64,000 nt of DNA, taken from the NCBI RefSeq assembly GCF_023476645.1, contig NZ_JAMCOJ010000003.1:186001-250000 (forward strand), in the 5' to 3' direction. This document shows positions 1 to 64,000 of the stretch, one piece after another; position 1 is the first letter of the stretch, and the number at the start of each line of letters is the position of its first letter. Origin of the DNA: Cellulophaga sp. 20_2_10. GTDB lineage: Bacteria; Bacteroidota; Bacteroidia; Flavobacteriales; Flavobacteriaceae. The notes under the pieces are model-generated. The model had not been told where the DNA came from, did not search any database, and saw only the letters and a program-made list of their open reading frames with translations. The translations under genes and the position numbers were made by a program.

Positions 1-1065
1 AAAAGAATACAGTTCAGCATTATCTCCCAATGGGTGTCCTAAGTTTACAAACAAGTCGCCTTTTTCCAAATCTGGTTGTCCAACGTGCATTCCTAATTCA
101 GGATTATCAGTGGCCCACTGTGTTTCATAAGGTCTAGCATCAGCAGGTAAATCTGCAATACCTGGTGAACCTGCTCTGTTTGTAAGTTGTTGGTTGTAGT
201 ATCCTAATGTTAGGTTTATATAACCGCCATCTCCAAAGTTAAAAGAAGAATTCATATCTGCTGCAAAATTAAAACCATCACCTTCAGAGGTAATACCTGT
301 TCTTGCAGATACTGTTGTGTATTTTGCATTCTTTTTTAATACCATGTTAATTACACCAGCAATGGCATCAGAACCATATTGTGCAGATGCACCATCTCTT
401 AAAACTTCTACTCTTTCTATAGCAGCAGTTGGGATACTTTTTAAATCTACACCAACTTCACCTTTACCAGGTGTTCTGTTAAGGTATACTTGAGCACTTT
501 GATTTTTACGTTTACCGTTTACTAAAACTAAAGTTCTACTAGGGCCTAATCCACGTAGATCTGCAGGATCGTAATGTGCGGTAGCATCAGAAATAGCTTG
601 TGTTTGTGCGTTAAAAGAAGGTACTTTAAAGGTAAGCATTCTGTCTACCGTAGGTTTGCCACTACTAGTAAGTTCTGCTACGCCTATATTATCTATTGGC
701 ACAGGAGAATCTAGAATAGTCCTAGGTTTAGATCTGTTACCTGTTAATACCACTTCATCTAAAGCTAATCCTTCTTGCAAAGACATATTTACTTTTCCTG
801 CAGCATTTACAGTCATTTCTTTAGTGTTAAAACCAACTGAAGAAAATATTAAGGTCGCCGGGAAACTTTGTGCCGTTATGGTGTAGTTGCCATCAAAATC
901 GGTTGTAGTGCCCGTTGTAGTTCCTTTAATTACAATGTTTACTCCAGGTAAAACGTCATTGTTTTGGTCTGTAACTGTTCCGCTTATTTCACCCTGAGCC
1001 ATAGCAAACAGTGGTGTTATAAGGAAAATTAAACCAAGTACTTTTCTTGATAAATAATTTTTCAT
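1..1065 (-). CDS. TonB-dependent outer-membrane receptor, 5' part (runs off the window)
   Basis: The ATG is at 1065-1063 and the frame stays open to base 1, giving about 355 residues of a larger protein. The first 23 residues are a signal peptide ending LFAMAQ. Next comes a carboxypeptidase-regulatory-like (CarboxypepD_reg) domain with the usual GxVTDxxNxxLPGVNI and DFDGxY signatures (about residues 26-100). A plug domain follows, containing LVLVNGKRKN and VEVLRDGASAQYGSDAIAGV. This order is typical of Bacteroidota receptors that import large substrates with TonB energy. It resembles the iron-complex/OAR-like group rather than clear SusC, since no SusD partner is visible, but the partner could lie beyond base 1. 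The substrate cannot be told. No start alternative is needed because the signal peptide begins at this ATG. Confidence 0.9.
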   Translation of the reverse strand, partial: MKNYLSRKVLGLIFLITPLFAMAQGEISGTVTDQNNDVLPGVNIVIKGTTTGTTTDFDGNYTITAQSFPATLIFSSVGFNTKEMTVNAAGKVNMSLQEGLALDEVVLTGNRSKPRTILDSPVPIDNIGVAELTSSGKPTVDRMLTFKVPSFNAQTQAISDATAHYDPADLRGLGPSRTLVLVNGKRKNQSAQVYLNRTPGKGEVGVDLKSIPTAAIERVEVLRDGASAQYGSDAIAGVINMVLKKNAKYTTVSARTGITSEGDGFNFAADMNSSFNFGDGGYINLTLGYYNQQLTNRAGSPGIADLPADARPYETQWATDNPELGMHVGQPDLEKGDLFVNLGHPLGDNAELYSF

Positions 1066-1248
1066 TTAATTAAGTGTTTTATTAGTTATATGACAAGATA
1101 ATAACATTTAAACGATAAAAGCAAATAAAAAATTAACAAACGTTAGTTTTTAACATACAAAAATTAAGTTTTTCTTTATAATATTTTTCTTACTAAACTC
1201 TCTGGTTTTTAATAGTGATATAGTTTTTAAGTTAATGAGATACTTTTA

Positions 1249-1256
1249 TACCTTTG
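1249..1256 (+). promoter_or_regulatory. -7 box of the aspS promoter
   Basis: TACCTTTG matches the Bacteroidota -7 consensus TAnnTTTG and lies 25 bp before the aspS ATG, which predicts a very short leader. No strong -33 TTTG is visible; the region around 1224-1232 is only T/A rich. Confidence 0.6.
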
Positions 1257-1280
1257 CTTTTTTAAACTTTAGCTAAAGAA

Positions 1281-3032
1281 ATGTACAGAAGTCATAATTG
1301 TGGAGAATTAAATGCAGGCCATATTAACAAAGAGGTTACTCTTTCTGGTTGGGTGCAAAAATCAAGAGATAAGGGGTTTATTGTTTGGGTAGATATACGT
1401 GATAGATACGGAATTACTCAGTTGGTTTTTGATGAGGAACGTACAAGCAAAGAAATGTTAGAACGCGCTCAGAAATTAGGACGCGAATTTGTAATACAAG
1501 TTAAAGGTAAGGTAATTGAAAGGGCTTCTAAAAACCCTAATATGCCAACCGGCGAAATAGAGATTTTAGTTTCTGAGTTAACTATATTGAACAAGGCTTT
1601 AGTGCCACCATTTACTATTGAAGATGAAACTGACGGTGGTGAAGATGTACGTATGAAATATCGTTACTTAGATATTCGTAGAAATCCAGTTAAAAACAAT
1701 CTTATTTTTAGAAGTAAGGTTTCTATGGAGGTTCGTAATTTTTTATCAGGTAACGGATTTATAGAAGTTGAAACTCCTTATTTAATAAAGTCTACTCCAG
1801 AAGGAGCAAGAGATTTTGTTGTGCCTAGTCGCATGAACGGGGGGCAGTTTTATGCGTTGCCACAATCTCCACAAACTTTTAAGCAATTGCTTATGGTTGG
1901 TGGTATGGATAAATATTTTCAAATTGTAAAATGTTTTAGAGATGAAGATTTGCGCGCAGATCGTCAGCCAGAGTTTACGCAGATAGATTGTGAAATGGCT
2001 TTTGTAGAGCAAGAAGATATTTTAAATATTTTTGAAGATTTAACACGTCACTTACTTAAAAATGTGAACGGTGTAGAGGTTGACAAATTTCCGCGTATGT
2101 TATATGATGATGCTATGCGTTTGTACGGGAATGACAAGCCAGACATTAGATTTGGAATGGAATTTGGCGAGCTTAATGATATTACACAACACAAAGATTT
2201 TAAGGTCTTTAATGATGCTGAATTAGTTGTTGGTATAGCTGTTCCAGGAGGTAATGCATATACAAGAAAAGAGATAGATAAATTAATAGATTGGGTAAAG
2301 CGTCCACAAGTTGGTGCTTTAGGTATGATTTATTCTCGTTGTAATGATGATGGTTCTTTTAAATCTTCTGTAGATAAATTTTATGATCAAGACGATCTTG
2401 CTAAATGGGCAGAAAGAACAGGGGCTAAATCAGGAGATTTAGTTTGTGTATTATCTGGATCTACAAATAAAGTGCGTGCACAATTAAGTGCTTTGCGTAT
2501 GGAGCTAGCAACACGTTTAGGTTTACGTGATCCTAAAGTATTTGCTCCATTATGGGTTATAGATTTTCCTTTATTAGAGTTAGATGAAGAAACAGGTCAT
2601 TACCATGCAATGCATCATCCATTTACGTCTCCAAAACCAGGTCAGTTAGAATTGTTAGATACAGACCCAGGAGCAGTAAAAGCTAATGCCTATGATTTAG
2701 TTTTAAATGGAAACGAAATAGGAGGTGGTTCTATACGTATACACGATAAAGAAACACAGGCTACAATGTTTAAGCATTTAGGCTTTACACCAGAAGAGGC
2801 AAAAGAACAGTTTGGCTTTTTAATGGATGCTTTTCAATATGGAGCGCCACCACATGGAGGTTTAGCTTTTGGTTTAGATAGATTAGTTTCTATTTTAGGC
2901 GGACAAGAAACTATTAGAGATTTTATTGCATTCCCTAAAAATAATAGTGGTAGAGATGTAATGATAGATGCTCCTGCTCAGTTAGGCCAAGAGCAACTAG
3001 ATGAATTAAAATTACAGCTTAAAACAAAATAA
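1281..3032 (+). CDS. aspS: Aspartyl-tRNA synthetase
   Basis: Class II aminoacyl-tRNA synthetase that charges tRNA-Asp with aspartate in the cytoplasm. At 583 residues it has the usual bacterial length, which includes the GAD insertion domain. An N-terminal OB-fold anticodon-binding domain (about residues 1-110, starting [10 protein letters not shown]) is followed by the catalytic core. Motif 2 ([18 protein letters not shown], about 219-236) and motif 3 ([10 protein letters not shown], about 527-536) are intact. The ClC gene follows after 24 bp on the same strand. A TAnnTTTG box 25 bp upstream supports this start. Whether it also charges tRNA-Asn cannot be decided from this window. Confidence 0.97.
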
Positions 3033-3056
3033 TTAAGAATATTAAAACACCGCGTA

Positions 3057-4844
3057 ATGTTTAATAAAAAATTGCTTAAACGAATATTAGTCTGGAGAGC
3101 AAAACACATTACAAATAGGCAATTTATATACATTCTTAGTGTTATTGTAGGTATAACATCTGGTATTGGCGCAGTGTTGTTAAAAAATGCTACGCATTTT
3201 ATACAACATGCTTTAGAAGGTAAGTTGGTGGCTAATTACCACCATGCATTTTATTTTTTATCGCCAATACTAGGTTTTTTCTTAGTATACCTATGTGTAA
3301 AATATATTATTAGAAATAAAGTTAGTCACGGTATACCATCTACTTTGTATGCTATTGCTAAGCGGAAGGGACTAATGAAGAGGTACCAAATGTTTGGTTC
3401 TTTAATTACAGCACCCATAACTGTTGGTTTTGGTGGTTCTGTTGGTTTAGAAGGGCCAACGGTAGCAACGGGAGCTGCAATAAGTTCTAACTTGTCTCGG
3501 TTTTTTCATTTAGACCAGACTACACGTAATTTACTTATTAGTTGTGCTGCGGCAGGTGCCCTCTCTTCAATATTTAAAGCGCCTATTGCAGCAATTGTTT
3601 TTGCTATAGAGGTTTTTAGTTTGGATCTTACCATAGCTTCTATGTTGCCTTTACTATTGGCATCGTTATCAGCAATAATTACTTCTTATTTTTTCTTTGG
3701 TGATGATGTATTACTTCCTTTTAAAATAGAAGATAAATTTGTTATTGCTGATGTGCCTTTTTATATGGCATTGGGTGTAGTAGCAGCTTTAGTTTCTATG
3801 TATTACACAGAAGTTTATGATCGTATTCAGCAATTTTTTGATAAAATAGAGTCGCCCATAAAACGTGTTTTAATCGGAGGTGTATCTATTGGTGTCTTGG
3901 TTTATTTTATTCCACCACTTTATGGTGAAGGTTTCGATGTTATAAATCACCTTATAGCAGGGCATCCAGAAAAAGCACTGGCAATTAACTCGCTACACTT
4001 AGATCTAGAAAATGTTTGGGTTATAATTGCACTTTTAGCCGGATTGGTCTTTTTTAAGGTTATCGCAGGTTCGCTGACTTTTGGAGCTGGTGGTGTAGGT
4101 GGTATTTTTGCCCCAACCTTGTTTATGGGCAGTATTATGGGGAACTGTTTTGCAAAGATTATTAATAATAGTGGTTTAGTTAATGACCCTGTGTCCGAGA
4201 GTAATTTTACACTTATTGGTATGGCCGGACTTATGGCTGGAGTACTGCATGCGCCATTAACTGCAATATTTCTTATTGCTGAGGTGACGGGTGGTTATGA
4301 GCTTTTTGTACCGTTAATGATTACTTCAACATTATCTTTTGGTATTACGAAGTACTTTTATCCGCATTCTGTATATACTATGGAACTTGGGCGTAAAGGG
4401 GAATTGTTAACCCATGACAAGGATCATGCGGTACTTACATTAATGGATATAGATACGGTTATAGAGACTAATTTTATTCCGTTAAATAAAAAAATGACTT
4501 TAGGTGATGTTGTACATAGTGCTATTGTTAAGTCTAATCGTAATATTTTTCCTGTTCTTGATAAAAAAGGACATGCGTTAGAAGGTATTCTACTTTTAGA
4601 TGATATAAGAGACGTTATGTTTAAACAAGAACTTTACAAGACGCTAAAAGTAGCAGATTTTATGCGTAGTGTGCCAGATGTAATCGTTTATGAAGAGGAT
4701 AATGTACAAGCGGTAATGAATAAGTTTCAACTTTCTGGCGCTTGGAATTTGCCTATAATTAAAGAAGGTAAGTATATTGGGTTTGTTTCTAAATCTAAAT
4801 TGTTAACCGCTTACAGGAAAAAATTAATAGATTTTACAAAATAA
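3057..4844 (+). CDS. ClC-family chloride channel/transporter with CBS domains
   Basis: Integral membrane anion channel or H+/Cl- exchanger of 595 residues. The first ~440 residues are hydrophobic ClC helices and the rest is a cytoplasmic CBS pair (from about 455). Selectivity-filter segments are visible: GLEGP (130-134, with the gating glutamate at 132) and GGIFAPTLFMGS. Two positions differ from the E. coli ClC-ec1 exchanger. The GSGIP serine segment reads SHGIP (90-94), and the position matching the internal proton glutamate appears to be Val in FAIEVFS, which could mean channel-like rather than exchange behaviour; this rests on alignment by eye. It sits 24 bp after aspS and 5 bp before a small membrane protein, probably one transcript. 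Confidence 0.93.
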   Translation: MFNKKLLKRILVWRAKHITNRQFIYILSVIVGITSGIGAVLLKNATHFIQHALEGKLVANYHHAFYFLSPILGFFLVYLCVKYIIRNKVSHGIPSTLYAIAKRKGLMKRYQMFGSLITAPITVGFGGSVGLEGPTVATGAAISSNLSRFFHLDQTTRNLLISCAAAGALSSIFKAPIAAIVFAIEVFSLDLTIASMLPLLLASLSAIITSYFFFGDDVLLPFKIEDKFVIADVPFYMALGVVAALVSMYYTEVYDRIQQFFDKIESPIKRVLIGGVSIGVLVYFIPPLYGEGFDVINHLIAGHPEKALAINSLHLDLENVWVIIALLAGLVFFKVIAGSLTFGAGGVGGIFAPTLFMGSIMGNCFAKIINNSGLVNDPVSESNFTLIGMAGLMAGVLHAPLTAIFLIAEVTGGYELFVPLMITSTLSFGITKYFYPHSVYTMELGRKGELLTHDKDHAVLTLMDIDTVIETNFIPLNKKMTLGDVVHSAIVKSNRNIFPVLDKKGHALEGILLLDDIRDVMFKQELYKTLKVADFMRSVPDVIVYEEDNVQAVMNKFQLSGAWNLPIIKEGKYIGFVSKSKLLTAYRKKLIDFTK

Positions 4845-4849
4845 TAAGT

Positions 4850-5104
4850 ATGATGAAATATAGTAGTGGTATAGTGGCGCTTATATCTATTGGTTTAATA
4901 ATCTACGGTTTTACCTTATTAGAGACCAATGAGCTTGTAGCTCATAAATGTATTGGCTTTGGAACGGTTGGAATATTTTTTATAGCAATGCCTCTTTTTT
5001 TAATCAGAGTTAGTAAGGGAAAGAAGGTTAAAGATTACATGTTAAACGAAGAGAATATTAGAAAAATGCAAGGAAAGCACCTGGAAAAGACTAAGGATCA
5101 GTGA
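4850..5104 (+). CDS. Small two-helix membrane protein, function unknown
   Basis: An 84-residue protein that I do not recognise as a named family. Two hydrophobic stretches (about residues 6-25 and 34-53) are separated by a short loop, and a charged Lys/Glu-rich tail follows (about 54-84), suggesting two membrane helices with a cytoplasmic C-terminus. The start has two consecutive ATG codons and either could be used. It follows the ClC gene by 5 bp, so it is probably co-transcribed, but nothing shows a functional link. Confidence 0.75.
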   Translation: MMKYSSGIVALISIGLIIYGFTLLETNELVAHKCIGFGTVGIFFIAMPLFLIRVSKGKKVKDYMLNEENIRKMQGKHLEKTKDQ

Positions 5105-5133
5105 TTTTATGTCGATTTTAAGTTCTGTTTACA

Positions 5134-5161
5134 TTGCTCTAATTAAAATATGTTATATTTG
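5134..5161 (+). promoter_or_regulatory. Promoter of the cold-shock gene
   Basis: The -33 TTG (5134-5136) and -7 box TATATTTG (5154-5161) are 17 bp apart, a good Bacteroidota promoter. It implies a leader of roughly 20-25 nt before the ATG at 5191. Confidence 0.65.
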
Positions 5162-5190
5162 AGTATTAACATTTTTTATAACTTATTTTA

Positions 5191-5382
5191 ATGACTGGAA
5201 CAGTAAAATTTTATAATGACTCTAAGGGATTTGGATTCATTACAAACGACGAAACAGGAAAAGATATTTTTGTTCATGCAACTTCATTGAACGGAACTGA
5301 ATTAAACGAAGGTGACAAAGTAGAGTACGTAGAGGAAGAAGGAAGAAAAGGAGTGGTTGCTGGCCAAGTGCAAGTAATCTAA
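5191..5382 (+). CDS. Cold-shock domain protein (CspA family)
   Basis: A 63-residue single OB-fold nucleic-acid-binding protein, the usual length for bacterial Csp RNA chaperones that melt mRNA structure. Both RNA-binding motifs are present: RNP1 KGFGFI (12-17) and RNP2 DIFVHA (25-30). The acidic segment DKVEYVEEEGRKG near the end is typical. It has its own promoter and a strong terminator, so it is a monocistronic gene. Whether it is cold-induced or constitutive cannot be told from sequence. Confidence 0.95.
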   Translation: MTGTVKFYNDSKGFGFITNDETGKDIFVHATSLNGTELNEGDKVEYVEEEGRKGVVAGQVQVI

Positions 5383-5409
5383 TAAAGTATATTTATTTTG
5401 ATTAAGAAA

Positions 5410-5440
5410 AAAGCCTTGCAATTTGCAAGGCTTTCTGTTT
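5410..5440. terminator. Bidirectional terminator between csp and tadA
   Basis: An 11-bp perfect stem (AAAGCCTTGCA at 5410-5420 with TGCAAGGCTTT at 5424-5434) and a 3-nt loop, flanked by A-rich and T-rich tracts. It lies between convergent genes and can serve both. Confidence 0.85.
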
Positions 5441-5451
5441 TATAGGCTTTT

Positions 5452-5901
5452 CTAATTTAAGTTTCGTTTTTGTATAAAGAAGCGCTTTAATAGGTCGGAA
5501 GCCTCTTTTTCTAGCAAGCCACCTGTCATTTTTGTTTTTGGGTGTAATTTTGTACCCATAGCTCCACAGCCCCTTTTAGGATCGTTTGCAGCATATACTA
5601 TTTTAGAGATCTGACTCCAATATAACGCCCCTGCGCACATTTGGCAAGGTTCTAAGGTTACATATAGCGTGCAATTTTCTAAGTATTTTCCGCCTAAGAA
5701 ATTTGCTGCAGATGTAATAGCTTGCATTTCTGCATGTGCAGTAACATCGTTTAGTTGTTCTGTTAAGTTGTGTGCTCTAGCAATTATTCTGTTGTCAATT
5801 ACAATAACGGCGCCAACGGGCACTTCACCTTTATCAAAAGCTGCTTGTGCTTCTTCTAAAGCTTTTTTCATAAAGTAATTATCGTCAAAAGGATTTATCA
5901 T
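5452..5901 (-). CDS. tadA: tRNA-specific adenosine deaminase (or related nucleoside deaminase)
   Basis: A zinc-dependent cytidine/deoxycytidylate deaminase-fold enzyme of 149 residues. TadA converts A34 to inosine in tRNA-Arg(ACG), allowing wobble decoding. The zinc ligands and catalytic glutamate are visible as HAE (56-58) and PCQMC (85-89). Length and the motif VPVGAVIV near the start match TadA. Some members of this family are guanine deaminases; the PCxMCAGA motif fits TadA well. It is monocistronic, converging with csp across a shared terminator. Confidence 0.88.
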   Translation of the reverse strand: MINPFDDNYFMKKALEEAQAAFDKGEVPVGAVIVIDNRIIARAHNLTEQLNDVTAHAEMQAITSAANFLGGKYLENCTLYVTLEPCQMCAGALYWSQISKIVYAANDPKRGCGAMGTKLHPKTKMTGGLLEKEASDLLKRFFIQKRNLN

Positions 5902-6054
5902 AAAATCAAAAGTATAAAAATTAGCAACACCGCTTGTTATCTAATTCACGGTTTTTATCCACTTTTAAAAAACAAAATACATGCTTTATGTATAACAATT
6001 GGCTGTAAACGTATAACTCTTTACTTATTTCTTTATTTACTCATAAATACCATT

Positions 6055-6062
6055 TAAATTTG
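6055..6062 (+). promoter_or_regulatory. -7 box of the dxs promoter
   Basis: TAAATTTG, a perfect TAnnTTTG, ends 8 bp before the dxs ATG at 6071. Transcription would therefore start at or beside the start codon, a leaderless or almost leaderless mRNA. Confidence 0.55.
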
Positions 6063-6070
6063 TTATTTAA

Positions 6071-7840
6071 ATGACATATTTAGACAACATTACAACTCCT
6101 GAAGATTTGCGTAAAATACCTGCGCAAGACTTGCCTATTGTGGCGCAAGAGTTACGAGATTTTATTATTGATATAGTAGCAACTAAGGAAGGTCATTTAG
6201 GCGCTAGTTTGGGTGTTGTAGAGTTAACCATTGCATTGCATTATGTTTTTAATACACCTGTAGATAAGTTAATCTGGGATGTTGGTCATCAAGCATACGG
6301 ACATAAAATACTAACAGGGAGAAAAGCTGTTTTTGATACCAATAGAAGACTAAATGGTATAAGTGGTTTTCCTAAAAGAGGAGAAAGTATATACGATGAT
6401 TTTGGAACAGGACATAGTTCTACATCTATTTCTGCTATTTTAGGTATGGCAATTGCTTCCAAGTTAAAAGGCGAGACTATTAAACAGCATATTGCAGTAA
6501 TTGGGGATGCGTCTATAGCTAGTGGTATGGCTTTTGAAGGTCTAAATCATGCGGGGGTTACAAATGCCAATGTATTAATAATTTTAAACGATAACGCTAT
6601 TGGTATAGATCCAAGTGTTGGCGCTTTAAAACAATACCTTACCAATGTAAAAAAAGGTAAGGCAAAACAGGATAATATTTTTGAAGCTTTAAATTTTGAT
6701 TATTCAGGTCCAATAGATGGTCATAACCTAACGAAACTTATAGCTGAGTTAGAACGATTAAAATCTGTTTCTGGACCTAAGTTTTTGCACATTATAACAA
6801 CAAAGGGAAAAGGACTTAGAAAAGCGGAAGAGAACCAAGTTGTATATCACGCTCCAGGTAAATTTAATAAGCTTACGGGAGACTTATTGCCTAAAAGTAA
6901 TGGTGATGGTATTCCAAAATATCAAGATGTTTTTGGGTTAACTATTGTAGAGTTAGCTAAAAAAAATAAGAATATTGTGGGTATTACACCCGCAATGCCA
7001 ACAGGAAGTTCTTTAAAAATTATGATGGAAGAAATTCCGGATAGAGCTTTTGATGTTGGTATAGCAGAGCAACACGCAGTAACATTAGCAGCTGGTATGG
7101 TTGCAGAAGGTTTAATACCGTATTGTAATATATATTCTACTTTTTTACAGCGTGCTTATGACCAAGTTATACATGATGTAGCCTTGCAAAATTTACCAGT
7201 AATATTTTGTTTAGATAGAGCTGGGTTGGTTGGTGAGGATGGAGCTACACATCACGGAGTTTATGATTTGGCGTATTTACGTTGCATACCAAACTTAATA
7301 ATATATGCTCCTATGAACGAGTTGGAGCTAAGGAATATAATGTATACAGCTCAATTAGGTTTGTCAAACCCAATTGCTATTAGATACCCTAGAGGAAGAG
7401 GTGTAACCAAAGATTGGAGGCAACCTTTTAAGAAAATTAAAATAGGAGAAGCACAAGAATTAAAAAAAGGCACAGAAATTGCGGTCTTGTCGGTTGGGCA
7501 CATCGGTAATATGGTAGCGTCTGTTTTAGATAATTTGGGTAATGTTACAATTGGCCATATAAATATGGGTTTTGTTAAACCTTTAGATATTAGTAAATTA
7601 ATGTCTATTTTTGACAATTACTCAAAAATTATTACTATTGAGGATGGCTGTAGAATAGGTGGTTTTGGAAGTGCAATTTTAGAGTTTGCAAACACCTATA
7701 ATTTCGACAATAAAATAACAGTTTTGGGTATAGAGGATGTTTTTGTGCAGCACGGTAGTGTAGCGCAATTGCATGAGCTAAATAATATAGGAGAAAAAAG
7801 TTTTAGAAATTATATAGAATCATTGTATACTAATGAATAG
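6071..7840 (+). CDS. dxs: 1-deoxy-D-xylulose-5-phosphate synthase
   Basis: Thiamine-diphosphate transketolase-type enzyme that condenses pyruvate and glyceraldehyde 3-phosphate, the first step of the MEP isoprenoid pathway. At 589 residues it is somewhat shorter than the common ~620. The N-terminal part has the histidine motif GHLGASLG and the TPP-binding region GDASIASGMAFEGLNHAG (about 145) with a later NDN. The middle pyrimidine-binding region has IAEQHAVTLAAG (about 330). The usual GDG of the TPP motif is GDA here. The 3' end overlaps the next gene by 8 bp. The polyprenyl synthase at 45983 would use its downstream products, though the two are far apart. Confidence 0.93.
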   Translation: MTYLDNITTPEDLRKIPAQDLPIVAQELRDFIIDIVATKEGHLGASLGVVELTIALHYVFNTPVDKLIWDVGHQAYGHKILTGRKAVFDTNRRLNGISGFPKRGESIYDDFGTGHSSTSISAILGMAIASKLKGETIKQHIAVIGDASIASGMAFEGLNHAGVTNANVLIILNDNAIGIDPSVGALKQYLTNVKKGKAKQDNIFEALNFDYSGPIDGHNLTKLIAELERLKSVSGPKFLHIITTKGKGLRKAEENQVVYHAPGKFNKLTGDLLPKSNGDGIPKYQDVFGLTIVELAKKNKNIVGITPAMPTGSSLKIMMEEIPDRAFDVGIAEQHAVTLAAGMVAEGLIPYCNIYSTFLQRAYDQVIHDVALQNLPVIFCLDRAGLVGEDGATHHGVYDLAYLRCIPNLIIYAPMNELELRNIMYTAQLGLSNPIAIRYPRGRGVTKDWRQPFKKIKIGEAQELKKGTEIAVLSVGHIGNMVASVLDNLGNVTIGHINMGFVKPLDISKLMSIFDNYSKIITIEDGCRIGGFGSAILEFANTYNFDNKITVLGIEDVFVQHGSVAQLHELNNIGEKSFRNYIESLYTNE

Positions 7841-8945
7841 GAATATGTTTAAAAGGGTGATTGTACTTTTGGTTTTGGTCTTCTGTTTTAAAAGTGTTAA
7901 TGCGCAAGTTAGGAATCCTTTAGAAGTGGACTCGGTAAAAGTAGATACCACTATTGTTGGTACTATTGTGGTTAGAAGAAATCAAGATAAAATAAAGCAA
8001 ATTCCAAGAGGGGTTAAGTTAGCTAACCCACGTATTACGTATGAAGCTAGCCCAAGAAAAGAAAAGTTCGATTGGTTTAAAATACCTTCTTTTTGGGATA
8101 AAACAAACCATTTTGGAGTTGCAATTAATGAAGTTGCTTTTGTTAATTGGAAAGCAGGTGGTAATAACTCTGTCTCCGCTATTGGTGATGTTAAGTTTGT
8201 TAGAAATTATAAGTTTAGATACGTACAATGGAACAATAGTTTGGATCTTAGATTTGGACTAAGTGCAATTGAGGGTGAAAAGCTTAGAAAGGCGGATGAT
8301 GCCATACGTTTTAGTTCAACTTTTGCATATAGAAGAGATACTATAAGTAATTGGTATTATTCTGTTAAGGCTAATTTTAATTCGCAATTTGCGGATGGTT
8401 ATAAATACCCAGACACGGAAAATCTAATTTCTAAATTTATGGCTCCTGGTTATCTATTTTTAGGTGTAGGTACATCGTATATCCCAGAAGGAAAAAAGTT
8501 TAATTTATATATTTCTCCAATAACTCAAAAAGCAACATTTGTTTTAGATGATAATTTGGCAAATTCGGGTGCTTTTGGTGTTGAAAAAGCAGAAAGGGAT
8601 GCTGATGGAAACATTACTAAAAAAGGGGAGAAATCATTAATGGAGCTAGGCTTCTTGGTAACTAATACTTGGAAAACAGAAATATATACAAATATGACAT
8701 TGGAGCATGAGGTGTCTTTGTATACAGATTACCTTAATAGTTTTGGCAATGTAGATGTAGATTGGGAGCTACGACTTGGTATGAAAGTAAACGAGTATGT
8801 AAAAGCAACCATTGGCACCAATTTGTTATATGATGATGATATACTTTTTGATGAAGTGGTGACAGATGGCGTAGTAACTACACGCGGAAGGCCTAAAATA
8901 CAGTTTAAGCAATTACTTGGTGTAGGTTTATCTTATGATTTTTAA
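7833..8945 (+). CDS. DUF3078 family outer-membrane protein
   Basis: A 370-residue secreted protein with a signal peptide of about 25 residues (ending SVNAQ). The body is rich in alternating aromatic/polar strands (for example NHFGVAINEVAFVNWKAGG) and it ends in LLGVGLSYDF, a C-terminal aromatic residue typical of outer-membrane beta-barrels. The sequence resembles the Bacteroidota DUF3078 family, whose function is unknown to me. Its ATG lies inside the end of dxs (8-bp overlap), so the two are probably translationally coupled. Its stop overlaps the convergent dgt stop by 4 bp. Confidence 0.8.
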   Translation: MNRNMFKRVIVLLVLVFCFKSVNAQVRNPLEVDSVKVDTTIVGTIVVRRNQDKIKQIPRGVKLANPRITYEASPRKEKFDWFKIPSFWDKTNHFGVAINEVAFVNWKAGGNNSVSAIGDVKFVRNYKFRYVQWNNSLDLRFGLSAIEGEKLRKADDAIRFSSTFAYRRDTISNWYYSVKANFNSQFADGYKYPDTENLISKFMAPGYLFLGVGTSYIPEGKKFNLYISPITQKATFVLDDNLANSGAFGVEKAERDADGNITKKGEKSLMELGFLVTNTWKTEIYTNMTLEHEVSLYTDYLNSFGNVDVDWELRLGMKVNEYVKATIGTNLLYDDDILFDEVVTDGVVTTRGRPKIQFKQLLGVGLSYDF

Positions 8946-10285
8946 AGTTGTTTACCCATAATCTTATTATGTATGTGTACTGCACTACTGTCTGATAGAC
9001 TTGCAACATAACAGCACGTATTTAATAAAATAGAATACAAAGATCCATTTATTTTTTGATAACTTTCTGGTAGTGTTTGTAGTATTATTTTGTCGTAATT
9101 AGAGGCTGTACCGTCTGCTGTTTTTACTAATGCATTTGCGTAAACATCTAATATATCTGATATTATTTTGTAACCTGCTATTTCTTTTTCTATTACCTCT
9201 TGTGACTTATACACTTTAGATATGCTTAAAGAGATAATATCTTTTATCTGGGCAATGTAACTGCTTTTGTCTAATAATGAAACGCTAAAAGAACCGTCTA
9301 AAATAGCTTCTTCGTTTTCTAAGAAAATGGCAACAGCATCTGTTATTAATGTGTTTATAGCAAGAGCTCTTAAATAACTAAGACGATCTTGCATATAGAG
9401 CATTTCGTTGTATTTTTTAGTGTTAATTTTGTCTTTAACCAGTTTTATTAGATATTCTAAAGCGTAGTCTTCAGATATTAACCCAAGGTTAATGCCGTCT
9501 TCAAAATCTATTATTGTATAACAAATGTCATCTGCCGCTTCAACTAAATGAGTAAGTGGGTGTCTAGAGAATGAAATGTCTTTACCATCGCGAGTTTGCA
9601 AGAGGCCAAGTTCTTCTGCTACTTCTGCAAAGAATTCCTTTTCAGTCTGAAAAAAACCAAACTTTTTGTCTGCAATATGTTTTGTTGGCTTCTTTGGTAA
9701 TGACTCTTTTGGGTATTTCATAAACGTACCTAGTGTAGCGTAACTTAGACGTAAACCGCCTTCTGCGCCAACTCTAGACTCGGTTAAAAGCTTAAATCCG
9801 TTTGCATTACCTTCAAAATCTATAATATCTTGGTATTCTTTAGCAGAAAGTTGGTCCTTGTATTTTTGTCCGTTTCCTGTTTTAAAATATTCGCCTATCG
9901 CTTTTTCTCCACTATGCCCAAATGGTGGGTTACCAATATCATGCGCAAGAGATGCAACAGCTACAATAGCGCCAAAATCGTTGTAATGATATCCGTGAAC
10001 TTCTTTTAAGTGCGGATGTTTTTCTAGTATTTGTTTGCCAACAATACGACCTAAACTACGGCCAACAACAGAAACTTCTAAACTATGCGTAAGTCTGGTG
10101 TGTATAAAATCTGTTTTAGAAAGTGGTATAACTTGGGTTTTGTCTTGCAAACTTCTAAAAGAAGAAGAGAATATAACACGGTCATAATCAACTTCAAAGC
10201 CTAAACGAGTTTCGTCTTGCTCTTTGCGTAACCTTTTGTTGGTGTCTCCAAATCGTTTTAAAGATAATAATTGTTCCCAGTTCAT
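8942..10285 (-). CDS. dgt: Deoxyguanosinetriphosphate triphosphohydrolase
   Basis: An HD-superfamily metal enzyme that hydrolyses dGTP (or other dNTPs) to deoxynucleoside and triphosphate, controlling dNTP pools. The 447-residue protein shows the HD ligand set: H in IHTRLTHS (about 62-66) and the paired HD in LAHDIGNPPFGHSGEKAI (H115, D116). The length fits the Bacteroidota type. Family members differ in nucleotide preference, so the exact substrate is an inference. A candidate -7 box (TATCTTGC read on the minus strand, near 10300-10307) lies about 15-20 bp upstream. Confidence 0.92.
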   Translation of the reverse strand: MNWEQLLSLKRFGDTNKRLRKEQDETRLGFEVDYDRVIFSSSFRSLQDKTQVIPLSKTDFIHTRLTHSLEVSVVGRSLGRIVGKQILEKHPHLKEVHGYHYNDFGAIVAVASLAHDIGNPPFGHSGEKAIGEYFKTGNGQKYKDQLSAKEYQDIIDFEGNANGFKLLTESRVGAEGGLRLSYATLGTFMKYPKESLPKKPTKHIADKKFGFFQTEKEFFAEVAEELGLLQTRDGKDISFSRHPLTHLVEAADDICYTIIDFEDGINLGLISEDYALEYLIKLVKDKINTKKYNEMLYMQDRLSYLRALAINTLITDAVAIFLENEEAILDGSFSVSLLDKSSYIAQIKDIISLSISKVYKSQEVIEKEIAGYKIISDILDVYANALVKTADGTASNYDKIILQTLPESYQKINGSLYSILLNTCCYVASLSDSSAVHIHNKIMGKQL

Positions 10286-10463
10286 GCTGCGTAATTTAGA
10301 GTTGCAAGATACTTAAATAGCTTTTTAATAAAGTGTAGAGCATTAAAAAAAACAAACCAATTCTTAATGATTACTTAAAGATAAGGTTACAGTAGTTTTA
10401 AGTTTAAAGCTTTTATTTGTGTTTACTGGATTACATATCATTAGATATTGGTTTTTGTCGACT

Positions 10464-10516
10464 TATCTTCAAAATTATGTTTCCAATGGCTGCCTCTACT
10501 AAGGGGCAGCTTTTTA
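10464..10516 (+). ncRNA. Possible short RNA ending in an orphan terminator
   Basis: Stem GCTGCC (10489-10494) pairs with GGCAGC (10505-10510), 10-nt loop, followed by T5. No plus-strand gene precedes it, because dgt is read the other way. TATCTTCA at 10464-10471 resembles a -7 box and has TTG at 10447-10449 upstream. A transcript of about 45 nt is conceivable. The hairpin is seen; transcription is inferred. Confidence 0.3.
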
Positions 10517-10550
10517 GTATAGTTATTTCAAAGATAATATTATAGAAACA

Positions 10551-10567
10551 TTAACTTAACATTAAGA
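10551..10567 (+). promoter_or_regulatory. Pho-box-like direct repeats before the porin
   Basis: TTAACT (10551) and TTAAGA (10562) are 11 bp apart, with an extra TTAACA at 10556. The -7 box TATTTGC follows exactly 11 bp later at 10573. The same 11-bp phasing recurs before the phosphate transporter (11821, 11832). PhoB/PhoP-type regulators bind TTAACA-like repeats of 11-bp period, so phosphate-starvation control is likely but not proven. Confidence 0.45.
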
Positions 10568-10599
10568 TTGGTTATTTGCAATGACAAAAATCAATACTT

Positions 10600-11805
10600 A
10601 TGAAAGTTAAGTTTATAATCCTTGGGTTATTCTTATGCGTTTCTGCGTCTTCGTTGGCACAAGAAACAAATGCGCCTAAATTTGGGAAAGGTATATTAAA
10701 CCTTGTAGGGCAAGATAGTACTTGGACTATGAAGGTGGCTGCGCGTATGCAATTTTTAGGAATAGGGCAGTGGGGAGAAAACGAACAAGGAAATTTAGCT
10801 TCTGTTGGTTCTAATTTTTTAGTAAGAAGAGCAAGGTTAAAATTTAATGGATTTGCCTATTCTCCTAAATTTAAATATAAGATAGAGTTAGGACTATCTA
10901 ACCGAGATATTTCTGGGGCATCTGAGTTTACACACGATGCGCCGCGTTATATTTTAGATGCTTTTGTAATGTGGAATTTTCATAAAAATTTTGAATTATG
11001 GATTGGGCAAACTAAACTTCCTGGTAATATAGAGCGCGTTGTATCTTCAGCTAATCTTCAGATGGTAGATAGATCTTTATTAAATAATAGATTTACAATA
11101 GATAGAGATATGGGTGTGCAACTACGACATAAGTTCAATATTTCAGAAAAATTTATAGTAAAAGAAGTTTTGGCGATATCGCAAGGGGAAGGACGTAATG
11201 TCACTAAGGGTAATTTAGGTGGATACCAATATACTGCTCGAATAGATTTTTTGCCTTTTGGAAGCTTTACGGGTAATACGGAGTTTGTTGGAAGCGATTT
11301 AAAAAGAGAAGTAAAACCAAAATTAATGATTGGTGCTGCTTATGATTTTAATAATAATGCGGTTAAAACAAGAAGTAATCAAGGAAGTTATATGTTTACG
11401 GATACGGGTTTTTATGAGACAGATGTAAAAACGTTATATATAAACTCTATTTTTAAGTATAATGGATTCTCTTTTATGGGCGAATTTGCAGATCGAAATG
11501 CAGGTAATGCTGTAGCAAGGAATGAAGATGGTACAGCTACAGGGGATATTGTGCAAGTTGGATATGGTTTAAACGTAATGTCTGGCTACTTATTTAAAAA
11601 CAATTGGGAAGTGTCTGGTAGATACACGTCAGTTGAGCTAGATAAAAGTATTACAAATAAAAATAAAGAAACTCAATATACATTGGGAGTATCTAAGTAT
11701 ATTGTGGGGCATAAGCTAAAGGTGCAAACAGATGCTACTTATTTAAATGAAATTAATGGTCCAGAAGGACTTATATATAGACTACAATTAGAGGTTCATT
11801 TTTAA
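10600..11805 (+). CDS. Phosphate-selective porin OprP/OprO-like
   Basis: A 401-residue outer-membrane beta-barrel that would let phosphate or polyphosphate cross the outer membrane. The signal peptide (about 20 residues, ending ASSLAQ) precedes the mature protein. Typical features are the FLVRRARLKFNG segment near residue 73, many amphipathic strands and a terminal phenylalanine (RLQLEVHF). This matches the phosphate-selective porin O and P family. Anion selectivity is taken from the family, and some Bacteroidota members may be general porins. The phosphate context is strengthened by the PiT transporter 75 bp downstream and by matching regulatory repeats in front of both genes. Confidence 0.85.
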   Translation: MKVKFIILGLFLCVSASSLAQETNAPKFGKGILNLVGQDSTWTMKVAARMQFLGIGQWGENEQGNLASVGSNFLVRRARLKFNGFAYSPKFKYKIELGLSNRDISGASEFTHDAPRYILDAFVMWNFHKNFELWIGQTKLPGNIERVVSSANLQMVDRSLLNNRFTIDRDMGVQLRHKFNISEKFIVKEVLAISQGEGRNVTKGNLGGYQYTARIDFLPFGSFTGNTEFVGSDLKREVKPKLMIGAAYDFNNNAVKTRSNQGSYMFTDTGFYETDVKTLYINSIFKYNGFSFMGEFADRNAGNAVARNEDGTATGDIVQVGYGLNVMSGYLFKNNWEVSGRYTSVELDKSITNKNKETQYTLGVSKYIVGHKLKVQTDATYLNEINGPEGLIYRLQLEVHF

Positions 11806-11820
11806 TCAAAAAAAATAACC

Positions 11821-11860
11821 TTAACATAACGTTAGACAGTTTAAAACAAAGCATATTTGC
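11821..11860 (+). promoter_or_regulatory. Pho-box-like repeats and -7 box before the PiT gene
   Basis: TTAACA (11821) and TTAGAC (11832) are 11 bp apart. A weaker TTAAAA-like unit lies near 11841-11843, and the -7 box TATTTGC is at 11854-11860, again in 11-bp phase. The arrangement mirrors the porin promoter, suggesting a shared regulator of the two genes. Confidence 0.45.
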
Positions 11861-11880
11861 AAATTGAATTTTTATAAATT

Positions 11881-14172
11881 ATGGAGAGTAATATTTATTT
11901 AATAATGATCATAGCTTTAGCTGTTTTGGCTATTGCAGATCTTGTGGTTGGTGTTAGTAATGACGCAGTCAACTTTTTAAATTCAGCTATAGGATCTAAA
12001 GCTATTTCTTTTAAGACTATAATGATTGTTGCCAGTGTAGGTATTGCCTGTGGAGCTATATTTTCTAGTGGAATGATGGAGGTTGCTAGAAAAGGTATTT
12101 TTAATCCAAGTGAGTTTTACTTTAATGAAATTATGTTCATTTTTATGGCCGTAATGATTACTGATATACTGCTGTTAGACTTTTTTAATACCTTGGGTAT
12201 GCCTACGTCTACAACGGTTTCTATTGTTTTTGAGTTGTTAGGAGCTGCTGTTGCAATGGCATTAATTAAAATATTACAAGCAGGAGGTAGTGTATCAGAC
12301 GTAGTAAATTATATTAATACTTCTAAAGCTACAGAAATTATAGTAGGTATTCTCCTCTCTGTCGTCATTGCCTTTTCAGTAGGTGCAATGGTGCAATGGT
12401 TTTCTCGTTTGCTTCTGTCTTATGATTTTCAAAGAAAAGCAAAATGGGTAGGTGCAGTTTTTGGTGGTATTGGGTTATCTGCTATTACGTACTTTATTTT
12501 TATGAAAGGAATTAAAGGGACTGCTTTTGCGGGTGAGAGTATAGACTTTATTGGTGATATGACTATTAAGCACTTTTTGGAGGTTAAATGGTTTCCTATA
12601 GTGCTTGTAAATTTTGTTATCTGGTTTGTGGTATCCTATATATTAACTGTTTTTGCTAAGCTTAATATTTACAAAATAATTATAGGAGTTGGTACTTTTG
12701 CACTGGCATTAGCTTTTGCAGGGAACGACTTAGTAAACTTTATAGGTGTGCCAATTGCTGCATACCAATCTTACACAGAGTGGTCTGCTTCAGGTGTTGA
12801 AGCCTCGGCATTTAGTATGTCTATATTGACAGAAAAAGTGCCTACACCAACCTTGTTATTATTTATTTCAGGGATGATTATGGTAGCAACATTGTGGTTT
12901 TCTAAAAAAGCACGCTACGTTGCGGAAACTGAAATTAATTTATCTAGGGAAGGTGAAGGTAAAGAACGTTTTGAGCCAAACTTTTTATCTAGAGGAATTG
13001 TTAGAATAGGAATGGCTATTTCTGCATACACATCATCTGTAGTACCTAAATCTATTTCAGTTAAGGTAGAAGAGAGGTTTCAAAAGCCACAAATAGCGCT
13101 TGCTAAAGACAAGACATATGATATGCCTGCTTTTGATATGGTAAGAGCCGCTGTTAACTTAGTCGTTGCTGGTATATTAATATCTGTGGCAACATCATTT
13201 AAATTGCCACTATCTACTACATACGTAACTTTTATGGTTGCTATGGGTACTTCATTAGCGGATAGAGCTTGGGGTGCAGAAAGTGCTGTATATAGAGTGG
13301 CTGGTGTTTTAAATGTTATTGGCGGATGGTTTGGTACTGCAATTATTGCATTTACGGCTTCTGGTATAATATTAACCTTGATTAACTTTGGAACAGGTGC
13401 AGCAATTGCAATACTATTGTTTGTAGCAATATTGTTATTGGCAAGAAACTATATCTCTTACAATAAAAAGTCTAAAGAAATTAAGGCGGAAGATAGTTTA
13501 AGAAGAGCAGAAAGTAGTTCTATACAAGGAGTTATAGTTGAAAGTGCTAAGAATACAGCGAATGTTGTTAAAAGAACAAATAAAATATATACTAACGCCA
13601 TAGATGGTTTGGCTAAACAAAATCTAGATATTCTTAAAAAGAATAAAAAGGGTGTTGTAAAGTTAACAGATGAGGTAGACGATTTAAGAGATCATATTTT
13701 TTACTTTATTAAAAATCTAGATGATGCAAGTGTAGGTGCTAGTAATTTTTATATTAATATTTTAGGCTCGTTACAAGATATGACTCAGTCATTAGAATAT
13801 ATTACTAAGATATCATACAAGCACATTAACAATAATCATAAGAAATTAAAATACAATCAAATTAAAGAATTAAAAGAAATAGATTACAAGCTAGAGCATA
13901 TTTTTAATGAAACTCAGACTGCTTTTGAAAATCATTCTTTTGATAAAATTGGAGCTATTTTAAGTGAGAAAGATGAGTTGTTTGCATTATTATCACAAAA
14001 AATACAAAAGCAAGTAGAGCGTACTAGAACAGAAGAATCTAGTCCAAAGAATACTACGCTTTATTTCTCTCTACTGCTAGAGACAAAAGATTTAATGACG
14101 GCTACAATGACCATGTTAGAGTTGTATTACAATGAGCACGACAGTAGTGTGCCACCAGCAACAATATCATAA
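11881..14172 (+). CDS. PiT-family inorganic phosphate transporter with C-terminal PhoU-like domain
   Basis: A 763-residue inner-membrane symporter for inorganic phosphate (or metal phosphate). The two PHO4 repeats carry the signature segments GVSNDAVNFLNSAIGSKA (near residue 24) and AFAGNDLVNFIGVP (near 280), followed by a long second membrane part with LPLSTTYVTFMVAMG (near 442). After about residue 530 the protein becomes soluble, charged and helical (LRDHIFYFIKNLDDASVGAS), resembling PhoU/DUF47 proteins that in other bacteria are separate Pit accessory proteins. This is a natural fusion common to longer Bacteroidota PiT proteins. It is probably induced together with the upstream porin, and a strong terminator follows. 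Confidence 0.9.
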   Translation: MESNIYLIMIIALAVLAIADLVVGVSNDAVNFLNSAIGSKAISFKTIMIVASVGIACGAIFSSGMMEVARKGIFNPSEFYFNEIMFIFMAVMITDILLLDFFNTLGMPTSTTVSIVFELLGAAVAMALIKILQAGGSVSDVVNYINTSKATEIIVGILLSVVIAFSVGAMVQWFSRLLLSYDFQRKAKWVGAVFGGIGLSAITYFIFMKGIKGTAFAGESIDFIGDMTIKHFLEVKWFPIVLVNFVIWFVVSYILTVFAKLNIYKIIIGVGTFALALAFAGNDLVNFIGVPIAAYQSYTEWSASGVEASAFSMSILTEKVPTPTLLLFISGMIMVATLWFSKKARYVAETEINLSREGEGKERFEPNFLSRGIVRIGMAISAYTSSVVPKSISVKVEERFQKPQIALAKDKTYDMPAFDMVRAAVNLVVAGILISVATSFKLPLSTTYVTFMVAMGTSLADRAWGAESAVYRVAGVLNVIGGWFGTAIIAFTASGIILTLINFGTGAAIAILLFVAILLLARNYISYNKKSKEIKAEDSLRRAESSSIQGVIVESAKNTANVVKRTNKIYTNAIDGLAKQNLDILKKNKKGVVKLTDEVDDLRDHIFYFIKNLDDASVGASNFYINILGSLQDMTQSLEYITKISYKHINNNHKKLKYNQIKELKEIDYKLEHIFNETQTAFENHSFDKIGAILSEKDELFALLSQKIQKQVERTRTEESSPKNTTLYFSLLLETKDLMTATMTMLELYYNEHDSSVPPATIS

Positions 14173-14190
14173 GTAGTTAAAGGATAAATA

Positions 14191-14222
14191 AAAAGCCCAG
14201 CACTAAGTGCTGGGCTTTTTTG
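14191..14222 (+). terminator. Terminator of the PiT gene
   Basis: GCCCAGCAC (14195-14203) pairs with GTGCTGGGC (14207-14215) across a 3-nt loop, flanked by A4 and T6. It is a strong intrinsic terminator and could also work on the minus strand. Confidence 0.9.
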
Positions 14223-14291
14223 TTAAAGGCAGTAAAAAATACTTTTTTATACATAAAGCTTTTATTGTAAATTGAAGAAAAATATAATTAA

Positions 14292-15011
14292 ATGATAAAT
14301 AGATTTTTACTGTTGTTTTTATGCCTTTTTACCTTTGTAGGTGTGTCGGCGCAAGATATTAGCGCTTCAGAATTTTTAAATACGGTAATTGCGCGTCATG
14401 ATCCAGGTAATAATTGGGAATCTTTTAAAGGAGATTTAGTGGTTACTATGAGTACGCCAAATAAAGAAGATCGCGTTACAGATCTGCATATAGACTTGCC
14501 AGCAAGCACCTTTGTTTTGTCTAATGTTGTAAAGGGAAAGAAACACACAACGAAGGTTGTTAAGGATAGTGTTAGCTTTTTTGTTTACGATAAAGAGATT
14601 AAGGATAAGGAAGAGCAAAAAACGCTCAAGTTTAACAAAGAACGTGCGCTCTTTATGAGAAACTATTATACATATTTGTATGGTTTGCCAATGAAATTAA
14701 AGGATAACGGTACCATTATAGATCCAAAAGTAGTATCTAGAAAATTTAAAGGAAAAGGTACATGGTATAATGTTATAAAGGTCACGTACAATAAGGAAGT
14801 AGGCAAAGACACTTGGTACTTTTATTTTAATCCAAAATCATTAGATATGGAAATCTATCAGTTTTTTCATGATGAGTCTAAAAACGATGGTGAATACATT
14901 ATGCTGTCTAATACAGAAATTATAAATGGCGTAAGAATGCCTGCAATTAGAGCTTGGTATACCAATAAGGAAGATAAACTTTTAGGTACAGATGTTTTAA
15001 CTGCTAAATAA
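14292..15011 (+). CDS. Secreted LolA-like protein (DUF6503-type)
   Basis: A 239-residue protein with a clear signal peptide (about 20 residues, ending GVSAQ). The mature part alternates beta-strands with a central WYNVIKVTYNKEVGKDTWYFYFNP segment (discontinuous motif WYNVIKVTY...DTWYFYF). It resembles the LolA/LolB lipoprotein-carrier fold and the DUF6503 family of Flavobacteria. It probably acts in the periplasm or cell envelope. A direct role in lipoprotein sorting is not shown, as real LolA genes usually lie next to ftsK. It is monocistronic, between two terminators. Confidence 0.65.
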   Translation: MINRFLLLFLCLFTFVGVSAQDISASEFLNTVIARHDPGNNWESFKGDLVVTMSTPNKEDRVTDLHIDLPASTFVLSNVVKGKKHTTKVVKDSVSFFVYDKEIKDKEEQKTLKFNKERALFMRNYYTYLYGLPMKLKDNGTIIDPKVVSRKFKGKGTWYNVIKVTYNKEVGKDTWYFYFNPKSLDMEIYQFFHDESKNDGEYIMLSNTEIINGVRMPAIRAWYTNKEDKLLGTDVLTAK

Positions 15012-15025
15012 AAAAGAAGGGTAAT

Positions 15026-15065
15026 AAAAAAGCACAATCTTTGGTAAGATTGCGCTTTTTTTTGT
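15026..15065. terminator. Bidirectional terminator between the LolA-like gene and the protease gene
   Basis: AGCACAATCTT pairs with AAGATTGCGCT (one A-C mismatch) around a TGGT loop, flanked by A5 and T8. It lies between convergent genes. Confidence 0.85.
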
Positions 15066-15078
15066 TTTGTAATGACTC

Positions 15079-17535
15079 TTATTTAGGGTCTAATGCTTGC
15101 TCTATTTTTGCAATTGCATCTTCATAATGGTAACGAGTTATTGTGTTCACGTTTCCATTTTTAGCAAGTTTTAATTTAGAACGTAATGTTTTTAATTCAC
15201 CACGAACCAAAGCGCTAACATCAGATGTTGAGACATCAAAACTAGATCTTCTGTCATTTTCAGCAGTTAATAAAGCTTCCATACGTTCTATGTATGTGCG
15301 TTGTATGTTTCTGCGGTAAATATCCGCACTTTTACCTGTGTATGCTTCTTTCCAGATACCTTTGCGTAAATCTGAAAGCATTTCTAATGCGCTATAGTAC
15401 GTTTTGCTCGTAGTTTCTGCATCTAATAAACGTCCAATGCGGTCTGCATTTAAAAGGCTTCCTAAGTGTCTAGCTTGCACTTTGCGTAGGTTTTCTGGAT
15501 AACCAGCATAATCTATGTTTTGTAAAATACTATTATCTACTAACCAAGACTGAGTGCTAAACACATTGTCTTGTAGCCATTGCATAGATTTTTTTTGTTT
15601 TGCTTTGCTTAAAGGTGTGTAAATAGATCCTTCTTGTTCTGGTGTTTTTAAGTTTTCAAAAACGCCGCCAATATTAGTTACTACGTGTCCAGTATATCTG
15701 CTATATACGCTTAATAATTCGCCGTATAATTCCTCTAGGTCATCATAATTATTTGTTTGGTCAGATGTCCAACTACTAAGATTATTTGCCACATACTTTA
15801 AGTTTTTAACTCCGTAAGTACTCGCTTTTACGGGGTCGTCTCCTAAACCTTCGGTTTGCGACTGAGGATCAAAACTACTAGACTGCTTTCCAAATTTATA
15901 AATAGGATCATTTGCTTTTTCTAAAACCCATTTGTTTAGTGTTGCAACTTCTGCTTCTGCAGAGTTAGCTGCTAAATAACGGTAACCCCAGTTGGTTACG
16001 TAATGGTCGTATGGTCCCATTTGTCTAATAAAACGAATTCCTTTGTCTCCTGGTTGTGCTATGTAATTGTAACGAGCATAATCCATAATACTAGCAGCAA
16101 TACCATTTTTTTGTGTAAACTCTCCGTTTCGTAAAGAATCTACAGGGTATGCGTAACTAGCAGCCATATTGTGAGGAAAACCCAATGCGTGTCCTACTTC
16201 ATGGGCAATTACCATTCGCATCATATCTCCTATTTCTTTTGGCGCTGTTTTAAGAGTTCTAGCACTTGGGTTAGCAGCTCCAGTTTCTAGTAGGTATCTG
16301 TTTCTATAGCTACGCAAGTGGTTGTGGTACCAAATAATATCACTTTCTATAATTTCTCCACTTCTAGGGTCAGACACACTTGGTCCTACAGCATTTCTTG
16401 TTGTGCTGGCTACATAGCGTATCATAGAATATCTAATGTCTTCTGGGCTAAATTCAGGATCTTCTTCTGGAGTAGGAGCATCGCGAGCAATAATTGCGTT
16501 TTTAAAACCTGCAGTTTCAAAAGGTTTTTGCCAATCTTCTATACCTTGCTTAATATATTCTTTTAAGTTTTCAGGAGTACCTGGATCTAAATAGTAAACT
16601 ATAGGTTTAACAGGTTCTACTAATTCTCCTCTTGCGTATGCAGCAGGGTCCTTAGGTTCTAATCTCCAACGGCGTATATATGTTTTTTCATCTGCCTTTA
16701 ATTCATCGCTACCAAAATCAAACTGACTAACAGTAAAGAATCCAACTCTAGGATCAAAAATACGTGGTTGCATTGGTTGTTCTGGTAATAAAATCATAGA
16801 CTGGTTCATCTGCAAGCTAATAGATTCTGTAGACCTTAAAGTAGACGGTTCAGATGCAGAATAGGTAAAATCTTGTTTTACTTCTATGTTTTCAGGAAAA
16901 CTCCTAACGCTGTTTATAAAACTACGTTGCGGGTCTAACCTTTTTACTTTGTATGTTTTTCTTAGTCTACTAGATAATCCGCTTATTGCAGGTACATCTG
17001 TACTAAATAAGGTAGTTACATCGATAACAACGCTAGTAGAATCTGTACTAAAAGCTTCAATATCAAAAGCAAATAAAGTAGGTTCGTAATTGTTAACACG
17101 TACAGATGCGCTAATAGCTTTGGTGCTGTCTGCAATGTTGTTGTACGATTTTACTTTTAATAATATCTTGTCTTGAAAACGTACCCAATGTACCATTTGT
17201 TCATTGGTCTTAGAGCCGGCATTCATATAACCGCCGCCTAAACCAGTTGGTATTTGCGAAATTCTGGTAACCCAAAGCATATCTTTTTCTAGCCTGTTAA
17301 AAGGAATTTCGTAAAAGTATTTTTTAGCGACCTTATGTACTTTAAAAAGTCCTTCATCTGTAACAGCATCTTTGGTTACTACGTCACTATAGTTTTTAAT
17401 GTCTCCTTTTTTGGTTTTCTTAGCAGGAGCTACTTGTTCTGTTTTGCCTTTTTTAGATTTTTTCCTTTTTTGGGCAGAAATGCTTTGAGCAGACAAGAAG
17501 GTGACTGCTAAGCTAAATAAAAGTATTTTTTTCAT
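15079..17535 (-). CDS. Secreted zinc-dependent metalloprotease (DUF5117/DUF5118/DUF4953 type)
   Basis: An 818-residue exported protein with a signal peptide (about 21 residues, ending AQSISAQ) and a Lys-rich stretch directly after it. The extended zinc motif HEVGHALGFPH (about residues 444-454) matches the HExxHxxGxxH of metzincin proteases. The N-terminal half contains the segments usually annotated DUF5118 and DUF5117 (for example QIPTGLGGGYMNAG near 92), and the catalytic half carries DUF4953 features such as ASIMDYARYNY, a plausible Met-turn region. Substrates are unknown; these proteins are common in Bacteroidota envelopes. I see no type IX secretion C-terminal domain, so it probably stays in the periplasm or outer membrane. 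Confidence 0.88.
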   Translation of the reverse strand: MKKILLFSLAVTFLSAQSISAQKRKKSKKGKTEQVAPAKKTKKGDIKNYSDVVTKDAVTDEGLFKVHKVAKKYFYEIPFNRLEKDMLWVTRISQIPTGLGGGYMNAGSKTNEQMVHWVRFQDKILLKVKSYNNIADSTKAISASVRVNNYEPTLFAFDIEAFSTDSTSVVIDVTTLFSTDVPAISGLSSRLRKTYKVKRLDPQRSFINSVRSFPENIEVKQDFTYSASEPSTLRSTESISLQMNQSMILLPEQPMQPRIFDPRVGFFTVSQFDFGSDELKADEKTYIRRWRLEPKDPAAYARGELVEPVKPIVYYLDPGTPENLKEYIKQGIEDWQKPFETAGFKNAIIARDAPTPEEDPEFSPEDIRYSMIRYVASTTRNAVGPSVSDPRSGEIIESDIIWYHNHLRSYRNRYLLETGAANPSARTLKTAPKEIGDMMRMVIAHEVGHALGFPHNMAASYAYPVDSLRNGEFTQKNGIAASIMDYARYNYIAQPGDKGIRFIRQMGPYDHYVTNWGYRYLAANSAEAEVATLNKWVLEKANDPIYKFGKQSSSFDPQSQTEGLGDDPVKASTYGVKNLKYVANNLSSWTSDQTNNYDDLEELYGELLSVYSRYTGHVVTNIGGVFENLKTPEQEGSIYTPLSKAKQKKSMQWLQDNVFSTQSWLVDNSILQNIDYAGYPENLRKVQARHLGSLLNADRIGRLLDAETTSKTYYSALEMLSDLRKGIWKEAYTGKSADIYRRNIQRTYIERMEALLTAENDRRSSFDVSTSDVSALVRGELKTLRSKLKLAKNGNVNTITRYHYEDAIAKIEQALDPK

Positions 17536-17631
17536 TAGTGGTTTGTTAGCTTCACAAGATAATAAATGTATAATGGGGAATTTGTTAGTGAAAAGTTAAT
17601 AAATAGCAGAATTGTTTATAATAACCTAAAT

Positions 17632-17651
17632 TATCACGGTAAGTCGTGATA
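17632..17651. promoter_or_regulatory. Operator-like palindrome before the 17700 lipoprotein gene
   Basis: TATCACG (17632-17638) and CGTGATA (17645-17651) are perfect inverted repeats with a 6-bp spacer. The site lies 20 bp before the -7 box at 17672, where a -33 element should be, so a bound protein would affect this promoter. No candidate regulator is adjacent. Confidence 0.4.
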
Positions 17652-17671
17652 GTTAACGCAATAACTTTGTT

Positions 17672-17679
17672 TATTTTTG
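17672..17679 (+). promoter_or_regulatory. -7 box of the 17700 lipoprotein gene
   Basis: TATTTTTG matches TAnnTTTG, 20 bp before the ATG at 17700. The -33 position is occupied by the palindrome at 17632-17651. Confidence 0.55.
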
Positions 17680-17699
17680 CACGACACTAAAAAAAAAAT

Positions 17700-18728
17700 A
17701 TGAAGAACTACCTTGTACATACCTATTTAATTGCTTTTGTTTTTGTGAGCTGCAAAGATGTAAAGCAAAAAGAGGAGGACAAGGAGTTGCATACATTTAC
17801 AAGCTCTTTAGAGCCTTTTTCTTCTAAAGAGAAAAATATTAAGGTTGTAGATGAAGAGGTTTTTTATAATTCTACTGCATTTGTAGCAAAATACAATACG
17901 TACATAGATTTTTTTAATACCTATGATGATAAAGTTCGTAAGTCTTATGCTAATTACCTAAGTTGGCAAAGTCTTAGTGATGAACTTAAAAGAAGCAACA
18001 AGCTTATAGGTAAAATAAGATTGCCTTTAAAGCCTTTAAACCTGCTAAAATCTGCTATTGTTCAAAAACCAGCAATAAAAAAGGTTGATGCTAATATGCT
18101 TATGGTTTATAGAACATCAGAAATTTTAAATAAAGAAATTAATAATTTAGAGACTTTTTTTAATAAAGACAAATCACAAGAAATAGATTTAAATTCTAGC
18201 CAAAAAGCCAAAATTAGTTTGTTAGAGGCTTATAGAAATTACTTTGTAGCTTTTGATACTATGTCTGTAGCTTTTTATAGATTACAAGACAATGTAGAGA
18301 AGTATGAAAAAGATAAGTATAAAGCACAAGAACTTGTTGTGCAATACAATCTTTTTACTGCAATAAACGCTACAGAGGCTATTTTAAATGAAATAGGAGG
18401 TAGAGATGTAGATCAGTTATTGACGTTGGAGTTTGGTCTTATAAATGAAAAAATAAAAGAACTTAGAAGCGCTTATGTAGCCTTGGAAGATTTAAAAAGT
18501 AATCAAGATTTAATAGTAAAAGAATTTGGTAAACCAATGCCTGTTATCTCTAAGTTTAGTAGTCATCTTGGTAACATACTTCAAGGTTTAACTAGTTTAA
18601 AACTACGTATTGCGAATAACGATTTTGATTATGGGGATGCGCATCCAGAAGTTGCGGCAGAAGGGTCACCTCTTAAATTAGAGTTAGAATTTATAGCAAT
18701 GGTTAATGAATACAGAAGTATTAATTAA
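17700..18728 (+). CDS. Lipoprotein, YiiG/DUF3829-like
   Basis: A 342-residue protein starting with a lipoprotein signal (FVFVSCKD, lipid-modified Cys near residue 18). The rest is almost entirely helical and charged, with two likely long helical bundles (about 60-130 and 165-300). The pattern of YNxYIDFFN near the start and a C-terminal EFIAMVNEYRSIN resembles the YiiG/DUF3829 lipoproteins. Function is unknown and the family call is tentative. It ends 4 bp from the convergent nadD and has its own promoter with a palindrome over the -33 region. Confidence 0.6.
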   Translation: MKNYLVHTYLIAFVFVSCKDVKQKEEDKELHTFTSSLEPFSSKEKNIKVVDEEVFYNSTAFVAKYNTYIDFFNTYDDKVRKSYANYLSWQSLSDELKRSNKLIGKIRLPLKPLNLLKSAIVQKPAIKKVDANMLMVYRTSEILNKEINNLETFFNKDKSQEIDLNSSQKAKISLLEAYRNYFVAFDTMSVAFYRLQDNVEKYEKDKYKAQELVVQYNLFTAINATEAILNEIGGRDVDQLLTLEFGLINEKIKELRSAYVALEDLKSNQDLIVKEFGKPMPVISKFSSHLGNILQGLTSLKLRIANNDFDYGDAHPEVAAEGSPLKLELEFIAMVNEYRSIN

Positions 18729-18732
18729 GCAC

Positions 18733-19320
18733 TTACCTATAGAAATTCATCTCATCCATATATTTAAAAACAGCCTTAGGTAATAATGGGGTAATGTTTT
18801 TTCCTAGTTTATGATTTTTACGAATAAAAGTTGAAGAAATTTCCATAATAGGGGCATCTTCTACAATTTTTATTTTAGAATGATTCTTAAATTGATGCTC
18901 GATATTACCACTAGAAACTCTTGGATACACATAAATGTCGTGGTTATTTAAGATAACTTCGTAGTTTTTCCATTTATGAAAACTCTTTAAGTTGTCTTCA
19001 CCCATAATTAAGGAAAAATTATAACCGCTAGGGTATTTCTCTAACAAATGAACCAATGTATGGGTAGTGTAGTTTGGCTGCGGTAAATTAAATTCTATTG
19101 TAGAAGGTTTTAGCTTTGGATATTCTTCCGTAGCCTCCAAAACCATTTGATGTCTATGATGGTTGTCTAGTAAGGATTGTTTTGTTTTAAACGGACTTTG
19201 AGGTGTTATTACAAACCAAACTTCGTCTAAATCTGTAAACTCCACTAAGTGGTTTGCAATAACTAAATGTCCTATGTGTATTGGGTTAAATGTCCCAAAA
19301 TACAACCCTACTTTTTTCAT
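18733..19320 (-). CDS. nadD: Nicotinate-nucleotide adenylyltransferase
   Basis: Joins nicotinate mononucleotide to AMP to form deamido-NAD, in de novo and salvage NAD synthesis. Nucleotidyltransferase signature GTFNPIHIGHL (residues 9-19) and the C-terminal ISSTFIRKN motif are intact. The open frame extends to 19365, but I place the start at the ATG of MKKVGLYFG (19320). This leaves 2 bp after the gmk stop, gives the usual 195-residue length, and makes the GTFNP motif start near residue 9 as in relatives. It is the last gene of the yicC-gmk-nadD operon. The NAD link to the nrtR locus at 60 kb is functional only, and no NrtR-like palindrome is seen here. Confidence 0.92.
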   Translation of the reverse strand: MKKVGLYFGTFNPIHIGHLVIANHLVEFTDLDEVWFVITPQSPFKTKQSLLDNHHRHQMVLEATEEYPKLKPSTIEFNLPQPNYTTHTLVHLLEKYPSGYNFSLIMGEDNLKSFHKWKNYEVILNNHDIYVYPRVSSGNIEHQFKNHSKIKIVEDAPIMEISSTFIRKNHKLGKNITPLLPKAVFKYMDEMNFYR

Positions 19321-19321
19321 A

Positions 19322-19915
19322 TTATGCTTCTTTTTCAGGGTTTGGTTTACTAATAAAATCAGCAACCAATTTTTCTGCTTCAGCTAAAGCTGTATCTAAG
19401 TCATAGTTTTTAATAACAGAATCAAACTGTGGCGCTGTAGCTAGTTCTACAGATGCTTTTGCTATGCGCATGTTTATTTTGTCATCGCTTTCTGTGCTTC
19501 GTTTTTTTAACCTTATTTTAAGCTCATCTATACTTGGTGGCTTAACAAAAACAGCTAGAGTTTGTTCTGGAAATTTCTTTTTTATACGCAGGCCTCCAAC
19601 GACATCAATGTCAAAAATGACATTTTTCCCCTCAGCCCATAAACGTTCTACTTCTGTTTTTAAAGTACCATAAAAATTATCTCTGTATACTTCTTCCCAT
19701 TCTAAAAAGTCATCATTTTTAATGTGATTTTTAAACTGAGATAAAGAAAGGAAATAGTAATGCTCTCCGTGTTTTTCTTTACCTCTTCTTGGTCTGGACG
19801 TTGCAGAAACGGAAAAAGCTAAGTTTAGTTCTTCTTTTCCTAATAAATGTCTTACAATAGTTGTTTTGCCACTACCAGATGGCGCTGAAAATATAATAAG
19901 TTTGCCACCTTTCAT
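19322..19915 (-). CDS. gmk: Guanylate kinase
   Basis: Phosphorylates GMP to GDP with ATP in the cytoplasm. At 197 residues it has the normal length. The P-loop APSGSGKTT (11-19) and the GMP-binding stretch SATSRPRRGKEKHGEHYYFLS (broken motif: TSRPRRG...GEHYYF, about 40-56) are intact. It is the middle gene of an operon: its ATG overlaps the yicC stop by 1 bp (TAATG), and nadD starts 2 bp after its stop. Confidence 0.96.
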   Translation of the reverse strand: MKGGKLIIFSAPSGSGKTTIVRHLLGKEELNLAFSVSATSRPRRGKEKHGEHYYFLSLSQFKNHIKNDDFLEWEEVYRDNFYGTLKTEVERLWAEGKNVIFDIDVVGGLRIKKKFPEQTLAVFVKPPSIDELKIRLKKRSTESDDKINMRIAKASVELATAPQFDSVIKNYDLDTALAEAEKLVADFISKPNPEKEA

Positions 19916-20772
19916 TATAAAACATTTAGCATTTGTTCCTTGATTTTTTCTAGCTCATCCTTCATTTGTACAACCAGTTGTTGCATAGGTGCATAATTAG
20001 CTTTAGAGCCAATTGTATTAATTTCTCGTCCTATTTCCTGAGAAATAAATCCTAATTTTTTACCATTAGAATCCTCCGAGTTTATAGTTGTAGTAAAATA
20101 AGTAAGGTGGTTTGCTAAACGTACTTTTTCTTCAGTAATATCATACTTTTCTAAGTAGTAAATTAGCTCTTGCTCAAACCTGTTTTGGTCTACTTCTGTT
20201 TTTAAGTCGGTTACAGCCTTATGTAATCGTTCGCGTAAAGCAGTTTGTCTTTCTGGGTCAATTGCAAGTACCTGTTCTAATAAGCTTTCTAAAGAAGAAA
20301 TACGTTGTTTAAAATCTTGTTCTAAAACAGAACCTTCTTCGGTTCTAAAAGTATTAATTTCCTTTAAAGCTTCAGTAAGTGTATCTTGTATGGTTTTGTA
20401 TTCTTTTGCGTCAATCTCATCACGTTCAGTTTTCATAGCATCTGGTAAACGTAAAGCCATTTCTAAAAGCTTAACATCATCACCATTAGCAATGTTTTTT
20501 AACTGTTGCATATACTGCTTAACAACTACTTCATTAATCTGTGAAGAAGTATCTGCGCCAGTACTTTCAATATAAAGATTAAAGTCTATTTTACCTCTTT
20601 GTAAACCGTTGGCAATAGTTTTGCGCAACTCTAATTCTTTCTCTCTGTACGCAGATGGCATACGAGCGTTTAGGTCTAAACTTTTACTGTTTAAAGATTT
20701 AATTTCAATGGTAATCTTTTTTGTTGGAAGTTGCACTACGTGTTTTCCAAATCCGGTCATGGACTGAATCAT
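19915..20772 (-). CDS. YicC/YloC family endoribonuclease
   Basis: A 285-residue protein with the diagnostic N-terminus MIQSMTGFG and the C-terminal EIGREINTIGSKANYAPMQQ motif (broken here: EIGREINTIGSKAN...), matching YicC/YloC. Members are reported RNases that act in stress and RNA turnover. The conserved neighbour gmk overlaps it by one base, the arrangement seen in many bacteria. A good promoter with TATATTTG lies 17 bp upstream. Confidence 0.9.
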   Translation of the reverse strand: MIQSMTGFGKHVVQLPTKKITIEIKSLNSKSLDLNARMPSAYREKELELRKTIANGLQRGKIDFNLYIESTGADTSSQINEVVVKQYMQQLKNIANGDDVKLLEMALRLPDAMKTERDEIDAKEYKTIQDTLTEALKEINTFRTEEGSVLEQDFKQRISSLESLLEQVLAIDPERQTALRERLHKAVTDLKTEVDQNRFEQELIYYLEKYDITEEKVRLANHLTYFTTTINSEDSNGKKLGFISQEIGREINTIGSKANYAPMQQLVVQMKDELEKIKEQMLNVL

Positions 20773-20789
20773 ATATTGTAAATTTTATG

Positions 20790-20797
20790 CAAATATA
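20790..20797 (-). promoter_or_regulatory. -7 box of the yicC-gmk-nadD operon
   Basis: Read on the minus strand this is TATATTTG, a perfect TAnnTTTG, 17 bp before the yicC ATG. A separate 8-bp inverted repeat (AAGACCTT at 20821-20828, AAGGTCTT at 20863-20870) lies upstream of it. Confidence 0.6.
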
Positions 20798-20901
20798 AAT
20801 AAACTATACTAGTTGAAGCTAAGACCTTATTTTTATAGCTTTTTTTGTCACTTTTTATATAAAAGGTCTTATGGGGAGTTTAAATGTTTTTTTTTAAAAT
20901 A

Positions 20902-20933
20902 AAAATTCTGCCTAAATGTATAGGCAGAATTTT
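20902..20933 (-). terminator. Terminator of the DUF1080 operon
   Basis: AAAATTCTGCCTA (20902-20914) and TAGGCAGAATTTT (20921-20933) form a perfect 13-bp stem with a 6-nt loop. Read on the minus strand it is followed by a T-rich run. It closes the operon 23622-20966. Confidence 0.85.
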
Positions 20934-20965
20934 AGCTTAAACGTTGTATTTGTATCATAAATACA

Positions 20966-21784
20966 TTACAATTCTCTTACCCATATATTTCTGTAGCTAA
21001 CTCTACTGTTGTCTCCGTGATCTTGTAATCTAATAGGAGCTTTGCCATGTGCTTCGTTTTTAGGCCATCCAATATAAGGTGTCGTTCCTTTAATTTCTAC
21101 ATGGTCTAAAACAAGAATTCCGTTATGTAAAAGTGTTATTGTACCAGATTTTATTTTGTTTCCATCTTCGTTAAATACAGGTGCATGGTACACAACATCA
21201 TAGGTGTTCCATTCTCCTGTAGGTACAGATGCTTTTGCAAGCGGAATGTGTTGCTTGTATATAGAGCCAACTTGTCCGTTTACATACGTATCATTGTTAT
21301 TGTTATCCAGTACTTGGATCTCGTATCTGTCTTGAAGAAATACGCCGCTATTTGCACGATTTTGCCCGTCTCTTAAAACTTCGGAAGGTGATCTCCACTC
21401 TATGTGTAACTGTATACTTCCAAACTCTTTTTTTGTTTTAATATCTCCAGATTTATCCTTTACAGAGAAAAAGCCTTCTTTTTCTACAATCCACGGAGCC
21501 GGTTCTTCCTCGGCATTTGTCCATTGGTCTAAGTTGGTGCCATTAAATAAAACAATAGCATCACTAGGTGCAGCATTGTTTTTTGCAGGTGTTACTGTTG
21601 GGGGAACTGGTTTGTATAATTCAGTTTCTTCAGGTTTTGTAGGTTCTGTTCCATTGTATTCTTCATATACAATATAGTCTACTTCTTTTGGTGCTTCTGC
21701 AGTTTTATCTGTTGCATTTGTTGCTTTTTCCTGACAAGATAAAAACAATGTTAAACCCAAAACGGATAGTAAAATCTTTTTCAT
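20966..21784 (-). CDS. DUF1080 (3-keto-disaccharide hydrolase-type) lipoprotein
   Basis: A 272-residue lipoprotein (LFLSCQEK, Cys near residue 17) with a Pro/Glu-rich linker to about residue 70. One concanavalin-like DUF1080 domain follows (FNGTNLDQW at about 80, then GxIxxKKEFG and IRLQDHG near the end). DUF1080/PF06439 proteins act on 3-keto-glycosides or their enol products, or bind glycans. Last gene of an operon with a second DUF1080 paralogue 2 bp upstream. The lipoprotein signal places it in the periplasm or on the outer membrane. The exact reaction is inferred from the family and the neighbouring sugar dehydrogenase genes. Confidence 0.85.
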   Translation of the reverse strand: MKKILLSVLGLTLFLSCQEKATNATDKTAEAPKEVDYIVYEEYNGTEPTKPEETELYKPVPPTVTPAKNNAAPSDAIVLFNGTNLDQWTNAEEEPAPWIVEKEGFFSVKDKSGDIKTKKEFGSIQLHIEWRSPSEVLRDGQNRANSGVFLQDRYEIQVLDNNNNDTYVNGQVGSIYKQHIPLAKASVPTGEWNTYDVVYHAPVFNEDGNKIKSGTITLLHNGILVLDHVEIKGTTPYIGWPKNEAHGKAPIRLQDHGDNSRVSYRNIWVREL

Positions 21785-21786
21785 TC

Positions 21787-22545
21787 TTAATCTAATTCTT
21801 TAATTTTTATATTTCTGTAAGCCACTACATCTCCGTGATCTTGTACACCTATTTTCCCCGTTTTGTATGCAGCATAGCCATCCCAACCATTAAATTTAGA
21901 ATTTTTTAATAGACTATTCCAATCAGCTCCATTTAAAGGAAATTCTGCGACAGTAACACCGTTTAATACGGAACTTCCGGTATTGGTTTTGTGGTTAATT
22001 GTGATTACAGCAGTGTTCCATTCGCCAATTGGTTTTGTAACATCTTTGCTTGGTGCAACCATGTCATACAAAGCACCTGCTTGGCGATCTGTACCATTTT
22101 TGGCATCAGGGTGTTTTTGGTTGTCTAGAACTTGTACTTCTAAGCCCGTTTCGTAAGGCTGCCCGTATGTGCCATCGTCTTTAATTCCCCAGAAAATACC
22201 ACTATTTCCTCCTTCAGATATTTTCCAATCTATAGAGAGTATAAAACTGGTGTATTCTTTTTTAGTAACCAAGTTGTAATATGTATCTTTTGGGCGTTCT
22301 GTTGGTGGATGGAAAACTAACGCATCTCCTTCTATTTTCCAATTCTCTATAGAATTATCGTTTCCATATAATTGCAAATTATCTAGGTTGGTGCCGTCAA
22401 AAAGTACAGTCCATTCGTTTTCTTTAAGTTCTTCCTTTGGGGCAACTTCTGCCGTTTCTTTTGGGTTTTCAGAAGAATTCTCTGCTTTTTCTTTACAGCT
22501 AAATGCCAGCACGGAAAAGGATAATAATAAAAGATATTTTTTCAT
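21787..22545 (-). CDS. DUF1080 (3-keto-disaccharide hydrolase-type) lipoprotein
   Basis: A 252-residue lipoprotein (LAFSCKEK, Cys near 17) with a short acidic linker. The DUF1080 domain runs from LFDGTNLDN (about 48) to KIGVQDHGDVVAYRNI near the end. It is divergent from the paralogue downstream: shared hallmarks are the FDGTNLD start, GNSGIFW-type turn and the terminal QDHGD...YRNI, but the linkers differ. Two different DUF1080 proteins in one operon suggest successive steps or different substrates. It lies between a TIM-barrel isomerase (24 bp upstream) and the second DUF1080 gene (2 bp downstream). Confidence 0.85.
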   Translation of the reverse strand: MKKYLLLLSFSVLAFSCKEKAENSSENPKETAEVAPKEELKENEWTVLFDGTNLDNLQLYGNDNSIENWKIEGDALVFHPPTERPKDTYYNLVTKKEYTSFILSIDWKISEGGNSGIFWGIKDDGTYGQPYETGLEVQVLDNQKHPDAKNGTDRQAGALYDMVAPSKDVTKPIGEWNTAVITINHKTNTGSSVLNGVTVAEFPLNGADWNSLLKNSKFNGWDGYAAYKTGKIGVQDHGDVVAYRNIKIKELD

Positions 22546-22569
22546 AAGTAGTAATTGTTTGTTATTATA

Positions 22570-23622
22570 TTAAATGCCTAACATTTTTTTAAGCATTTCT
22601 TTATCCGTTTCAGTTCCAGCAAAATCATCAAATGTTTTTTCTGTAGCTTCTATAATATGATCCTTAATAAATAGAGCGCCTTCTCTTGCTCCTTGTTCAG
22701 GACTTTTAATACAACATTCCCATTCCATAGTTGCCCATACGTCGCAACCATACTGTGTTAGTTTAGAGAAAATAGTTTTAAAATCTATTTGTCCGTCTCC
22801 TAAGGAACGGTATCTCCCAGCTCTATCTATCCAGTCATTATAGCCTCCAAAAGCTCCTTTTTTTCCTGTCGGATTAAATTCAGAATCTTTAACGTGAAAC
22901 GATTTTATGTAGGGATGGTAATGATCTATAAATGCAATATAATCTAGTTGTTGTAGTATAAAATGACTAGGATCATATAAAATATTTACACGTTTATGGT
23001 TGCCAGTAGCTTCTAAAAAACGTTCAAAAGTATCACCATCATGCAAGTCTTCTCCTGGGTGAATTTCATAACAAACATCTACACCTTCTTTGTCAAAGTG
23101 GTCTAAAATTGGAAGCCATCTTGCCGCTAGTTCTTCAAAACCCAGTTCTACCAATCCAGGAGGTCTTTGTGGCCAAGGGTGCATTGTGTGCCAAAGTAAA
23201 GAGCCAGAAAATGTAGCGTGCGTTTTTATACCTAATCTTCTGCTAGCAGTACCAGCTTTTTTAACTGTTTCTATAGCCCATTCTGTTCTTGCTTTAGGGT
23301 TGCCCTTTACATGTTCTGGTGCAAAACCATCGAACATAACATCGTATGCAGGATGTACAGCAACTAATTGTCCTTGTAAGTGCGTAGATAATTCTACAAT
23401 TTCTAAACCATAAGAATTTACTTTTGCTTTAAGATTATCACAATATTCTTGACTTTCAGCAGCTGTATCTAAATCTATTAGAAAAGATTCCCATGTTGGT
23501 ATTTGTATTCCTTTGTATCCTAAGTTTGCAGCCCATTTGCAAAGTCCCTCTAAGGAATTAAAAGGCGCTTTACTATCTACAAATTGTGCTAAAAAAACTG
23601 CTGGACCTTTTATTGTCTTCAT
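22570..23622 (-). CDS. Sugar phosphate isomerase/epimerase-family TIM-barrel enzyme
   Basis: A 350-residue cytoplasmic protein (no signal peptide) of the xylose-isomerase-like AP_endonuc_2 fold. Metal-binding residues are visible in order: YEIHPGE (about 180), ILYDPSHF (about 215), SFHVKD (about 240) and MEWEC (near 307). Relatives isomerise or epimerise sugars or act as lyases on keto-sugars; the true substrate is unknown. It is the first gene of the operon ending in two DUF1080 lipoproteins, so a role with 3-keto sugars is a reasonable inference. Confidence 0.85.
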   Translation of the reverse strand: MKTIKGPAVFLAQFVDSKAPFNSLEGLCKWAANLGYKGIQIPTWESFLIDLDTAAESQEYCDNLKAKVNSYGLEIVELSTHLQGQLVAVHPAYDVMFDGFAPEHVKGNPKARTEWAIETVKKAGTASRRLGIKTHATFSGSLLWHTMHPWPQRPPGLVELGFEELAARWLPILDHFDKEGVDVCYEIHPGEDLHDGDTFERFLEATGNHKRVNILYDPSHFILQQLDYIAFIDHYHPYIKSFHVKDSEFNPTGKKGAFGGYNDWIDRAGRYRSLGDGQIDFKTIFSKLTQYGCDVWATMEWECCIKSPEQGAREGALFIKDHIIEATEKTFDDFAGTETDKEMLKKMLGI

Positions 23623-23813
23623 TTAATGTGTTTATATTATGTAATTTAATGCTATATTTAACGTTCAGTTTTTATGGTTCTTAAGAAGAAGAACTCAAGT
23701 CATAAATATAATAATTAGTAAACGATTTGGAGTATCTTTTTATACGAATTGAGTGGTTTTGTGCGACGAACAACATAAAATCTTAAATAGAATAAAAATA
23801 TAAATGTATATCT
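23623..23813. promoter_or_regulatory. Divergent control region of the isomerase-DUF1080 operon and the ASCH gene
   Basis: No clear TAnnTTTG box is seen for the minus-strand operon. Two possible regulatory elements are present: an AACGTT core at 23660-23665 that resembles the core of the palindrome at 26539, and an inverted repeat GTTCTT-N6-AAGAAC at 23677-23694. Both are weak. Confidence 0.3.
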
Positions 23814-24275
23814 GTGGAAAACAATAGATCGGCTAAAAGTTTATGGGGAGATTATTTAGATAAGCATTTGGAAGATGCTTTTGTACAAGCCCCGAAAGTG
23901 GAACATTTTTGTGACAATGAAAAAGACGCGAATGAATGTGTTGCTCTTGTTGAAAAAGGTGTAAAAAAAGCAACTACTCATTCTTTATTGGGTTTGCAAT
24001 TGCGTAAAGAATCTTTGCCTAAAATAGGGGATTTTAGGGTTGTTACCGATTGGGACGGACAAGCAAAATGTATAATTCGTACTACGGCGGTAAAACTAAA
24101 ACCTTTGTTTAGTGTAGATGAAGTATATGCGCAAAAAGAAGGAGAGGGCGATAAAAGTTTAACATATTGGAAAACGACCCATTTAGAATATTATAAAAGA
24201 GAATTAGCGGAATTTAAACGCCAACCAACAGAAAGTATGATTGTTGTTTGTGAAGAGTTTGAGAAAGTTTTCTAA
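23814..24275 (+). CDS. ASCH domain protein
   Basis: A 153-residue protein with a single ASCH (PUA-like, RNA-binding) domain. The motif KGVKKATTHSLL (about 48-59) matches the family GxKxxT signature, and the C-terminal EGEGDKSLTYWKTTH segment is also typical. The start is GTG, as no in-frame ATG lies upstream. ASCH proteins are RNA-binding or nuclease-like; some related YqfB proteins hydrolyse modified cytidine. It lies between the sugar operons but has no evident functional tie to them. A terminator follows. Confidence 0.82.
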   Translation: MENNRSAKSLWGDYLDKHLEDAFVQAPKVEHFCDNEKDANECVALVEKGVKKATTHSLLGLQLRKESLPKIGDFRVVTDWDGQAKCIIRTTAVKLKPLFSVDEVYAQKEGEGDKSLTYWKTTHLEYYKRELAEFKRQPTESMIVVCEEFEKVF

Positions 24276-24300
24276 CTAAAATAAGTTTTATTTTCATAAA

Positions 24301-24333
24301 AAAAAACCACACTTAACTAAGTGTGGTTTTTTG
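24301..24333. terminator. Bidirectional terminator between the ASCH gene and the oxidoreductase gene
   Basis: CCACACTT (24307-24314) pairs with AAGTGTGG (24319-24326), flanked by A6 and T6. It lies between convergent genes. Confidence 0.88.
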
Positions 24334-24352
24334 TTTTTAGTATGTGGTAGTT

Positions 24353-25489
24353 TTAATCTAAATCTACCCAAACATTTCCTTGGTTATGAGAAGCTACACT
24401 ACTTTCTATAAAATTAAGACTTCGTACACCATCTAACATAGTTGGGAATTCGCCATCATTATATTTTTCACCTCTAATGGCTCTAGATACGCCTAAGTAA
24501 ATATTTGCCATTGCATCAAAAATACCTTCTGGATGTCCTGGTGGTAATTTTGTGCCGTCTAAAGATAAATCAGAATTGTAAGCGTGTCCTGGCTTGTATA
24601 TTTGTAACGGTTTATCTTCACTTAAAACATATAAATAATTAGGGTTTTCTTGTTCCCATTTTAAGCCGCCTTTGTTGCCGTATACTTTTATAACTAATCC
24701 GTTTTCTTCACCCGTAGCAATTTGACTTGTTCTTATAACACCTTTAGCGTTGTTATTAAAACGTATTAGTGCAGTGCCGTCAATATCCATCTTGTTGTCA
24801 TCATACAAATAATTTAAATCTGCCAGTAAAGATTTAATTTGCATACCAGTGGTGTATTCTATCATGTTAAATGCGTGTACACCTATATCACCCATACAAC
24901 AGCTAATTCCAGATTTTTCAGGATCTAGACGCCAGGTAGAAGTCCTTTTGTCTTTTTCGTGTATAATTGGGTTAATCCAACCTTGGTAATATTGAGCATC
25001 TACCTTTTGTATGTTTCCAATTGCGCCAGTTTTAATCATTTCTCTCATTTGGCGTACCATTGGGTAGCCTGTATAAGTATGAGTTACGGCAAATACGGTC
25101 CCAGCTTTTTCTAGGGTTGCTTGTAATATCTTAGCCTCTTCATAAGTGGTTGTCATTGGCTTTTCACAAATAACATTAAATCCATTTTCTAATAGTTTTT
25201 TTGCCATCGGAAAATGTAAAAAGTTAGGTGTTAGCACAGAGCAAACCTGTATTCTTTCTTCTTTAGGAAGCTTTAATTCCTCTTCAATAAGAGTGTCAAA
25301 ATCTTTATAGATTCTGTTTGTAGGAATGTCTATTTTTTTAGCGAAATTAACACTAGATTCAAAATCTGGATTAAAAACAGCTCCTACTATTTGATAGTTG
25401 TCGTTAATAAAAGAAGCTACTCTGTGTAAAACTCCAATTAAAGAATCTCCACCGCCACCAAGTATGCCTAGTCTAATTTTTTTACTCAT
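24353..25489 (-). CDS. Gfo/Idh/MocA-family NAD(P)-dependent sugar dehydrogenase
   Basis: A 378-residue cytoplasmic oxidoreductase. The N-terminal Rossmann fold carries GILGGGGDSLIG (about 8-19), which is glycine-richer than the standard GxGxxG. The catalytic lysine lies in the family motif CEKPMTTTYEEA (about 109-120). The C-terminal alpha/beta domain holds WRLDPEKSG and GDIGVHAFN, where the histidine is the usual second catalytic residue. Family members oxidise or reduce sugar carbonyls, including C3 of glycosides. It is second in a two-gene operon after a lipoprotein isomerase (24-bp gap). The missing signal peptide places it in the cytoplasm. Confidence 0.9.
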   Translation of the reverse strand: MSKKIRLGILGGGGDSLIGVLHRVASFINDNYQIVGAVFNPDFESSVNFAKKIDIPTNRIYKDFDTLIEEELKLPKEERIQVCSVLTPNFLHFPMAKKLLENGFNVICEKPMTTTYEEAKILQATLEKAGTVFAVTHTYTGYPMVRQMREMIKTGAIGNIQKVDAQYYQGWINPIIHEKDKRTSTWRLDPEKSGISCCMGDIGVHAFNMIEYTTGMQIKSLLADLNYLYDDNKMDIDGTALIRFNNNAKGVIRTSQIATGEENGLVIKVYGNKGGLKWEQENPNYLYVLSEDKPLQIYKPGHAYNSDLSLDGTKLPPGHPEGIFDAMANIYLGVSRAIRGEKYNDGEFPTMLDGVRSLNFIESSVASHNQGNVWVDLD

Positions 25490-25513
25490 AAAAATTTCTT
25501 TTAGTGTATCTTC

Positions 25514-26503
25514 TTACTTTAAGTTTTTTGCTGCGTTAACTAGTAAATCTCTAGTTGCAATAATACCATCTTGTTCGCTTTTTTCATCACCTTCATATTC
25601 AACGCCAATAAAACCAGTATACCCTGCATCTTTTACAATTTGCAACATTTTGGCGTAGTCTATTTTAGTCTCGTTTCCGTCAGCATCAAAGTTATAAGAC
25701 TTAGCGCTTACAGCTTTAGCGTATGGCATTAACTCTGTAACTCCTTTGTAAATGTCATACATCTCATCGCAGCCAGTTTCAGATTTTTTAATACAGAAAT
25801 TTCCAAAGTCAGGCAATGTGCCAACGTTGTCCATATTAACTTTGCTCATAACGTTAGAAAGTAATTTTCCGTTAGATGATAGGCCGCCGTGGTTTTCTAC
25901 AATCACATTTATATTGTGTTCTTTTGCAAAAGTCCCAAGTTGTTTTAATCCATCCACAGAATTAGCAATCCATTCTTGCTCTTCAGATGCACCAGCAAGA
26001 TTTACTCGTATTGCATGGCATCCCATTTCTGCAGCTGCTTTTACCCATTTAAAATGGCTTTCTACTGCTTTTTTACGCTCTTCAGCATCTGCTAAAGCAA
26101 GATCTCCTTGTCCGTCTATCATTATTAACACGTTCGTCATTCCGTGTTTTTTGGCTTCTTCATTAGATTTGGTAACAAAATTAGCCATTGCTTCATCAGA
26201 ATAGTTTGCTTCTTTTACGTCTTTGTAAAGAGCGCTAACATATTCTAAACCAGAAAATCCTAGTCCTTTAGCTTTTTCAGCAAAAGAATATGGGTCAGCA
26301 CCATTATCAAACACTTCTTTATGTAAGGACCATTGTGCTAGAGATAATTTGAAGAAAGGTTTTTTGTCTGCCTCTGCATTGGTTGCAACTTCGTCTTTTA
26401 CTTCTTCAGCTTTTTTTGGAGCATCCTTACAAGACGCAAAACAGAAGACAAGTAAAATTAATGGGTATTTTACACTTTGATTAACTAGGTTTTTTACTCT
26501 CAT
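25514..26503 (-). CDS. Lipoprotein sugar isomerase/epimerase-like TIM-barrel protein
   Basis: A 329-residue protein with a lipoprotein signal (LVFCFASCKDA, Cys near 25) and an acidic linker, then an AP_endonuc_2 TIM barrel starting LSLAQWSLHKEVF. Metal-site residues are visible: GLEYVSA, NVIVENHGG, TLPDFGNF, and GVEYEGDE near the end. An isomerase fold on a lipoprotein is unusual for a phosphorylated-sugar enzyme and fits work on unphosphorylated sugars in the periplasm. It is first in the operon with the Gfo/Idh/MocA gene. The divergent promoter region carries a perfect 14-bp palindrome. Confidence 0.87.
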   Translation of the reverse strand: MRVKNLVNQSVKYPLILLVFCFASCKDAPKKAEEVKDEVATNAEADKKPFFKLSLAQWSLHKEVFDNGADPYSFAEKAKGLGFSGLEYVSALYKDVKEANYSDEAMANFVTKSNEEAKKHGMTNVLIMIDGQGDLALADAEERKKAVESHFKWVKAAAEMGCHAIRVNLAGASEEQEWIANSVDGLKQLGTFAKEHNINVIVENHGGLSSNGKLLSNVMSKVNMDNVGTLPDFGNFCIKKSETGCDEMYDIYKGVTELMPYAKAVSAKSYNFDADGNETKIDYAKMLQIVKDAGYTGFIGVEYEGDEKSEQDGIIATRDLLVNAAKNLK

Positions 26504-26538
26504 TTTTTAGGTATTTAATTTTTAGGAATTTACATCAA

Positions 26539-26552
26539 CTATAACGTTATAG
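26539..26552. promoter_or_regulatory. Perfect 14-bp palindrome between divergent sugar operons
   Basis: CTATAACGTTATAG has a central CG, like LacI-family operators. ACGTTA is repeated 10 bp later at 26554-26559. The palindrome overlaps a weak minus-strand -7 box (TATAGTTG read on minus, 26536-26543), so it could control the lipoprotein-isomerase operon and perhaps the GMC operon. No LacI gene lies in this window. Confidence 0.5.
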
Positions 26553-26599
26553 TACGTTACCCTCAATATTTACAGGGTTTAAATGTAGAAAATTTATTT

Positions 26600-26607
26600 T
26601 ATATTTG
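26600..26607 (+). promoter_or_regulatory. -7 box of the GMC oxidoreductase operon
   Basis: TATATTTG, a perfect TAnnTTTG, 29 bp before the ATG at 26637. The palindrome at 26539-26552 lies about 50 bp upstream of it. Confidence 0.6.
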
Positions 26608-26636
26608 AGAAAATTATGAAATAAACAACGCAAAGA

Positions 26637-28355
26637 ATGGGCAAATTTTATTATAATGAAGAACAGGAGTCTTATGATGCTATAGTTGTAGGAACTGGTA
26701 TAAGTGGTGGTTGGGCTGCCAAAGAATTATGCGAGTTGGGATTAAAGACTTTAATTCTGGAAAGAGGTAGAATGGTAAAACATAGAGATGATTACCCTAC
26801 TGCGTTTAAGGAATCTTGGGATTTTCCGAATAATGGAGCTGTTTCTCCAGAGGAAAAAGCTAAGCAGTTAAAACAGTCTAGAACCGGTTACACTACAAAT
26901 GCAGATACAAAGCATTGGTTTGTTAATGATTTGAAACATCCTTATAATGAAACGAAGCGTTTTGATTGGATGCGTGGTTACCATGTTGGTGGTAGATCTA
27001 TAATGTGGGGTAGACATAGTTACCGTTGGAGCGATTTAGATTTTGAAGCCAATAAAAAAGATGGTCACGGTGTAGATTGGCCTGTTCGTTATAAGGATAT
27101 TGAGCCTTGGTATACTAAAGTTGAAACTTTTATAGGTGTTTCTGGAGAAAGTTTAGGCTTGCCACAGTTACCAGATAGTACGTTTGAGCCAATGATGCCT
27201 CTTAATTGCGTTGAGGAAAAATTAAAAGAAAGCGTTGCCGAAAATTTTAATGGCCGTGTCATTACCGCTGGTAGAGTTGCCCACATTACCAGTGATAAAA
27301 AATTTGGAGGTGACGGAAGATCTAAGTGTCAGTACCGTAATCGTTGTAGTAGAGGTTGCCCATTTGGAGCATACTTTAGTAGTAATTCTTCTACGTTACC
27401 TACTGCAGAAGCAACAGGTAATTTAACACTTAGAACAGATGCTATAGTTAGTGAGGTTATTTATGACCCAAAAACCAAAAAAGCAACTGGAGTTAAAGTT
27501 ATAGATAAAGAAACTAAAGAAGAAATAGTGTTTAAAGCCAAAGTGGTTTTCTTATGTGCTTCTGCTATTGCTTCTACGGCTATATTAATGCAATCTAAGT
27601 CAGATACTTTTCCTAATGGAATGGGTAATGAGTCTGACCAGTTGGGTAGAAATATTATGGATCACCATTTAGGTTGTGGGGCAAATGGTAAGTTAGATGA
27701 TTTTGAAGATAAATATTATTCTGGACGAAAAGCAAATGGAGTTTATATTCCAAGGTTTAGAAACTTAGGAGGAGATACAGATCGTAAAGATTACATAAGA
27801 GGTTTTGGTTACCAAGGAGGAGCAAGTAGAGGTAATTGGGAAGAGGTAATTGCAGAAACAGCATATGGTAAAGATTTAAAAGAAGCGGTATTAAAACCTG
27901 GTGGATGGACAATGGGTATTATGGGCTTTGGTGAAGTTTTGCCTTATGAAGAGAATAGATTTACGCTAGATTATAATAAATTAGACGACTGGGGATTGCC
28001 AACAGTAACTTTTGATGCAGAGTTTAAAGAAAATGAACTTAAAATGCGAGAAGATATTAAGGAGCAAGCAGCAGCAATGTTAAAATCTGCAGGACTTAGA
28101 GATGTAAGCGTTTATGATAATATAGGAGCTTTAGGTTTAGGTATTCATGAAATGGGTACTGCTCGTATGGGTAAGGATCCAAAGACATCTGTACTTAATA
28201 AACATAACCAAGTACATGCTGTGCCAAATGTATATGTTACAGATGGCTCTTTTATGACATCGTCTTCATGTGTTAATCCATCATTAACATATATGGCTTT
28301 TACTGCAAGAGCAGCACACCACGCTGCAGAACAACTTAAAAAAGGATTATTATAA
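26637..28355 (+). CDS. GMC-family FAD-dependent sugar dehydrogenase (large subunit)
   Basis: A 572-residue flavoprotein. The FAD-binding motif VVGTGISGGWAAKEL begins at residue 17. A Cys-rich segment CxxRxxCxxGCPxGA lies near residue 229, and the C-terminal GMC signatures are GIHEMGTARMG (near 502) and SSCVNPSLTYMAF. This is the type that pairs with a small gluconate-2-dehydrogenase-subunit-3 protein, encoded next with a 1-bp overlap (TAATG). Relatives oxidise C3 of glucosides or oxidise gluconate and pass electrons to a cytochrome. It has no signal of its own, so it probably travels through the Tat system bound to its partner. Substrate is inferred; no cytochrome c subunit is visible here. 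Confidence 0.9.
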   Translation: MGKFYYNEEQESYDAIVVGTGISGGWAAKELCELGLKTLILERGRMVKHRDDYPTAFKESWDFPNNGAVSPEEKAKQLKQSRTGYTTNADTKHWFVNDLKHPYNETKRFDWMRGYHVGGRSIMWGRHSYRWSDLDFEANKKDGHGVDWPVRYKDIEPWYTKVETFIGVSGESLGLPQLPDSTFEPMMPLNCVEEKLKESVAENFNGRVITAGRVAHITSDKKFGGDGRSKCQYRNRCSRGCPFGAYFSSNSSTLPTAEATGNLTLRTDAIVSEVIYDPKTKKATGVKVIDKETKEEIVFKAKVVFLCASAIASTAILMQSKSDTFPNGMGNESDQLGRNIMDHHLGCGANGKLDDFEDKYYSGRKANGVYIPRFRNLGGDTDRKDYIRGFGYQGGASRGNWEEVIAETAYGKDLKEAVLKPGGWTMGIMGFGEVLPYEENRFTLDYNKLDDWGLPTVTFDAEFKENELKMREDIKEQAAAMLKSAGLRDVSVYDNIGALGLGIHEMGTARMGKDPKTSVLNKHNQVHAVPNVYVTDGSFMTSSSCVNPSLTYMAFTARAAHHAAEQLKKGLL

Positions 28356-29002
28356 TGGATAGAAGATTAGCACTTAAAAACCTAGGTTTGTCGTTAGGCT
28401 ATGTTGTAGCTGTGCCAACCCTAATTAGTATAGTACAAAGTTGTAAGAACGATACCGGAATTGCTTTTACTCCAGAATTTTTTTCGCAAGAAGAGGGTAA
28501 TGTTGTGGTAACTCTTATGGATATTATACTTCCTAAAACAGATTCTCCATCTGCATCAGAAGCAAAAGTTCATCTTTTTGTAGATCAGTACATCAATGTT
28601 TCTAATACTCAAGTTGAAAAAGACCTTTTTAAAGCTAAAATGGCTAGTTTTATAGCTTTAGCAACTAAAGAAGCGGGAAAAGAAACAGTGTCTGACGTAA
28701 CTGCAGAAGAGCTTGAAAAAACGTTGGCTAGCTGTTTAAAACTTACAGATGCACAAATAGAAGCTAAAGACTTGGCGTTTAAGAATTATAACAAAGCGAT
28801 ATCCAATGGAGAAGTTGCCAAGTTAGATGATAATTCTGCCGCTATTGCATTTGCACAAGAACTTAGGGGGTGGACAATTCATGGGTATAAAACTACTGAG
28901 GAAATTGCTAAAAACTTTTTAGATTTTGATCCAATACCGGGTAAGTATGTTGCTTGTGGTACTGTTGAAGAATTAACAGGAGGTAAGGCTTGGGCTTTAT
29001 AA
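28355..29002 (+). CDS. Gluconate 2-dehydrogenase subunit 3-family protein (dehydrogenase small subunit)
   Basis: A 215-residue protein with an N-terminal twin-arginine-like start (MDRRLALKNLGLSLG) followed by a hydrophobic stretch and a possible lipobox (IVQSCKND, Cys near 31). The body is helical and includes LMDIILPKTDSPSASEA, the usual subunit 3 segment. It is translated directly after the GMC subunit (1-bp overlap), and the pair forms the heterodimer that crosses the membrane folded. Role: maturation and export partner of the flavoprotein. Confidence 0.88.
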   Translation: MDRRLALKNLGLSLGYVVAVPTLISIVQSCKNDTGIAFTPEFFSQEEGNVVVTLMDIILPKTDSPSASEAKVHLFVDQYINVSNTQVEKDLFKAKMASFIALATKEAGKETVSDVTAEELEKTLASCLKLTDAQIEAKDLAFKNYNKAISNGEVAKLDDNSAAIAFAQELRGWTIHGYKTTEEIAKNFLDFDPIPGKYVACGTVEELTGGKAWAL

Positions 29003-29018
29003 TTTAAAATAGCTAAAA

Positions 29019-29936
29019 ATGAAGAGAAGAAGTTTTATTCAGAAATCGGCATTAACTACTGGTGCAATTACTTTAGGTAGTGCCTATGGTTATGCTTCTT
29101 CTTCTGATAGTTTAGCTAAACATAAATTTAATTTAAAGTATGCGCCACATTTTGGAATGTTTGTTGGTCATGGAGATAGTCTAGAAGAGCAGTTGCGTTT
29201 TATGGCAGATGAAGGTTTTACTGCTTTAGAAGATAATAATATGCGCAAGCGCGATGTGGCTACTCAAGAAAAATTGGCTAGAACAATGCAGCGTTTGGGT
29301 ATTGATATGGGGGTATTTGTAGCGCATGAAATTTCTTGGAAAAAACCAAGTTTGGCTTCTGGAGACCTAGCTATTAGAGAAAACTTTTTAGAAGAGATTA
29401 AAAGTTCTGTAGAGGTTGCTAAGCGTGTTAATGCCAAGTGGATGACTGTAGTGCCTGGTCACGTAGATTTAAGGCTTTCTATGGGGTATCAGACAGCAAA
29501 TGTTATAGAGTCTTTAAAGCAGGCTGCTGCCATTATAGAGCCGCACGGTATAACTATGGTGTTAGAGCCTTTAAACTTTAGAGATCATCCAGGATTGTTT
29601 TTAACAGAATCTCCGCAAGCATTTGAAATTTGTAAAGCTGTAGATTCACCATCTTGTAAAATTTTGTTTGATATTTATCATCAACAAATACAAGAAGGTA
29701 ATTTAATACCTAATATGGAGGCTAGTTGGGACGAGATTGCATATATACAAATAGGTGATAATCCAGGGAGAAAAGAGCCAACTACAGGTGAGATAAACTA
29801 TAAAAATGTATTTAAATTTATTCACGAGAAAAAGTTCAAAGGTATTTTAGGTATGGAACACGGTAACTCTAAGCCTAATAAAGATGGAGAGCGTGCCGTT
29901 ATAGATGCTTATAAAGAAGTAGATTTGTTCTTGTAG
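29019..29936 (+). CDS. Tat-exported hydroxypyruvate isomerase-like TIM-barrel protein
   Basis: A 305-residue protein with a twin-arginine signal (MKRRSFIQKSALTTGAITLG). The AP_endonuc_2 barrel follows, with metal residues in VLEPLNFRDHPG (about 179), ILFDIYHQQ (about 212), IQIGDNPGR (about 242) and LGMEHGNS near the end. Sequence is closest in style to hydroxypyruvate isomerase Hyi, but export suggests a different, periplasmic sugar substrate. Third gene of the GMC operon, 16 bp after the small subunit. Followed by a terminator with some G-U pairs. Confidence 0.86.
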   Translation: MKRRSFIQKSALTTGAITLGSAYGYASSSDSLAKHKFNLKYAPHFGMFVGHGDSLEEQLRFMADEGFTALEDNNMRKRDVATQEKLARTMQRLGIDMGVFVAHEISWKKPSLASGDLAIRENFLEEIKSSVEVAKRVNAKWMTVVPGHVDLRLSMGYQTANVIESLKQAAAIIEPHGITMVLEPLNFRDHPGLFLTESPQAFEICKAVDSPSCKILFDIYHQQIQEGNLIPNMEASWDEIAYIQIGDNPGRKEPTTGEINYKNVFKFIHEKKFKGILGMEHGNSKPNKDGERAVIDAYKEVDLFL

Positions 29937-29963
29937 ACTATAATATACATCCTATATAATATA

Positions 29964-29990
29964 AAGCTATGCCATACGGTGTGGCTTTTT
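29964..29990 (+). terminator. Terminator of the GMC operon
   Basis: AAGCTATGCC (29964-29973) pairs with GGTGTGGCTT (29978-29987) around ATAC, with three G-U/U-G pairs, followed by T5. Confidence 0.65.
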
Positions 29991-30169
29991 CTTTTTCCTT
30001 TAAACTTGAAAATGGGTTAAAAAGAGTGAGCAAAAGTTAAATTTTGCTAAAATTTATCGATTAAGTGCGGTTTTGTTTGGTTGTATGTAATCTTTTTGTA
30101 TTTTCATAACGAATATTTAACCTGTTGTTAACTTGATACCTGAATTAGCAACATTAAAGACCTACTACT

Positions 30170-30256
30170 ATGGAGAATTATTTTATTTTATTAATCGTTT
30201 ACACGTCAGCTTTGGTTTATTCTACAATTATTAGACCTAGATTGAAAAAAGAATAG
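30170..30256 (+). CDS. Possible 28-residue membrane mini-protein
   Basis: An ATG-TAG frame encoding MENYFILLIVYTSALVYST and then IIRPRLKKE. This is one hydrophobic helix with a basic C-terminus, the usual shape of bacterial small membrane proteins. It is followed after 35 bp by a very strong terminator hairpin, which suggests the region is transcribed. No convincing promoter was found, and length is below what codon bias can test. It may also be a chance ORF in a non-coding RNA. Confidence 0.4.
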   Translation: MENYFILLIVYTSALVYSTIIRPRLKKE

Positions 30257-30291
30257 CAATAGCAACTGCTTAGCTTTTTATATAGTTATAA

Positions 30292-30346
30292 AAAAAGCGT
30301 TATTAAAAACTACTGTTTAAGTGGTTTTTAATAACGCTTTTTGTTT
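30292..30346 (+). terminator. Long terminator hairpin after the mini-ORF
   Basis: AAAAAGCGTTATTAAAAAC (30292-30310) pairs with GTTTTTAATAACGCTTTTT (30324-30342), continued inward by T-G, A-U, C-G and U-A pairs to a GTTTA loop. The stem is about 23 bp with T-rich tail. Confidence 0.85.
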
Positions 30347-30373
30347 TCTGCTTACCACCTTAAGGAAGGTGAA

Positions 30374-30421
30374 TAAAAAACCTCAAGCTATGCTTTATAG
30401 GGGGAAGAGCATAGTTGAGGT
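30374..30421 (-). terminator. Terminator of the nrdB-nrdA operon
   Basis: ACCTCAAGCTATGCT (30380-30394) and AGCATAGTTGAGGT (30407-30420/21) form a 14-bp stem with one bulged base. Read on the minus strand it is followed by T6. It lies 48 bp after the nrdA stop. Confidence 0.8.
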
Positions 30422-30468
30422 AATTCTTTTCTCGTCCATAACGAGAGGTGTTCATAGATCTTTAGATA

Positions 30469-32961
30469 TTAAGAGCCACACATTAGACAGTCGTCATCTG
30501 CTTCGCCTGCTTTAGCTTGTTCTATAAGCGCCTTCATTTCTGCTGCGCTCATAGGAGCTACATCTACGTCGGTTGCAGTTGCTGTTGGGCTAACTTTTAC
30601 TTCTGTAGCAGTGGTAACAGGTGTTGGTGCAGGAGCTGTAACAGCTGTTATTTCAACTTCTTCAGCAACGCTAATTGGCATCTCTTTTTTCTTGCTGTTA
30701 TCTAGTGTAAACTTAATTGCATCTACGGCAGCTTTAGTTCTTAAGTAGTACATACCTGTTTTAAGTCCGCTTTTCCAAGCATAGAAGTGCATAGAAGTTA
30801 ACTTAGAGTAGTTTGCATTCTCCATAAATAAGTTTAAAGACTGACTTTGATCTATAAAATATCCACGGTGTCTAGACATATCAATAATATCTTTCATGCT
30901 TAGCTCCCAAACAGTTTTGTAAAGCTCTTTTATGTCTTGCGGTATAATGTCTATGTTTTGTACAGATCCGTTAGCACGCATAAGCTCTTGCTTTAAGTTT
31001 TCGTTCCAAAGTCCCAGTTGTACTAAGTCTTCTAGTAAATGCTTGTTTACAACGATAAACTCTCCAGATAATACTCTACGAGTATATATGTTAGATGTAT
31101 ACGGTTCAAAACACTCGTTGTTCCCTAGTATCTGAGAAGTAGAAGCTGTAGGCATAGGTGCAACTAAAAGAGAGTTTCTAACTCCGTTTTTCATCACACT
31201 TTTACGTAATTTTTCCCAATCCCAACGACCAGATAATTCGTCATCTTTAATACCCCATAAGTTGTGTTGGAAATCTCCTTGAGAAATTGGAGACCCTTCA
31301 TAACTAGAGTATGTACCTTGTTCTTTGGCCATTTCCATAGAAGCGGTAAGTGCAGCAAAGTAAAGAGTTTCAAAAATTTCTTGATTCAACTTTTTAGCTT
31401 CATCACTTGTAAAAGGCATACGCATTAATATAAATGCATCTGCTAAACCTTGTACGCCTAAACCAATTGGTCTGTGACGCATGTTAGAGTTTTCTGCTTC
31501 TTTTACTGGGTAGTAATTACGATCTATAACTGTATTTAGGTTTCTAGTTACGTGTTTTGTTACACGGAAAAGTTCTTTATGATCGAACTCGCCATTTTTA
31601 ACAAACATAGGTAATGCAATAGAAGCTAGGTTACATACAGCAACTTCATCTGGAGCTGTGTACTCCATAATTTCTGTACATAAGTTAGAAGAACGTATTG
31701 TTCCTAAGTTTTTCTGGTTACTCTTACGGTTAGCTGCATCTTTGTACAGCATATAAGGCGTACCAGTCTCTATTTGAGATTCTAATATTTTCTCCCAAAG
31801 ATCACGAGCTTTTATTGTTTTTCTTCCTTTTCCTTGTGCTTCAAAAGCAAGGTAGGCTTCTTCAAACTCTTTGTCGTGTTTTTTGTATAAATCAGGGCAT
31901 TCGTTAGGGCACATAAGTGTCCATTCTGCATTGGCCTCAACTCTTTGCATAAATAAATCTGGAATCCACATTGCATAGAAAAGATCACGCGCACGCATTT
32001 CTTCTTTACCGTGGTTCTTTTTAAGGTCTAGGAACTCAAAAATATCTGCATGCCATGGTTCTACATAGACAGCAAAACTACCTTTACGTTTTCCTCCTCC
32101 TTGATCTACATAACGAGCAGTATCATTGTACACACGTAGCATAGGAACAACACCGTTAGATGTACCGTTTGTACCTGCAATATAAGAACCTGTTGCTCTT
32201 ACGTTGTGTATAGACAAGCCAATACCACCAGCAGACTGAGATATTTTTGCAGTTTGCTTTAATGTGTCATAAATACCATCTATACTATCATCTTGCATTG
32301 CTAATAAAAAGCAAGAAGACATTTGTGGTTTAGGTGTTCCTGAGTTAAACAATGTTGGAGTAGCGTGAGTAAAATATTTTTTAGACATTAACTCGTACGT
32401 CTCTATGGCAGCATCTAAATCGTTTAAATGTATACCTATAGAAACACGCATTAACATATGCTGTGGACGTTCAGCTATTTTACCGCTTAATTTTAATAAA
32501 TAAGAGCGTTCTAATGTTTTAAAACCAAAATAATCGTAGCCAAAATCTCGGTTGTATATAATAGTAGAATCTAATTTTTCTGCATTGTCTTGTATCACTT
32601 TAAAGACTTCGTCAGATAAAAGAGGGGCTTCTTTTCCTGTTCTAGGGTTTACATATTCATATAAATCTTTCATCACCTCGGAGAAAGACTTTTTGGTGTT
32701 TTTGTGTAAGTTGGATACAGAAATACGCGCAGCTAGTTTTGCGTAATCTGGATGAGACGTTGTCATTGTTGCTGCAATTTCTGCTGCTAGATTGTCTAGT
32801 TCCGATGTTGTAACACCATCATATAAACCTTCTATTACACGCATAGCCACTTTTAATGGGTCTACTAGTGCATTAAGTCCATAACAAAGCTTACGAACTC
32901 TTGCCGTAATCTTGTCAAACATTATTAATTCTTTTCTGCCGTCTCTTTTTACTACATACAT
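30469..32961 (-). CDS. nrdA: Ribonucleoside-diphosphate reductase alpha subunit (class Ia)
   Basis: Catalytic R1 subunit that reduces ribonucleotides to deoxyribonucleotides. It is 830 residues long. The ATP-cone activity domain is at the N-terminus ([17 protein letters not shown]), followed by the catalytic barrel with [11 protein letters not shown] (first redox cysteine), [10 protein letters not shown] and CNLASIALP motifs. The protein ends DDCLMCGS, the mobile CxxC that passes electrons from thioredoxin/glutaredoxin. Before it lies an unusual Ala/Thr/Val/Pro-rich linker (about residues 760-815). The type is eukaryote-like (NrdA/R1 class Ia). It follows nrdB by 111 bp on the same strand. 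Confidence 0.95.
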
Positions 32962-33072
32962 GCTACAATTGTTTTTAGTGATACGTTGGTTAGGTCAAGT
33001 CGTGTGGGGCTCAACAATTTGGTTATTTATATATGGTTTTTAGGGGTAAAGCCTAAAATATTTTGATTAAAT

Positions 33073-34059
33073 CTAAAAGTCTGCGTCGAAACTAATTTTC
33101 TGTGCGTCGTCGCCATCTTTATTGTTAGCAACACCAGATTTTTGGTATTCAGCTACTCTTTTTTCAAAGAAATTTGTTTTCCCTTGAAGAGATATCATAT
33201 CCATAAAGTCAAATGGATTTGTAGAGTTGTACACTTTATCACAGTTTAACTCTACTAGCAAACGGTCTGTTACAAATTCTAAATATTGTGTCATTAATTT
33301 AGAGTTCATACCAATTAAACTAGCAGGTAAAGATTCTGTAATAAATTCTCTCTCTATGTCTAAGGCATCTATAAGTATTTCTGTAATACGTGCTTTAGGT
33401 ACTTTATTTATTAAATGGTGGTTATGCAAGTGTACTGCATAGTCACAATGTAAGCCTTCATCTCTAGAAATTAATTCGTTAGAAAATGTAAGTCCAGGCA
33501 TTAAACCTCTTTTCTTAAGCCAGAAAATAGAACAGAAAGATCCTGAAAAGAAAATTCCTTCAACAGCAGCAAAAGCAATTAAACGCTCTGCAAAACTTGG
33601 AGATTCTATCCATTTTAAAGCCCAATCCGCTTTTTTTCTAATAGCAGGGAAGTTTTCTAATGCGTGAAATAAGATATCTTTTTCTTTTTCATCCTTTACG
33701 TACGTGTCAATTAATAACGAGTATGTTTCAGAATGTATGTTTTCCATCATAATTTGGAAACCATAGAAGAACTTAGCCTCTGCATATTGTACTTCGCTAA
33801 CAAAGTTTTCTGCTAAGTTTTCGTTTACGATACCATCAGAAGCAGCAAAAAATGCTAAAATATGTTTTACAAAATAACGTTCATCGTCATTAAGTTTATT
33901 ATTCCAATCGTTAAGATCTGCGTGTAAATCTATTTCTTCAGCGGTCCAGAAACTAGCTTCACATTTTTTGTACCAGTCCCATAAATCGTTATGTTTTATA
34001 GGGAAAATTACAAATCTATCTTCGTTTTTCTCTAAAATAGGTTCTATAGCTGTTGACAT
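33073..34059 (-). CDS. nrdB: Ribonucleoside-diphosphate reductase beta subunit
   Basis: R2 subunit of 328 residues that holds the diiron-tyrosyl radical cofactor. The radical tyrosine region reads [20 protein letters not shown], like the eukaryotic R2 (FYGFQ and ENxHSE). Other iron ligands lie in [11 protein letters not shown] and [12 protein letters not shown]. The C-terminal tail ends KISFDADF, which docks to R1. It is upstream of nrdA in the same operon, and a TAnnTTTG-like box with a 21-bp palindrome lies in front of it. Confidence 0.96.
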
Positions 34060-34091
34060 AATTTAAATCTGGATTATAACTGTTTTAAAAT

Positions 34092-34112
34092 TTAAGGAGA
34101 ATATTTCCTTAA
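34092..34112. promoter_or_regulatory. 21-bp palindrome in the nrdB leader
   Basis: TTAAGGA-N7-TCCTTAA, 33-53 bp before the nrdB ATG and just downstream of the -7 box at 34126-34133. It could be an operator for the nrd genes or an mRNA hairpin. It does not look like the canonical NrdR box, judged by eye. Confidence 0.4.
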
Positions 34113-34125
34113 CCTTGGGGGACTA

Positions 34126-34133
34126 CAAAGATT
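34126..34133 (-). promoter_or_regulatory. Probable -7 box of the nrdB-nrdA operon
   Basis: Read on the minus strand this is AATCTTTG, one mismatch from TAnnTTTG. It gives a leader of about 60 nt that contains the palindrome at 34092-34112. Confidence 0.4.
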
Positions 34134-34343
34134 GTAAAATATGGGCACATATTAAAGGTGTTTTTGTTGTTTTGGACTCAAAGTTTTTAACACCAATTGT
34201 TGACATGTGTGCTCGCTAGTGATGTTTGTTGCCTTTGTAGAAATTATATATTTTTTCAGTTTTTTAAACTTAAAAATGGAGTAAAAAAATAAACCAAAAA
34301 GTATATTATCTGGAAGTGTTGTTTGTTAGTGAAGTAGCAATTT

Positions 34344-34451
34344 ATGACGCACCAAACTTTACGATTCCGCTCTAAAATGAAAATGAAAATTAATATGATT
34401 CAGGTAGTTCCCCCCGAAACCTTTAAACCATTTGCAATAAAAACCATTTAA
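34344..34451 (+). CDS. Doubtful 35-codon ORF inside the inverted-repeat segment
   Basis: Begins MTHQTLRFRSKMKMK and ends VPPETFKPFAIKTI. It contains the left copy of the inverted repeat (34350-34367). It may be chance, or a remnant of an older gene. No promoter is visible directly upstream; TTGCCTTTG at 34229-34237 is the closest match to a -7 box. Confidence 0.2.
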   Translation: MTHQTLRFRSKMKMKINMIQVVPPETFKPFAIKTI

Positions 34452-34543
34452 CACTTATAATTAGAGTCAGGCTGCTTTTACGCAGTTTTATGTTCTGTTT
34501 TTTAACATAAACCCCTAAAGAATCGTAAACTCTTAGTTTGGTG
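34350..34543. repeat. Imperfect inverted repeat pair bounding 194 bp
   Basis: The left arm CACCAAAC+TTTACGATTC (34350-34367) is repeated inverted at 34520-34543, where the complementary arm reads GAATCGTAAA-ctctt-AGTTTGGTG. Eighteen paired bases are interrupted by a 5-nt insertion in the right arm. No target-site duplication is obvious, so a MITE-like remnant is only one option; a structured RNA or a regulatory loop is another. Confidence 0.4.
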
Positions 34544-34554
34544 GTATCATACTT

Positions 34555-34707
34555 TTATTTATTTGTATTTGCTAATAAAGAATCTAAACTGCTATTTGTT
34601 GTCTTAAATACAGTTTCCTCTTTAGTTACTTTATTTTTTTTCTCTGTTATAGAAGCAATAACTATTGTTACTATTAATAGACTAAACATAAGAACACACT
34701 TTTTCAT
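34555..34707 (-). CDS. Small secreted or membrane-anchored protein (50 residues)
   Basis: The frame starts MKKCVLMFSLLIVTIVIASI, a classic signal peptide or membrane anchor, and continues with a Lys/Thr/Ser-rich tail ending LLANTNK. It is below the usual ORF cutoff. A basic start followed by a hydrophobic stretch makes it more credible than chance. No relative is recognised. It is read away from the LytTR gene, and no shared promoter is clear. Confidence 0.45.
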   Translation of the reverse strand: MKKCVLMFSLLIVTIVIASITEKKNKVTKEETVFKTTNSSLDSLLANTNK

Positions 34708-34889
34708 AACATTCTAATTATTAATTTTTGATAGAAACAAGACCATTGTCTAATTTTAATGCTAATTTATAATCATTTGTTAATTTTTATGTTGACAATG
34801 TATAAATGGCTAGAAAAAATGTGTGAATTGTATGTTTTATACATTTTTTCATACAAATGATACTTTATATCTGTCCAAGCACACATAAA

Positions 34890-34897
34890 TAAATTTG
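34890..34897 (+). promoter_or_regulatory. -7 box of the LytTR-histidine kinase operon
   Basis: TAAATTTG matches TAnnTTTG, 47 bp before the ATG at 34945. No strong -33 box is seen. Confidence 0.5.
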
Positions 34898-34944
34898 TTT
34901 TAGGGAATAGATTGTACTTTTACTTTTATTAAATCCTACCGAAT

Positions 34945-35679
34945 ATGATTGAAGCTGTTATTATTGACGATGAAATAAAAGCGATCCAAAGTTTAACATG
35001 GGAATTAACCAACTTTAGTAATGAGATTAAAGTTGTTGCGTCTTTCACAGATCCTTATGAAGCTTTAAATTATTTAGAGACTAGTAATCCGGATTGTCTT
35101 TTTTTAGATATTGAAATGCCTGTTATGGATGGTTTTCAGTTTATGCAAAAAATAAAGGAGAGAGATTTCCCCGTCGTTATTACCACAGCGTATAACCAAT
35201 ATGCAATTAAGGCACTTAAAAACGAGGCTATTGATTATCTTTTAAAACCTATAGATACAGATGATTTAAATGATACCATTGCTAAAATAAAAAAACACAA
35301 CCAAAAGAACGGGACAATAGATAGATTAGAACGTTTACTGTTAGACTTTAATTCTAATGTGATAAACAAAAGAATTACCTTGAATACAGATGGCAAATTA
35401 TTGTTTTTAGATAGTGATGAGATTTTGTACGCTGAGTCTGATGGTAATTATAGTACAATATATTTAGAAGAAGGAAAAAAAGTGGTAATTACCAAAAAAC
35501 TGAAAGAGGTTGATGAGTTGTTGCCCTTAGATAATTTTTTTAGAGTTCATAATTCTTATATCGTGAATATTAATAAAATAAAAGAATATGTAAAGACTGA
35601 TGGTTATTTAGTGCTAAAGTCTGATGATCAAATACCTGTTTCTAGACAGAAGAAATCTAATTTTTTAGATCTGATTTAA
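34945..35679 (+). CDS. LytTR-type response regulator
   Basis: A 244-residue cytoplasmic DNA-binding regulator. The receiver domain (1-120) has the acidic pair DD at 8-9, phospho-acceptor aspartate D55 in LFLDIEMP, Thr80/81 and Lys101 in LLKPID. The LytTR DNA-binding domain (about 140-244) is marked by ILYAESDGNYSTIYLEEGKK, written here as AESDGNYSTIY, and FFRVHNSYIVNINKIKEY (HxSxxVN). It precedes its kinase by 6 bp. LytR/AlgR regulators often control nearby or envelope-related genes; no target could be assigned. Confidence 0.93.
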   Translation: MIEAVIIDDEIKAIQSLTWELTNFSNEIKVVASFTDPYEALNYLETSNPDCLFLDIEMPVMDGFQFMQKIKERDFPVVITTAYNQYAIKALKNEAIDYLLKPIDTDDLNDTIAKIKKHNQKNGTIDRLERLLLDFNSNVINKRITLNTDGKLLFLDSDEILYAESDGNYSTIYLEEGKKVVITKKLKEVDELLPLDNFFRVHNSYIVNINKIKEYVKTDGYLVLKSDDQIPVSRQKKSNFLDLI

Positions 35680-35685
35680 ATTTTT

Positions 35686-37653
35686 ATGAGTGTTAATTTA
35701 GTGCACAGTTTAAGGTTTTCCTTTTTTTGTAAGCCACAAAGGCTAGTCTTGTTCTTTCTGTTTTTTTGCTGTTTGTCTATGTTTGGGCAAGCAACAATGC
35801 AAGAATATAAAGTTAGAGTAGATAGTCTTATTGTTAACCAACCTAAGACATATGAAGAAATTTCTAGTGTTTTAGGCGCGAAAAAGAATGATACTTTATT
35901 ACTTAACTATTTTATTAAAGGAGCACAAGAAAAGAACTATTTAATAGGCTTGTCATTTGCGTATAACCAATTAGGAAGAAAATACAGAAAGCTATCTAAA
36001 TATAATAAATCTATAGCGTTACATAAAAAAGCGTTAGAGATTGCTAACGAGGTTAATAATATAGAGTTTAGAGTGTATAGTCTAAATATGTTAGGTGTAG
36101 CTTATAGAAGAATAGATGCTGTACGTACAGCTTTGAATTACAACCAACAAGCGTTAGAGTTAGCAGAAAGTATAGTAGAACCTAGTGCGGGTCTACAGCG
36201 GGGTATGTATGTGTCGTTAAATAGTATAGGTAACCTTTACCATACTTTAGAGCAGTACAATTTAGCAATAAATAGGTATGAAGCTTCTTTAAAATTGCAA
36301 CAAGAGCTAGGTGATACATTAGGCCTTGCTATTAATAATCAAAACATAGGAGAAGCTTTAGAAGCTCAGGGTAAACTGGAGGAAGCCTTAGAAAAATATA
36401 AAATTTCTTTGGCATATAATGAATCCATAAACTCTGATAAAGGACGAGTTATTTGTACCAATAGTATTGCTCAAATTTATTTAAAACAAGATAAGGCAGA
36501 AGAAGCAATTGTTTTGCTAGAACCAGCACTTAAAAAATCCATAGAATTAGGAGATAAATTTACAACGGCTTTTATAGAGGCCAATGTGGGCTGGGCCTAT
36601 ATGCAATTAAATAGGCTTAAAGAGGCAGAAGAACATATTAGTCGGAGTTTATCTATTGGTAAGGAACAAAACATTTCTAGAATAATTTCTTTGGGAGAAA
36701 GGCATATGTCCGATTTGGAATTGTTAAAAGGAAATTACAAAGAAGCATTAGATTATTATAAGAAGGCAATAGATTTAGAGAAGAAGATTGCCAGTACACG
36801 TAACTTGCGTTATGCTAATGATGTAATTTTAAGGTATGAAAGTGAGAAGATTAATAATGAAATTGAGAGTTTAAGAAAGGATAATGAAATTGTAAAACTT
36901 AAACTGAAGAAAAACAGAGCTACGTTGTTAATAATATGTATTTCTTTAGTGCTGTTGGCTGTGGTACTTTTTGTTTTTTACCGTCAAAGTCAACTTACTA
37001 GCGATAAAAAATTACTTACACTAGAACAGACGATGTTGCGTAGTCAAATGAATCCGCATTTTTTATTTAACTCACTTAATTCTATTAAATTATATATTAT
37101 TAATAACGAGAAAAAGAATGCCGTACATTACCTTAACAAGTTCTCTAAATTAGTGCGTAAAATACTTGAAGCATCATCTTTAAAAGAAATATCGTTAGCA
37201 GATGAGTTAGAAACCGTAACCTTGTATATGCATATAGAAAACATACGTTTTTCTAATAAAATACACTTTGCGGTAGATATAGACCGTAGGGTAGATGTTA
37301 ATCACGTAAAAATACCATCACTAATTCTTCAGCCTTTTTTAGAAAATGCGTTATGGCACGGGTTGTCTTCTAAAGAGGGAATTAAAAAAATAAATCTCTA
37401 CATAACTAAAGAAGATGAAGAGTTTATTAAAATAAGTATTAAAGATAATGGTATTGGCAGAGCAGCATCAGAAAAAATAAAAGAAAACAAAGTTCTTAAA
37501 AGAAAATCTTTAGGTATAAATATAACCAAAGAACGTTTAAAAAATTTCTCTAAAGATTACTTAAACTCTTACAATGTAGAATTTATAGATATAAAAGATG
37601 ATAAGGATGTTGCTCTGGGGACAGAGGTTGTGTTAACTATTCCTATTATTTAA
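35686..37653 (+). CDS. TPR-containing sensor histidine kinase (LytS-like)
   Basis: A 655-residue membrane kinase. A signal peptide or N-terminal membrane segment (about 18-35) is followed by a periplasmic array of TPR repeats (about 60-380; for example ALNYNQQALELAESI and AINRYEASLKLQQELGD). A coiled coil (about 380-405), a transmembrane helix (about 408-428) and a His_kinase domain come next. The His box SQMNPHFLFNSLN is near residue 455 (His about 459). The ATPase N box LENALWHGL and G box DNGIGRAASE follow. It phosphorylates the LytTR regulator encoded 6 bp upstream. Its 3' end overlaps the convergent DUF3109 gene by 21 bp. Confidence 0.93.
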   Translation: MSVNLVHSLRFSFFCKPQRLVLFFLFFCCLSMFGQATMQEYKVRVDSLIVNQPKTYEEISSVLGAKKNDTLLLNYFIKGAQEKNYLIGLSFAYNQLGRKYRKLSKYNKSIALHKKALEIANEVNNIEFRVYSLNMLGVAYRRIDAVRTALNYNQQALELAESIVEPSAGLQRGMYVSLNSIGNLYHTLEQYNLAINRYEASLKLQQELGDTLGLAINNQNIGEALEAQGKLEEALEKYKISLAYNESINSDKGRVICTNSIAQIYLKQDKAEEAIVLLEPALKKSIELGDKFTTAFIEANVGWAYMQLNRLKEAEEHISRSLSIGKEQNISRIISLGERHMSDLELLKGNYKEALDYYKKAIDLEKKIASTRNLRYANDVILRYESEKINNEIESLRKDNEIVKLKLKKNRATLLIICISLVLLAVVLFVFYRQSQLTSDKKLLTLEQTMLRSQMNPHFLFNSLNSIKLYIINNEKKNAVHYLNKFSKLVRKILEASSLKEISLADELETVTLYMHIENIRFSNKIHFAVDIDRRVDVNHVKIPSLILQPFLENALWHGLSSKEGIKKINLYITKEDEEFIKISIKDNGIGRAASEKIKENKVLKRKSLGINITKERLKNFSKDYLNSYNVEFIDIKDDKDVALGTEVVLTIPII

Positions 37654-38220
37654 TTTATGGTGTTCTTGCGCAACTATTTCTAACTCGCTATACCACTCTT
37701 CTCCAAATTTACGCACTAAAGCTTCTTTTACAAATTTATAAACAGGAACCTTTAACTCTTCTCCTAAAGAACAAGCAGGATCGCAAATTTCCCATTTATG
37801 GTAGTTTACACCAGTAAATTCTGAATATTCTCTAGTTCTAACAGGGTATAAGTGACAAGAAACAGGTTTTTTCCAGCTCGTAATACCTTCGTTGTAAGCA
37901 TCTTCTAAGCCACATTTTGCAGTTCCGTTATCAGAAAAAACTACATAAGCACATTCGCTACCATTTACCAAAGGAGTTTCCCATTCACCATCCTCACCTT
38001 TAACAAAGGCACCTTGTTCTTCTATCGCAGCAATACCTTCTGGTCTTAAAAAAGGTTTTATGTCTTGGTAAATGTCTACCAGTATCTCTGTTTCTTTATC
38101 TTCTAGCGGTGCGCCAGCGTCACCATCTATACAGCACGCGCCTTTACAAGCACTTAGGTTGCAGACAAAATCATTTTCAATAATTTCTTCAGATACTATG
38201 GTTTTTCCTATTTGAAACAT
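37633..38220 (-). CDS. DUF3109 family cysteine-rich protein
   Basis: A 195-residue cytoplasmic protein. The Cys-rich N-terminus CNLSACKGACCIDGDAG (about 21-37) and later CHLYPVR (about 121) and CDPACSLGE motifs match DUF3109/YkgJ-like zinc- or iron-binding proteins. Function is unknown to me. It has a clear divergent promoter with marC (CAAAGATA at 38239-38246, minus strand). It overlaps the end of the histidine kinase gene by 21 bp. Confidence 0.85.
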   Translation of the reverse strand: MFQIGKTIVSEEIIENDFVCNLSACKGACCIDGDAGAPLEDKETEILVDIYQDIKPFLRPEGIAAIEEQGAFVKGEDGEWETPLVNGSECAYVVFSDNGTAKCGLEDAYNEGITSWKKPVSCHLYPVRTREYSEFTGVNYHKWEICDPACSLGEELKVPVYKFVKEALVRKFGEEWYSELEIVAQEHHKLNNRNS

Positions 38221-38238
38221 ATGCTAATTATAAGGGTG

Positions 38239-38246
38239 CAAAGATA
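38239..38246 (-). promoter_or_regulatory. -7 box of the DUF3109 gene
   Basis: Read on the minus strand this is TATCTTTG, a perfect TAnnTTTG, 19 bp before the ATG at 38220. Confidence 0.6.
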
Positions 38247-38309
38247 CTTCTTTAACGTTAATAAGCTATTAATTTTGATTTTAGTAATTTAAAACTGTTT
38301 TAGAAAGTG

Positions 38310-38317
38310 TAAGTTTG
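38310..38317 (+). promoter_or_regulatory. -7 box of the marC gene
   Basis: TAAGTTTG, a perfect TAnnTTTG, 26 bp before the ATG at 38344, with a T-rich -33 region near 38288. Confidence 0.6.
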
Positions 38318-38343
38318 CACCGATTTTTAAAAAGTAGTGTCGT

Positions 38344-38925
38344 ATGTTTTTAAGTTTTTTTAATTTTAAAGAAATTGCAACAGCAAGTATGATTCTTTTT
38401 GCTGTGATAGATATTATAGGTAGTATTCCTATAATAATAAGTTTAAGAGCAAAGGTTGGACACATACAATCTGAAAAGGCATCTCTTGTGGCAACCTTAA
38501 TTATGGTGGCTTTTTTGTTTGTGGGTGAAGAAATCCTGAACCTAATAGGTATAGACGTTAATTCTTTTGCTGTAGCGGGTTCTTTTATTATTTTCTTTAT
38601 GGCAATAGAAATGATTTTAGGTATAACCTTATATAAAGATGATGTTCCAGAAACAGCATCTGTTGTGCCAATTGCTTTTCCTCTAATTGCAGGTGCTGGT
38701 ACAATGACTTCTTTATTGTCTTTAAGGGCAGAGTATCAAGTCCAGAATATAATAGTAGCAATAGTAATAAACATCCTATTTGTTTACGCAGTGTTAAAAT
38801 CCTCTAAAAAGATAGAGAAAGTACTAGGAAAAAGTGGATTAAGTGTAATTAGAAAAGTTTTTGGCGTAATTTTGCTGGCAATAGCGGTAAAATTATTTGC
38901 GGCAAATATTAATGAACTCTTTTAA
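38344..38925 (+). CDS. MarC family integral membrane protein
   Basis: A 193-residue inner-membrane protein with about six hydrophobic segments. The pattern AVIDIIGSIPIIISL near residue 21, VAGSFIIFFMAIEMILG near 78 and PIAFPLIAGAGTMTSL near 108 fits the MarC/UPF0056 family. MarC itself was once thought to confer antibiotic resistance, which has been questioned; function is unknown. A second small membrane gene follows after 12 bp. Confidence 0.9.
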   Translation: MFLSFFNFKEIATASMILFAVIDIIGSIPIIISLRAKVGHIQSEKASLVATLIMVAFLFVGEEILNLIGIDVNSFAVAGSFIIFFMAIEMILGITLYKDDVPETASVVPIAFPLIAGAGTMTSLLSLRAEYQVQNIIVAIVINILFVYAVLKSSKKIEKVLGKSGLSVIRKVFGVILLAIAVKLFAANINELF

Positions 38926-38937
38926 AAAGTAGTTAAA

Positions 38938-39138
38938 ATGAATAAAATAATATTTATCATCTTATTTTTGATAGCGGGATTGCTAATTGGGTACAATGTT
39001 ACTCAGATAGATTTTAATGATCCTTTAAACGGACAAAGTACAATAGCATTAATTTGTATAGTAGCTGCTTTATGTGCAATTGTATTGTTGGTAATTTTTA
39101 TGATTTCTAAAAAGATACAAGAAAAAATAAAAGAATAA
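38938..39138 (+). CDS. Small membrane protein of unknown function
   Basis: A 66-residue protein with two hydrophobic segments (about 3-20 and 34-56) and a basic tail ending KKIQEKIKE. I do not recognise the family. It lies 12 bp after marC and before a strong terminator, so it is the last gene of a two-gene operon. Confidence 0.75.
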   Translation: MNKIIFIILFLIAGLLIGYNVTQIDFNDPLNGQSTIALICIVAALCAIVLLVIFMISKKIQEKIKE

Positions 39139-39161
39139 CTTTTATAAAATATTAAAAAACG

Positions 39162-39195
39162 AAAGAGGCGCTATATAATATAGCGCCTCTTTTGT
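39162..39195. terminator. Bidirectional terminator between the marC operon and the RND operon
   Basis: AAAGAGGCGCTAT (39162-39174) pairs with ATAGCGCCTCTTT (39180-39192), loop of 5 nt, with T/A-rich flanks. It ends convergent operons. Confidence 0.9.
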
Positions 39196-39212
39196 TTTTA
39201 TACGGTTTAGCT

Positions 39213-42200
39213 TTATGCTTCACTTTCTATAGTAGCAGGCTTTTTTGCAAACCTTATTTTTAGTCTGTATGTAATATTAAACAGTGCAGGTACTATTATA
39301 AGCGTAAGGAATGTAGCTACAATTAATCCAAAAATAACTGTCCAGGCTAAAGGTCCCCAGAAAATTACGTTATCACCACCAATGTAAATATGAGGATTAA
39401 ACTCAGAGAATAGAGTAAAGAAGTCAATATTTAAACCAATTGCCAACGGTATTAATCCTAATACAGTTGTTATAGCCGTTAAAAGTACGGGTCTAAGTCT
39501 AGCTTTACCACCGGTTACTATTGCTTCTGTAGCTTGCTCTCTAGTTAAAACATCTGCTTCGTCTAAGTCTAGTTTCACTTTTTTGCGATCTATTAAAATC
39601 TGGGTATAATCTAGCAATACCACACCGTTATTTACAACTATACCGGCGAGCGATATAATACCCATCATTGTCATCATAATAACAAAAGACCAGCCAGTTA
39701 CCATTAAGCCGCCAAATACACCAATAAAACTTAAGAAAATAGCTATCATAATTATTATTGGTTTAGAAATGCCACCAAATTGAAAAATTAAGATTAACAT
39801 AATTAAACCCAAACCAGAAAAGAAAGCACCTACTAAAAATGTCATTTGCTTGTTCTGTTCTTCTATTTGCCCAGTATAATCGATCTTTACAGTAGAAGGT
39901 AGATTTTTATACTCTTCCATTTCTTTTTGTATCTCGTCTACAATTGCAGCTGCATCTGTAAATCCTGGTTCTAAGCCAGAGTAGATAGTAACAACTCTTT
40001 CATTATCTCTGTGTTTAATTGCGCTAAAACCAGATGTGTTTTTAACACTAGCAACGGCAGATACGGGAATCTCTTTTATTTGTCCGTTAGAAGGGTCTCT
40101 AAAAATTATATTCTGATTAAACAATGCATTTGTATTGTAACGCAAGTCTTCATTAAAACGAATGTTAATATCAAAATCATCTCCATCTTCTTTATAAACT
40201 CCTGCTTTTTCTCCAAAAAGAGCTCTACGCAATTGATTGCCAACCTGACTAACAGATACCCCTAATTCACCAGCCTTTTCACGATCTACAGAAACTTCCA
40301 TAGAGGGCTTACTTTTATTTACATCAATCTTTATTTCTTCAATACCAGCAATATTTTTGGTGTTAATGAAGTTTTTAATGTTTTCTGCTGTGGCAATTAA
40401 TTCGTTATAGTCCTTACCTTCAATCTCTATATTTATAGGGTAACCCACAGGTGGGCCATTGCTATCTTTTTCTACAGAAATGTTTACACCAGGGTAAATA
40501 CCATTTAAAGCACTCTGTACTTTAGCACGTATTTCTTCTGTATTAACTCCTCTTCTAAACTTAAACTCACTAAAGTTTACTGTTATTTTTCCTTTGTGTG
40601 GCATTTCTGCGCTAGAACCACCATCTGTTTGTGGGTTTCCAGCTCCTTCACCAACTTGAGAAACAGCAGAAGAAACAATAAAGTTTTTTCCCTCGTGTTT
40701 GTAAATGTCATCGTCTAAAAGTTCGTAAACTCTTTTTTCTATAACCTTAGTAATAGCATTTGTTTTTTCTATGGCGGTACCTTCTGGGTACTCTACGTAT
40801 ACGTTAATTTCGTTAGGAATGTTGTCTGGGAAAAATTCTATTTTAGTTCTCTTGTTGCCAATAGACATACCAAATAACATAAAAACAACGATTAGTAGTA
40901 AAAAAGTAATACTTACATACCAATATACATTTCCGCCACGTAATGCGTGTTTTAGTCTGCGCTCGTACCAGTTTTCAAAAGAAACCATTGTGTTTTTCTG
41001 AAAACGAATTGCCCATTTTTTAATAAAATATTTGTATGCCCAGAACATTACGGCTGTAATTATCATTACAGTTCCTAGCCCTTTCATAGCACCTCCAAAA
41101 ATTAGAATTAAACCTCCAAAACCACAAAGAATAATACTTAAACGTATTAACTGTTTTAGGGTTAATTCTTTTTCTCCTAGTTCCATGAATTTAGAAACTA
41201 ACATAGAATTCATTAATATGGCAACTAGTAAAGAAGATCCCAATACTACAGATAGTGTTATTGGGAAAAATTTCATAAACTGTCCCATTACTCCAGGCCA
41301 TAAACCAAGAGGTACAAAAGCAGCTACTGTTGTTAGTGTGGATACAATAATAGGAAAAGCTATTTCGCCAACCCCTTTCTTTGCGGCCTCTACTTTAGAT
41401 AAACCTTCATCCATTAATCGGTATACGTTTTCTACAACCACAATACCGTTATCTACAAGCATACCAAGACCCATAATCATCCCAAACAAAATCATAGTGT
41501 TTAGAGTGTAGCCAAGCCATGATAAGATCATAAAAGACATAAACATAGACATAGGTATAGCAAAACCTACAAATAAGGCGTTTCTAAATCCTAAAAAGAA
41601 CATTAAAACGGTTACTACTAGTATAATACCAAAGATAATATTGTTTACAAGATCGTCTACTTGGTTTAATGTTTTGGTAGATGAGTCGTTTGCTATTGAT
41701 ATTTTTAAATCTGGCGGAAAATAATTAGCCTTAGCCTCTTTAACTAATTCTTTAATTTTTTCTGATGCAGAAATAGAGTTTTGTCCGGCTCTTTTTTTAA
41801 CGTCTAGCATTACAACGCTTTCTCCAAACTCTCTTGCAAAGGTAGTTTTATCTTTTTCTGAAAATGTAATTGTAGCTATGTCTCTTAAGTACGTAGCCCC
41901 ATTTTCTGACTTAACAACAAAGTTATTTAATAATTGAGGGTCTTTTACTTCTCCTAAAATACGTATTGTTCTTCTTTGTTCTTTGGTCTTCAGGTTACCA
42001 GCAGACATTGTAACGTTGCCGCCTCTTATGGTGTTTAAAACATCATCAAAGCTAATTTTAGCAGCCATCATTTTATACACATCTACAGCAATTTCTACCT
42101 CTTTTTCTTGGGCACCGCGTATATCTGCTTTTTTAATTTCAGGTAAATCTTCAATTTCATCTTGTAAATACTCGGCAAAATCTTTCAGCTTTTCTACAGG

Positions 42201-42692
42201 GTAATCTCCTGTAAAATTAATATTCATGATAGGCACTTCTTCAGAAATGTTAAGATCAAAAACATTAGGTTCTACTTTTGCACCGTTAAAAGTAGGCCAA
42301 TCTTCACTGGCTTTTTCCGCATCTACTTCATCTTTTATTTTTTGTTTTGCCTCTTGTACAGAAATAGCCTCGTTAAACTCTACTACAATCATAGCATAGT
42401 CTTCTTGCGATGTTGAGGTAACTTCTACAACATTACTCACGTTCTTTATCTTGTCCTCTAAAGGATCCGTAATTAAACGCTCTATATCTTCTGCAGTGTT
42501 GCCAGGGTAAGGAGTGCTAATGTATATTTTAGTCTCTATAACCTCAGGGAAATCTTCTCTAGGCATAGCTATGTATGCAGAAAAACCAATCCATAAGAAT
42601 AAACCAATTAATACATAGATAACCGAGGGGTTGTCTATTGCCCACGAGGAGATTTTAAATTCCTTGTCGGTGCTTTTTTGTAATTTACTCAT
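39213..42692 (-). CDS. RND-family efflux pump permease
   Basis: A 1159-residue inner-membrane proton-driven exporter of the AcrB/HAE1 class. Two homologous halves are visible, with membrane helices at about residues 20-38, 345-520 and later 950-1140. The helix-4 proton-relay motif reads LVDNGIVVVENV (near 411), where AcrB has VDDA; only the first Asp is kept. Two additional hydrophobic segments occur between the usual sixth and seventh helices (about 525-570), longer than a typical 1050-residue pump. The porter-domain loops carry the usual conserved segments. It is last in the operon tetR-tolC-adaptor-RND, 4 bp after the adaptor gene. Substrates are probably drugs, lipids or detergents, but this is inferred. 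Confidence 0.94.
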   Translation of the reverse strand: MSKLQKSTDKEFKISSWAIDNPSVIYVLIGLFLWIGFSAYIAMPREDFPEVIETKIYISTPYPGNTAEDIERLITDPLEDKIKNVSNVVEVTSTSQEDYAMIVVEFNEAISVQEAKQKIKDEVDAEKASEDWPTFNGAKVEPNVFDLNISEEVPIMNINFTGDYPVEKLKDFAEYLQDEIEDLPEIKKADIRGAQEKEVEIAVDVYKMMAAKISFDDVLNTIRGGNVTMSAGNLKTKEQRRTIRILGEVKDPQLLNNFVVKSENGATYLRDIATITFSEKDKTTFAREFGESVVMLDVKKRAGQNSISASEKIKELVKEAKANYFPPDLKISIANDSSTKTLNQVDDLVNNIIFGIILVVTVLMFFLGFRNALFVGFAIPMSMFMSFMILSWLGYTLNTMILFGMIMGLGMLVDNGIVVVENVYRLMDEGLSKVEAAKKGVGEIAFPIIVSTLTTVAAFVPLGLWPGVMGQFMKFFPITLSVVLGSSLLVAILMNSMLVSKFMELGEKELTLKQLIRLSIILCGFGGLILIFGGAMKGLGTVMIITAVMFWAYKYFIKKWAIRFQKNTMVSFENWYERRLKHALRGGNVYWYVSITFLLLIVVFMLFGMSIGNKRTKIEFFPDNIPNEINVYVEYPEGTAIEKTNAITKVIEKRVYELLDDDIYKHEGKNFIVSSAVSQVGEGAGNPQTDGGSSAEMPHKGKITVNFSEFKFRRGVNTEEIRAKVQSALNGIYPGVNISVEKDSNGPPVGYPINIEIEGKDYNELIATAENIKNFINTKNIAGIEEIKIDVNKSKPSMEVSVDREKAGELGVSVSQVGNQLRRALFGEKAGVYKEDGDDFDINIRFNEDLRYNTNALFNQNIIFRDPSNGQIKEIPVSAVASVKNTSGFSAIKHRDNERVVTIYSGLEPGFTDAAAIVDEIQKEMEEYKNLPSTVKIDYTGQIEEQNKQMTFLVGAFFSGLGLIMLILIFQFGGISKPIIIMIAIFLSFIGVFGGLMVTGWSFVIMMTMMGIISLAGIVVNNGVVLLDYTQILIDRKKVKLDLDEADVLTREQATEAIVTGGKARLRPVLLTAITTVLGLIPLAIGLNIDFFTLFSEFNPHIYIGGDNVIFWGPLAWTVIFGLIVATFLTLIIVPALFNITYRLKIRFAKKPATIESEA

Positions 42693-42696
42693 AGAA

Positions 42697-43866
42697 CTAT
42701 TGGTTTAAAATTTCTACTTTTTGTCCGTCTTTAACACTTCTAGCACCTTCTTTAATTACGTGCTCATCAGCTGTTAATCCTTCTAGAACTTCGACTAGAG
42801 CACCTTGACTTTTTCCTGTTTTTATAATTTTCTTATGGGTCATTGCGTATTTATCTTCACTCGTTTTTTCGGCTACATAAACATACTGTTCGCCATCTGC
42901 ATTTTCAGAAATTACACTCTGCGGTATAAGAATAGCTTCTTGACTTGTATAATCGTTTAATTTAACTTTAGCTGTAAGGTTAGGTTTTATGTTTCCGTTT
43001 TTATTAGCAACAGGAATTTCTACTGTGAAAGAACGGTTGCTAGGGTTAATAAAATTACCTGTTTGGCGAACTTTAGTTGCAATACTGTCGTTAAGAATAG
43101 GAAAGTAAACCATTGCTTCTTTACCGTTTTGAATACTTTTTAGATATGTTTCTGGCACCTCTACATCGATATACATGTTAGATAGGTTTACTATTCTAAA
43201 AACCTCTGCGCCCATACCAGGGGCAACAACAGTTCCTTGATCTTTAATTACATCATCTATGATACCAGAAAAAGGAGCTCTAATTGTAGATTTTCCTAAC
43301 TGACTTTCTCCTTGTTTAATAGCATTTACTTGAGCTTCGTAGTTTGTTTTTGCTTGTAAGTATTGTATTTCTGACCCTATTTTTTGTTCCCAAAGTCTTT
43401 GCTGTCTTTCAAACGTAGTTTTAGCTAATTCTGCTTGTGTTTTAAGTTGCGCAAGTTGGCTGCTCATACCTCCGTCATCTATTCTCGCAAGTAGTTGTCC
43501 TTTGGTTACTTTTTGACCTTCTTTTACGTATACTTTTTGTAAAGTACCTGCCATTTCTGGGTAAATCAGAACATTTTGTTTTGTTTGCACATTCCCCTGC
43601 AACTCTAAAAAGTGATTAAAAGTTTCGGTTTTTGTGGTGAACGTACTTACTAATGGTAGATTTTTGTTTCCTTGTATTTTTGCAATCGTAGAGTCTAATA
43701 GGCTCATTTGCATCTCTAATTTTTTATGTTCTTCAGAGATGCTACTTTTTTTAGCTCTAATCTTTTCTAAATTTCCTTCAGAAATAATACTCTCTACAGA
43801 AGTGTTTTTACTTCCGCAAGCAGCTAAAACTGCTGTTAGGGTTACTATGTAGAATATTTTTTTCAT
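42697..43866 (-). CDS. RND efflux periplasmic adaptor (membrane fusion) lipoprotein
   Basis: A 389-residue lipoprotein (LAACGSK, Cys near 17) that joins the RND permease to the outer-membrane channel. A coiled-coil hairpin (about residues 35-65 and 140-185) surrounds the lipoyl-like halves (GTLQKVYVKEGQKVTKGQLLARID and IRAPFSGIIDDVIKDQG, each shown only in part here). The beta-barrel and membrane-proximal domains follow. It lies 4 bp from the RND gene and 31 bp after the tolC gene. Confidence 0.93.
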   Translation of the reverse strand: MKKIFYIVTLTAVLAACGSKNTSVESIISEGNLEKIRAKKSSISEEHKKLEMQMSLLDSTIAKIQGNKNLPLVSTFTTKTETFNHFLELQGNVQTKQNVLIYPEMAGTLQKVYVKEGQKVTKGQLLARIDDGGMSSQLAQLKTQAELAKTTFERQQRLWEQKIGSEIQYLQAKTNYEAQVNAIKQGESQLGKSTIRAPFSGIIDDVIKDQGTVVAPGMGAEVFRIVNLSNMYIDVEVPETYLKSIQNGKEAMVYFPILNDSIATKVRQTGNFINPSNRSFTVEIPVANKNGNIKPNLTAKVKLNDYTSQEAILIPQSVISENADGEQYVYVAEKTSEDKYAMTHKKIIKTGKSQGALVEVLEGLTADEHVIKEGARSVKDGQKVEILNQ

Positions 43867-43897
43867 ATTATTTATGTTACTATTTGTTGTGTTGGGG

Positions 43898-45232
43898 TTA
43901 GTTATTTAGAATTACTTCTAATGCTGTTTTTTTGTTAATTACATTTACCATAGACTGCAAGTACTCTTGCTGTACACTGTAAAGCTGAGTTTGCGCTTGT
44001 CTCAAATCAAAACTGGTAGCTAAACCTTCAAAATACTTTACTTGGTTTTTTTTCTCTATACGTTCTGCTAAACCTAAATTATTTTGGTTTGTTTGGTATT
44101 CTTCAATAGCAAGTGTGTATTCACTTTTTGCATTTTCCCATTGTAAACGTAGAGACTCTTCTGCTTCCGTTTTTTGTGTTTTAGCTTTGTCTAATGCAAT
44201 TCTAGCACGTGACGTAGATGCACTTCTGCCTAAAGAACTAAAAATAGGAATATTAAGATCGAACCCTAAAATTGAAGAGTTGAACCATTCTGTTTCTCTT
44301 TGTAAAAAATCAAACTTTTCACTATAACCCGTATAACCAAAATTTATAAAAGCATTTAAAGTAGGTAGCGCTTTACTTTTTTCTAATTTTAGCTCTAGTT
44401 CTCGTTGCTCATTTAAATTAAGCGCCATTTTGTAGTCTACATTCTTCTCTAAGTTTAATTCAGTTTGTAATAAATTTAAATCTATCTGCTTCTGAGTTAA
44501 AACATCTAAATCTTCAGTTAATATAGTTTTGTGCTCTAGTTCTAGGCCCATAACTAGATTTAACATTTGTAGCGTTATTGTTTTTAGTCTAATTGCATTT
44601 TTTAATTGGTTGTCTACAGATGATAGTGTAATTTGTAACTGCTCAACATTTTCTTCTTCGGTTAAACCGTTATCAAAAATCTTTTGAGTCTCGTATAAGT
44701 TCTTTTCTAATGCTGCTTTATTTTTTTCTAAGATTAATGTGCTTTCTCTAGCTAAAAGAACATTCCCGTAGGCTTCTACTACAGATTTACGAACATCAAG
44801 AGCTGTTTTTTCTTTGCTGTTTGCACTGTAATCTATAAATGTTTTAGTGGCTTGTACACCAACAATGTAAGAACCATCAAAAATTTGTTGTCGTAATGTT
44901 GCTGTTGCGGTGGCAGATTGTTTTTGGCCAAAAACAACAGGGATAAAAGTTCCCGGTGCACCACCTGCTAACTCTCCAGGTATTAAAGAAACGGGCTGCT
45001 TTAATTGGTTTTGATACCCTATTGCACCATCTATTTGTGGTAATCCGCCAGCAATAGTTTGCCATTTTTGTTTTTGGGCATCTTCAATATCACGATCGGC
45101 GTTTATAGCACTGTAATTGTGTTCTAAAGCATAATTAATTGCTTCCTCTAACGTGAAGCTTGAAGGTTTGTCTTGCGAAAATCCCATTTGCAAGCCCAAA
45201 AGCAAAATTAGTAATGTTAAACTTCTTTTCAT
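43898..45232 (-). CDS. TolC-family outer-membrane efflux channel
   Basis: A 444-residue exported protein (signal peptide ending GFSQ) with the TolC layout: N-terminal TLEEAINYALEHNY, long alpha-helical coiled coils and the second repeat. The C-terminal part contains ATSFDLRQAQTQLYSVQQEYLQS (a typical helical barrel segment, shown in part). It forms the exit duct for the RND pump encoded downstream in the same operon, directly after tetR (start 1 bp from the tetR stop). Confidence 0.94.
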   Translation of the reverse strand: MKRSLTLLILLLGLQMGFSQDKPSSFTLEEAINYALEHNYSAINADRDIEDAQKQKWQTIAGGLPQIDGAIGYQNQLKQPVSLIPGELAGGAPGTFIPVVFGQKQSATATATLRQQIFDGSYIVGVQATKTFIDYSANSKEKTALDVRKSVVEAYGNVLLARESTLILEKNKAALEKNLYETQKIFDNGLTEEENVEQLQITLSSVDNQLKNAIRLKTITLQMLNLVMGLELEHKTILTEDLDVLTQKQIDLNLLQTELNLEKNVDYKMALNLNEQRELELKLEKSKALPTLNAFINFGYTGYSEKFDFLQRETEWFNSSILGFDLNIPIFSSLGRSASTSRARIALDKAKTQKTEAEESLRLQWENAKSEYTLAIEEYQTNQNNLGLAERIEKKNQVKYFEGLATSFDLRQAQTQLYSVQQEYLQSMVNVINKKTALEVILNN

Positions 45233-45838
45233 TTATGATTGATTTGATTTGATAATATCAGTTAATATTTTTTCTCCTTTTATGGTTACTATTCCTCTTA
45301 AGTGGTATTCTAAATAATTGTCCATTAATTTAATTTTAGAAAAATTTTCTGGCGGAAAAAAATCATCATCCTTAATAGCCGTCATTCCAGAAAAGTATAT
45401 TCTAGAAATAAATTCGGTATCTAAGTTTTCTCTAAATAAACCTAGTTCTATGCCTTCTTTTAAATTAGCTACTACACATTTTTGCATAAAAGCAAATTGC
45501 TCTTTTTTTAAAGATTGATGTATTTTAGGGTAATACTTTTGTAATTGATAAATTGGAGAAGAACTTTCGTCTTTTAAGTTTGCGATTATAAATTTTCTAA
45601 TCTCAAACATTTCTTCAATAGGGTTGTGGTCTAAAGCGCAAATGTTATTTATGCCTTCAGTTATATTGCAAAACAAATGAGTGGTGCTTTCTTCAATTAA
45701 CTTTGTTTTATTGTCAAAGTAGGTGTAAATGGTTTTTTTAGACATACCCAATTCGTTGGCTAAATCATCCATTGTGACACTTTTATAACCTAGAGTTAAA
45801 AATAAATCAGAGGCCTTTTCTAAAATTTTTTCTTTCAT
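45233..45838 (-). CDS. TetR-family regulator of the RND efflux operon
   Basis: A 201-residue DNA-binding repressor. The N-terminal helix-turn-helix is plain: EKASDLFLTLGYKSVTMDDL then AxELGMSKKTIYTYFDNKTKL. The open frame extends to 45877, but the promoter -7 box lies at 45848-45855, so I place the start at the ATG of MKEKILEKA (45838), which begins about 10 bp after it. It heads the operon tetR-tolC-adaptor-RND. A perfect GGAAACTT/AAGTTTCC inverted repeat overlaps its own -33 element, so it probably represses the whole operon until a ligand binds. Confidence 0.93.
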   Translation of the reverse strand: MKEKILEKASDLFLTLGYKSVTMDDLANELGMSKKTIYTYFDNKTKLIEESTTHLFCNITEGINNICALDHNPIEEMFEIRKFIIANLKDESSSPIYQLQKYYPKIHQSLKKEQFAFMQKCVVANLKEGIELGLFRENLDTEFISRIYFSGMTAIKDDDFFPPENFSKIKLMDNYLEYHLRGIVTIKGEKILTDIIKSNQS

Positions 45839-45847
45839 AATAAGCGG

Positions 45848-45878
45848 CAAAGATAAGTTAGGAAACTTAGAAAACAAA
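45848..45878 (-). promoter_or_regulatory. Promoter of the tetR-efflux operon
   Basis: Read on the minus strand: -33 TTTG (45878-45875), 19-bp spacer and -7 TATCTTTG (45855-45848). This is a perfect Bacteroidota promoter, and it shows that the upstream Met codon at 45877 cannot be the start. Confidence 0.75.
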
Positions 45879-45891
45879 AAAAGTTTCCGAA
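45858..45891. promoter_or_regulatory. Probable TetR operator
   Basis: GGAAACTT (45861-45868) and AAGTTTCC (45881-45888) are perfect inverted repeats with a 12-bp spacer. The outward extension TTAGG/CCGAA matches at all but one base. It covers the -33 TTTG of the tetR promoter, an ideal place for autorepression. The size and symmetry fit TetR-family sites. Confidence 0.65.
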
Positions 45892-45939
45892 GTTTTAAGA
45901 TTACTTAACCTAAGTTTAAAATGAATGTTACATTTATAA

Positions 45940-45968
45940 TTGCTTAAAAAGTATTTCATGTATTTTTG
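45940..45968 (+). promoter_or_regulatory. Promoter of the polyprenyl synthase gene
   Basis: TTG (45940-45942), 18-bp spacer and TATTTTTG (45961-45968), 14 bp before the ATG at 45983. A good Bacteroidota promoter. Confidence 0.65.
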
Positions 45969-45982
45969 AAAAAAAATTATAG

Positions 45983-46957
45983 ATGCATTCCATTGACCAG
46001 TATAGAGACGCTTTTTTAAAAGAATTAAGTGAAATAGCAATAGATAAGGAGCCTAAAAACTTATACCAACCAATAACGTATATATTAAATTTAGGTGGTA
46101 AACGTTTGCGTCCAATATTAGCATTAATGTCTGCTGATATTTTTGGTGCAGACTTTAAAAAGGCTATTCCTGCGGCAATGGCTGTTGAGGTTTTTCATAA
46201 TTTTTCTTTAGTCCATGACGATATTATGGATGATGCACCTTTACGTAGAGGTAAGGAAACCGTGCACGAAAAATGGGATATAAATACAGGTATATTATCT
46301 GGTGATGCTATGTTAATTGAAGCATATAGGTTTTTAGAAACGTATGACGGAAACCAATATAAAAAGCTAAATTCTCTTTTTAGTTTAACTGCTTTGCAGG
46401 TTTGTGAAGGTCAGCAATATGATGTAGATTTTGAAGTTAGAGATGATGTTACCATAGCAGAATACTTAAAAATGATAGAGTATAAAACTGCGGTTTTGGT
46501 TGCGGCAGCTATGAAAATGGGTGCGGTAATTGCAGAAACTACAGTAGAAAATGAAGATTTGATTTATGATTTTGGTAAAAACTTAGGTATTGCTTTTCAA
46601 TTACAAGACGATTATTTAGATGCTTTTGGTGACCCAAAAACTTTTGGGAAACAAGTTGGCGGAGATATAATTGAAAATAAGAAAACATACCTATACCTCA
46701 AAGCATTAGAGTTGTCTTCTAAAGCAGAGCAAAACTCATTAGATCAGCTTTTTTCTATACAACCAACAAATACCGATGATAAAGTAGCAACCGTTAAAGC
46801 TATTTTTCAGGAATCTAAGGCAGATATTGCAACAAAGCAAGCTATAGAGGAATACACCAATAAGGCTTTTGTTGTTTTAGATAAGTTAGTTATATCTACA
46901 GATAAAAAAGAAGCTTTGAAGCAGTTTGGTCTATGGTTAATGAATAGAAAGGTTTAG
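45983..46957 (+). CDS. Polyprenyl diphosphate synthase
   Basis: A 324-residue all-helical trans-isoprenyl diphosphate synthase that extends farnesyl/geranyl diphosphate with isopentenyl diphosphate, for menaquinone side chains or carotenoids. The first Asp-rich motif is DDIMDD (79-84) and the second lies in FQLQDDYLDAFGDP (about 203). GGKRLRP near 38 binds the substrate. Chain length cannot be told reliably. It is divergent from tetR and converges with the secreted-protein gene at 46963. Confidence 0.93.
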   Translation: MHSIDQYRDAFLKELSEIAIDKEPKNLYQPITYILNLGGKRLRPILALMSADIFGADFKKAIPAAMAVEVFHNFSLVHDDIMDDAPLRRGKETVHEKWDINTGILSGDAMLIEAYRFLETYDGNQYKKLNSLFSLTALQVCEGQQYDVDFEVRDDVTIAEYLKMIEYKTAVLVAAAMKMGAVIAETTVENEDLIYDFGKNLGIAFQLQDDYLDAFGDPKTFGKQVGGDIIENKKTYLYLKALELSSKAEQNSLDQLFSIQPTNTDDKVATVKAIFQESKADIATKQAIEEYTNKAFVVLDKLVISTDKKEALKQFGLWLMNRKV

Positions 46958-46962
46958 CCTTT

Positions 46963-47958
46963 CTATTCTACTAAATAAGGTTGCTTTTTTGTTGTAATTA
47001 TAGGTTTGCTTAAAAGCTGTTCTATAGTTTGTTGTGTTTCTGTAATGCAGATTATTTCTATACCTATATGTATACCGTAAATATTGTCTGGGTTGTTTAA
47101 ACCAAGATAAAGTATATTGTTTGGAGAGTTTTTTACATTAACAATTCCAGATTTGTAGTTCTCTCTAGAGCCAAACAAAAACGGACTGTAGTCTTCTTTG
47201 TTTTTAAAAAGCAATGCATTTTTCTCATCCAATAAGTAAATGTCGCAAATGTTTGCTCCTGGAGGTGGATTCAAATTTTCTACAGCACCAGAAAAAGAGT
47301 TTTCGGTATCTATGTAATTAGATAATGTAGATGCTAGTCCAAAACTTTTTATAGTATTTTTAATGTCTTTCTCTTCTCTGGATGCAGTAAATGCATAATA
47401 CCAAGAAACTGTATTTTCTGGTAATGCAATTGGTACTAGAACTCTGCTTTTTCCTCCTTTTAATAAATCGTTAGACTTACTATTTAAGTAAAAATTATCT
47501 TGTTGAAGTGTAACTGTTTTTAGCTTTCTTACTTCTGTTTCAGTTTTTTCAGGAGTGGCATATGTAGTGTCTGCGACTTCTTTATAAGCGATTACCGGTG
47601 CTTTTTTGTTAAAAGAATTTACATTAAGTTTTATGCTTATTTTACTCTCTTTGTCACTAGTGCTTTTTATAACTAGCTCGTAAATATCCTTTTCAGGGGC
47701 TATCAACCATAAAGACTCTTTCTTGTTTAGTTTTTTAAAGATTGGTTCTTTATCGTTATAGTATTTACCAAGAGTGTAAACTATATTTTCTTTTCCTTTT
47801 GACTTAATGTAAAGGTGAATCTCGTCATTTTTATTTGCCGTAAATACCAAAGAATAGTCTTTGTCTTTGGTGCTTACAATAGTAGTGTCTTGTTCTTGTT
47901 GTGCTTGTATTGAGTTAATGCAGAACAGTAGGGTTAAAAAACAGACAATTTGTTTCAT
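46963..47958 (-). CDS. Secreted protein of unknown function next to the metal locus
   Basis: A 331-residue protein with a signal peptide (about 20 residues, ending SIQAQ). The mature part looks beta-rich, with repeated charged/hydrophobic alternation and three conserved-looking segments (WLIAPEKDIYELVIKS, WYYAFTASREEKD and CDIYLLDEKNALLFKN). I recognise no family. It is probably the last gene of the operon receptor-thioredoxin-this gene (54 bp after thioredoxin), read toward the polyprenyl synthase gene. A role in metal acquisition is only suggested by position. Confidence 0.7.
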   Translation of the reverse strand: MKQIVCFLTLLFCINSIQAQQEQDTTIVSTKDKDYSLVFTANKNDEIHLYIKSKGKENIVYTLGKYYNDKEPIFKKLNKKESLWLIAPEKDIYELVIKSTSDKESKISIKLNVNSFNKKAPVIAYKEVADTTYATPEKTETEVRKLKTVTLQQDNFYLNSKSNDLLKGGKSRVLVPIALPENTVSWYYAFTASREEKDIKNTIKSFGLASTLSNYIDTENSFSGAVENLNPPPGANICDIYLLDEKNALLFKNKEDYSPFLFGSRENYKSGIVNVKNSPNNILYLGLNNPDNIYGIHIGIEIICITETQQTIEQLLSKPIITTKKQPYLVE

Positions 47959-48011
47959 AGTTTTTTTTGGTAAATGTAGTAAAAGTTACTTTTTTTAAAC
48001 GAAAGAAAGTG

Positions 48012-48491
48012 TTATTGTATTGTCTTTAAAAGTTGTTTAGCATCTAAATATTGAAAATACCTTGCAGTAGCAGTGAAATTTTCATCTAGTATAACAATTG
48101 CAGGTAAAGAAAATGATTTGTTTTTTCTGCTCGCCATTAGTAAAGGTATTTGATGAATAGAATTTATTTTTTTCGCATTTTCATTTTCATAAGTTGTACC
48201 ACCAAAAGTTATTTTATCTGTTGTTTCAATATTCATTTTTACAACATAGTAGTCTTTGCTTAATGTGTTAATTACGTTAGAGTTTTTGTATGTTTTTTGG
48301 TCCATTGTATGACATAAGCCACACCAATCTGCATAAAAATGAATAAAAACCTTTTTTGGTTTTATGGCTAAGGAATCTTCAAGCTGATTAAAACTTAACC
48401 AGTTTACCTCATTGTTTTGCGCTGCTAACTGGCCACAGTTTATGTAGCCAATTAACAAGCAAATAATTATTTTTTTGTAATGTAATTTCAT
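48012..48491 (-). CDS. Secreted thioredoxin-like protein
   Basis: A 159-residue exported protein (signal peptide of about 25, ending LAAQ) with a thioredoxin fold. The active site is WCGLC (residues 56-60), preceded by HFYADWCG, with the redox pair at C57 and C60. Such periplasmic proteins reduce or rearrange disulfides, or deliver electrons to envelope proteins. It lies 5 bp after the TonB receptor gene in the metal locus. Confidence 0.85.
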   Translation of the reverse strand: MKLHYKKIIICLLIGYINCGQLAAQNNEVNWLSFNQLEDSLAIKPKKVFIHFYADWCGLCHTMDQKTYKNSNVINTLSKDYYVVKMNIETTDKITFGGTTYENENAKKINSIHQIPLLMASRKNKSFSLPAIVILDENFTATARYFQYLDAKQLLKTIQ

Positions 48492-48496
48492 TCTTA

Positions 48497-50794
48497 TTAC
48501 AAGCTTTTTATTCTTAATCCCATAAAAATAGTTCTTGGTAAAGATGGTCCATAAACATAGTTGCTATCTCTGTTTTTGCCTAGGTCAAAATCATCTTGAT
48601 ACGCATTTGTTATATTTTTTACGCCACCAAAAATTTCCAACCCTGTTTCTAACTTTTCACTTTTAAAAGTGTAACCTAATCTAAGGCTGGTTTCTAAAAA
48701 AGACGGAGTCTCTTTGTATTCATCTATAGCCTGACCTGTATTTTCTCCTCCAAAATGTGCAATATCCATACGACCTGTATATACCAAGTTTGCAGAGGCA
48801 TTAAACCTTTTTGTTGGTGTGTAGGTTAGTGTTGCAAAACCATAGGTATTTGGTGTTCTTAAAAATTCTTTTTTGGTTGGCAAACCTTCAATATTTTCTA
48901 CTGCCTCTGTAAACTTACTAGACTGTAATGTAATACCAGCATCAACCTGAAAAACATAATCAAAATTTGCTCTTGTTTCTAATGTTAGTCCCTTTACAAT
49001 GGCCCCATCACCATTTCTTTTCTCAAATAATTCACCAAAACTATCTTCTCCTAAAGGAAAAAGATAAAAGGCATCATTTAGTTTTGTGTAAAAACCTTCT
49101 ACGGTAAAACCAGCAATTAAATGCTCTGTAGCTTTGTCATAATTAAAAGATGCTGTGTAGCTGTTAGAGCGTTCTTCAAATAAATTATCAGATAAAGAAA
49201 TCCTAGAAATTCCTCCTCCTGCAAAAGCAATGTGCAAATCCGTGTCAAAAGCTTGTGGTGCTCTAAATCCTGTTCCCCAACCTAATCTAAACTGCGATTC
49301 TTTATTCATTTTATACAATAATGATAGTCTAGGACTTGCAATTACATTATCTAACAGGTTGTGTTTGTCTATTCTTATTCCTGATAAAAAATTAATTTTA
49401 GGCGTAATGTCCCAATCGTTTTGTAAAAATGCGCCCCAATTTCTGGTGGTTTGGTCTATTTCATAGTTATACGCCTCTATTACATCTAAAACATCATCAT
49501 AAACATACTCGGTACCAAAAGTAAAAATTGCTTTTCCGCCTATAAATGAATCTACTTTATGGTTTAGTTGTACGCCAGCTTGGTGGGTTTCTACTTTAGA
49601 GGTTCCGTATGGTGGGTGTATCAAAAAAGAGTTTAGTTCATCTTCATCATCAGGTTGTATACCTGTATAGTGGTCTCTGTCTGTAATTTGTCCGCCATAG
49701 TAAGCAATAAAACTATTTTTGTCTTCATTAAAATTAAGCTGATAATCTAAGCTACCCATTAAAACATTATGTGTGCGTTCTTCAGATTGTTTTGCTAAAT
49801 GTGCTGCTTTGTCTACTTGTTCACCGCCATATCTATATTCATATATACTACTAATACTAGCTTCTATTTTTTCATTTTCAGAAGGTAAATAAAATAAATT
49901 AGCACCAAAAGAATTGTTTTTTAAACTAGGTAATTCAGAGTAATTGTCTCCGTTATCATCATACGTATCTCTATCTCTTTTATTGATAAAAAAAGTAGCG
50001 CCAGCAGTTCTGTCTTCATTAACCACAGTAGCATTACCAAGTAAAATATTGTCAGATGCGTTGTTGTTTATACTTTGGTATGTATAGGTTAAATTGTATT
50101 CGTTTTTAATAGGTATTTTGGTAATTACGTTAACTGTTCCGCCAATAGCACTAGAGCCGTAGAGAGCAGATACGCCACCTCTAACAACTTCAATACGCTC
50201 TATCATATTCACCGGAATTTGCTCCATACCGTAAAGACCTGTTAACGGACTAAATATAGGTCTTCCGTTTATTAGTATTTGGGAATAACCACCCTGTAAA
50301 CCATTTATGCGTAATTGGGTATAGTTACACGTTTGGCAATCTGTTTCTACTCTTAAGCCTGGCTGAAAACGCAACCCTTCAGATAAATTTGTTGCGACGA
50401 CGTTATCTAGTGTTTTGCTATTTATGAGGTTGACTATTACGGGAGAATCTGTTCTTCTTTTTTCTGTTTTAGTACCAGTAACTACAATTTGATCTAGTCC
50501 TAGTACATCTTCTTTTAAGTTAAAGTTAAGTGTTTGATTGTTATTGTTTACAGTGATTTCTTTTTCAATTGTTTTGTAGCCTATGCTTTTGCATACTAGC
50601 GTATACTCGCCTTTAGAGAGTTTCAATGTATAGAAACCATCTTTTTTAGATACCGTTCCGGTTGTTTTTCCTTTTATATGAATAGATGCATATTCCAGGG
50701 GGCTATCATCTGTGCTCACTTTTCCTTCAATCAATATTTCTTGAGAAAAGAGGAGTGTTGGTAAAAAGTATATTATATAAAATATTTTTTTCAT
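48497..50794 (-). CDS. TonB-dependent receptor (probable metal-complex uptake)
   Basis: About 765 residues. The open frame has an earlier TTG-start at 50818, but the -7 box lies inside 50816-50823, so I place the start at the ATG 50794 (MKKIFYIIYFLPTLLFSQ, a clean signal peptide). Then come a carboxypeptidase-like domain (KVSTDDSPLEYASIHIKGK), the plug (NLSEGLRFQPGLRVETDCQTC and RIEVVRGGVSALYGSSAIG) and the beta-barrel ending in a terminal hydrophobic strand. The plug contains CQTC near residue 155. It lies divergent from mntR and the Mn/Zn ABC importer, and its promoter overlaps an MntR-type palindrome, so Mn or other metal uptake is likely. The exact ligand is unknown. Confidence 0.9.
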   Translation of the reverse strand: MKKIFYIIYFLPTLLFSQEILIEGKVSTDDSPLEYASIHIKGKTTGTVSKKDGFYTLKLSKGEYTLVCKSIGYKTIEKEITVNNNNQTLNFNLKEDVLGLDQIVVTGTKTEKRRTDSPVIVNLINSKTLDNVVATNLSEGLRFQPGLRVETDCQTCNYTQLRINGLQGGYSQILINGRPIFSPLTGLYGMEQIPVNMIERIEVVRGGVSALYGSSAIGGTVNVITKIPIKNEYNLTYTYQSINNNASDNILLGNATVVNEDRTAGATFFINKRDRDTYDDNGDNYSELPSLKNNSFGANLFYLPSENEKIEASISSIYEYRYGGEQVDKAAHLAKQSEERTHNVLMGSLDYQLNFNEDKNSFIAYYGGQITDRDHYTGIQPDDEDELNSFLIHPPYGTSKVETHQAGVQLNHKVDSFIGGKAIFTFGTEYVYDDVLDVIEAYNYEIDQTTRNWGAFLQNDWDITPKINFLSGIRIDKHNLLDNVIASPRLSLLYKMNKESQFRLGWGTGFRAPQAFDTDLHIAFAGGGISRISLSDNLFEERSNSYTASFNYDKATEHLIAGFTVEGFYTKLNDAFYLFPLGEDSFGELFEKRNGDGAIVKGLTLETRANFDYVFQVDAGITLQSSKFTEAVENIEGLPTKKEFLRTPNTYGFATLTYTPTKRFNASANLVYTGRMDIAHFGGENTGQAIDEYKETPSFLETSLRLGYTFKSEKLETGLEIFGGVKNITNAYQDDFDLGKNRDSNYVYGPSLPRTIFMGLRIKSL

Positions 50795-50809
50795 TAGTGT
50801 AAATTTAAA

Positions 50810-50825
50810 TTTAGACAAACCTAAA
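50810..50825. promoter_or_regulatory. MntR/DtxR-type palindrome over the receptor promoter
   Basis: TTTAGACAAACCTAAA, whose reverse strand reads TTTAGGTTTGTCTAAA, is an inverted repeat with TTTAGR/YCTAAA arms, like DtxR-family operators. It contains the minus-strand -7 box TAGGTTTG (50816-50823) of the receptor gene. A further TTTAG at 50834-50838 extends the pattern toward mntR. Confidence 0.5.
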
Positions 50826-50849
50826 ACTTTATTTTTAGAAATAAAAATG

Positions 50850-50857
50850 TATTTTTG
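50850..50857 (+). promoter_or_regulatory. -7 box of the mntR-ABC operon
   Basis: TATTTTTG, a perfect TAnnTTTG, 17 bp before the mntR ATG at 50874. The MntR-type palindrome lies about 25 bp upstream. Confidence 0.6.
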
Positions 50858-50873
50858 ATAAAAATTAAAATTG

Positions 50874-51530
50874 ATGACGCATTCTGAGGAAAATTATTTA
50901 AAAGCAATTTTTCATATTGGAAAAGGAGGAGCTAACGAAATCTCTACAAATGCTATTGCAGAACAGATGGAAACGAAACCGTCTTCTGTAACAGATATGA
51001 TGAAAAAGCTATCAGAAAAAAACCTGGTAAATTATAAAAAATATAAAGGTGTTTCATTAACGGCTATAGGTAAATCTATGGCGTTGTCTATTATTAGAAA
51101 ACACAGATTGTGGGAAGTTTTCTTAGTAGAAAAATTAGATTTTTCTTGGGATGAAGTACATGATGTTGCAGAACAATTAGAGCACATAGAGAGTGAGAAG
51201 CTAATAGATAAGCTAGATAAACTTTTAGATTACCCTAAATATGATCCACACGGAGATCCGATACCAGATAAGAATGGTAATTTTAAAGTGATGGATAAAA
51301 AGTTATTGAGCGAACTTTCTGTAAATGATAAAGGTATTTGTGTTGGGGTAAAAGATTCTTCAAGTCAGTTTTTAAAGTTTTTAGACAAGAATAAAATTGC
51401 TTTAGGAGATATTATAGAAGTTATTGATAAAGAAGATTTTGATGGATCTTTTCAATTAAAAATTAATGCTAACAGTTTTAACGTGTCTAGTCAAATTGCT
51501 TCTAATTTGTATGTACAGATAACAGAATAA
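50874..51530 (+). CDS. mntR: MntR/DtxR-family metal-dependent repressor
   Basis: A 218-residue regulator. The open frame begins with a TTG at 50871, but I take the adjacent ATG at 50874 (MTHSEENYLKAIF, the usual start). The winged helix (about 1-70) contains NAIAEQMETKPSSVTDMMKKL, broken here to AIAEQMETKPSSVTDMM. Dimerisation and metal-binding follow (EQLEHIESEKL), and a FeoA/SH3-like C-terminal domain (about 150-218) is present. Sequence alone does not separate Mn, Fe and Zn sensors. The order mntR then metal ABC importer, and the palindrome in front, support a manganese or iron repressor. Confidence 0.87.
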   Translation: MTHSEENYLKAIFHIGKGGANEISTNAIAEQMETKPSSVTDMMKKLSEKNLVNYKKYKGVSLTAIGKSMALSIIRKHRLWEVFLVEKLDFSWDEVHDVAEQLEHIESEKLIDKLDKLLDYPKYDPHGDPIPDKNGNFKVMDKKLLSELSVNDKGICVGVKDSSSQFLKFLDKNKIALGDIIEVIDKEDFDGSFQLKINANSFNVSSQIASNLYVQITE

Positions 51531-51538
51531 ATACTAAA

Positions 51539-52462
51539 ATGAAAAAAATAACATATACAATTGTGGTAGCCGTAATACTTAGTTTATCTGCGTGTAAAAC
51601 GGATGCTAAAAAAGCAGATAACGGCAAACTAAATGTAGTTACAACAACTACTATGATAACAGATTTACTACATAATATTGGTGGTGATGCTATTAATGTT
51701 GTTGGTCTAATGGGGAGTGGTGTAGATCCTCACTTGTATAAAGCGAGTGAAGGAGATGTTACCAAGTTGGTAGATTCCGACGTTGTGTTCTATGGTGGTT
51801 TGCACTTAGAAGGTAAACTTGTAGAGGTTTTTGAGAAAATGGAAAAGACCAATAAAAAAACGGTCGCTGTTTCTGATGCTTTAGATAAAAAAGAACTTAT
51901 TGGGTCAGAATATTTTGCATCTAATTATGATCCGCATATTTGGTTTAATGTTATATTTTGGAAACAAATAACTACTTACGTAGCAAATGAGCTTAAAAAG
52001 TTAGATCCTAAGAATGCTGCCGTTTATGAAGAGAATAGTAAAGTGTATTTAGAAAAGTTAACCAAGTTAGACTCAGATTTAAGAGAAACCATTAGTCAGC
52101 TGCCAGAAGAAAAAAGGGTTTTGGTTACTGCGCACGATGCCTTTAATTACTTTGGAAAATCATATGGGTTTAATGTTGTTGGTTTACAAGGTATTTCTAC
52201 AGCAACAGAAGCAGGTGTGCAAGACGTGCAAGAATTATCTAAATTTATAATTGATAACAAGGTGAAAGCTATTTTTGTAGAAACTTCGGTTCCTAAAAGA
52301 ACAATAGAAGCACTACAAGCATCGGTGCAATCTAAAAATCATAATGTAACTATTGGCGGTACGTTGTATTCTGATGCTTTAGGGGATAAAGGTACTGTAG
52401 AGGGTACTTATATTGGAATGTTTAGATACAATGTTACAACAATTGTAACTGCATTAAAATAA
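51539..52462 (+). CDS. Metal ABC transporter substrate-binding lipoprotein (ZnuA/MntC family)
   Basis: A 307-residue lipoprotein (LSLSACKT, Cys near 19) of the cluster A-I metal-binding proteins. Likely metal ligands are the histidines in DPHLYKAS (about 62) and DPHIWFN (about 133), AHDAF (about 199) and an acidic residue near 270. It lacks the long His/Asp-rich loop of ZnuA-type zinc binders, which leans toward Mn or Fe. It lies 8 bp after mntR and 6 bp before the ATPase gene. Confidence 0.92.
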   Translation: MKKITYTIVVAVILSLSACKTDAKKADNGKLNVVTTTTMITDLLHNIGGDAINVVGLMGSGVDPHLYKASEGDVTKLVDSDVVFYGGLHLEGKLVEVFEKMEKTNKKTVAVSDALDKKELIGSEYFASNYDPHIWFNVIFWKQITTYVANELKKLDPKNAAVYEENSKVYLEKLTKLDSDLRETISQLPEEKRVLVTAHDAFNYFGKSYGFNVVGLQGISTATEAGVQDVQELSKFIIDNKVKAIFVETSVPKRTIEALQASVQSKNHNVTIGGTLYSDALGDKGTVEGTYIGMFRYNVTTIVTALK

Positions 52463-52468
52463 TAATTT

Positions 52469-53206
52469 ATGGAAACAAAATATGCTATTACAGTAGATGA
52501 CCTTACGGTTGCTTACAACTATAAACCAGTTTTGTGGGATATAGATTTGGCCATACCAGAAGGTGTGCTTATGGCTATTGTTGGTCCTAATGGGGCAGGT
52601 AAATCGACCTTAATAAAATCTATTTTAGGCATTATTAAGCCTATTGCTGGTAGTGTAAAAATATTTGGTAAACCATATAAGAAACAGTTTAAAGAAGTTG
52701 CCTATGTACCACAAAAAGGGAGTGTAGATTGGGATTTTCCTACCACTGCATTAGACGTGGTGATGATGGGGACTTATGGTAGTTTAGGGTGGATAAAAAG
52801 ACCCGGCCAAAAAGAGAAAAAAGCAGCATTAGAGGCTTTAGAAAAAGTAGGAATGTTGTCTTTTAAATCGAGGCAAATTAGTCAGCTTAGTGGTGGCCAA
52901 CAACAACGTATTTTCTTAGCAAGAGCTTTGGTGCAAAATGCTAGTATTTATTTAATGGATGAGCCTTTCCAAGGAGTAGATGCTACAACGGAAAAAGCTA
53001 TAATTAATATTTTAAAGGAATTGCGTAAAGCTGGTAAAACACTAATTGTTGTACACCATGATTTGCAAACGGTACCCGAGTATTTTGATTGGGTTACCTT
53101 TTTAAATGTGAAAAAGATAGCAACTGGGCCAGTTAAAGATATTTTTAATGATGGTAACCTTACCAAGACTTACGGTATAAACTATAAGGTAAGTGTACAG
53201 GAGTAA
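52469..53206 (+). CDS. Metal ABC transporter ATP-binding protein
   Basis: A 245-residue ABC ATPase. Walker A is GPNGAGKST (39-47), the signature LSGGQQQR (about 146-153), Walker B IYLMDEPF (about 163-170) and the H-loop histidine in VVHHDL. It drives the importer formed with the two permeases encoded next. Gap of 23 bp to the first permease. Confidence 0.95.
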
Positions 53207-53229
53207 ATTTTAGCTAAAACAATTGGATT

Positions 53230-54354
53230 GTGGAAATAACAGAATATTTTAATCTTCTTTTTACAGATTACACCTTGCAAACCATAACATTGGGCACTGC
53301 TGTTCTAGGTGCTTTGTGCGGTATGTTAGGTAGTTTTGCTGTTTTACGTAAGCAGAGTTTATTGGGAGACGCAATATCGCATGCGGCATTGCCTGGTATT
53401 GCTTTGGCTTTTTTAATTACAGGTTCTAAGGATAGTAATACATTGCTAATTGGCGCTTTAATTAGTGGGTTAATTGGTACTTTTTGGATTCGTGGAATAG
53501 TTAAAAAAACGCATTTAAAATCTGATACAGCTTTAGGTTTAATCTTATCCTTGTTTTTTGGATTTGGAATGTTGTTGTTAACCTTTATTCAAAAGATGCC
53601 TAATGCTAATCAGGCTGGTTTAGACAAATATTTATTTGGTCAAGCTGCTACTTTAGTTAGTAGTGACGTTTGGACTATGTGCATTATTGCTGGCTTAAGT
53701 TTGCTTATTTTGTTGGTATTTTGGAAAGAGTTTAAACTACTTCTTTTTGATGCAGATTATACCAAGTCTTTGGGCTTTAATGTAAAATTTTTAGACGTTT
53801 TAATCACCTTTTTTATAGTAATATCTATAGTCGTTGGGTTACAAACTGTAGGTGTTGTTTTAATGAGCGCTATGTTATTGGCACCGGCAGCAGCAGCAAG
53901 ACAATGGACAAATAGTTTAAGTGTAATGGTGCTTTTGGCTGCTATTTTCGGTGCTTTTTCAGGAGTATTAGGAACTGCAATTAGCGCAAGTTCTAACAAC
54001 TTATCTACAGGGCCAGTAATTGTTTTAATAGCAGCAGTTTTTGTATTGTTTTCGTTTATTTTTTCGCCAAAAAGGGGATTGTTGTTTCGTGAAATTAGAT
54101 ACCAAAGCAACCGTAAAGATTTGGAGTTGCATAAAACATTAGCATTTATGTATCATATTGTAAAAACGCATGATAATATAAATCATCCACATGCAATTAA
54201 AATTTTAAATAATTTTCACGGATTTACACGTAAATCACTTCAGAAATTAGAAAGCAGAGAGCTAATAACGGTAACTAAAACAATGTGGTCCTTAACTGAA
54301 AAAGGATTTAGTACGGCCGCAAATTTGTATAATCAACAAGAAGAAAATGAGTAG
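53230..54354 (+). CDS. Metal ABC transporter permease 1 with C-terminal winged-helix-like tail
   Basis: A 374-residue inner-membrane permease (ABC-3/ZnuB-MntB type) with about eight hydrophobic helices to residue ~285. It begins with GTG (VEITEYF). The conserved LLGDAISHAALPGIA segment is at about 41-56. After the last helix comes a soluble tail (about 290-374) with a helical part, FHGFTRKSLQKLESRELI and a WSLTEKG wing motif, much like a DtxR/MarR winged helix. Typical permeases of this family end at about residue 280. It overlaps the second permease by 8 bp. Confidence 0.9.
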   Translation: MEITEYFNLLFTDYTLQTITLGTAVLGALCGMLGSFAVLRKQSLLGDAISHAALPGIALAFLITGSKDSNTLLIGALISGLIGTFWIRGIVKKTHLKSDTALGLILSLFFGFGMLLLTFIQKMPNANQAGLDKYLFGQAATLVSSDVWTMCIIAGLSLLILLVFWKEFKLLLFDADYTKSLGFNVKFLDVLITFFIVISIVVGLQTVGVVLMSAMLLAPAAAARQWTNSLSVMVLLAAIFGAFSGVLGTAISASSNNLSTGPVIVLIAAVFVLFSFIFSPKRGLLFREIRYQSNRKDLELHKTLAFMYHIVKTHDNINHPHAIKILNNFHGFTRKSLQKLESRELITVTKTMWSLTEKGFSTAANLYNQQEENE

Positions 54355-55507
54355 TGCACAAATAGAAATACAACTTATTGCTTGTCTGGTAGCTATTGCT
54401 TGTGCTATACCTGGTACTTTTTTAGTGTTGCGAAAAATGGCAATGATTAGTGATGCTATTAGTCATTCTATACTGCCAGGATTGGTTATAGGTTTCTTTA
54501 TAACAGAAGACTTAAATTCACCTTGGTTAATTTTATTAGCAGCTGTTACTGGTGTAATTACTGTAATCATGGTAGAATTTATACAGAAAACAGGCTTGGT
54601 AAAAGAAGATACAGCCATAGGCTTAGTTTTTCCTGCATTGTTTAGTATTGGCGTTATTTTAATCGCTAAAAATGCCAATGATGTACATTTAGATGTAGAT
54701 GCTGTTTTGCTAGGTGAGCTTGCTTTTGCGCCCTTTGATAGGTTGTCTGTAAATGGTGTAGACTTGGGAGCTAAATCTATTTGGATTATAGGAACCATAG
54801 TTGTTATAACACTAACGCTATTAATTACATTTTTTAAAGAATTAAAGGTTAGTACGTTTGATAAGCAATTGGCAGCAACATTAGGTTTTTCACCGCTTGT
54901 AATACATTATGGTTTAATGTCTATAGCCTCTGTAACTACGGTTGGTGCTTTTGATGCCGTTGGTGCTATATTGGTGGTTGCATTAATGATAGCTCCCGCA
55001 GCTATGGCTTATTTGCTAACGAACGATTTAAAAAAGATGCTAATTATAGCAATTTTAGCGGGTATTGCATCTGCCTTAATAGGGTATTGGGTTGCACATT
55101 ATTTAGATGCTTCTATTGCAGGATCTATGACCACCGTTTTGGGATTCTTATTTTTATTGGTGTATTTATTTGCGCCTAGTAAGGGTTTAATCTCTGTGTT
55201 GTATAGGCAAAAAAGACAACAAGTAGAAGTGTATTTGCTTACTTTTATGTTGCATTTGCAAAATCATTCTGAAGAGTCAGAGCGACATATTAACCACTTA
55301 GGAGAACATATTAATTGGGGTAAAATGCAATCTAAAACCGTTGTGGATTTGGCCCTAAAAAACAATATGATTGTAATTGATAATAATATTATATCGTTAA
55401 CAGAAAAGGGTCAGGGATTTACGCAAAAAGCGATAGATTATATTACAACCAATAGTACTGTGGCTATAGAAGAAATGAAAGATGATTTCTTTTTATTTAG
55501 AGGTTGA
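54347..55507 (+). CDS. Metal ABC transporter permease 2 with C-terminal winged-helix-like tail
   Basis: A 386-residue permease paralogous to the previous one, with AMISDAISHSILPGLVIG near residue 31 and about eight hydrophobic helices to residue ~290. A soluble tail (about 295-386) contains a helical part, KTVVDLALKNNMIV and ISLTEKGQGFTQKA, again like the recognition helix and wing of a DtxR/MarR protein. Together with permease 1 it gives a heterodimeric channel with two such tails on the cytoplasmic side. Last gene of the mntR-SBP-ATPase-permease operon. A 53-bp gap follows. Confidence 0.9.
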   Translation: MSSAQIEIQLIACLVAIACAIPGTFLVLRKMAMISDAISHSILPGLVIGFFITEDLNSPWLILLAAVTGVITVIMVEFIQKTGLVKEDTAIGLVFPALFSIGVILIAKNANDVHLDVDAVLLGELAFAPFDRLSVNGVDLGAKSIWIIGTIVVITLTLLITFFKELKVSTFDKQLAATLGFSPLVIHYGLMSIASVTTVGAFDAVGAILVVALMIAPAAMAYLLTNDLKKMLIIAILAGIASALIGYWVAHYLDASIAGSMTTVLGFLFLLVYLFAPSKGLISVLYRQKRQQVEVYLLTFMLHLQNHSEESERHINHLGEHINWGKMQSKTVVDLALKNNMIVIDNNIISLTEKGQGFTQKAIDYITTNSTVAIEEMKDDFFLFRG

Positions 55508-55544
55508 TAAGTGTGTAATATTTTTCTAGAAATCTATTCTGTTG

Positions 55545-55552
55545 TACATTCG
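55545..55552 (+). promoter_or_regulatory. Possible -7 box of the 55561 gene
   Basis: TACATTCG, close to TAnnTTTG, 8 bp before the ATG at 55561. It would give a nearly leaderless mRNA. Confidence 0.35.
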
Positions 55553-55560
55553 CGTTTAAG

Positions 55561-55992
55561 ATGAAAAATAAAACAAGACATTGGCTTTGGAATATAGCAA
55601 TAGCATTAACCCTAGTTTTGGTGGTAATTGCTTTTTTAGCGCATTATAAAAACTGGATAAAGGTTGAAAATGATGAGTTTAAAATATTATCTGGTATATA
55701 TTACAAGGAACTTAATTTTACAGATGTAAATACGGTAGAGATGGTAGATAAAATACCATCTTTAGAACGTTTAAATGGTTTTTCTGTTAAAGAAACAGAA
55801 AAGGGTATCTTTAGAGATTCTATATATAATACAGAGGTTTATATTTTTGTAGATAAATTATCTAGACAAAAAATAAAAGTTACCTACAACGATTCTCTAC
55901 AGTTGTTTTTTAATGTTTCCGACTCTTTAGAAACGGAGAAAATGTATACTTTGTTTTCAAGTAAATTAGATAGTTTATCTCGTTTAAAATAA
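55561..55992 (+). CDS. Single-span membrane protein of unknown function
   Basis: A 143-residue protein with one N-terminal membrane helix (about residues 9-27) and an extracytoplasmic or cytoplasmic domain that looks alpha/beta (about 35-143; DEFKILSGIYYKELNFTDVN and FRDSIYNTEVYIFVDKLS are its clearest conserved-looking segments). I recognise no family. It is followed by a DUF423 gene on the same strand (24-bp gap), probably one operon. Confidence 0.7.
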   Translation: MKNKTRHWLWNIAIALTLVLVVIAFLAHYKNWIKVENDEFKILSGIYYKELNFTDVNTVEMVDKIPSLERLNGFSVKETEKGIFRDSIYNTEVYIFVDKLSRQKIKVTYNDSLQLFFNVSDSLETEKMYTLFSSKLDSLSRLK

Positions 55993-56016
55993 CCCTCTAT
56001 TTAATTCTATCATTTT

Positions 56017-56397
56017 ATGATTATCACAATAAAAGTATTTGCTGCCTTATACGGTATGTTAGCCGTTATATTTGGTGCTTTTGGTGCTCATGCACTAAAA
56101 AAGATATTCACAGACGACCAGCTCAAGAATTTTGAGACTGGCGTAAAGTATCAAATGTATCATGCTATTGTATTGTTAGTATTAGGTTTTAATTTCAATT
56201 TTACAACTACTCAAGAAATAGTAATGGGTTACGCTTTTATAATCGGGATTTTCTTATTCTCATTTAGTATATATGGCCTCTGTATATCATCAGCTAAAGG
56301 AAAAAAAATTAAATTTCTTGGGCCAATAACGCCCCTAGGAGGTTTAGGATTAGTCCTAGGTTGGGCGCTTTTGTTGCTTAACTTTCTTAAATTATAG
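56017..56397 (+). CDS. DUF423 family membrane protein
   Basis: A 126-residue protein with four hydrophobic helices. The segment FGAFGAHALKKIF (about 20-32) and the ending PLGGLGLVLGWALLLLNFLKL (in part) match the DUF423 family (YgdD-like). Function is unknown. Converges with the gene at 56407. Confidence 0.88.
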   Translation: MIITIKVFAALYGMLAVIFGAFGAHALKKIFTDDQLKNFETGVKYQMYHAIVLLVLGFNFNFTTTQEIVMGYAFIIGIFLFSFSIYGLCISSAKGKKIKFLGPITPLGGLGLVLGWALLLLNFLKL

Positions 56398-56406
56398 TCT
56401 TAAATT

Positions 56407-57924
56407 TTATTCTTCTGCAGTAAACTCTCTTATAGCTTGGTTAGGCTCTATAATGTTATATCCTTTCCAAAATTCAGGGTCGTACTTTTTTAAGTATTCT
56501 GGTTTAATAATCTTTTTTTGCTCAAAATTGTCGTACGTGCTTTTTGTTATGTTTTCGGCATCAAAAACAACAATTTCGTATTTAGTTACACTTGTAATTG
56601 CCATGTCTAACTTTACATAAAGCTCGTTTTGTTTATTTCTTCCTTTTACAACCTTGTTCTTTTCAATTATTTTTAAAGGTCTTCTTATACCTGCTTTACT
56701 TCCTGCTTCTCGTTCTAAATATTGTAGGTCGTAGGTGTTATTTTCATTTTTAGCAAAAATCATTTTACCTCTAGATAAGTGTTCTTGGTAAGAAATTCCG
56801 AATAGCTTAATACTTTTTAGTGTTTTTACATTGTCATAATCTATACGGATAACAGCAAAATCATCTGCGTTTACATATATGGTACCCTCATAATCTGCAC
56901 CTCTCTTAGGTTCAAAATTTAATATATACACAGGTATGTTTCCCCAGTACGTGTAGTCTTTTATAGTAAAGTTGTAACGTCCAGATTTTGTTATCACGTT
57001 TAGTTTAGCATCATCCATATAAAATAGATTATTAAACTGATTGCCTATAGTTGTTTTTTTATAATCGGCATAACTAGCTCTGCGTGCTTCTTCTAATTTT
57101 TTCTTTTCCTCTAGCTCTTTTTTTAATGCTATACTGTCTTTTTTTACGTCATTAGGGTTGTTTAATGCGCCATCAACTTTAACACCAACAAGACCCGATT
57201 TTATTTTAAAGTACGAATCTGGTTTTACATTGTTTTTAATAATCTCGTTAAATTTTTCTTCAAGCTTAGTAATATCTAACTCAGAGTTTTTATCGTATAA
57301 TCTACATGCTTTTATAGGATCTATTTTTAATGTTTCTTTATCGTAATTTCCGTAAATATCACATAAAACCTCAGAATAACTATTGTCTCTTTTTGGCAAA
57401 GCAGTTATAACGCTATCTAAAAAAGGCTTATTTAGTTCCTCTATAGTAGATTTCATAAATGTATAGTTTGTTTTATCTAATCCTTGGTAATTAGACTCTC
57501 TAAGGAATATTTTTTTCTTAGTTAGGTCTTTGCTATAGTTTTTGTCTAAACTATCTTTAACCATATCTATAATCTCTTCTCCGGTGTAATTTTTATTTGA
57601 AACCAAAACCTCATTAAGTTCTATGGTCTTTGGTTGCATGTAAATAATACTATCCTTAAAAGTGTGTATGGGTTGCGCTATTGATTCGTAGCCAATACAA
57701 GAAATAAAAATTGAATCTATTGCAGTTGTGTTTGTAGTGCTTAATGAAAATTTACCTTCACCATTTGTAATTACTCCTTTTTTATTAGAGAGTACAACCG
57801 AAACATACGGTATTGCTTCTTTATTAGCTGCATCTTTTATACTAGCATTAAGTTCTTGTGCTGTTGTGATATTGCTTGCAATTAAAGTGATGATTAAAAT
57901 TACAAGTTGAGTCGTTTTACGCAT
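56407..57924 (-). CDS. Secreted carboxypeptidase-like regulatory-domain protein
   Basis: A 505-residue exported protein (signal peptide of about 22, ending TTAQ). A CarboxypepD_reg-like beta-sandwich (about 24-105; IKDAANKEAIPYVSVVLSNKKGV shown in part) is followed by a large alpha/beta region of unknown fold with NFEPKRGADYEGTIYV near residue 344. Such proteins are common in Bacteroidota envelopes and usually have no enzymatic carboxypeptidase activity. Function unknown. No operon partner is near. Confidence 0.75.
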   Translation of the reverse strand: MRKTTQLVILIITLIASNITTAQELNASIKDAANKEAIPYVSVVLSNKKGVITNGEGKFSLSTTNTTAIDSIFISCIGYESIAQPIHTFKDSIIYMQPKTIELNEVLVSNKNYTGEEIIDMVKDSLDKNYSKDLTKKKIFLRESNYQGLDKTNYTFMKSTIEELNKPFLDSVITALPKRDNSYSEVLCDIYGNYDKETLKIDPIKACRLYDKNSELDITKLEEKFNEIIKNNVKPDSYFKIKSGLVGVKVDGALNNPNDVKKDSIALKKELEEKKKLEEARRASYADYKKTTIGNQFNNLFYMDDAKLNVITKSGRYNFTIKDYTYWGNIPVYILNFEPKRGADYEGTIYVNADDFAVIRIDYDNVKTLKSIKLFGISYQEHLSRGKMIFAKNENNTYDLQYLEREAGSKAGIRRPLKIIEKNKVVKGRNKQNELYVKLDMAITSVTKYEIVVFDAENITKSTYDNFEQKKIIKPEYLKKYDPEFWKGYNIIEPNQAIREFTAEE

Positions 57925-58060
57925 AATTAGTTTTTTGGTTTTTGTTTCTTATTAGTATAGACAACATAAACTTGGTTGTTGTTGCCTGCTGTTGCTAAAA
58001 AAAATGAAAATAAAACGTAAAACTTTGATTGCTAGATTTTTGAGTCGTTTTATTTTAGAG

Positions 58061-58092
58061 TTACTTTTTTAGCCGCTGGCTAAATAAAGTAA
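58061..58092. repeat. Stable hairpin without a U-tract
   Basis: TTACTTTTTTAGCC (58061-58074) pairs with GGCTAAATAAAGTAA (58078-58092) with one bulged base and a 3-nt loop. Neither strand ends in a T run, so it is not a typical terminator; it may be an RNA processing structure or an operator. Confidence 0.4.
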
Positions 58093-58201
58093 TCTAAGTA
58101 CTACAAGAGAGGGTTTTTGGATAACTTTAGTATAGTATTCTTATTTCTTTAACGAAATTGTGAATACTTTAAGATAATGTAGCAAGAATTATAAAGAAGA
58201 A

Positions 58202-58348
58202 TTAGCTGCAACCACAGTCGTCAGAGCCACATGATTTTTTATTCTTACTATTAGCAAAAAGAGATTTAGGAAGAAAAAATTTCTTAGCTACATAACCAAA
58301 TGCTACTGCAGCAGTAATAAATACTAGGATGTGTTGTAACGTTTCCAT
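58202..58348 (-). CDS. 48-residue membrane protein with a Cys-rich tail (FeoB-associated type)
   Basis: METLQHILVFITAAVAFGY begins a single membrane helix, then a basic linker (KKFFLPKSLFANSKNKK) and the tail SCGSDDCGCS. This is the shape of the small FeoB-associated Cys-rich membrane proteins. The length is too short for most ORF finders. No feoB is close by, so it is isolated here. Read on the minus strand, downstream of the acyl-CoA dehydrogenase gene but separated by a weak terminator. Confidence 0.7.
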   Translation of the reverse strand: METLQHILVFITAAVAFGYVAKKFFLPKSLFANSKNKKSCGSDDCGCS

Positions 58349-58367
58349 AACCTTAATAGTTTTTATA

Positions 58368-58393
58368 AAGGGTTGTTTTTGATTGCAACCCTT
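58368..58393 (-). terminator. Possible terminator of the acyl-CoA dehydrogenase gene
   Basis: AAGGGTTG (58368-58375) and CAACCCTT (58386-58393) form an 8-bp stem with a 10-nt loop, read on the minus strand after the 58426 stop. The following run is only TTTATAAAAA, so termination may be partial. Confidence 0.45.
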
Positions 58394-58425
58394 ATTTAGA
58401 CTATGTAAAGATAAAGAATTAATTA

Positions 58426-59604
58426 TTATTTAAAGGCATTAAGACCGGTAATGTCCATTCCTGTAATAAGTAAGTGTATATCATGCGTACCTTCATACGT
58501 AATAACACTTTCTAAGTTCATCATATGTCGCATAATACTGTACTCGCCAGTGATACCCATAGCACCTAAAACCTGTCTTGCTTCTCTGGCAATGTTTAAA
58601 GCCATATCTACATTGTTACGTTTGGCCATAGATATTTGTGCAGTTGTTGCTTTGCCTTCATTCTTAAGCTGTCCTAAGCGTAATGCTAGTAACTGTGCTT
58701 TTGTAATTTCGGTAATCATTTCTGCTAATTTCTTTTGTTGCAATTGGTATGCGCCAATTGGCTTACCAAATTGTATGCGTTCTTTTGCATAACGTAAGGC
58801 AGTATCATAACAATCCATTGCTGCGCCAATTGCACCCCAAGCAATACCGTAACGAGCCGAATCTAAACATCCTAATGGAGCGCCTAGTCCGTTTTTATTT
58901 GGTAATAGGTTTTCTTTAGGAATTTTTACATTATCAAAAATAAGTTCACCCGTTGCAGATGCTCTTAAAGACCATTTGTTGTGAGTTTCTGGAGTAGAAA
59001 AACCTTCCATTCCGCGCTCAACAATAAGTCCGTTAATTCTACCTTCTTCGTTCTTAGCCCAAACAACAGCTACATCGCAAAAAGGAGAATTAGAGATCCA
59101 TAGTTTAGCACCATTTAAAAGGTAATGGTCTCCCATATCTTTGTATTTGGTTTCCATACCGCCAGGGTTAGATCCGTGGTTTGGTTCTGTTAAACCAAAA
59201 CTACCCATAAACTCCCCGCTAGCTAATTTAGGTAAGTATTTTTTACGTTGTTCTTCTGTACCGTAGGTATAAATAGGGTACATAACCAAAGAAGATTGTA
59301 CAGATGCAGTAGAACGTACGCCACTATCACCACGTTCTATCTCTTGCATAATTAAACCATAACTTATTTGGTCTAAACCAGCACCACCGTATTCTTCAGG
59401 AATGTATGGGCCAAAAGCACCAATCTCTGCTAATCCACTAATTATTTGCTTAGGAAACTCAGCTTTTTGAGCGTATTCTTCAATTATTGGAGATACGTCT
59501 CTTTTTACCCATTGGCGGGCGGCATCTCTCACCAATTTATGTTCTTCGGACAATAAATCGTCTATATTGTAATAATCTGGTGCTTCAAATAAATCTGGTT
59601 TCAT
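58426..59604 (-). CDS. Acyl-CoA dehydrogenase, glutaryl-CoA dehydrogenase-like
   Basis: A 392-residue flavoprotein. The FAD-binding segments GSFGLTEPNHGSNPGGMET (about 134-152) and the catalytic glutamate in YEGTHDIHLLI (Glu about 371) are intact. VRSTASVQSSLVM near 97, a strongly diagnostic stretch, points to glutaryl-CoA dehydrogenase, which oxidises and decarboxylates glutaryl-CoA to crotonyl-CoA in lysine and tryptophan breakdown. A broader acyl-CoA substrate cannot be ruled out. It has its own TATCTTTG promoter. Confidence 0.88.
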   Translation of the reverse strand: MKPDLFEAPDYYNIDDLLSEEHKLVRDAARQWVKRDVSPIIEEYAQKAEFPKQIISGLAEIGAFGPYIPEEYGGAGLDQISYGLIMQEIERGDSGVRSTASVQSSLVMYPIYTYGTEEQRKKYLPKLASGEFMGSFGLTEPNHGSNPGGMETKYKDMGDHYLLNGAKLWISNSPFCDVAVVWAKNEEGRINGLIVERGMEGFSTPETHNKWSLRASATGELIFDNVKIPKENLLPNKNGLGAPLGCLDSARYGIAWGAIGAAMDCYDTALRYAKERIQFGKPIGAYQLQQKKLAEMITEITKAQLLALRLGQLKNEGKATTAQISMAKRNNVDMALNIAREARQVLGAMGITGEYSIMRHMMNLESVITYEGTHDIHLLITGMDITGLNAFK

Positions 59605-59627
59605 AGCTATGTATTAGGATATGTAAC

Positions 59628-59635
59628 CAAAGATA
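59628..59635 (-). promoter_or_regulatory. -7 box of the acyl-CoA dehydrogenase gene
   Basis: Read on minus: TATCTTTG, a perfect TAnnTTTG, 24 bp before the ATG at 59604. A -33 TTTG about 20 bp upstream (59656-59659) completes it. Confidence 0.6.
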
Positions 59636-59668
59636 GGCAAAGAAATATAACAATACAAAGAGTAAATG

Positions 59669-60406
59669 TTACATTTTTAAATAAAAATCTTTTGTTAGGT
59701 TGATGTATTCTTCCGTGTAGATATGTCTATCTTTCTCTATAACAAGCTCTTCAGTTTTTAAGTTTGATGAAGGCTCTTTTGTAAACTCCAACAGACTTCG
59801 TTTTATCGCTACGTCAGCGTTACCTTTAACTCTCGTAATTCGTTTTGGATATAGTTGAAAATTTTTGGCAAGTTTTATAAATTCTTCTTCTTCTTTAAAC
59901 GGAATTATAGTTGAAAATACGCCATCTTTAGATAGTAATTTTGATGCGCCACTAAGCAGCTCATTAAATGGTAAAGATGTGTTTTGGCGAGCATTATCTC
60001 TAGCTTCATTACCAGTAGTAACATCTTCCGTGTAAAAAGGAGGATTGGATACTATTAAATCATACAACTCATCTTGATCAGTTTCGTCTGTAGCATATTC
60101 ATCTACAAACTCATCAAAACCAGCGTGAAAACAAAACAAGCGATCTGCCCAGATAGATGATTCAAAATTTTCTGTGCATTGTTCGTAAGCAGCATCATCT
60201 AACTCAATAGCCTCTATATTATCTGCAATGCTACGTTGAGCTAGCATTAAAGAAATAATACCAGTACCACTACCAATATCTAAAATAGAGTAGGGGTTGT
60301 GGTCTATAGATGCCCATGCGCCCAATAAAACACCGTCTGTGCCTATTTTCATAGCGCAACGGTCTTGGGCAATAGTAAATTGTTTAAATGTAAAAGGTTT
60401 GCTCAT
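59669..60406 (-). CDS. tRNA1(Val) (adenine-37-N6)-methyltransferase-like enzyme
   Basis: A 245-residue Rossmann methyltransferase. The SAM-binding motif LDIGSGTGI is at 42-50 and the adenine-N6 catalytic motif IVSNPPFY at 118-125. It resembles TrmN6/YfiC, which methylates A37 of tRNA-Val, by the overall length and N-terminal FKQF pattern. Other small-molecule or RNA targets are possible. It is separated from the NAD genes by a strong terminator. Confidence 0.88.
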   Translation of the reverse strand: MSKPFTFKQFTIAQDRCAMKIGTDGVLLGAWASIDHNPYSILDIGSGTGIISLMLAQRSIADNIEAIELDDAAYEQCTENFESSIWADRLFCFHAGFDEFVDEYATDETDQDELYDLIVSNPPFYTEDVTTGNEARDNARQNTSLPFNELLSGASKLLSKDGVFSTIIPFKEEEEFIKLAKNFQLYPKRITRVKGNADVAIKRSLLEFTKEPSSNLKTEELVIEKDRHIYTEEYINLTKDFYLKM

Positions 60407-60424
60407 GATATAAGTTTAAAAAAG

Positions 60425-60457
60425 AAGAGGCAAGCTTGTAAAAAAAGCTTGCCTCTT
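60425..60457 (-). terminator. Terminator of the prs-nadV operon
   Basis: AAGAGGCAAGCTT (60425-60437) and AAGCTTGCCTCTT (60445-60457) form a perfect 13-bp stem with a 7-nt loop. On the minus strand a T-rich run follows. It closes the NAD salvage operon 22 bp after the nadV stop. Confidence 0.9.
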
Positions 60458-60478
60458 ACGTTTGCAAAATTAAGGAGT

Positions 60479-61927
60479 TTATCTTACTCTATTTCTAATA
60501 TTTTGTAAAGAATCATCTACAAGTAATTTACCATCTTTAAATACTACTTTTAGTTCTCCTGTTTTTTCTTCGTCCCAGGAAACACTATCTGTAAGTGTAA
60601 ATACGCCGTTTTTCTTTTCAACTTTAAGTAATCCTTTAGCAGATTTTTTAGTTCCATCGTCAGTAATAGGATCTTTAAAAATTTCTCTTCCTTCTCCGTT
60701 TACTTCTCCGTATGTTGCTTTCATTGCAAAACCAAAAGTATCTCTAGTGTTGTATTGGTAAGTAAAAGAGCCAATACCTAAAACTACGTTTGTAGATGCA
60801 AACCCTTTTTGTTTTAGGCGCTCGCAAATATCTGTAGCACGGTCTGTAGTAATGCTGTCTCCATAAATAGCACCAATATGACTGTCTAATTCTTTGTATC
60901 CTTTATCGTTTGTTTTTCCGCCAAAGATCTCCCAAAGCAGTTCTATAACACCTTTTTTCTCTTCTGCTGTTTTTCCATTAGGATTGCCACAAATAATATC
61001 TGCAGGATCTCCACTATCTGGTCTAATAACAACCTTACCATCTCTTGCTAAAACTTCTTCTTTTAGGTTGGGTAAGTACTCTGTAAGTACTTTCCATAAG
61101 TCCCAAGTGTCAGACACAATAGAAACAATGCCATTAGGGTATACTTCTGTAATTAGCCTTTTAAAAGTTTCTTCTTCGCCTGTGTTTGTGCCCATACACA
61201 TAACAGAGTGTTCTGTAGCTGCAACTGAACCACCAATAAGTTCTGTGTCAGAATTTGCATTGTAGTATTCTTCTAAAAAATCTATACATGGTATAGTGTC
61301 TGTGCCAGAGAAACTAAGTAAGTGAGCAGATGCACTCATTACTGCAGCTTCCATACCAGCGATGCCTCGCATAGAAAAATCGTGTCCTTGCCAGTCTACA
61401 AATTCTGGAGTAGAAGAAGTTTCGTCAGCATATTTGTCTAGAATTCCTCTGTACTGTTTTGCAATAGTTGCAGAAGTACAAGGCATCCAGATGGTTGTAC
61501 TTAATATAGTTTCAAAATAATTAGTTAGCCAAAAGAATTCTGGTAATGTGTTGTACATTGTCATCATAGGGACACGTATAGGAACAGATGAACCTTCTGG
61601 TAGTGCTTTAATTACCATTGGCAAATAACCAAGATCATGTAAAGCTTCTATATGTGCTATGCCAACAGCATTTTCTCCTAAATAATTATTTATTCTTCTG
61701 CTATATTTTTTAGCAATTTCTTCTTTGGGTTTACCAAAAAAGTTAGCGTTAAAATCTTCTATAATGTATTTTTTAATAAAATACTGAAGTCCAAAAAATA
61801 CGATTTCATCAATAGCTTCTATTCTACTTTTTCTTGGTGTCCAGTTAGAGTATACTAATGTTGTGCCTTCTGGATATTGTCTTCTGTGATCTACCTTGTA
61901 GCCGTCTGTATATAGTAATGGATTCAT
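60479..61927 (-). CDS. nadV: Nicotinamide phosphoribosyltransferase
   Basis: A 482-residue enzyme that joins nicotinamide to PRPP, giving nicotinamide mononucleotide for NAD salvage. The N-terminus MNPLLYTDGYKVDHRRQYPEG, shown in part, and YSNWTPRKSR match NAMPT/NadV rather than nicotinate phosphoribosyltransferase PncB, as does the total length near 490. The phosphate/ribose-binding RPDSGDPADI segment is at about 302. It follows the prs-like gene by 26 bp, and both lie under NrtR-type operators. Confidence 0.9.
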   Translation of the reverse strand: MNPLLYTDGYKVDHRRQYPEGTTLVYSNWTPRKSRIEAIDEIVFFGLQYFIKKYIIEDFNANFFGKPKEEIAKKYSRRINNYLGENAVGIAHIEALHDLGYLPMVIKALPEGSSVPIRVPMMTMYNTLPEFFWLTNYFETILSTTIWMPCTSATIAKQYRGILDKYADETSSTPEFVDWQGHDFSMRGIAGMEAAVMSASAHLLSFSGTDTIPCIDFLEEYYNANSDTELIGGSVAATEHSVMCMGTNTGEEETFKRLITEVYPNGIVSIVSDTWDLWKVLTEYLPNLKEEVLARDGKVVIRPDSGDPADIICGNPNGKTAEEKKGVIELLWEIFGGKTNDKGYKELDSHIGAIYGDSITTDRATDICERLKQKGFASTNVVLGIGSFTYQYNTRDTFGFAMKATYGEVNGEGREIFKDPITDDGTKKSAKGLLKVEKKNGVFTLTDSVSWDEEKTGELKVVFKDGKLLVDDSLQNIRNRVR

Positions 61928-61953
61928 AATATCTATATTTTGTAATTATTATC

Positions 61954-62796
61954 TTAGTCTAGTAAGTCTGCTATTTTTATTTGTGTAATCTTTGGTTGTT
62001 CTGTAATGGTGTTAAAAGAATCGGTTGTAAAAATGCCATCGTAATAGCTGCTTAGACTCTCCAAACCTTTACTAAAAATACCGTGGCTAACAGCAAGGTA
62101 TAAATTGCCGGCATTCTTGTTTCTTAATTCTTGTGCTAAGCCATTAAAAGTTCCGCCACCATCGCAGATATCATCTACAACCAAACAATCTTTACCTTGA
62201 AGGTCATCTGTATATACTTTAAACCCCGATAATTTACCAGTCTTTACGTCTCTAGACTTAGAACATTCTACAACCTCTTTACCTCCTAAATATTCAGATA
62301 CTTTGTATATTTTTTTAAGAGCACCTCCGTCTGGAGAAATTAAAACTATAGTGTTATTTAAGGTCGATAGTACTTTTTCTATAAACGTGTAATTTGTAAC
62401 GGTAGTACAGTTGTTTAATAGGGCAGGAGTAACCTCTGAGTGTGGGTCGTAAACAGTAACTTCATCTAATTGAAGGCTATTTATAAGATCTGCATATACT
62501 TTTACAGATAGTGATTCACCAGAGACCATTAATCTGTCTTGTCTAGCAGCCGGAAAATATGGGATAAAAACTTTTATAATCTTTACGCCCATACGTTTTA
62601 GTGCATCTACGGTTATTAGCAGTAAGCCTACATCGTTAAAAGATTGGAGTCTGTGTGTTACTGTTGTAGTTTCTTGGATATTAAAATTGTCTTCAATTTT
62701 AATATGTGGCTCTCCACCAGAAAATAAAAACGACTTATATTCGATGCTTTTCTGATTTGGAAACGGATTAAACTGTGGATCTAAATTTAGTATCAT
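61954..62796 (-). CDS. Ribose-phosphate pyrophosphokinase-like protein for NAD salvage
   Basis: A 280-residue PRPP synthetase-family protein, shorter than the usual ~310-315. The PRPP-binding loop reads VDDICDGGGTF (near 210), close to the canonical VDDIxDTxGT. It also carries PYFPAARQDR (near 80) and YDPHSEVTP (near 115). These features support a working enzyme that would supply PRPP directly to the nicotinamide phosphoribosyltransferase encoded next, as in NAD gene clusters of other bacteria and phages. Its ATG at 62796 overlaps the NrtR-type operator. It is the first gene of the prs-nadV operon. Confidence 0.86.
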   Translation of the reverse strand: MILNLDPQFNPFPNQKSIEYKSFLFSGGEPHIKIEDNFNIQETTTVTHRLQSFNDVGLLLITVDALKRMGVKIIKVFIPYFPAARQDRLMVSGESLSVKVYADLINSLQLDEVTVYDPHSEVTPALLNNCTTVTNYTFIEKVLSTLNNTIVLISPDGGALKKIYKVSEYLGGKEVVECSKSRDVKTGKLSGFKVYTDDLQGKDCLVVDDICDGGGTFNGLAQELRNKNAGNLYLAVSHGIFSKGLESLSSYYDGIFTTDSFNTITEQPKITQIKIADLLD

Positions 62797-62816
62797 TTGC
62801 GTTATTTTTACACAAA
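62796..62816. promoter_or_regulatory. NrtR-type operator over the prs-nadV promoter
   Basis: TTTGCGT-N7-ACACAAA, a 21-bp palindrome that overlaps the prs -7 box (62813-62820, minus strand) and the prs start codon. It is one of three copies in this locus (others at 62848 and 63555). The position suits repression by occlusion. Confidence 0.6.
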
Positions 62817-62842
62817 GTTAAATAAGTAAATGGATTAGCAAA
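62813..62842 (-). promoter_or_regulatory. Promoter of the prs-nadV operon
   Basis: Read on the minus strand: -33 TTTG (62842-62839), 18-bp spacer and -7 TAACTTTG (62820-62813), 17 bp before the ATG at 62796. Confidence 0.65.
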
Positions 62843-62847
62843 AACAT

Positions 62848-62868
62848 TTTGTGTTAAAGTTACGCAAA
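62848..62868. promoter_or_regulatory. Second NrtR-type operator
   Basis: TTTGTGT-N7-ACGCAAA, which overlaps the last codons and stop of nrtR and lies just upstream of the prs promoter. Its centre is 52 bp (about five turns) from the operator at 62796, which could allow joint binding or looping. Confidence 0.6.
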
Positions 62869-63552
62869 CTTAATTTCAAAATGCATCCCTTTCTTCTCTA
62901 AGGCTTTGTATTTGTTAGTGTCAAAGGTGAATAATTGTGCGGGTCTACCACTTCCTGCTTTTTGTTTTTCATCGGATTTTTTAATAAAATCGAAACTTAA
63001 TATCTTTTTTCTAAAGTTTCTTCGATCAATTTCTTGTTCCAAAATGGTAGCATATAAATGCTCTAAATCTGAAAACGGAAACTTTTTTGGAAGCAAATCA
63101 AAGCCAATTGGTTGGTAGTGTAGTTTAGCTTTTAATCTCTTAAAAGCAGTGTTTATAATTAAATTATGATCGAACGGTAAAGCTGGTGTATTGTTTATGT
63201 TTTGCCATTTTACATCTTGCGCATCTGTGGCTGCACTTAATTTAAATTTCTCTGGATTAACTAGGGCAAAATAGGATACAGATATTACCTGGTTTCTTTG
63301 GTCACGATTAATATCGTCTCCAAACGTATATAGTTGTTCTAGGTAGTTTACAGTAATACCTGCCTCTTCTTGTAGTTCTCTGTGTACTGCCGTGGTTAGT
63401 GTTTCACCATTTTGTACTAAGCCTCCTGGTAAAACCCATTGGTCTTTGTAATGGCCATATTTTTGTTGTACTAATAAAATATAAAGTGCGTTATCTTGAT
63501 AGCCAAAAACAACAGCATCTACAGCTATTTTTATGTTCTGATTGTTCTGCAT
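62860..63552 (-). CDS. nrtR: NrtR-type Nudix transcriptional regulator of NAD metabolism
   Basis: A 230-residue two-domain protein. The N-terminal Nudix domain has an intact Nudix box (about 44-66: G-x5-E-x7-RELQEEAGI) so it may bind or hydrolyse ADP-ribose derivatives. The C-terminal winged-helix domain (about 145-230) has FRKKILSFDF and GRPAQLFTFD, matching the NrtR DNA-binding fold. NrtR proteins repress NAD-synthesis genes and release DNA when ADP-ribose or related nucleotides rise. It is upstream of the prs-nadV operon on the same strand and has the same palindrome at its own start, so it is likely autoregulated and represses the operon. Confidence 0.85.
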   Translation of the reverse strand: MQNNQNIKIAVDAVVFGYQDNALYILLVQQKYGHYKDQWVLPGGLVQNGETLTTAVHRELQEEAGITVNYLEQLYTFGDDINRDQRNQVISVSYFALVNPEKFKLSAATDAQDVKWQNINNTPALPFDHNLIINTAFKRLKAKLHYQPIGFDLLPKKFPFSDLEHLYATILEQEIDRRNFRKKILSFDFIKKSDEKQKAGSGRPAQLFTFDTNKYKALEKKGMHFEIKFA

Positions 63553-63554
63553 AA

Positions 63555-63575
63555 TATGTGTAGTATATACGCAAA
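63555..63575. promoter_or_regulatory. Third NrtR-type operator, upstream of nrtR
   Basis: TATGTGT-N7-ACGCAAA, one mismatch from the consensus TTTGYGT-N7-ACRCAAA. It lies 3 bp before the nrtR ATG and overlaps the -7 box TATTTTTG (minus strand, 63579-63572). Confidence 0.55.
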
Positions 63576-63579
63576 AATA
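63572..63579 (-). promoter_or_regulatory. -7 box of nrtR
   Basis: Read on minus this is TATTTTTG, a perfect TAnnTTTG, 20 bp before the nrtR ATG at 63552. It overlaps the operator at 63555-63575. Confidence 0.6.
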
Positions 63580-63636
63580 CAGGTTTTATTATCTGAGAAA
63601 AAAATAAAGAATACTTTGTTTAAAAATAGGTTGACT

Positions 63637-63966
63637 TTAATGTGCAGTGCTATTTGAAAAGAAGTTCATTATAATAACACCAGCTACAATTAAGCTTATC
63701 CCTAAAATAGCAGGAAAATCTAAAGTTTGTTTAAAAATTACAACCGAAATTATTGCTGTAATAACAATACCTAGGCCTCCCCAAATTGCATATGCAACTC
63801 CTAGCGGAATATATTTTAATGCCTGTGAAAAAAAGAAAAAAGAAATAACATACGATACTATTGTTACAATAGTCGGTATTGTTTTTGTAAACCCGTTTGA
63901 GGTTTGCATAAAGCTAGATCCAACAATTTCAAAAACAATTGCTAGTGCTAAAAATAAATATTTCAT
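63637..63966 (-). CDS. Small multidrug resistance (SMR) family efflux protein
   Basis: A 109-residue four-helix membrane protein. The functional membrane glutamate is E13 (FEIVGSSFM), and the helix-3 signature IPLGVAYAIWGGLGIV (about 53-68) is present. SMR proteins work as antiparallel dimers that exchange protons for cationic drugs, guanidinium or polyamines. Sequence does not separate the drug (EmrE), guanidinium (Gdx/SugE) and spermidine (MdtIJ) branches firmly; YAIWGGLG occurs in several. Monocistronic, on the edge of the window. Confidence 0.92.
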   Translation of the reverse strand: MKYLFLALAIVFEIVGSSFMQTSNGFTKTIPTIVTIVSYVISFFFFSQALKYIPLGVAYAIWGGLGIVITAIISVVIFKQTLDFPAILGISLIVAGVIIMNFFSNSTAH

Positions 63967-64000
63967 TATTTAACCTAGGTATAAGTCTACTAAGCCTGTT

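Follow-up and report, generated by a model that had tools for sequence, protein, structure and literature searches.

A putative NARP1-type ADP-ribose recycling operon linked to an NrtR-type repressor in Cellulophaga sp. 20_2_10

The locus and its annotation

Which pathway does an NrtR-type gene found next to prs and nadV control, and to which metabolite would it respond? This question was raised by a window of 64,000 nucleotides (the whole stretch of DNA that was analysed) from Cellulophaga sp. 20_2_10, in which nrtR, the gene annotated prs (61954..62796; 280 aa) and that annotated nadV (60479..61927; 482 aa) all lie on the reverse strand. A preliminary description had taken the last two for a PRPP synthetase and an NMN-forming nicotinamide phosphoribosyltransferase. 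Our sequence tests instead give a putative ADP-ribose pyrophosphate synthetase (Adps) and a putative nicotinamide ADP-ribose transferase (Namat), and we consider that the locus is probably an ADP-ribose recycling operon controlled by an NrtR repressor (probability ca. 0.78).

Comparisons were made with 63 NrtR loci, namely the window, 23 loci (L012-L034) and 39 from L093-L132 (L131, which has no NrtR, was not counted); these were picked by similarity to the window NrtR and hence were not sampled at random. L020 and L095 seem to come from a single contig, L012-L014 are closely related to the window, L016, labelled as a Saccharospirillaceae MAG, was kept, and the L033 stretch ends 2 bases before its nrtR match. 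Family names of relatives are those printed in the tree labels.

The regulator and its effector

The product of nrtR (62860..63552, reverse strand; 230 aa) has an N-terminal Nudix-like domain (PF00293, NUDIX, 3.2e-18) and a C-terminal winged helix (PF21906, NrtR_WHD, 1.2e-24), as previously proposed for this gene. With a palindromic operator of ca. 21 bp present at NAD-metabolism genes, these sequence features place it in the NrtR family, the match to NF050029 being of 137 bits, under its 400-bit cut-off. Its Nudix box GLVQNGETLTTAVHRELQEEAGI is intact, while an impaired catalytic box, usual in studied members and not strictly defining, is reported for published NrtRs (PMC4666351). REUxEE is intact in 50/50 relatives (at least 48% identity), 36 of which carry the full Nudix signature; we therefore claim no more than that the repressor is NrtR-type and belongs to a distinct subgroup. 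A different gene of the genome, lying beside sugar-transport genes, encodes an NrtR paralog that matches Nudix only weakly.

ADP-ribose lifts the DNA binding of several NrtRs, and most of those named in the available parts of PMC4666351 and PMC6800001 respond to it. Four SoNrtR contacts with ADP-ribose can be aligned (Arg41, Asn43, Lys76 and Arg98), of which the window protein keeps Arg98 only, which leaves room for a different effector or mode of binding; the Lys76 position is Glu in all 50 relatives. The same circuit with an effector other than free ADP-ribose, such as NAD+, ADPR-PP or ADP-ribose phosphate, would agree with these substitutions and with C. glutamicum NdnR, which responds to NAD (PMC4666351, same portion). 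We regard it as unlikely, though the strongest of the alternatives, given the behaviour of most named NrtRs and the ADP-ribose-releasing families among the operon companions of relatives. ADP-ribose-processing genes (NADAR, macro, ARH, PARG or Tpt1) occur in at least 24 of 37 adps loci, companion counts being lower bounds because many of the retrieved stretches stop short of Namat or of other genes of the operon. PADLOC returned weak or uninformative names only.

The operon enzymes

The product of adps scored 271.7 bits against phrog_619 versus 141 bits against TIGR01251, and groups with phage Adps apart from housekeeping Prs in a tree (support 100/99) that splits 38 bacterial and 6 phage rows from 12 Prs and 2 Prs-like rows. 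It displays DGGGT and PHSE where E. coli Prs has DTGGT and LHAEQIQGFF, indicating that the synthetase adjoining Namat is of the Adps and not of the Prs type, as expected of NARP1. The Namat signature consists of a clamp helix, GSX-phi-X-phi-X-phi-TRD with X aromatic, and of a clamp-loop stacking residue (PMC12774641). Both occur in the window protein, as GSFTYQYNTRD and as R at SPbetaL1 position 40, and 19/20 NAD-contacting residues of phage SPbetaL1 Namat are kept, the best PDB match being 9w5x/9w5w (622 bits). The clamp-helix motif was found in 24/24 bacterial Namat-type rows longer than 400 aa and in 0/5 Nampt-type rows (L017, cut at 244 aa, and L123, a fragment, were dropped; L031 is cut at 417 aa). 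The window enzymes group with those of SPbetaL1 with supports of 100/100 and 100/99, the latter being the Adps split. Taken together, the Namat signature and contacts and the Adps grouping identify the operon, by its sequence, as NARP1, which is predicted to convert ADP-ribose and ATP to ADPR-PP, and ADPR-PP and nicotinamide to NAD+.

Classical NMN salvage, in which Prs would supply PRPP, NadV would form NMN from nicotinamide and NrtR would repress both, would suit the library names of the two enzymes (ribose-phosphate diphosphokinase and nicotinate phosphoribosyltransferase), the in vitro formation of NMN from PRPP that phage Namat retains (PMC12774641) and the Nampt-type enzymes of some NrtR loci (L109, L111, L112, L128). 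It is nonetheless improbable, since the window enzymes have Adps and Namat residues and cluster with SPbetaL1, and since a housekeeping Prs is encoded elsewhere in the genome (351 bits). Neither hallmark of a classical Nampt/NadV system was seen: GGALLQK..RD, the Nampt-type clamp helix, is absent from the window Namat, and a search of window positions 56001-64000 for the NMN adenylyltransferase partner NadM gave no match. NadM, which could finish NMN, is present in 4/5 Nampt-type loci, whereas its adenylyltransferase domain is found in 0/25 Namat-type loci, the window included. Residues, trees and the lack of a NadM match at 56001-64000 led us to reject a classical Prs plus NadV pair. A full NadR search of the genome detected the kinase half only, at 105 bits, below the cut-off.

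The association of this NARP1 with NrtR extends beyond the window: among 395 genomes, NrtR is encoded no more than 16 kb away, on the same contig, in 18/18 of those having a Namat-type protein (in this count, identity of at least 63%, as opposed to 38-40% for Nampt-type, the signature being read in fetched loci only).

The operators

Three palindromes had been proposed to tie nrtR to the neighbouring operon, and all were recovered. Two match TTTGYGT-N7-ACRCAAA perfectly, the adps-proximal operator (62796..62816, reverse strand), which ends on the A of the adps start codon, and the distal operator (62848..62868, reverse strand), located 52 bp further upstream; the first half-site of the latter coincides with the last two codons and stop of NrtR (TTT GCG TAA, F-A-stop). 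The third, at the nrtR promoter (63555..63575, reverse strand), has one mismatch and is less conserved than the adps pair. TAnnTTTG boxes, presumably of the Bacteroidota -7 type consensus, overlap the adps-proximal (TAACTTTG, 62813..62820, reverse strand) and nrtR (TATTTTTG, 63572..63579, reverse strand) sites, in agreement with the earlier reading. Three features had escaped that reading, namely that the pair is spaced at a fixed distance, that it overlaps the stop codon of nrtR and that the Nudix box is intact. The motif is not entirely unprecedented, as GTGT-N7-ACAC, its core, is also that of the solved AraR-DNA complex (PMC4666351, Table 2).

Allowing up to 2 mismatches, the window contains 8 matches versus 1.68 +/- 1.11 expected, a number reached by 0/100 shuffles. 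In the whole genome (4.17 Mb), the only perfect matches are the two sites preceding adps; with up to one mismatch there are 9 sites versus 8 for the reversed pattern, which is no enrichment, so that at this level the motif by itself is no rarity and it is pairing and conservation that carry weight. Six other one-mismatch sites (L003-L005, L007-L009) were checked for further regulon members: two are inside genes (sufB-type; hydroxyacid dehydrogenase), one is 3' of a prolyl-tRNA synthetase gene, one falls between two convergent genes close to that of ribosomal protein L21, one lies ca. 220 bp upstream of a gene with Ig/cadherin repeats and one, the best placed, is in the interval separating nqrA from a divergent type 9 secretion gene. 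All six are taken for now as chance occurrences.

Among the NrtR loci, two sites 50-55 bp apart precede adps in 35/37 loci having adps beside NrtR (exceptions, L124 and L126), with a modal spacing of 52 bp, or ca. five helical turns, in 21 loci, and the pair persists in loci with divergent genes or a longer gap. The tie between operators and neighbouring NAD operon holds in Flavobacteriaceae, Sphingobacteriaceae, Leadbetterellaceae and Saprospiraceae. Perfect pairs (gap of 28-34 bp) were detected in 10/395 genomes of the class, the window's own included, and in 0/395 with the reversed control; in 8 of the 10 the pair is between nrtR and adps. In a profile of 10 loci less than 80% alike (from 18 chosen loci with a spacing of 52, those at least 80% alike being dropped), the arms carry 1.77 and 1.79 bits per base versus 0.67 for the spacer. 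TAnnTTTG abuts the adps-proximal site in 31/35 pair-bearing loci, and the GCG codon is used in 26/29 F-A-stop NrtR ends, all 3 exceptions being without adps. The pair also occurs in 7/26 loci without an adjacent adps. Comparative sequence data thus establish a pair of predicted operators at fixed spacing before adps and show that, throughout the class, NrtR, the operators and NARP1 are linked to one another. The autoregulation suggested earlier is weakened: the window does have a site before nrtR, but, with up to 2 mismatches allowed, only 26/63 loci (20/35 of the pair-bearing ones) carry one 20-50 bp upstream of the start of nrtR, as opposed to the near-constant adps pair.

That another factor uses the palindromes, or that they work as RNA structure or terminator, with NrtR being incidental, is very unlikely. 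The lack of genome-wide enrichment would be compatible with it, as would one genome with the pair but no NAD gene beside it (in G024, a perfect pair faces a gene resembling those of TonB receptors, and a search for the NadV family at E up to 1e-40 gave no match). The sites, however, track NrtR and adps, keep their spacing despite gene rearrangement, are missing together with adps in L020 and L022, and fit the recognition residues of NrtR, the AraR DNA contacts R180, N181, K184 and R205 being kept in 48, 50, 50 and 50 of 50 NrtRs, respectively. Finally, an AraR/XylR-type pentose regulator lying beside NAD genes can be practically dismissed: AraR is the best PDB match of the window NrtR and shares the operator core, but the AraR arabinose contacts Arg34, Arg86 and His131 read Q, R and H, AraR Gly89 is Arg, the identified neighbours are NAD and ADP-ribose genes and the paralog linked to sugar transport is a distinct gene; we rejected an AraR-type sugar regulator on the residue comparison.

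A proposed circuit

In the NrtR-controlled recycling operon that we favour, NrtR dimers would sit on both operators along one face of the DNA, ca. five turns apart, covering the adps -7 box and start codon and thereby shutting the promoter. Free ADP-ribose would rise when NAD+ is cleaved by NADase defences or ADP-ribosyltransferases, or when proteins or nucleic acids are stripped of ADP-ribose; it would then occupy the Nudix domain and release NrtR. Adps would then make ADPR-PP from ADP-ribose and ATP, Namat would join it to nicotinamide to give NAD+, and repression would return as ADP-ribose falls. Because ADP-ribose would both free NrtR and feed Adps, the inducer would be the first substrate, and it is likely that NrtR represses until this compound builds up.

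More tentatively, and with the odds somewhat against it, Bacteroidota may possess a regulon devoted to recovering from the loss of NAD+, in which an intact-Nudix NrtR senses and slowly destroys ADP-ribose and is hence self-resetting; fuller operons would strip ADP-ribose from proteins, DNA and RNA (NADAR, macro, ARH, PARG, with Tpt1) and resynthesize NAD+ by two successive reactions. The anti-defence NARP1 genes of phages would then be related to a pathway by which hosts rescue themselves, and one operator pair would have served Nampt and NadM or Adps and Namat interchangeably.

NrtR regulons and bacterial NARP1 have each been published separately, and no paper joining the two was found among the open-licence literature. 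A 2026 paper reports that bacteria carry a working NARP1 and leaves its physiological role open (PMC12774641); the locus proposes such a role, as a controlled ADP-ribose recycling operon induced by its own substrate. NARP1, studied mainly in phages, would here be a regulated bacterial operon, as judged from sequence. The data also suggest that prs and nadV/nicotinate phosphoribosyltransferase annotations beside nrtR are often misnamed in Bacteroidota. The operator provides a handle for finding the rest of the regulon, and the locus a simple test of cell recovery from NAD+-cleaving immunity or toxins.

Comparison with known systems

The regulator shares with NrtRs of Shewanella, Synechocystis, Mycobacterium and Streptococcus, as described in the accessible portions of PMC4666351 and PMC6800001, the Nudix-like domain and NrtR winged helix, a palindromic operator and NAD-gene targets; ADP-ribose is the effector of several of these members and the putative one here. 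It differs by its predicted targets (NARP1, joined by ADP-ribose hydrolases in relatives), by the intact catalytic box, by operators paired at ca. 52 bp and by a motif distinct from those quoted for Mycobacterium and Streptococcus in the same portion of PMC6800001. With BtAraR of Bacteroides (5DDG), it shares the operator core, the four DNA-contacting residues and tandem sites ahead of the controlled operon, separated by 3 or 42 nt in the case of BtAraR (PMC4666351); in contrast, BtAraR regulates arabinose genes, its Nudix box is impaired, and its arabinose-binding Arg34 and its Gly89 are replaced here by Gln and Arg.

Among bacterial systems, the Adps-Namat pair of Paenibacillus foliorum (pfNARP1) is active in vitro and in vivo (PMC12774641), in a text with 0 mentions of NrtR or Nudix, whereas the present operon is NrtR-linked. 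Phage NARP1 (SPbetaL1, Bas63; ICP1 NrsAB) has the same clamp and catalytic residues, according to the parts of PMC12774641 and PMC11559045 available, and SPbetaL1 has the same gene order, Adps then Namat. Unlike the phage systems, the operon described here is chromosomal and accompanied by an NrtR-type repressor and, in relatives, by ADP-ribose-processing enzymes.

Enzymes encoded downstream of nrtR

The two genes that follow nrtR (62860..63552) on the minus strand, annotated prs (61954..62796) and nadV (60479..61927), had been described as a PRPP synthetase and a NadV, and are named Prs and nicotinate phosphoribosyltransferase by library searches. Their sequences designate them instead as putative Adps and Namat, the enzymes of NARP1. 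The window Adps scores 271.7 bits with the phage family phrog_619 versus 141 bits with TIGR01251, and the window Namat 622 bits with 9W5X/9W5W, the Namat structures of phage SPbetaL1 (PMC12774641, available part), versus ca. 245 bits with human NAMPT. Trees separate Namat from Nampt with support of 100/100 and Adps from Prs with 100/99, and in both SPbetaL1 falls together with the window protein; several branches are long and the order inside groups was not used. The Namat signature, GSX-phi-X-phi-X-phi-TRD in the available part of PMC12774641, reads GSFTYQYNTRD in the window and occurs in all 24 bacterial Namat-type rows longer than 400 aa but in none of the five Nampt-type rows. Among the 20 NAD+-contact residues listed there, 19 are identical in the window protein, including clamp-loop Arg40, while Ala362 is replaced by Ser. 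A separate housekeeping Prs is encoded elsewhere in the genome. The locus is thus a putative NrtR-controlled bacterial NARP1, real, conserved and more interesting than first described. A NARP1 operon with an NrtR 65% identical to that of the window was also detected in a MAG labelled Saccharospirillaceae (Pseudomonadota; locus L016), as a result of transfer or mis-binning.

Paired operators

The three palindromes of the preliminary description are present at 62796..62816 (proximal operator), 62848..62868 (distal operator) and 63555..63575 (nrtR promoter); they depart from TTTGYGT-N7-ACRCAAA at 0, 0 and 1 positions, respectively. Along the minus strand, nrtR is followed by the distal operator, the proximal operator, adps and namat. 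The distal operator begins within nrtR, its half-site TTTGCGTAA encoding the terminal Phe-Ala and the stop codon, and the proximal operator shares its last base with the adps start codon (the A). The overlap with -7 boxes, proposed for both prs and nrtR, holds for both: the proximal operator starts in the TAnnTTTG box TAACTTTG, and the site at the nrtR promoter overlaps a second such box (63572..63579).

With up to two mismatches, the window contains 8 matches versus 1.68 expected, and the only perfect matches in the 4.17 Mb genome are the two sites before "prs". At one mismatch the genome has 9 sites versus 8 for the backwards-read pattern, so that the bare motif is weak evidence and the case for operators rests on pairing and conservation. 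In 62 related loci plus the window, adps adjoins nrtR in 37, of which 35 carry both sites (up to two mismatches each) 50-55 bp apart. This spacing (52 bp in 21 loci, 53 in 5, 51 in 4, 54 in 3, 50 and 55 in 1 each) corresponds to about five DNA turns, so two dimers would share one face. Loci L033 and L102, in which the pair lies at a greater distance from the end of nrtR, have spacings of 50 and 52, and a spacing of 54 is seen in L110 and L113, both divergent, and in L034, whose pair is faced by Namat. In a profile of 10 loci less than 80% alike, the mean information per base is 1.77 and 1.79 bits in the operator arms, 0.67 in the spacer, 0.40 downstream and 0.95 upstream, the upstream flank being nrtR coding sequence. 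The pair is absent from two adps loci (L124, L126), in which NrtR is 44% identical and its Nudix box degenerate. It is present in 7 of the 26 loci without adjacent adps (L034, L106, L108, L111, L112, L114, L123); in L034 Namat adjoins the pair and adps comes next.

Of the 29 nrtR genes whose product ends in Phe-Ala, 26 use GCG for this Ala; elsewhere in these genes GCG represents 51 of 413 Ala codons. The three exceptions (L020 and L022, plus L095, which is probably a duplicate of L020) have neither adps nor the pair. Most likely, the terminal GCG is kept by the operator and not by the protein.

Autoregulation, also proposed initially, looks optional, since 26 of 63 loci, and 20 of the 35 that carry a pair, have a site located 20-50 bp upstream of the nrtR start. 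The operator is missing before five Flavobacterium nrtR genes (L017, L021, L025, L026, L030), whose upstream regions display, by eye, a common AT-rich inverted-repeat-like stretch ending in CTCATTCGTTATATTTG. A one-mismatch site was also observed between divergent nqrA and type 9 secretion plug genes (L009:1501-1521).

Distribution in the class

Of 395 genomes in the class, 10, including the window's own, contain two perfect sites separated by 28-34 bp, versus none for the reversed pattern, and in 8 of the 10 they lie between NrtR and Adps. In genome G380, a perfect pair, 50 bp apart, precedes NadM-Nudix, Nampt-type and Tpt1 genes; NrtR matches are on a different contig and none lies within the stretch carrying the pair (L131, contig 17), which is likely a trans target. 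In G024, which has a perfect pair, NrtR and a TonB-receptor-like gene are divergent and the genome gives no match to the NadV family at E up to 1e-40, a case that counts against a purely NAD regulon.

Combining two genome-wide searches, a Namat-type protein (at least 63% identity) was found in 18 of the 395 genomes, and in all 18 NrtR lies no more than 16 kb away on the contig that carries it. Proteins at 38-40% identity occur in seven genomes, with NrtR nearby in five (G230, G307, G173, G114, G158) and not close by in two (G078, G380). All five of these seven proteins examined by sequence are Nampt-type. NadM occurs in 4 of the 5 Nampt-type loci, and none of the 25 loci holding a Namat-type gene, the window among them, contains its adenylyltransferase domain. 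This linkage and the split of NadM suggest a shared regulator and operator for either of two routes, one through Nampt and NadM and the other through Adps and Namat.

Operon companions

Searches by tblastn with representatives of known Pfam identity detected at least one NADAR, macro, Tpt1, ARH or PARG gene on the adps strand in at least 24 of the 37 adps loci, window not counted (NADAR at least 18, macro 14, Tpt1 12, ARH-type 11 and PARG 6), many of the stretches ending early. According to the available parts of PMC9503650 and PMC11833690, NADAR, macro, ARH and PARG enzymes release ADP-ribose and Tpt1 yields ADP-ribose phosphates. The window operon, without these companions, is a minimal form. 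A protein of 289 aa that lacks Pfam matches at 1e-3 (L015:6596-7465) and an adenylosuccinate-synthetase-like paralog (L015:7620-8690) occur together in 6 of the 37 adps loci. In L106 (genome G294), NrtR and a 54-bp pair with one mismatch per site precede SIR2, macro, ARH, Tpt1, the AdSS-like gene and the 289-aa protein, with no Adps or Namat within the stretch examined.

A putative ADP-ribose recycling circuit

Overall, an NrtR-repressed ADP-ribose recycling operon is the probable explanation (ca. 0.78). Family membership, operators, enzyme type and linkage are read directly from the DNA; from there we infer binding and blocking, in which NrtR dimers on the two operators would close the adps promoter, and an effector, ADP-ribose, which would arise from NAD+ cleavage or from its own removal from macromolecules and would release NrtR. 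Adps and Namat activity would then convert ADP-ribose and nicotinamide back to NAD+, a use expected after NAD+ loss. The same circuit might respond to an effector other than free ADP-ribose, which we regard as unlikely. This alternative is raised, and ADP-ribose slightly weakened, by the loss of most ADP-ribose contacts of the Shewanella SoNrtR: of the four alignable residues, Tyr10 and Phe15 not being alignable, the window protein keeps one, Arg98.

Comparison with known regulators

The 2008 work of Rodionov on NrtR reportedly names PRPP biogenesis among NrtR targets, so that the linkage of nrtR, "prs" and "nadV" may already have been published for some Bacteroidota. No paper joining NrtR with NARP1, Namat, ADPR-PP or Adps was found in the open-licence literature, absence being unproven, and PMC12774641 mentions no NrtR, Nudix, Bacteroid- or Flavobacter- term.

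The window NrtR is 95% identical to that of C. fucicola. A second NrtR_WHD protein encoded in the genome, with a weak Nudix match and located beside sugar ABC-transporter genes (L045:5353-6084), is probably a pentose-type regulator. The phage family phrog_1198 matches both domains of the window NrtR (residues 18-210, 1.3e-26), so some phages may carry NrtR-like regulators.

All 50 relatives that share at least 48% identity, not counting the window, have an intact Nudix catalytic box REUxEE, and 36 of them have the full signature. Among 12 more distant NrtRs, 11 have a degenerate box. The box is impaired in published NrtRs and AraRs (PMC4666351, available part) and in MsNrtR (PMC6800001, available part). 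In the same 50 relatives, the DNA contacts of the Bacteroides AraR are largely kept (R180 in 48; N181, K184 and R205 in 50), the K179 position being always Arg and the K204 position always Gly. The motif, not known to have been described for flavobacteria, has a structural precedent for its core: the AraR operator in 5DDG, GTGT-TACTTTT-ACAC (Table 2 in the available part of PMC4666351), carries the GTGT-N7-ACAC core of the window motif, and AraR sites are likewise tandem, 3 or 42 nt apart according to the same source. The new elements are its flanking TTTG/CAAA and, at NARP1, the spacing of 52 bp.
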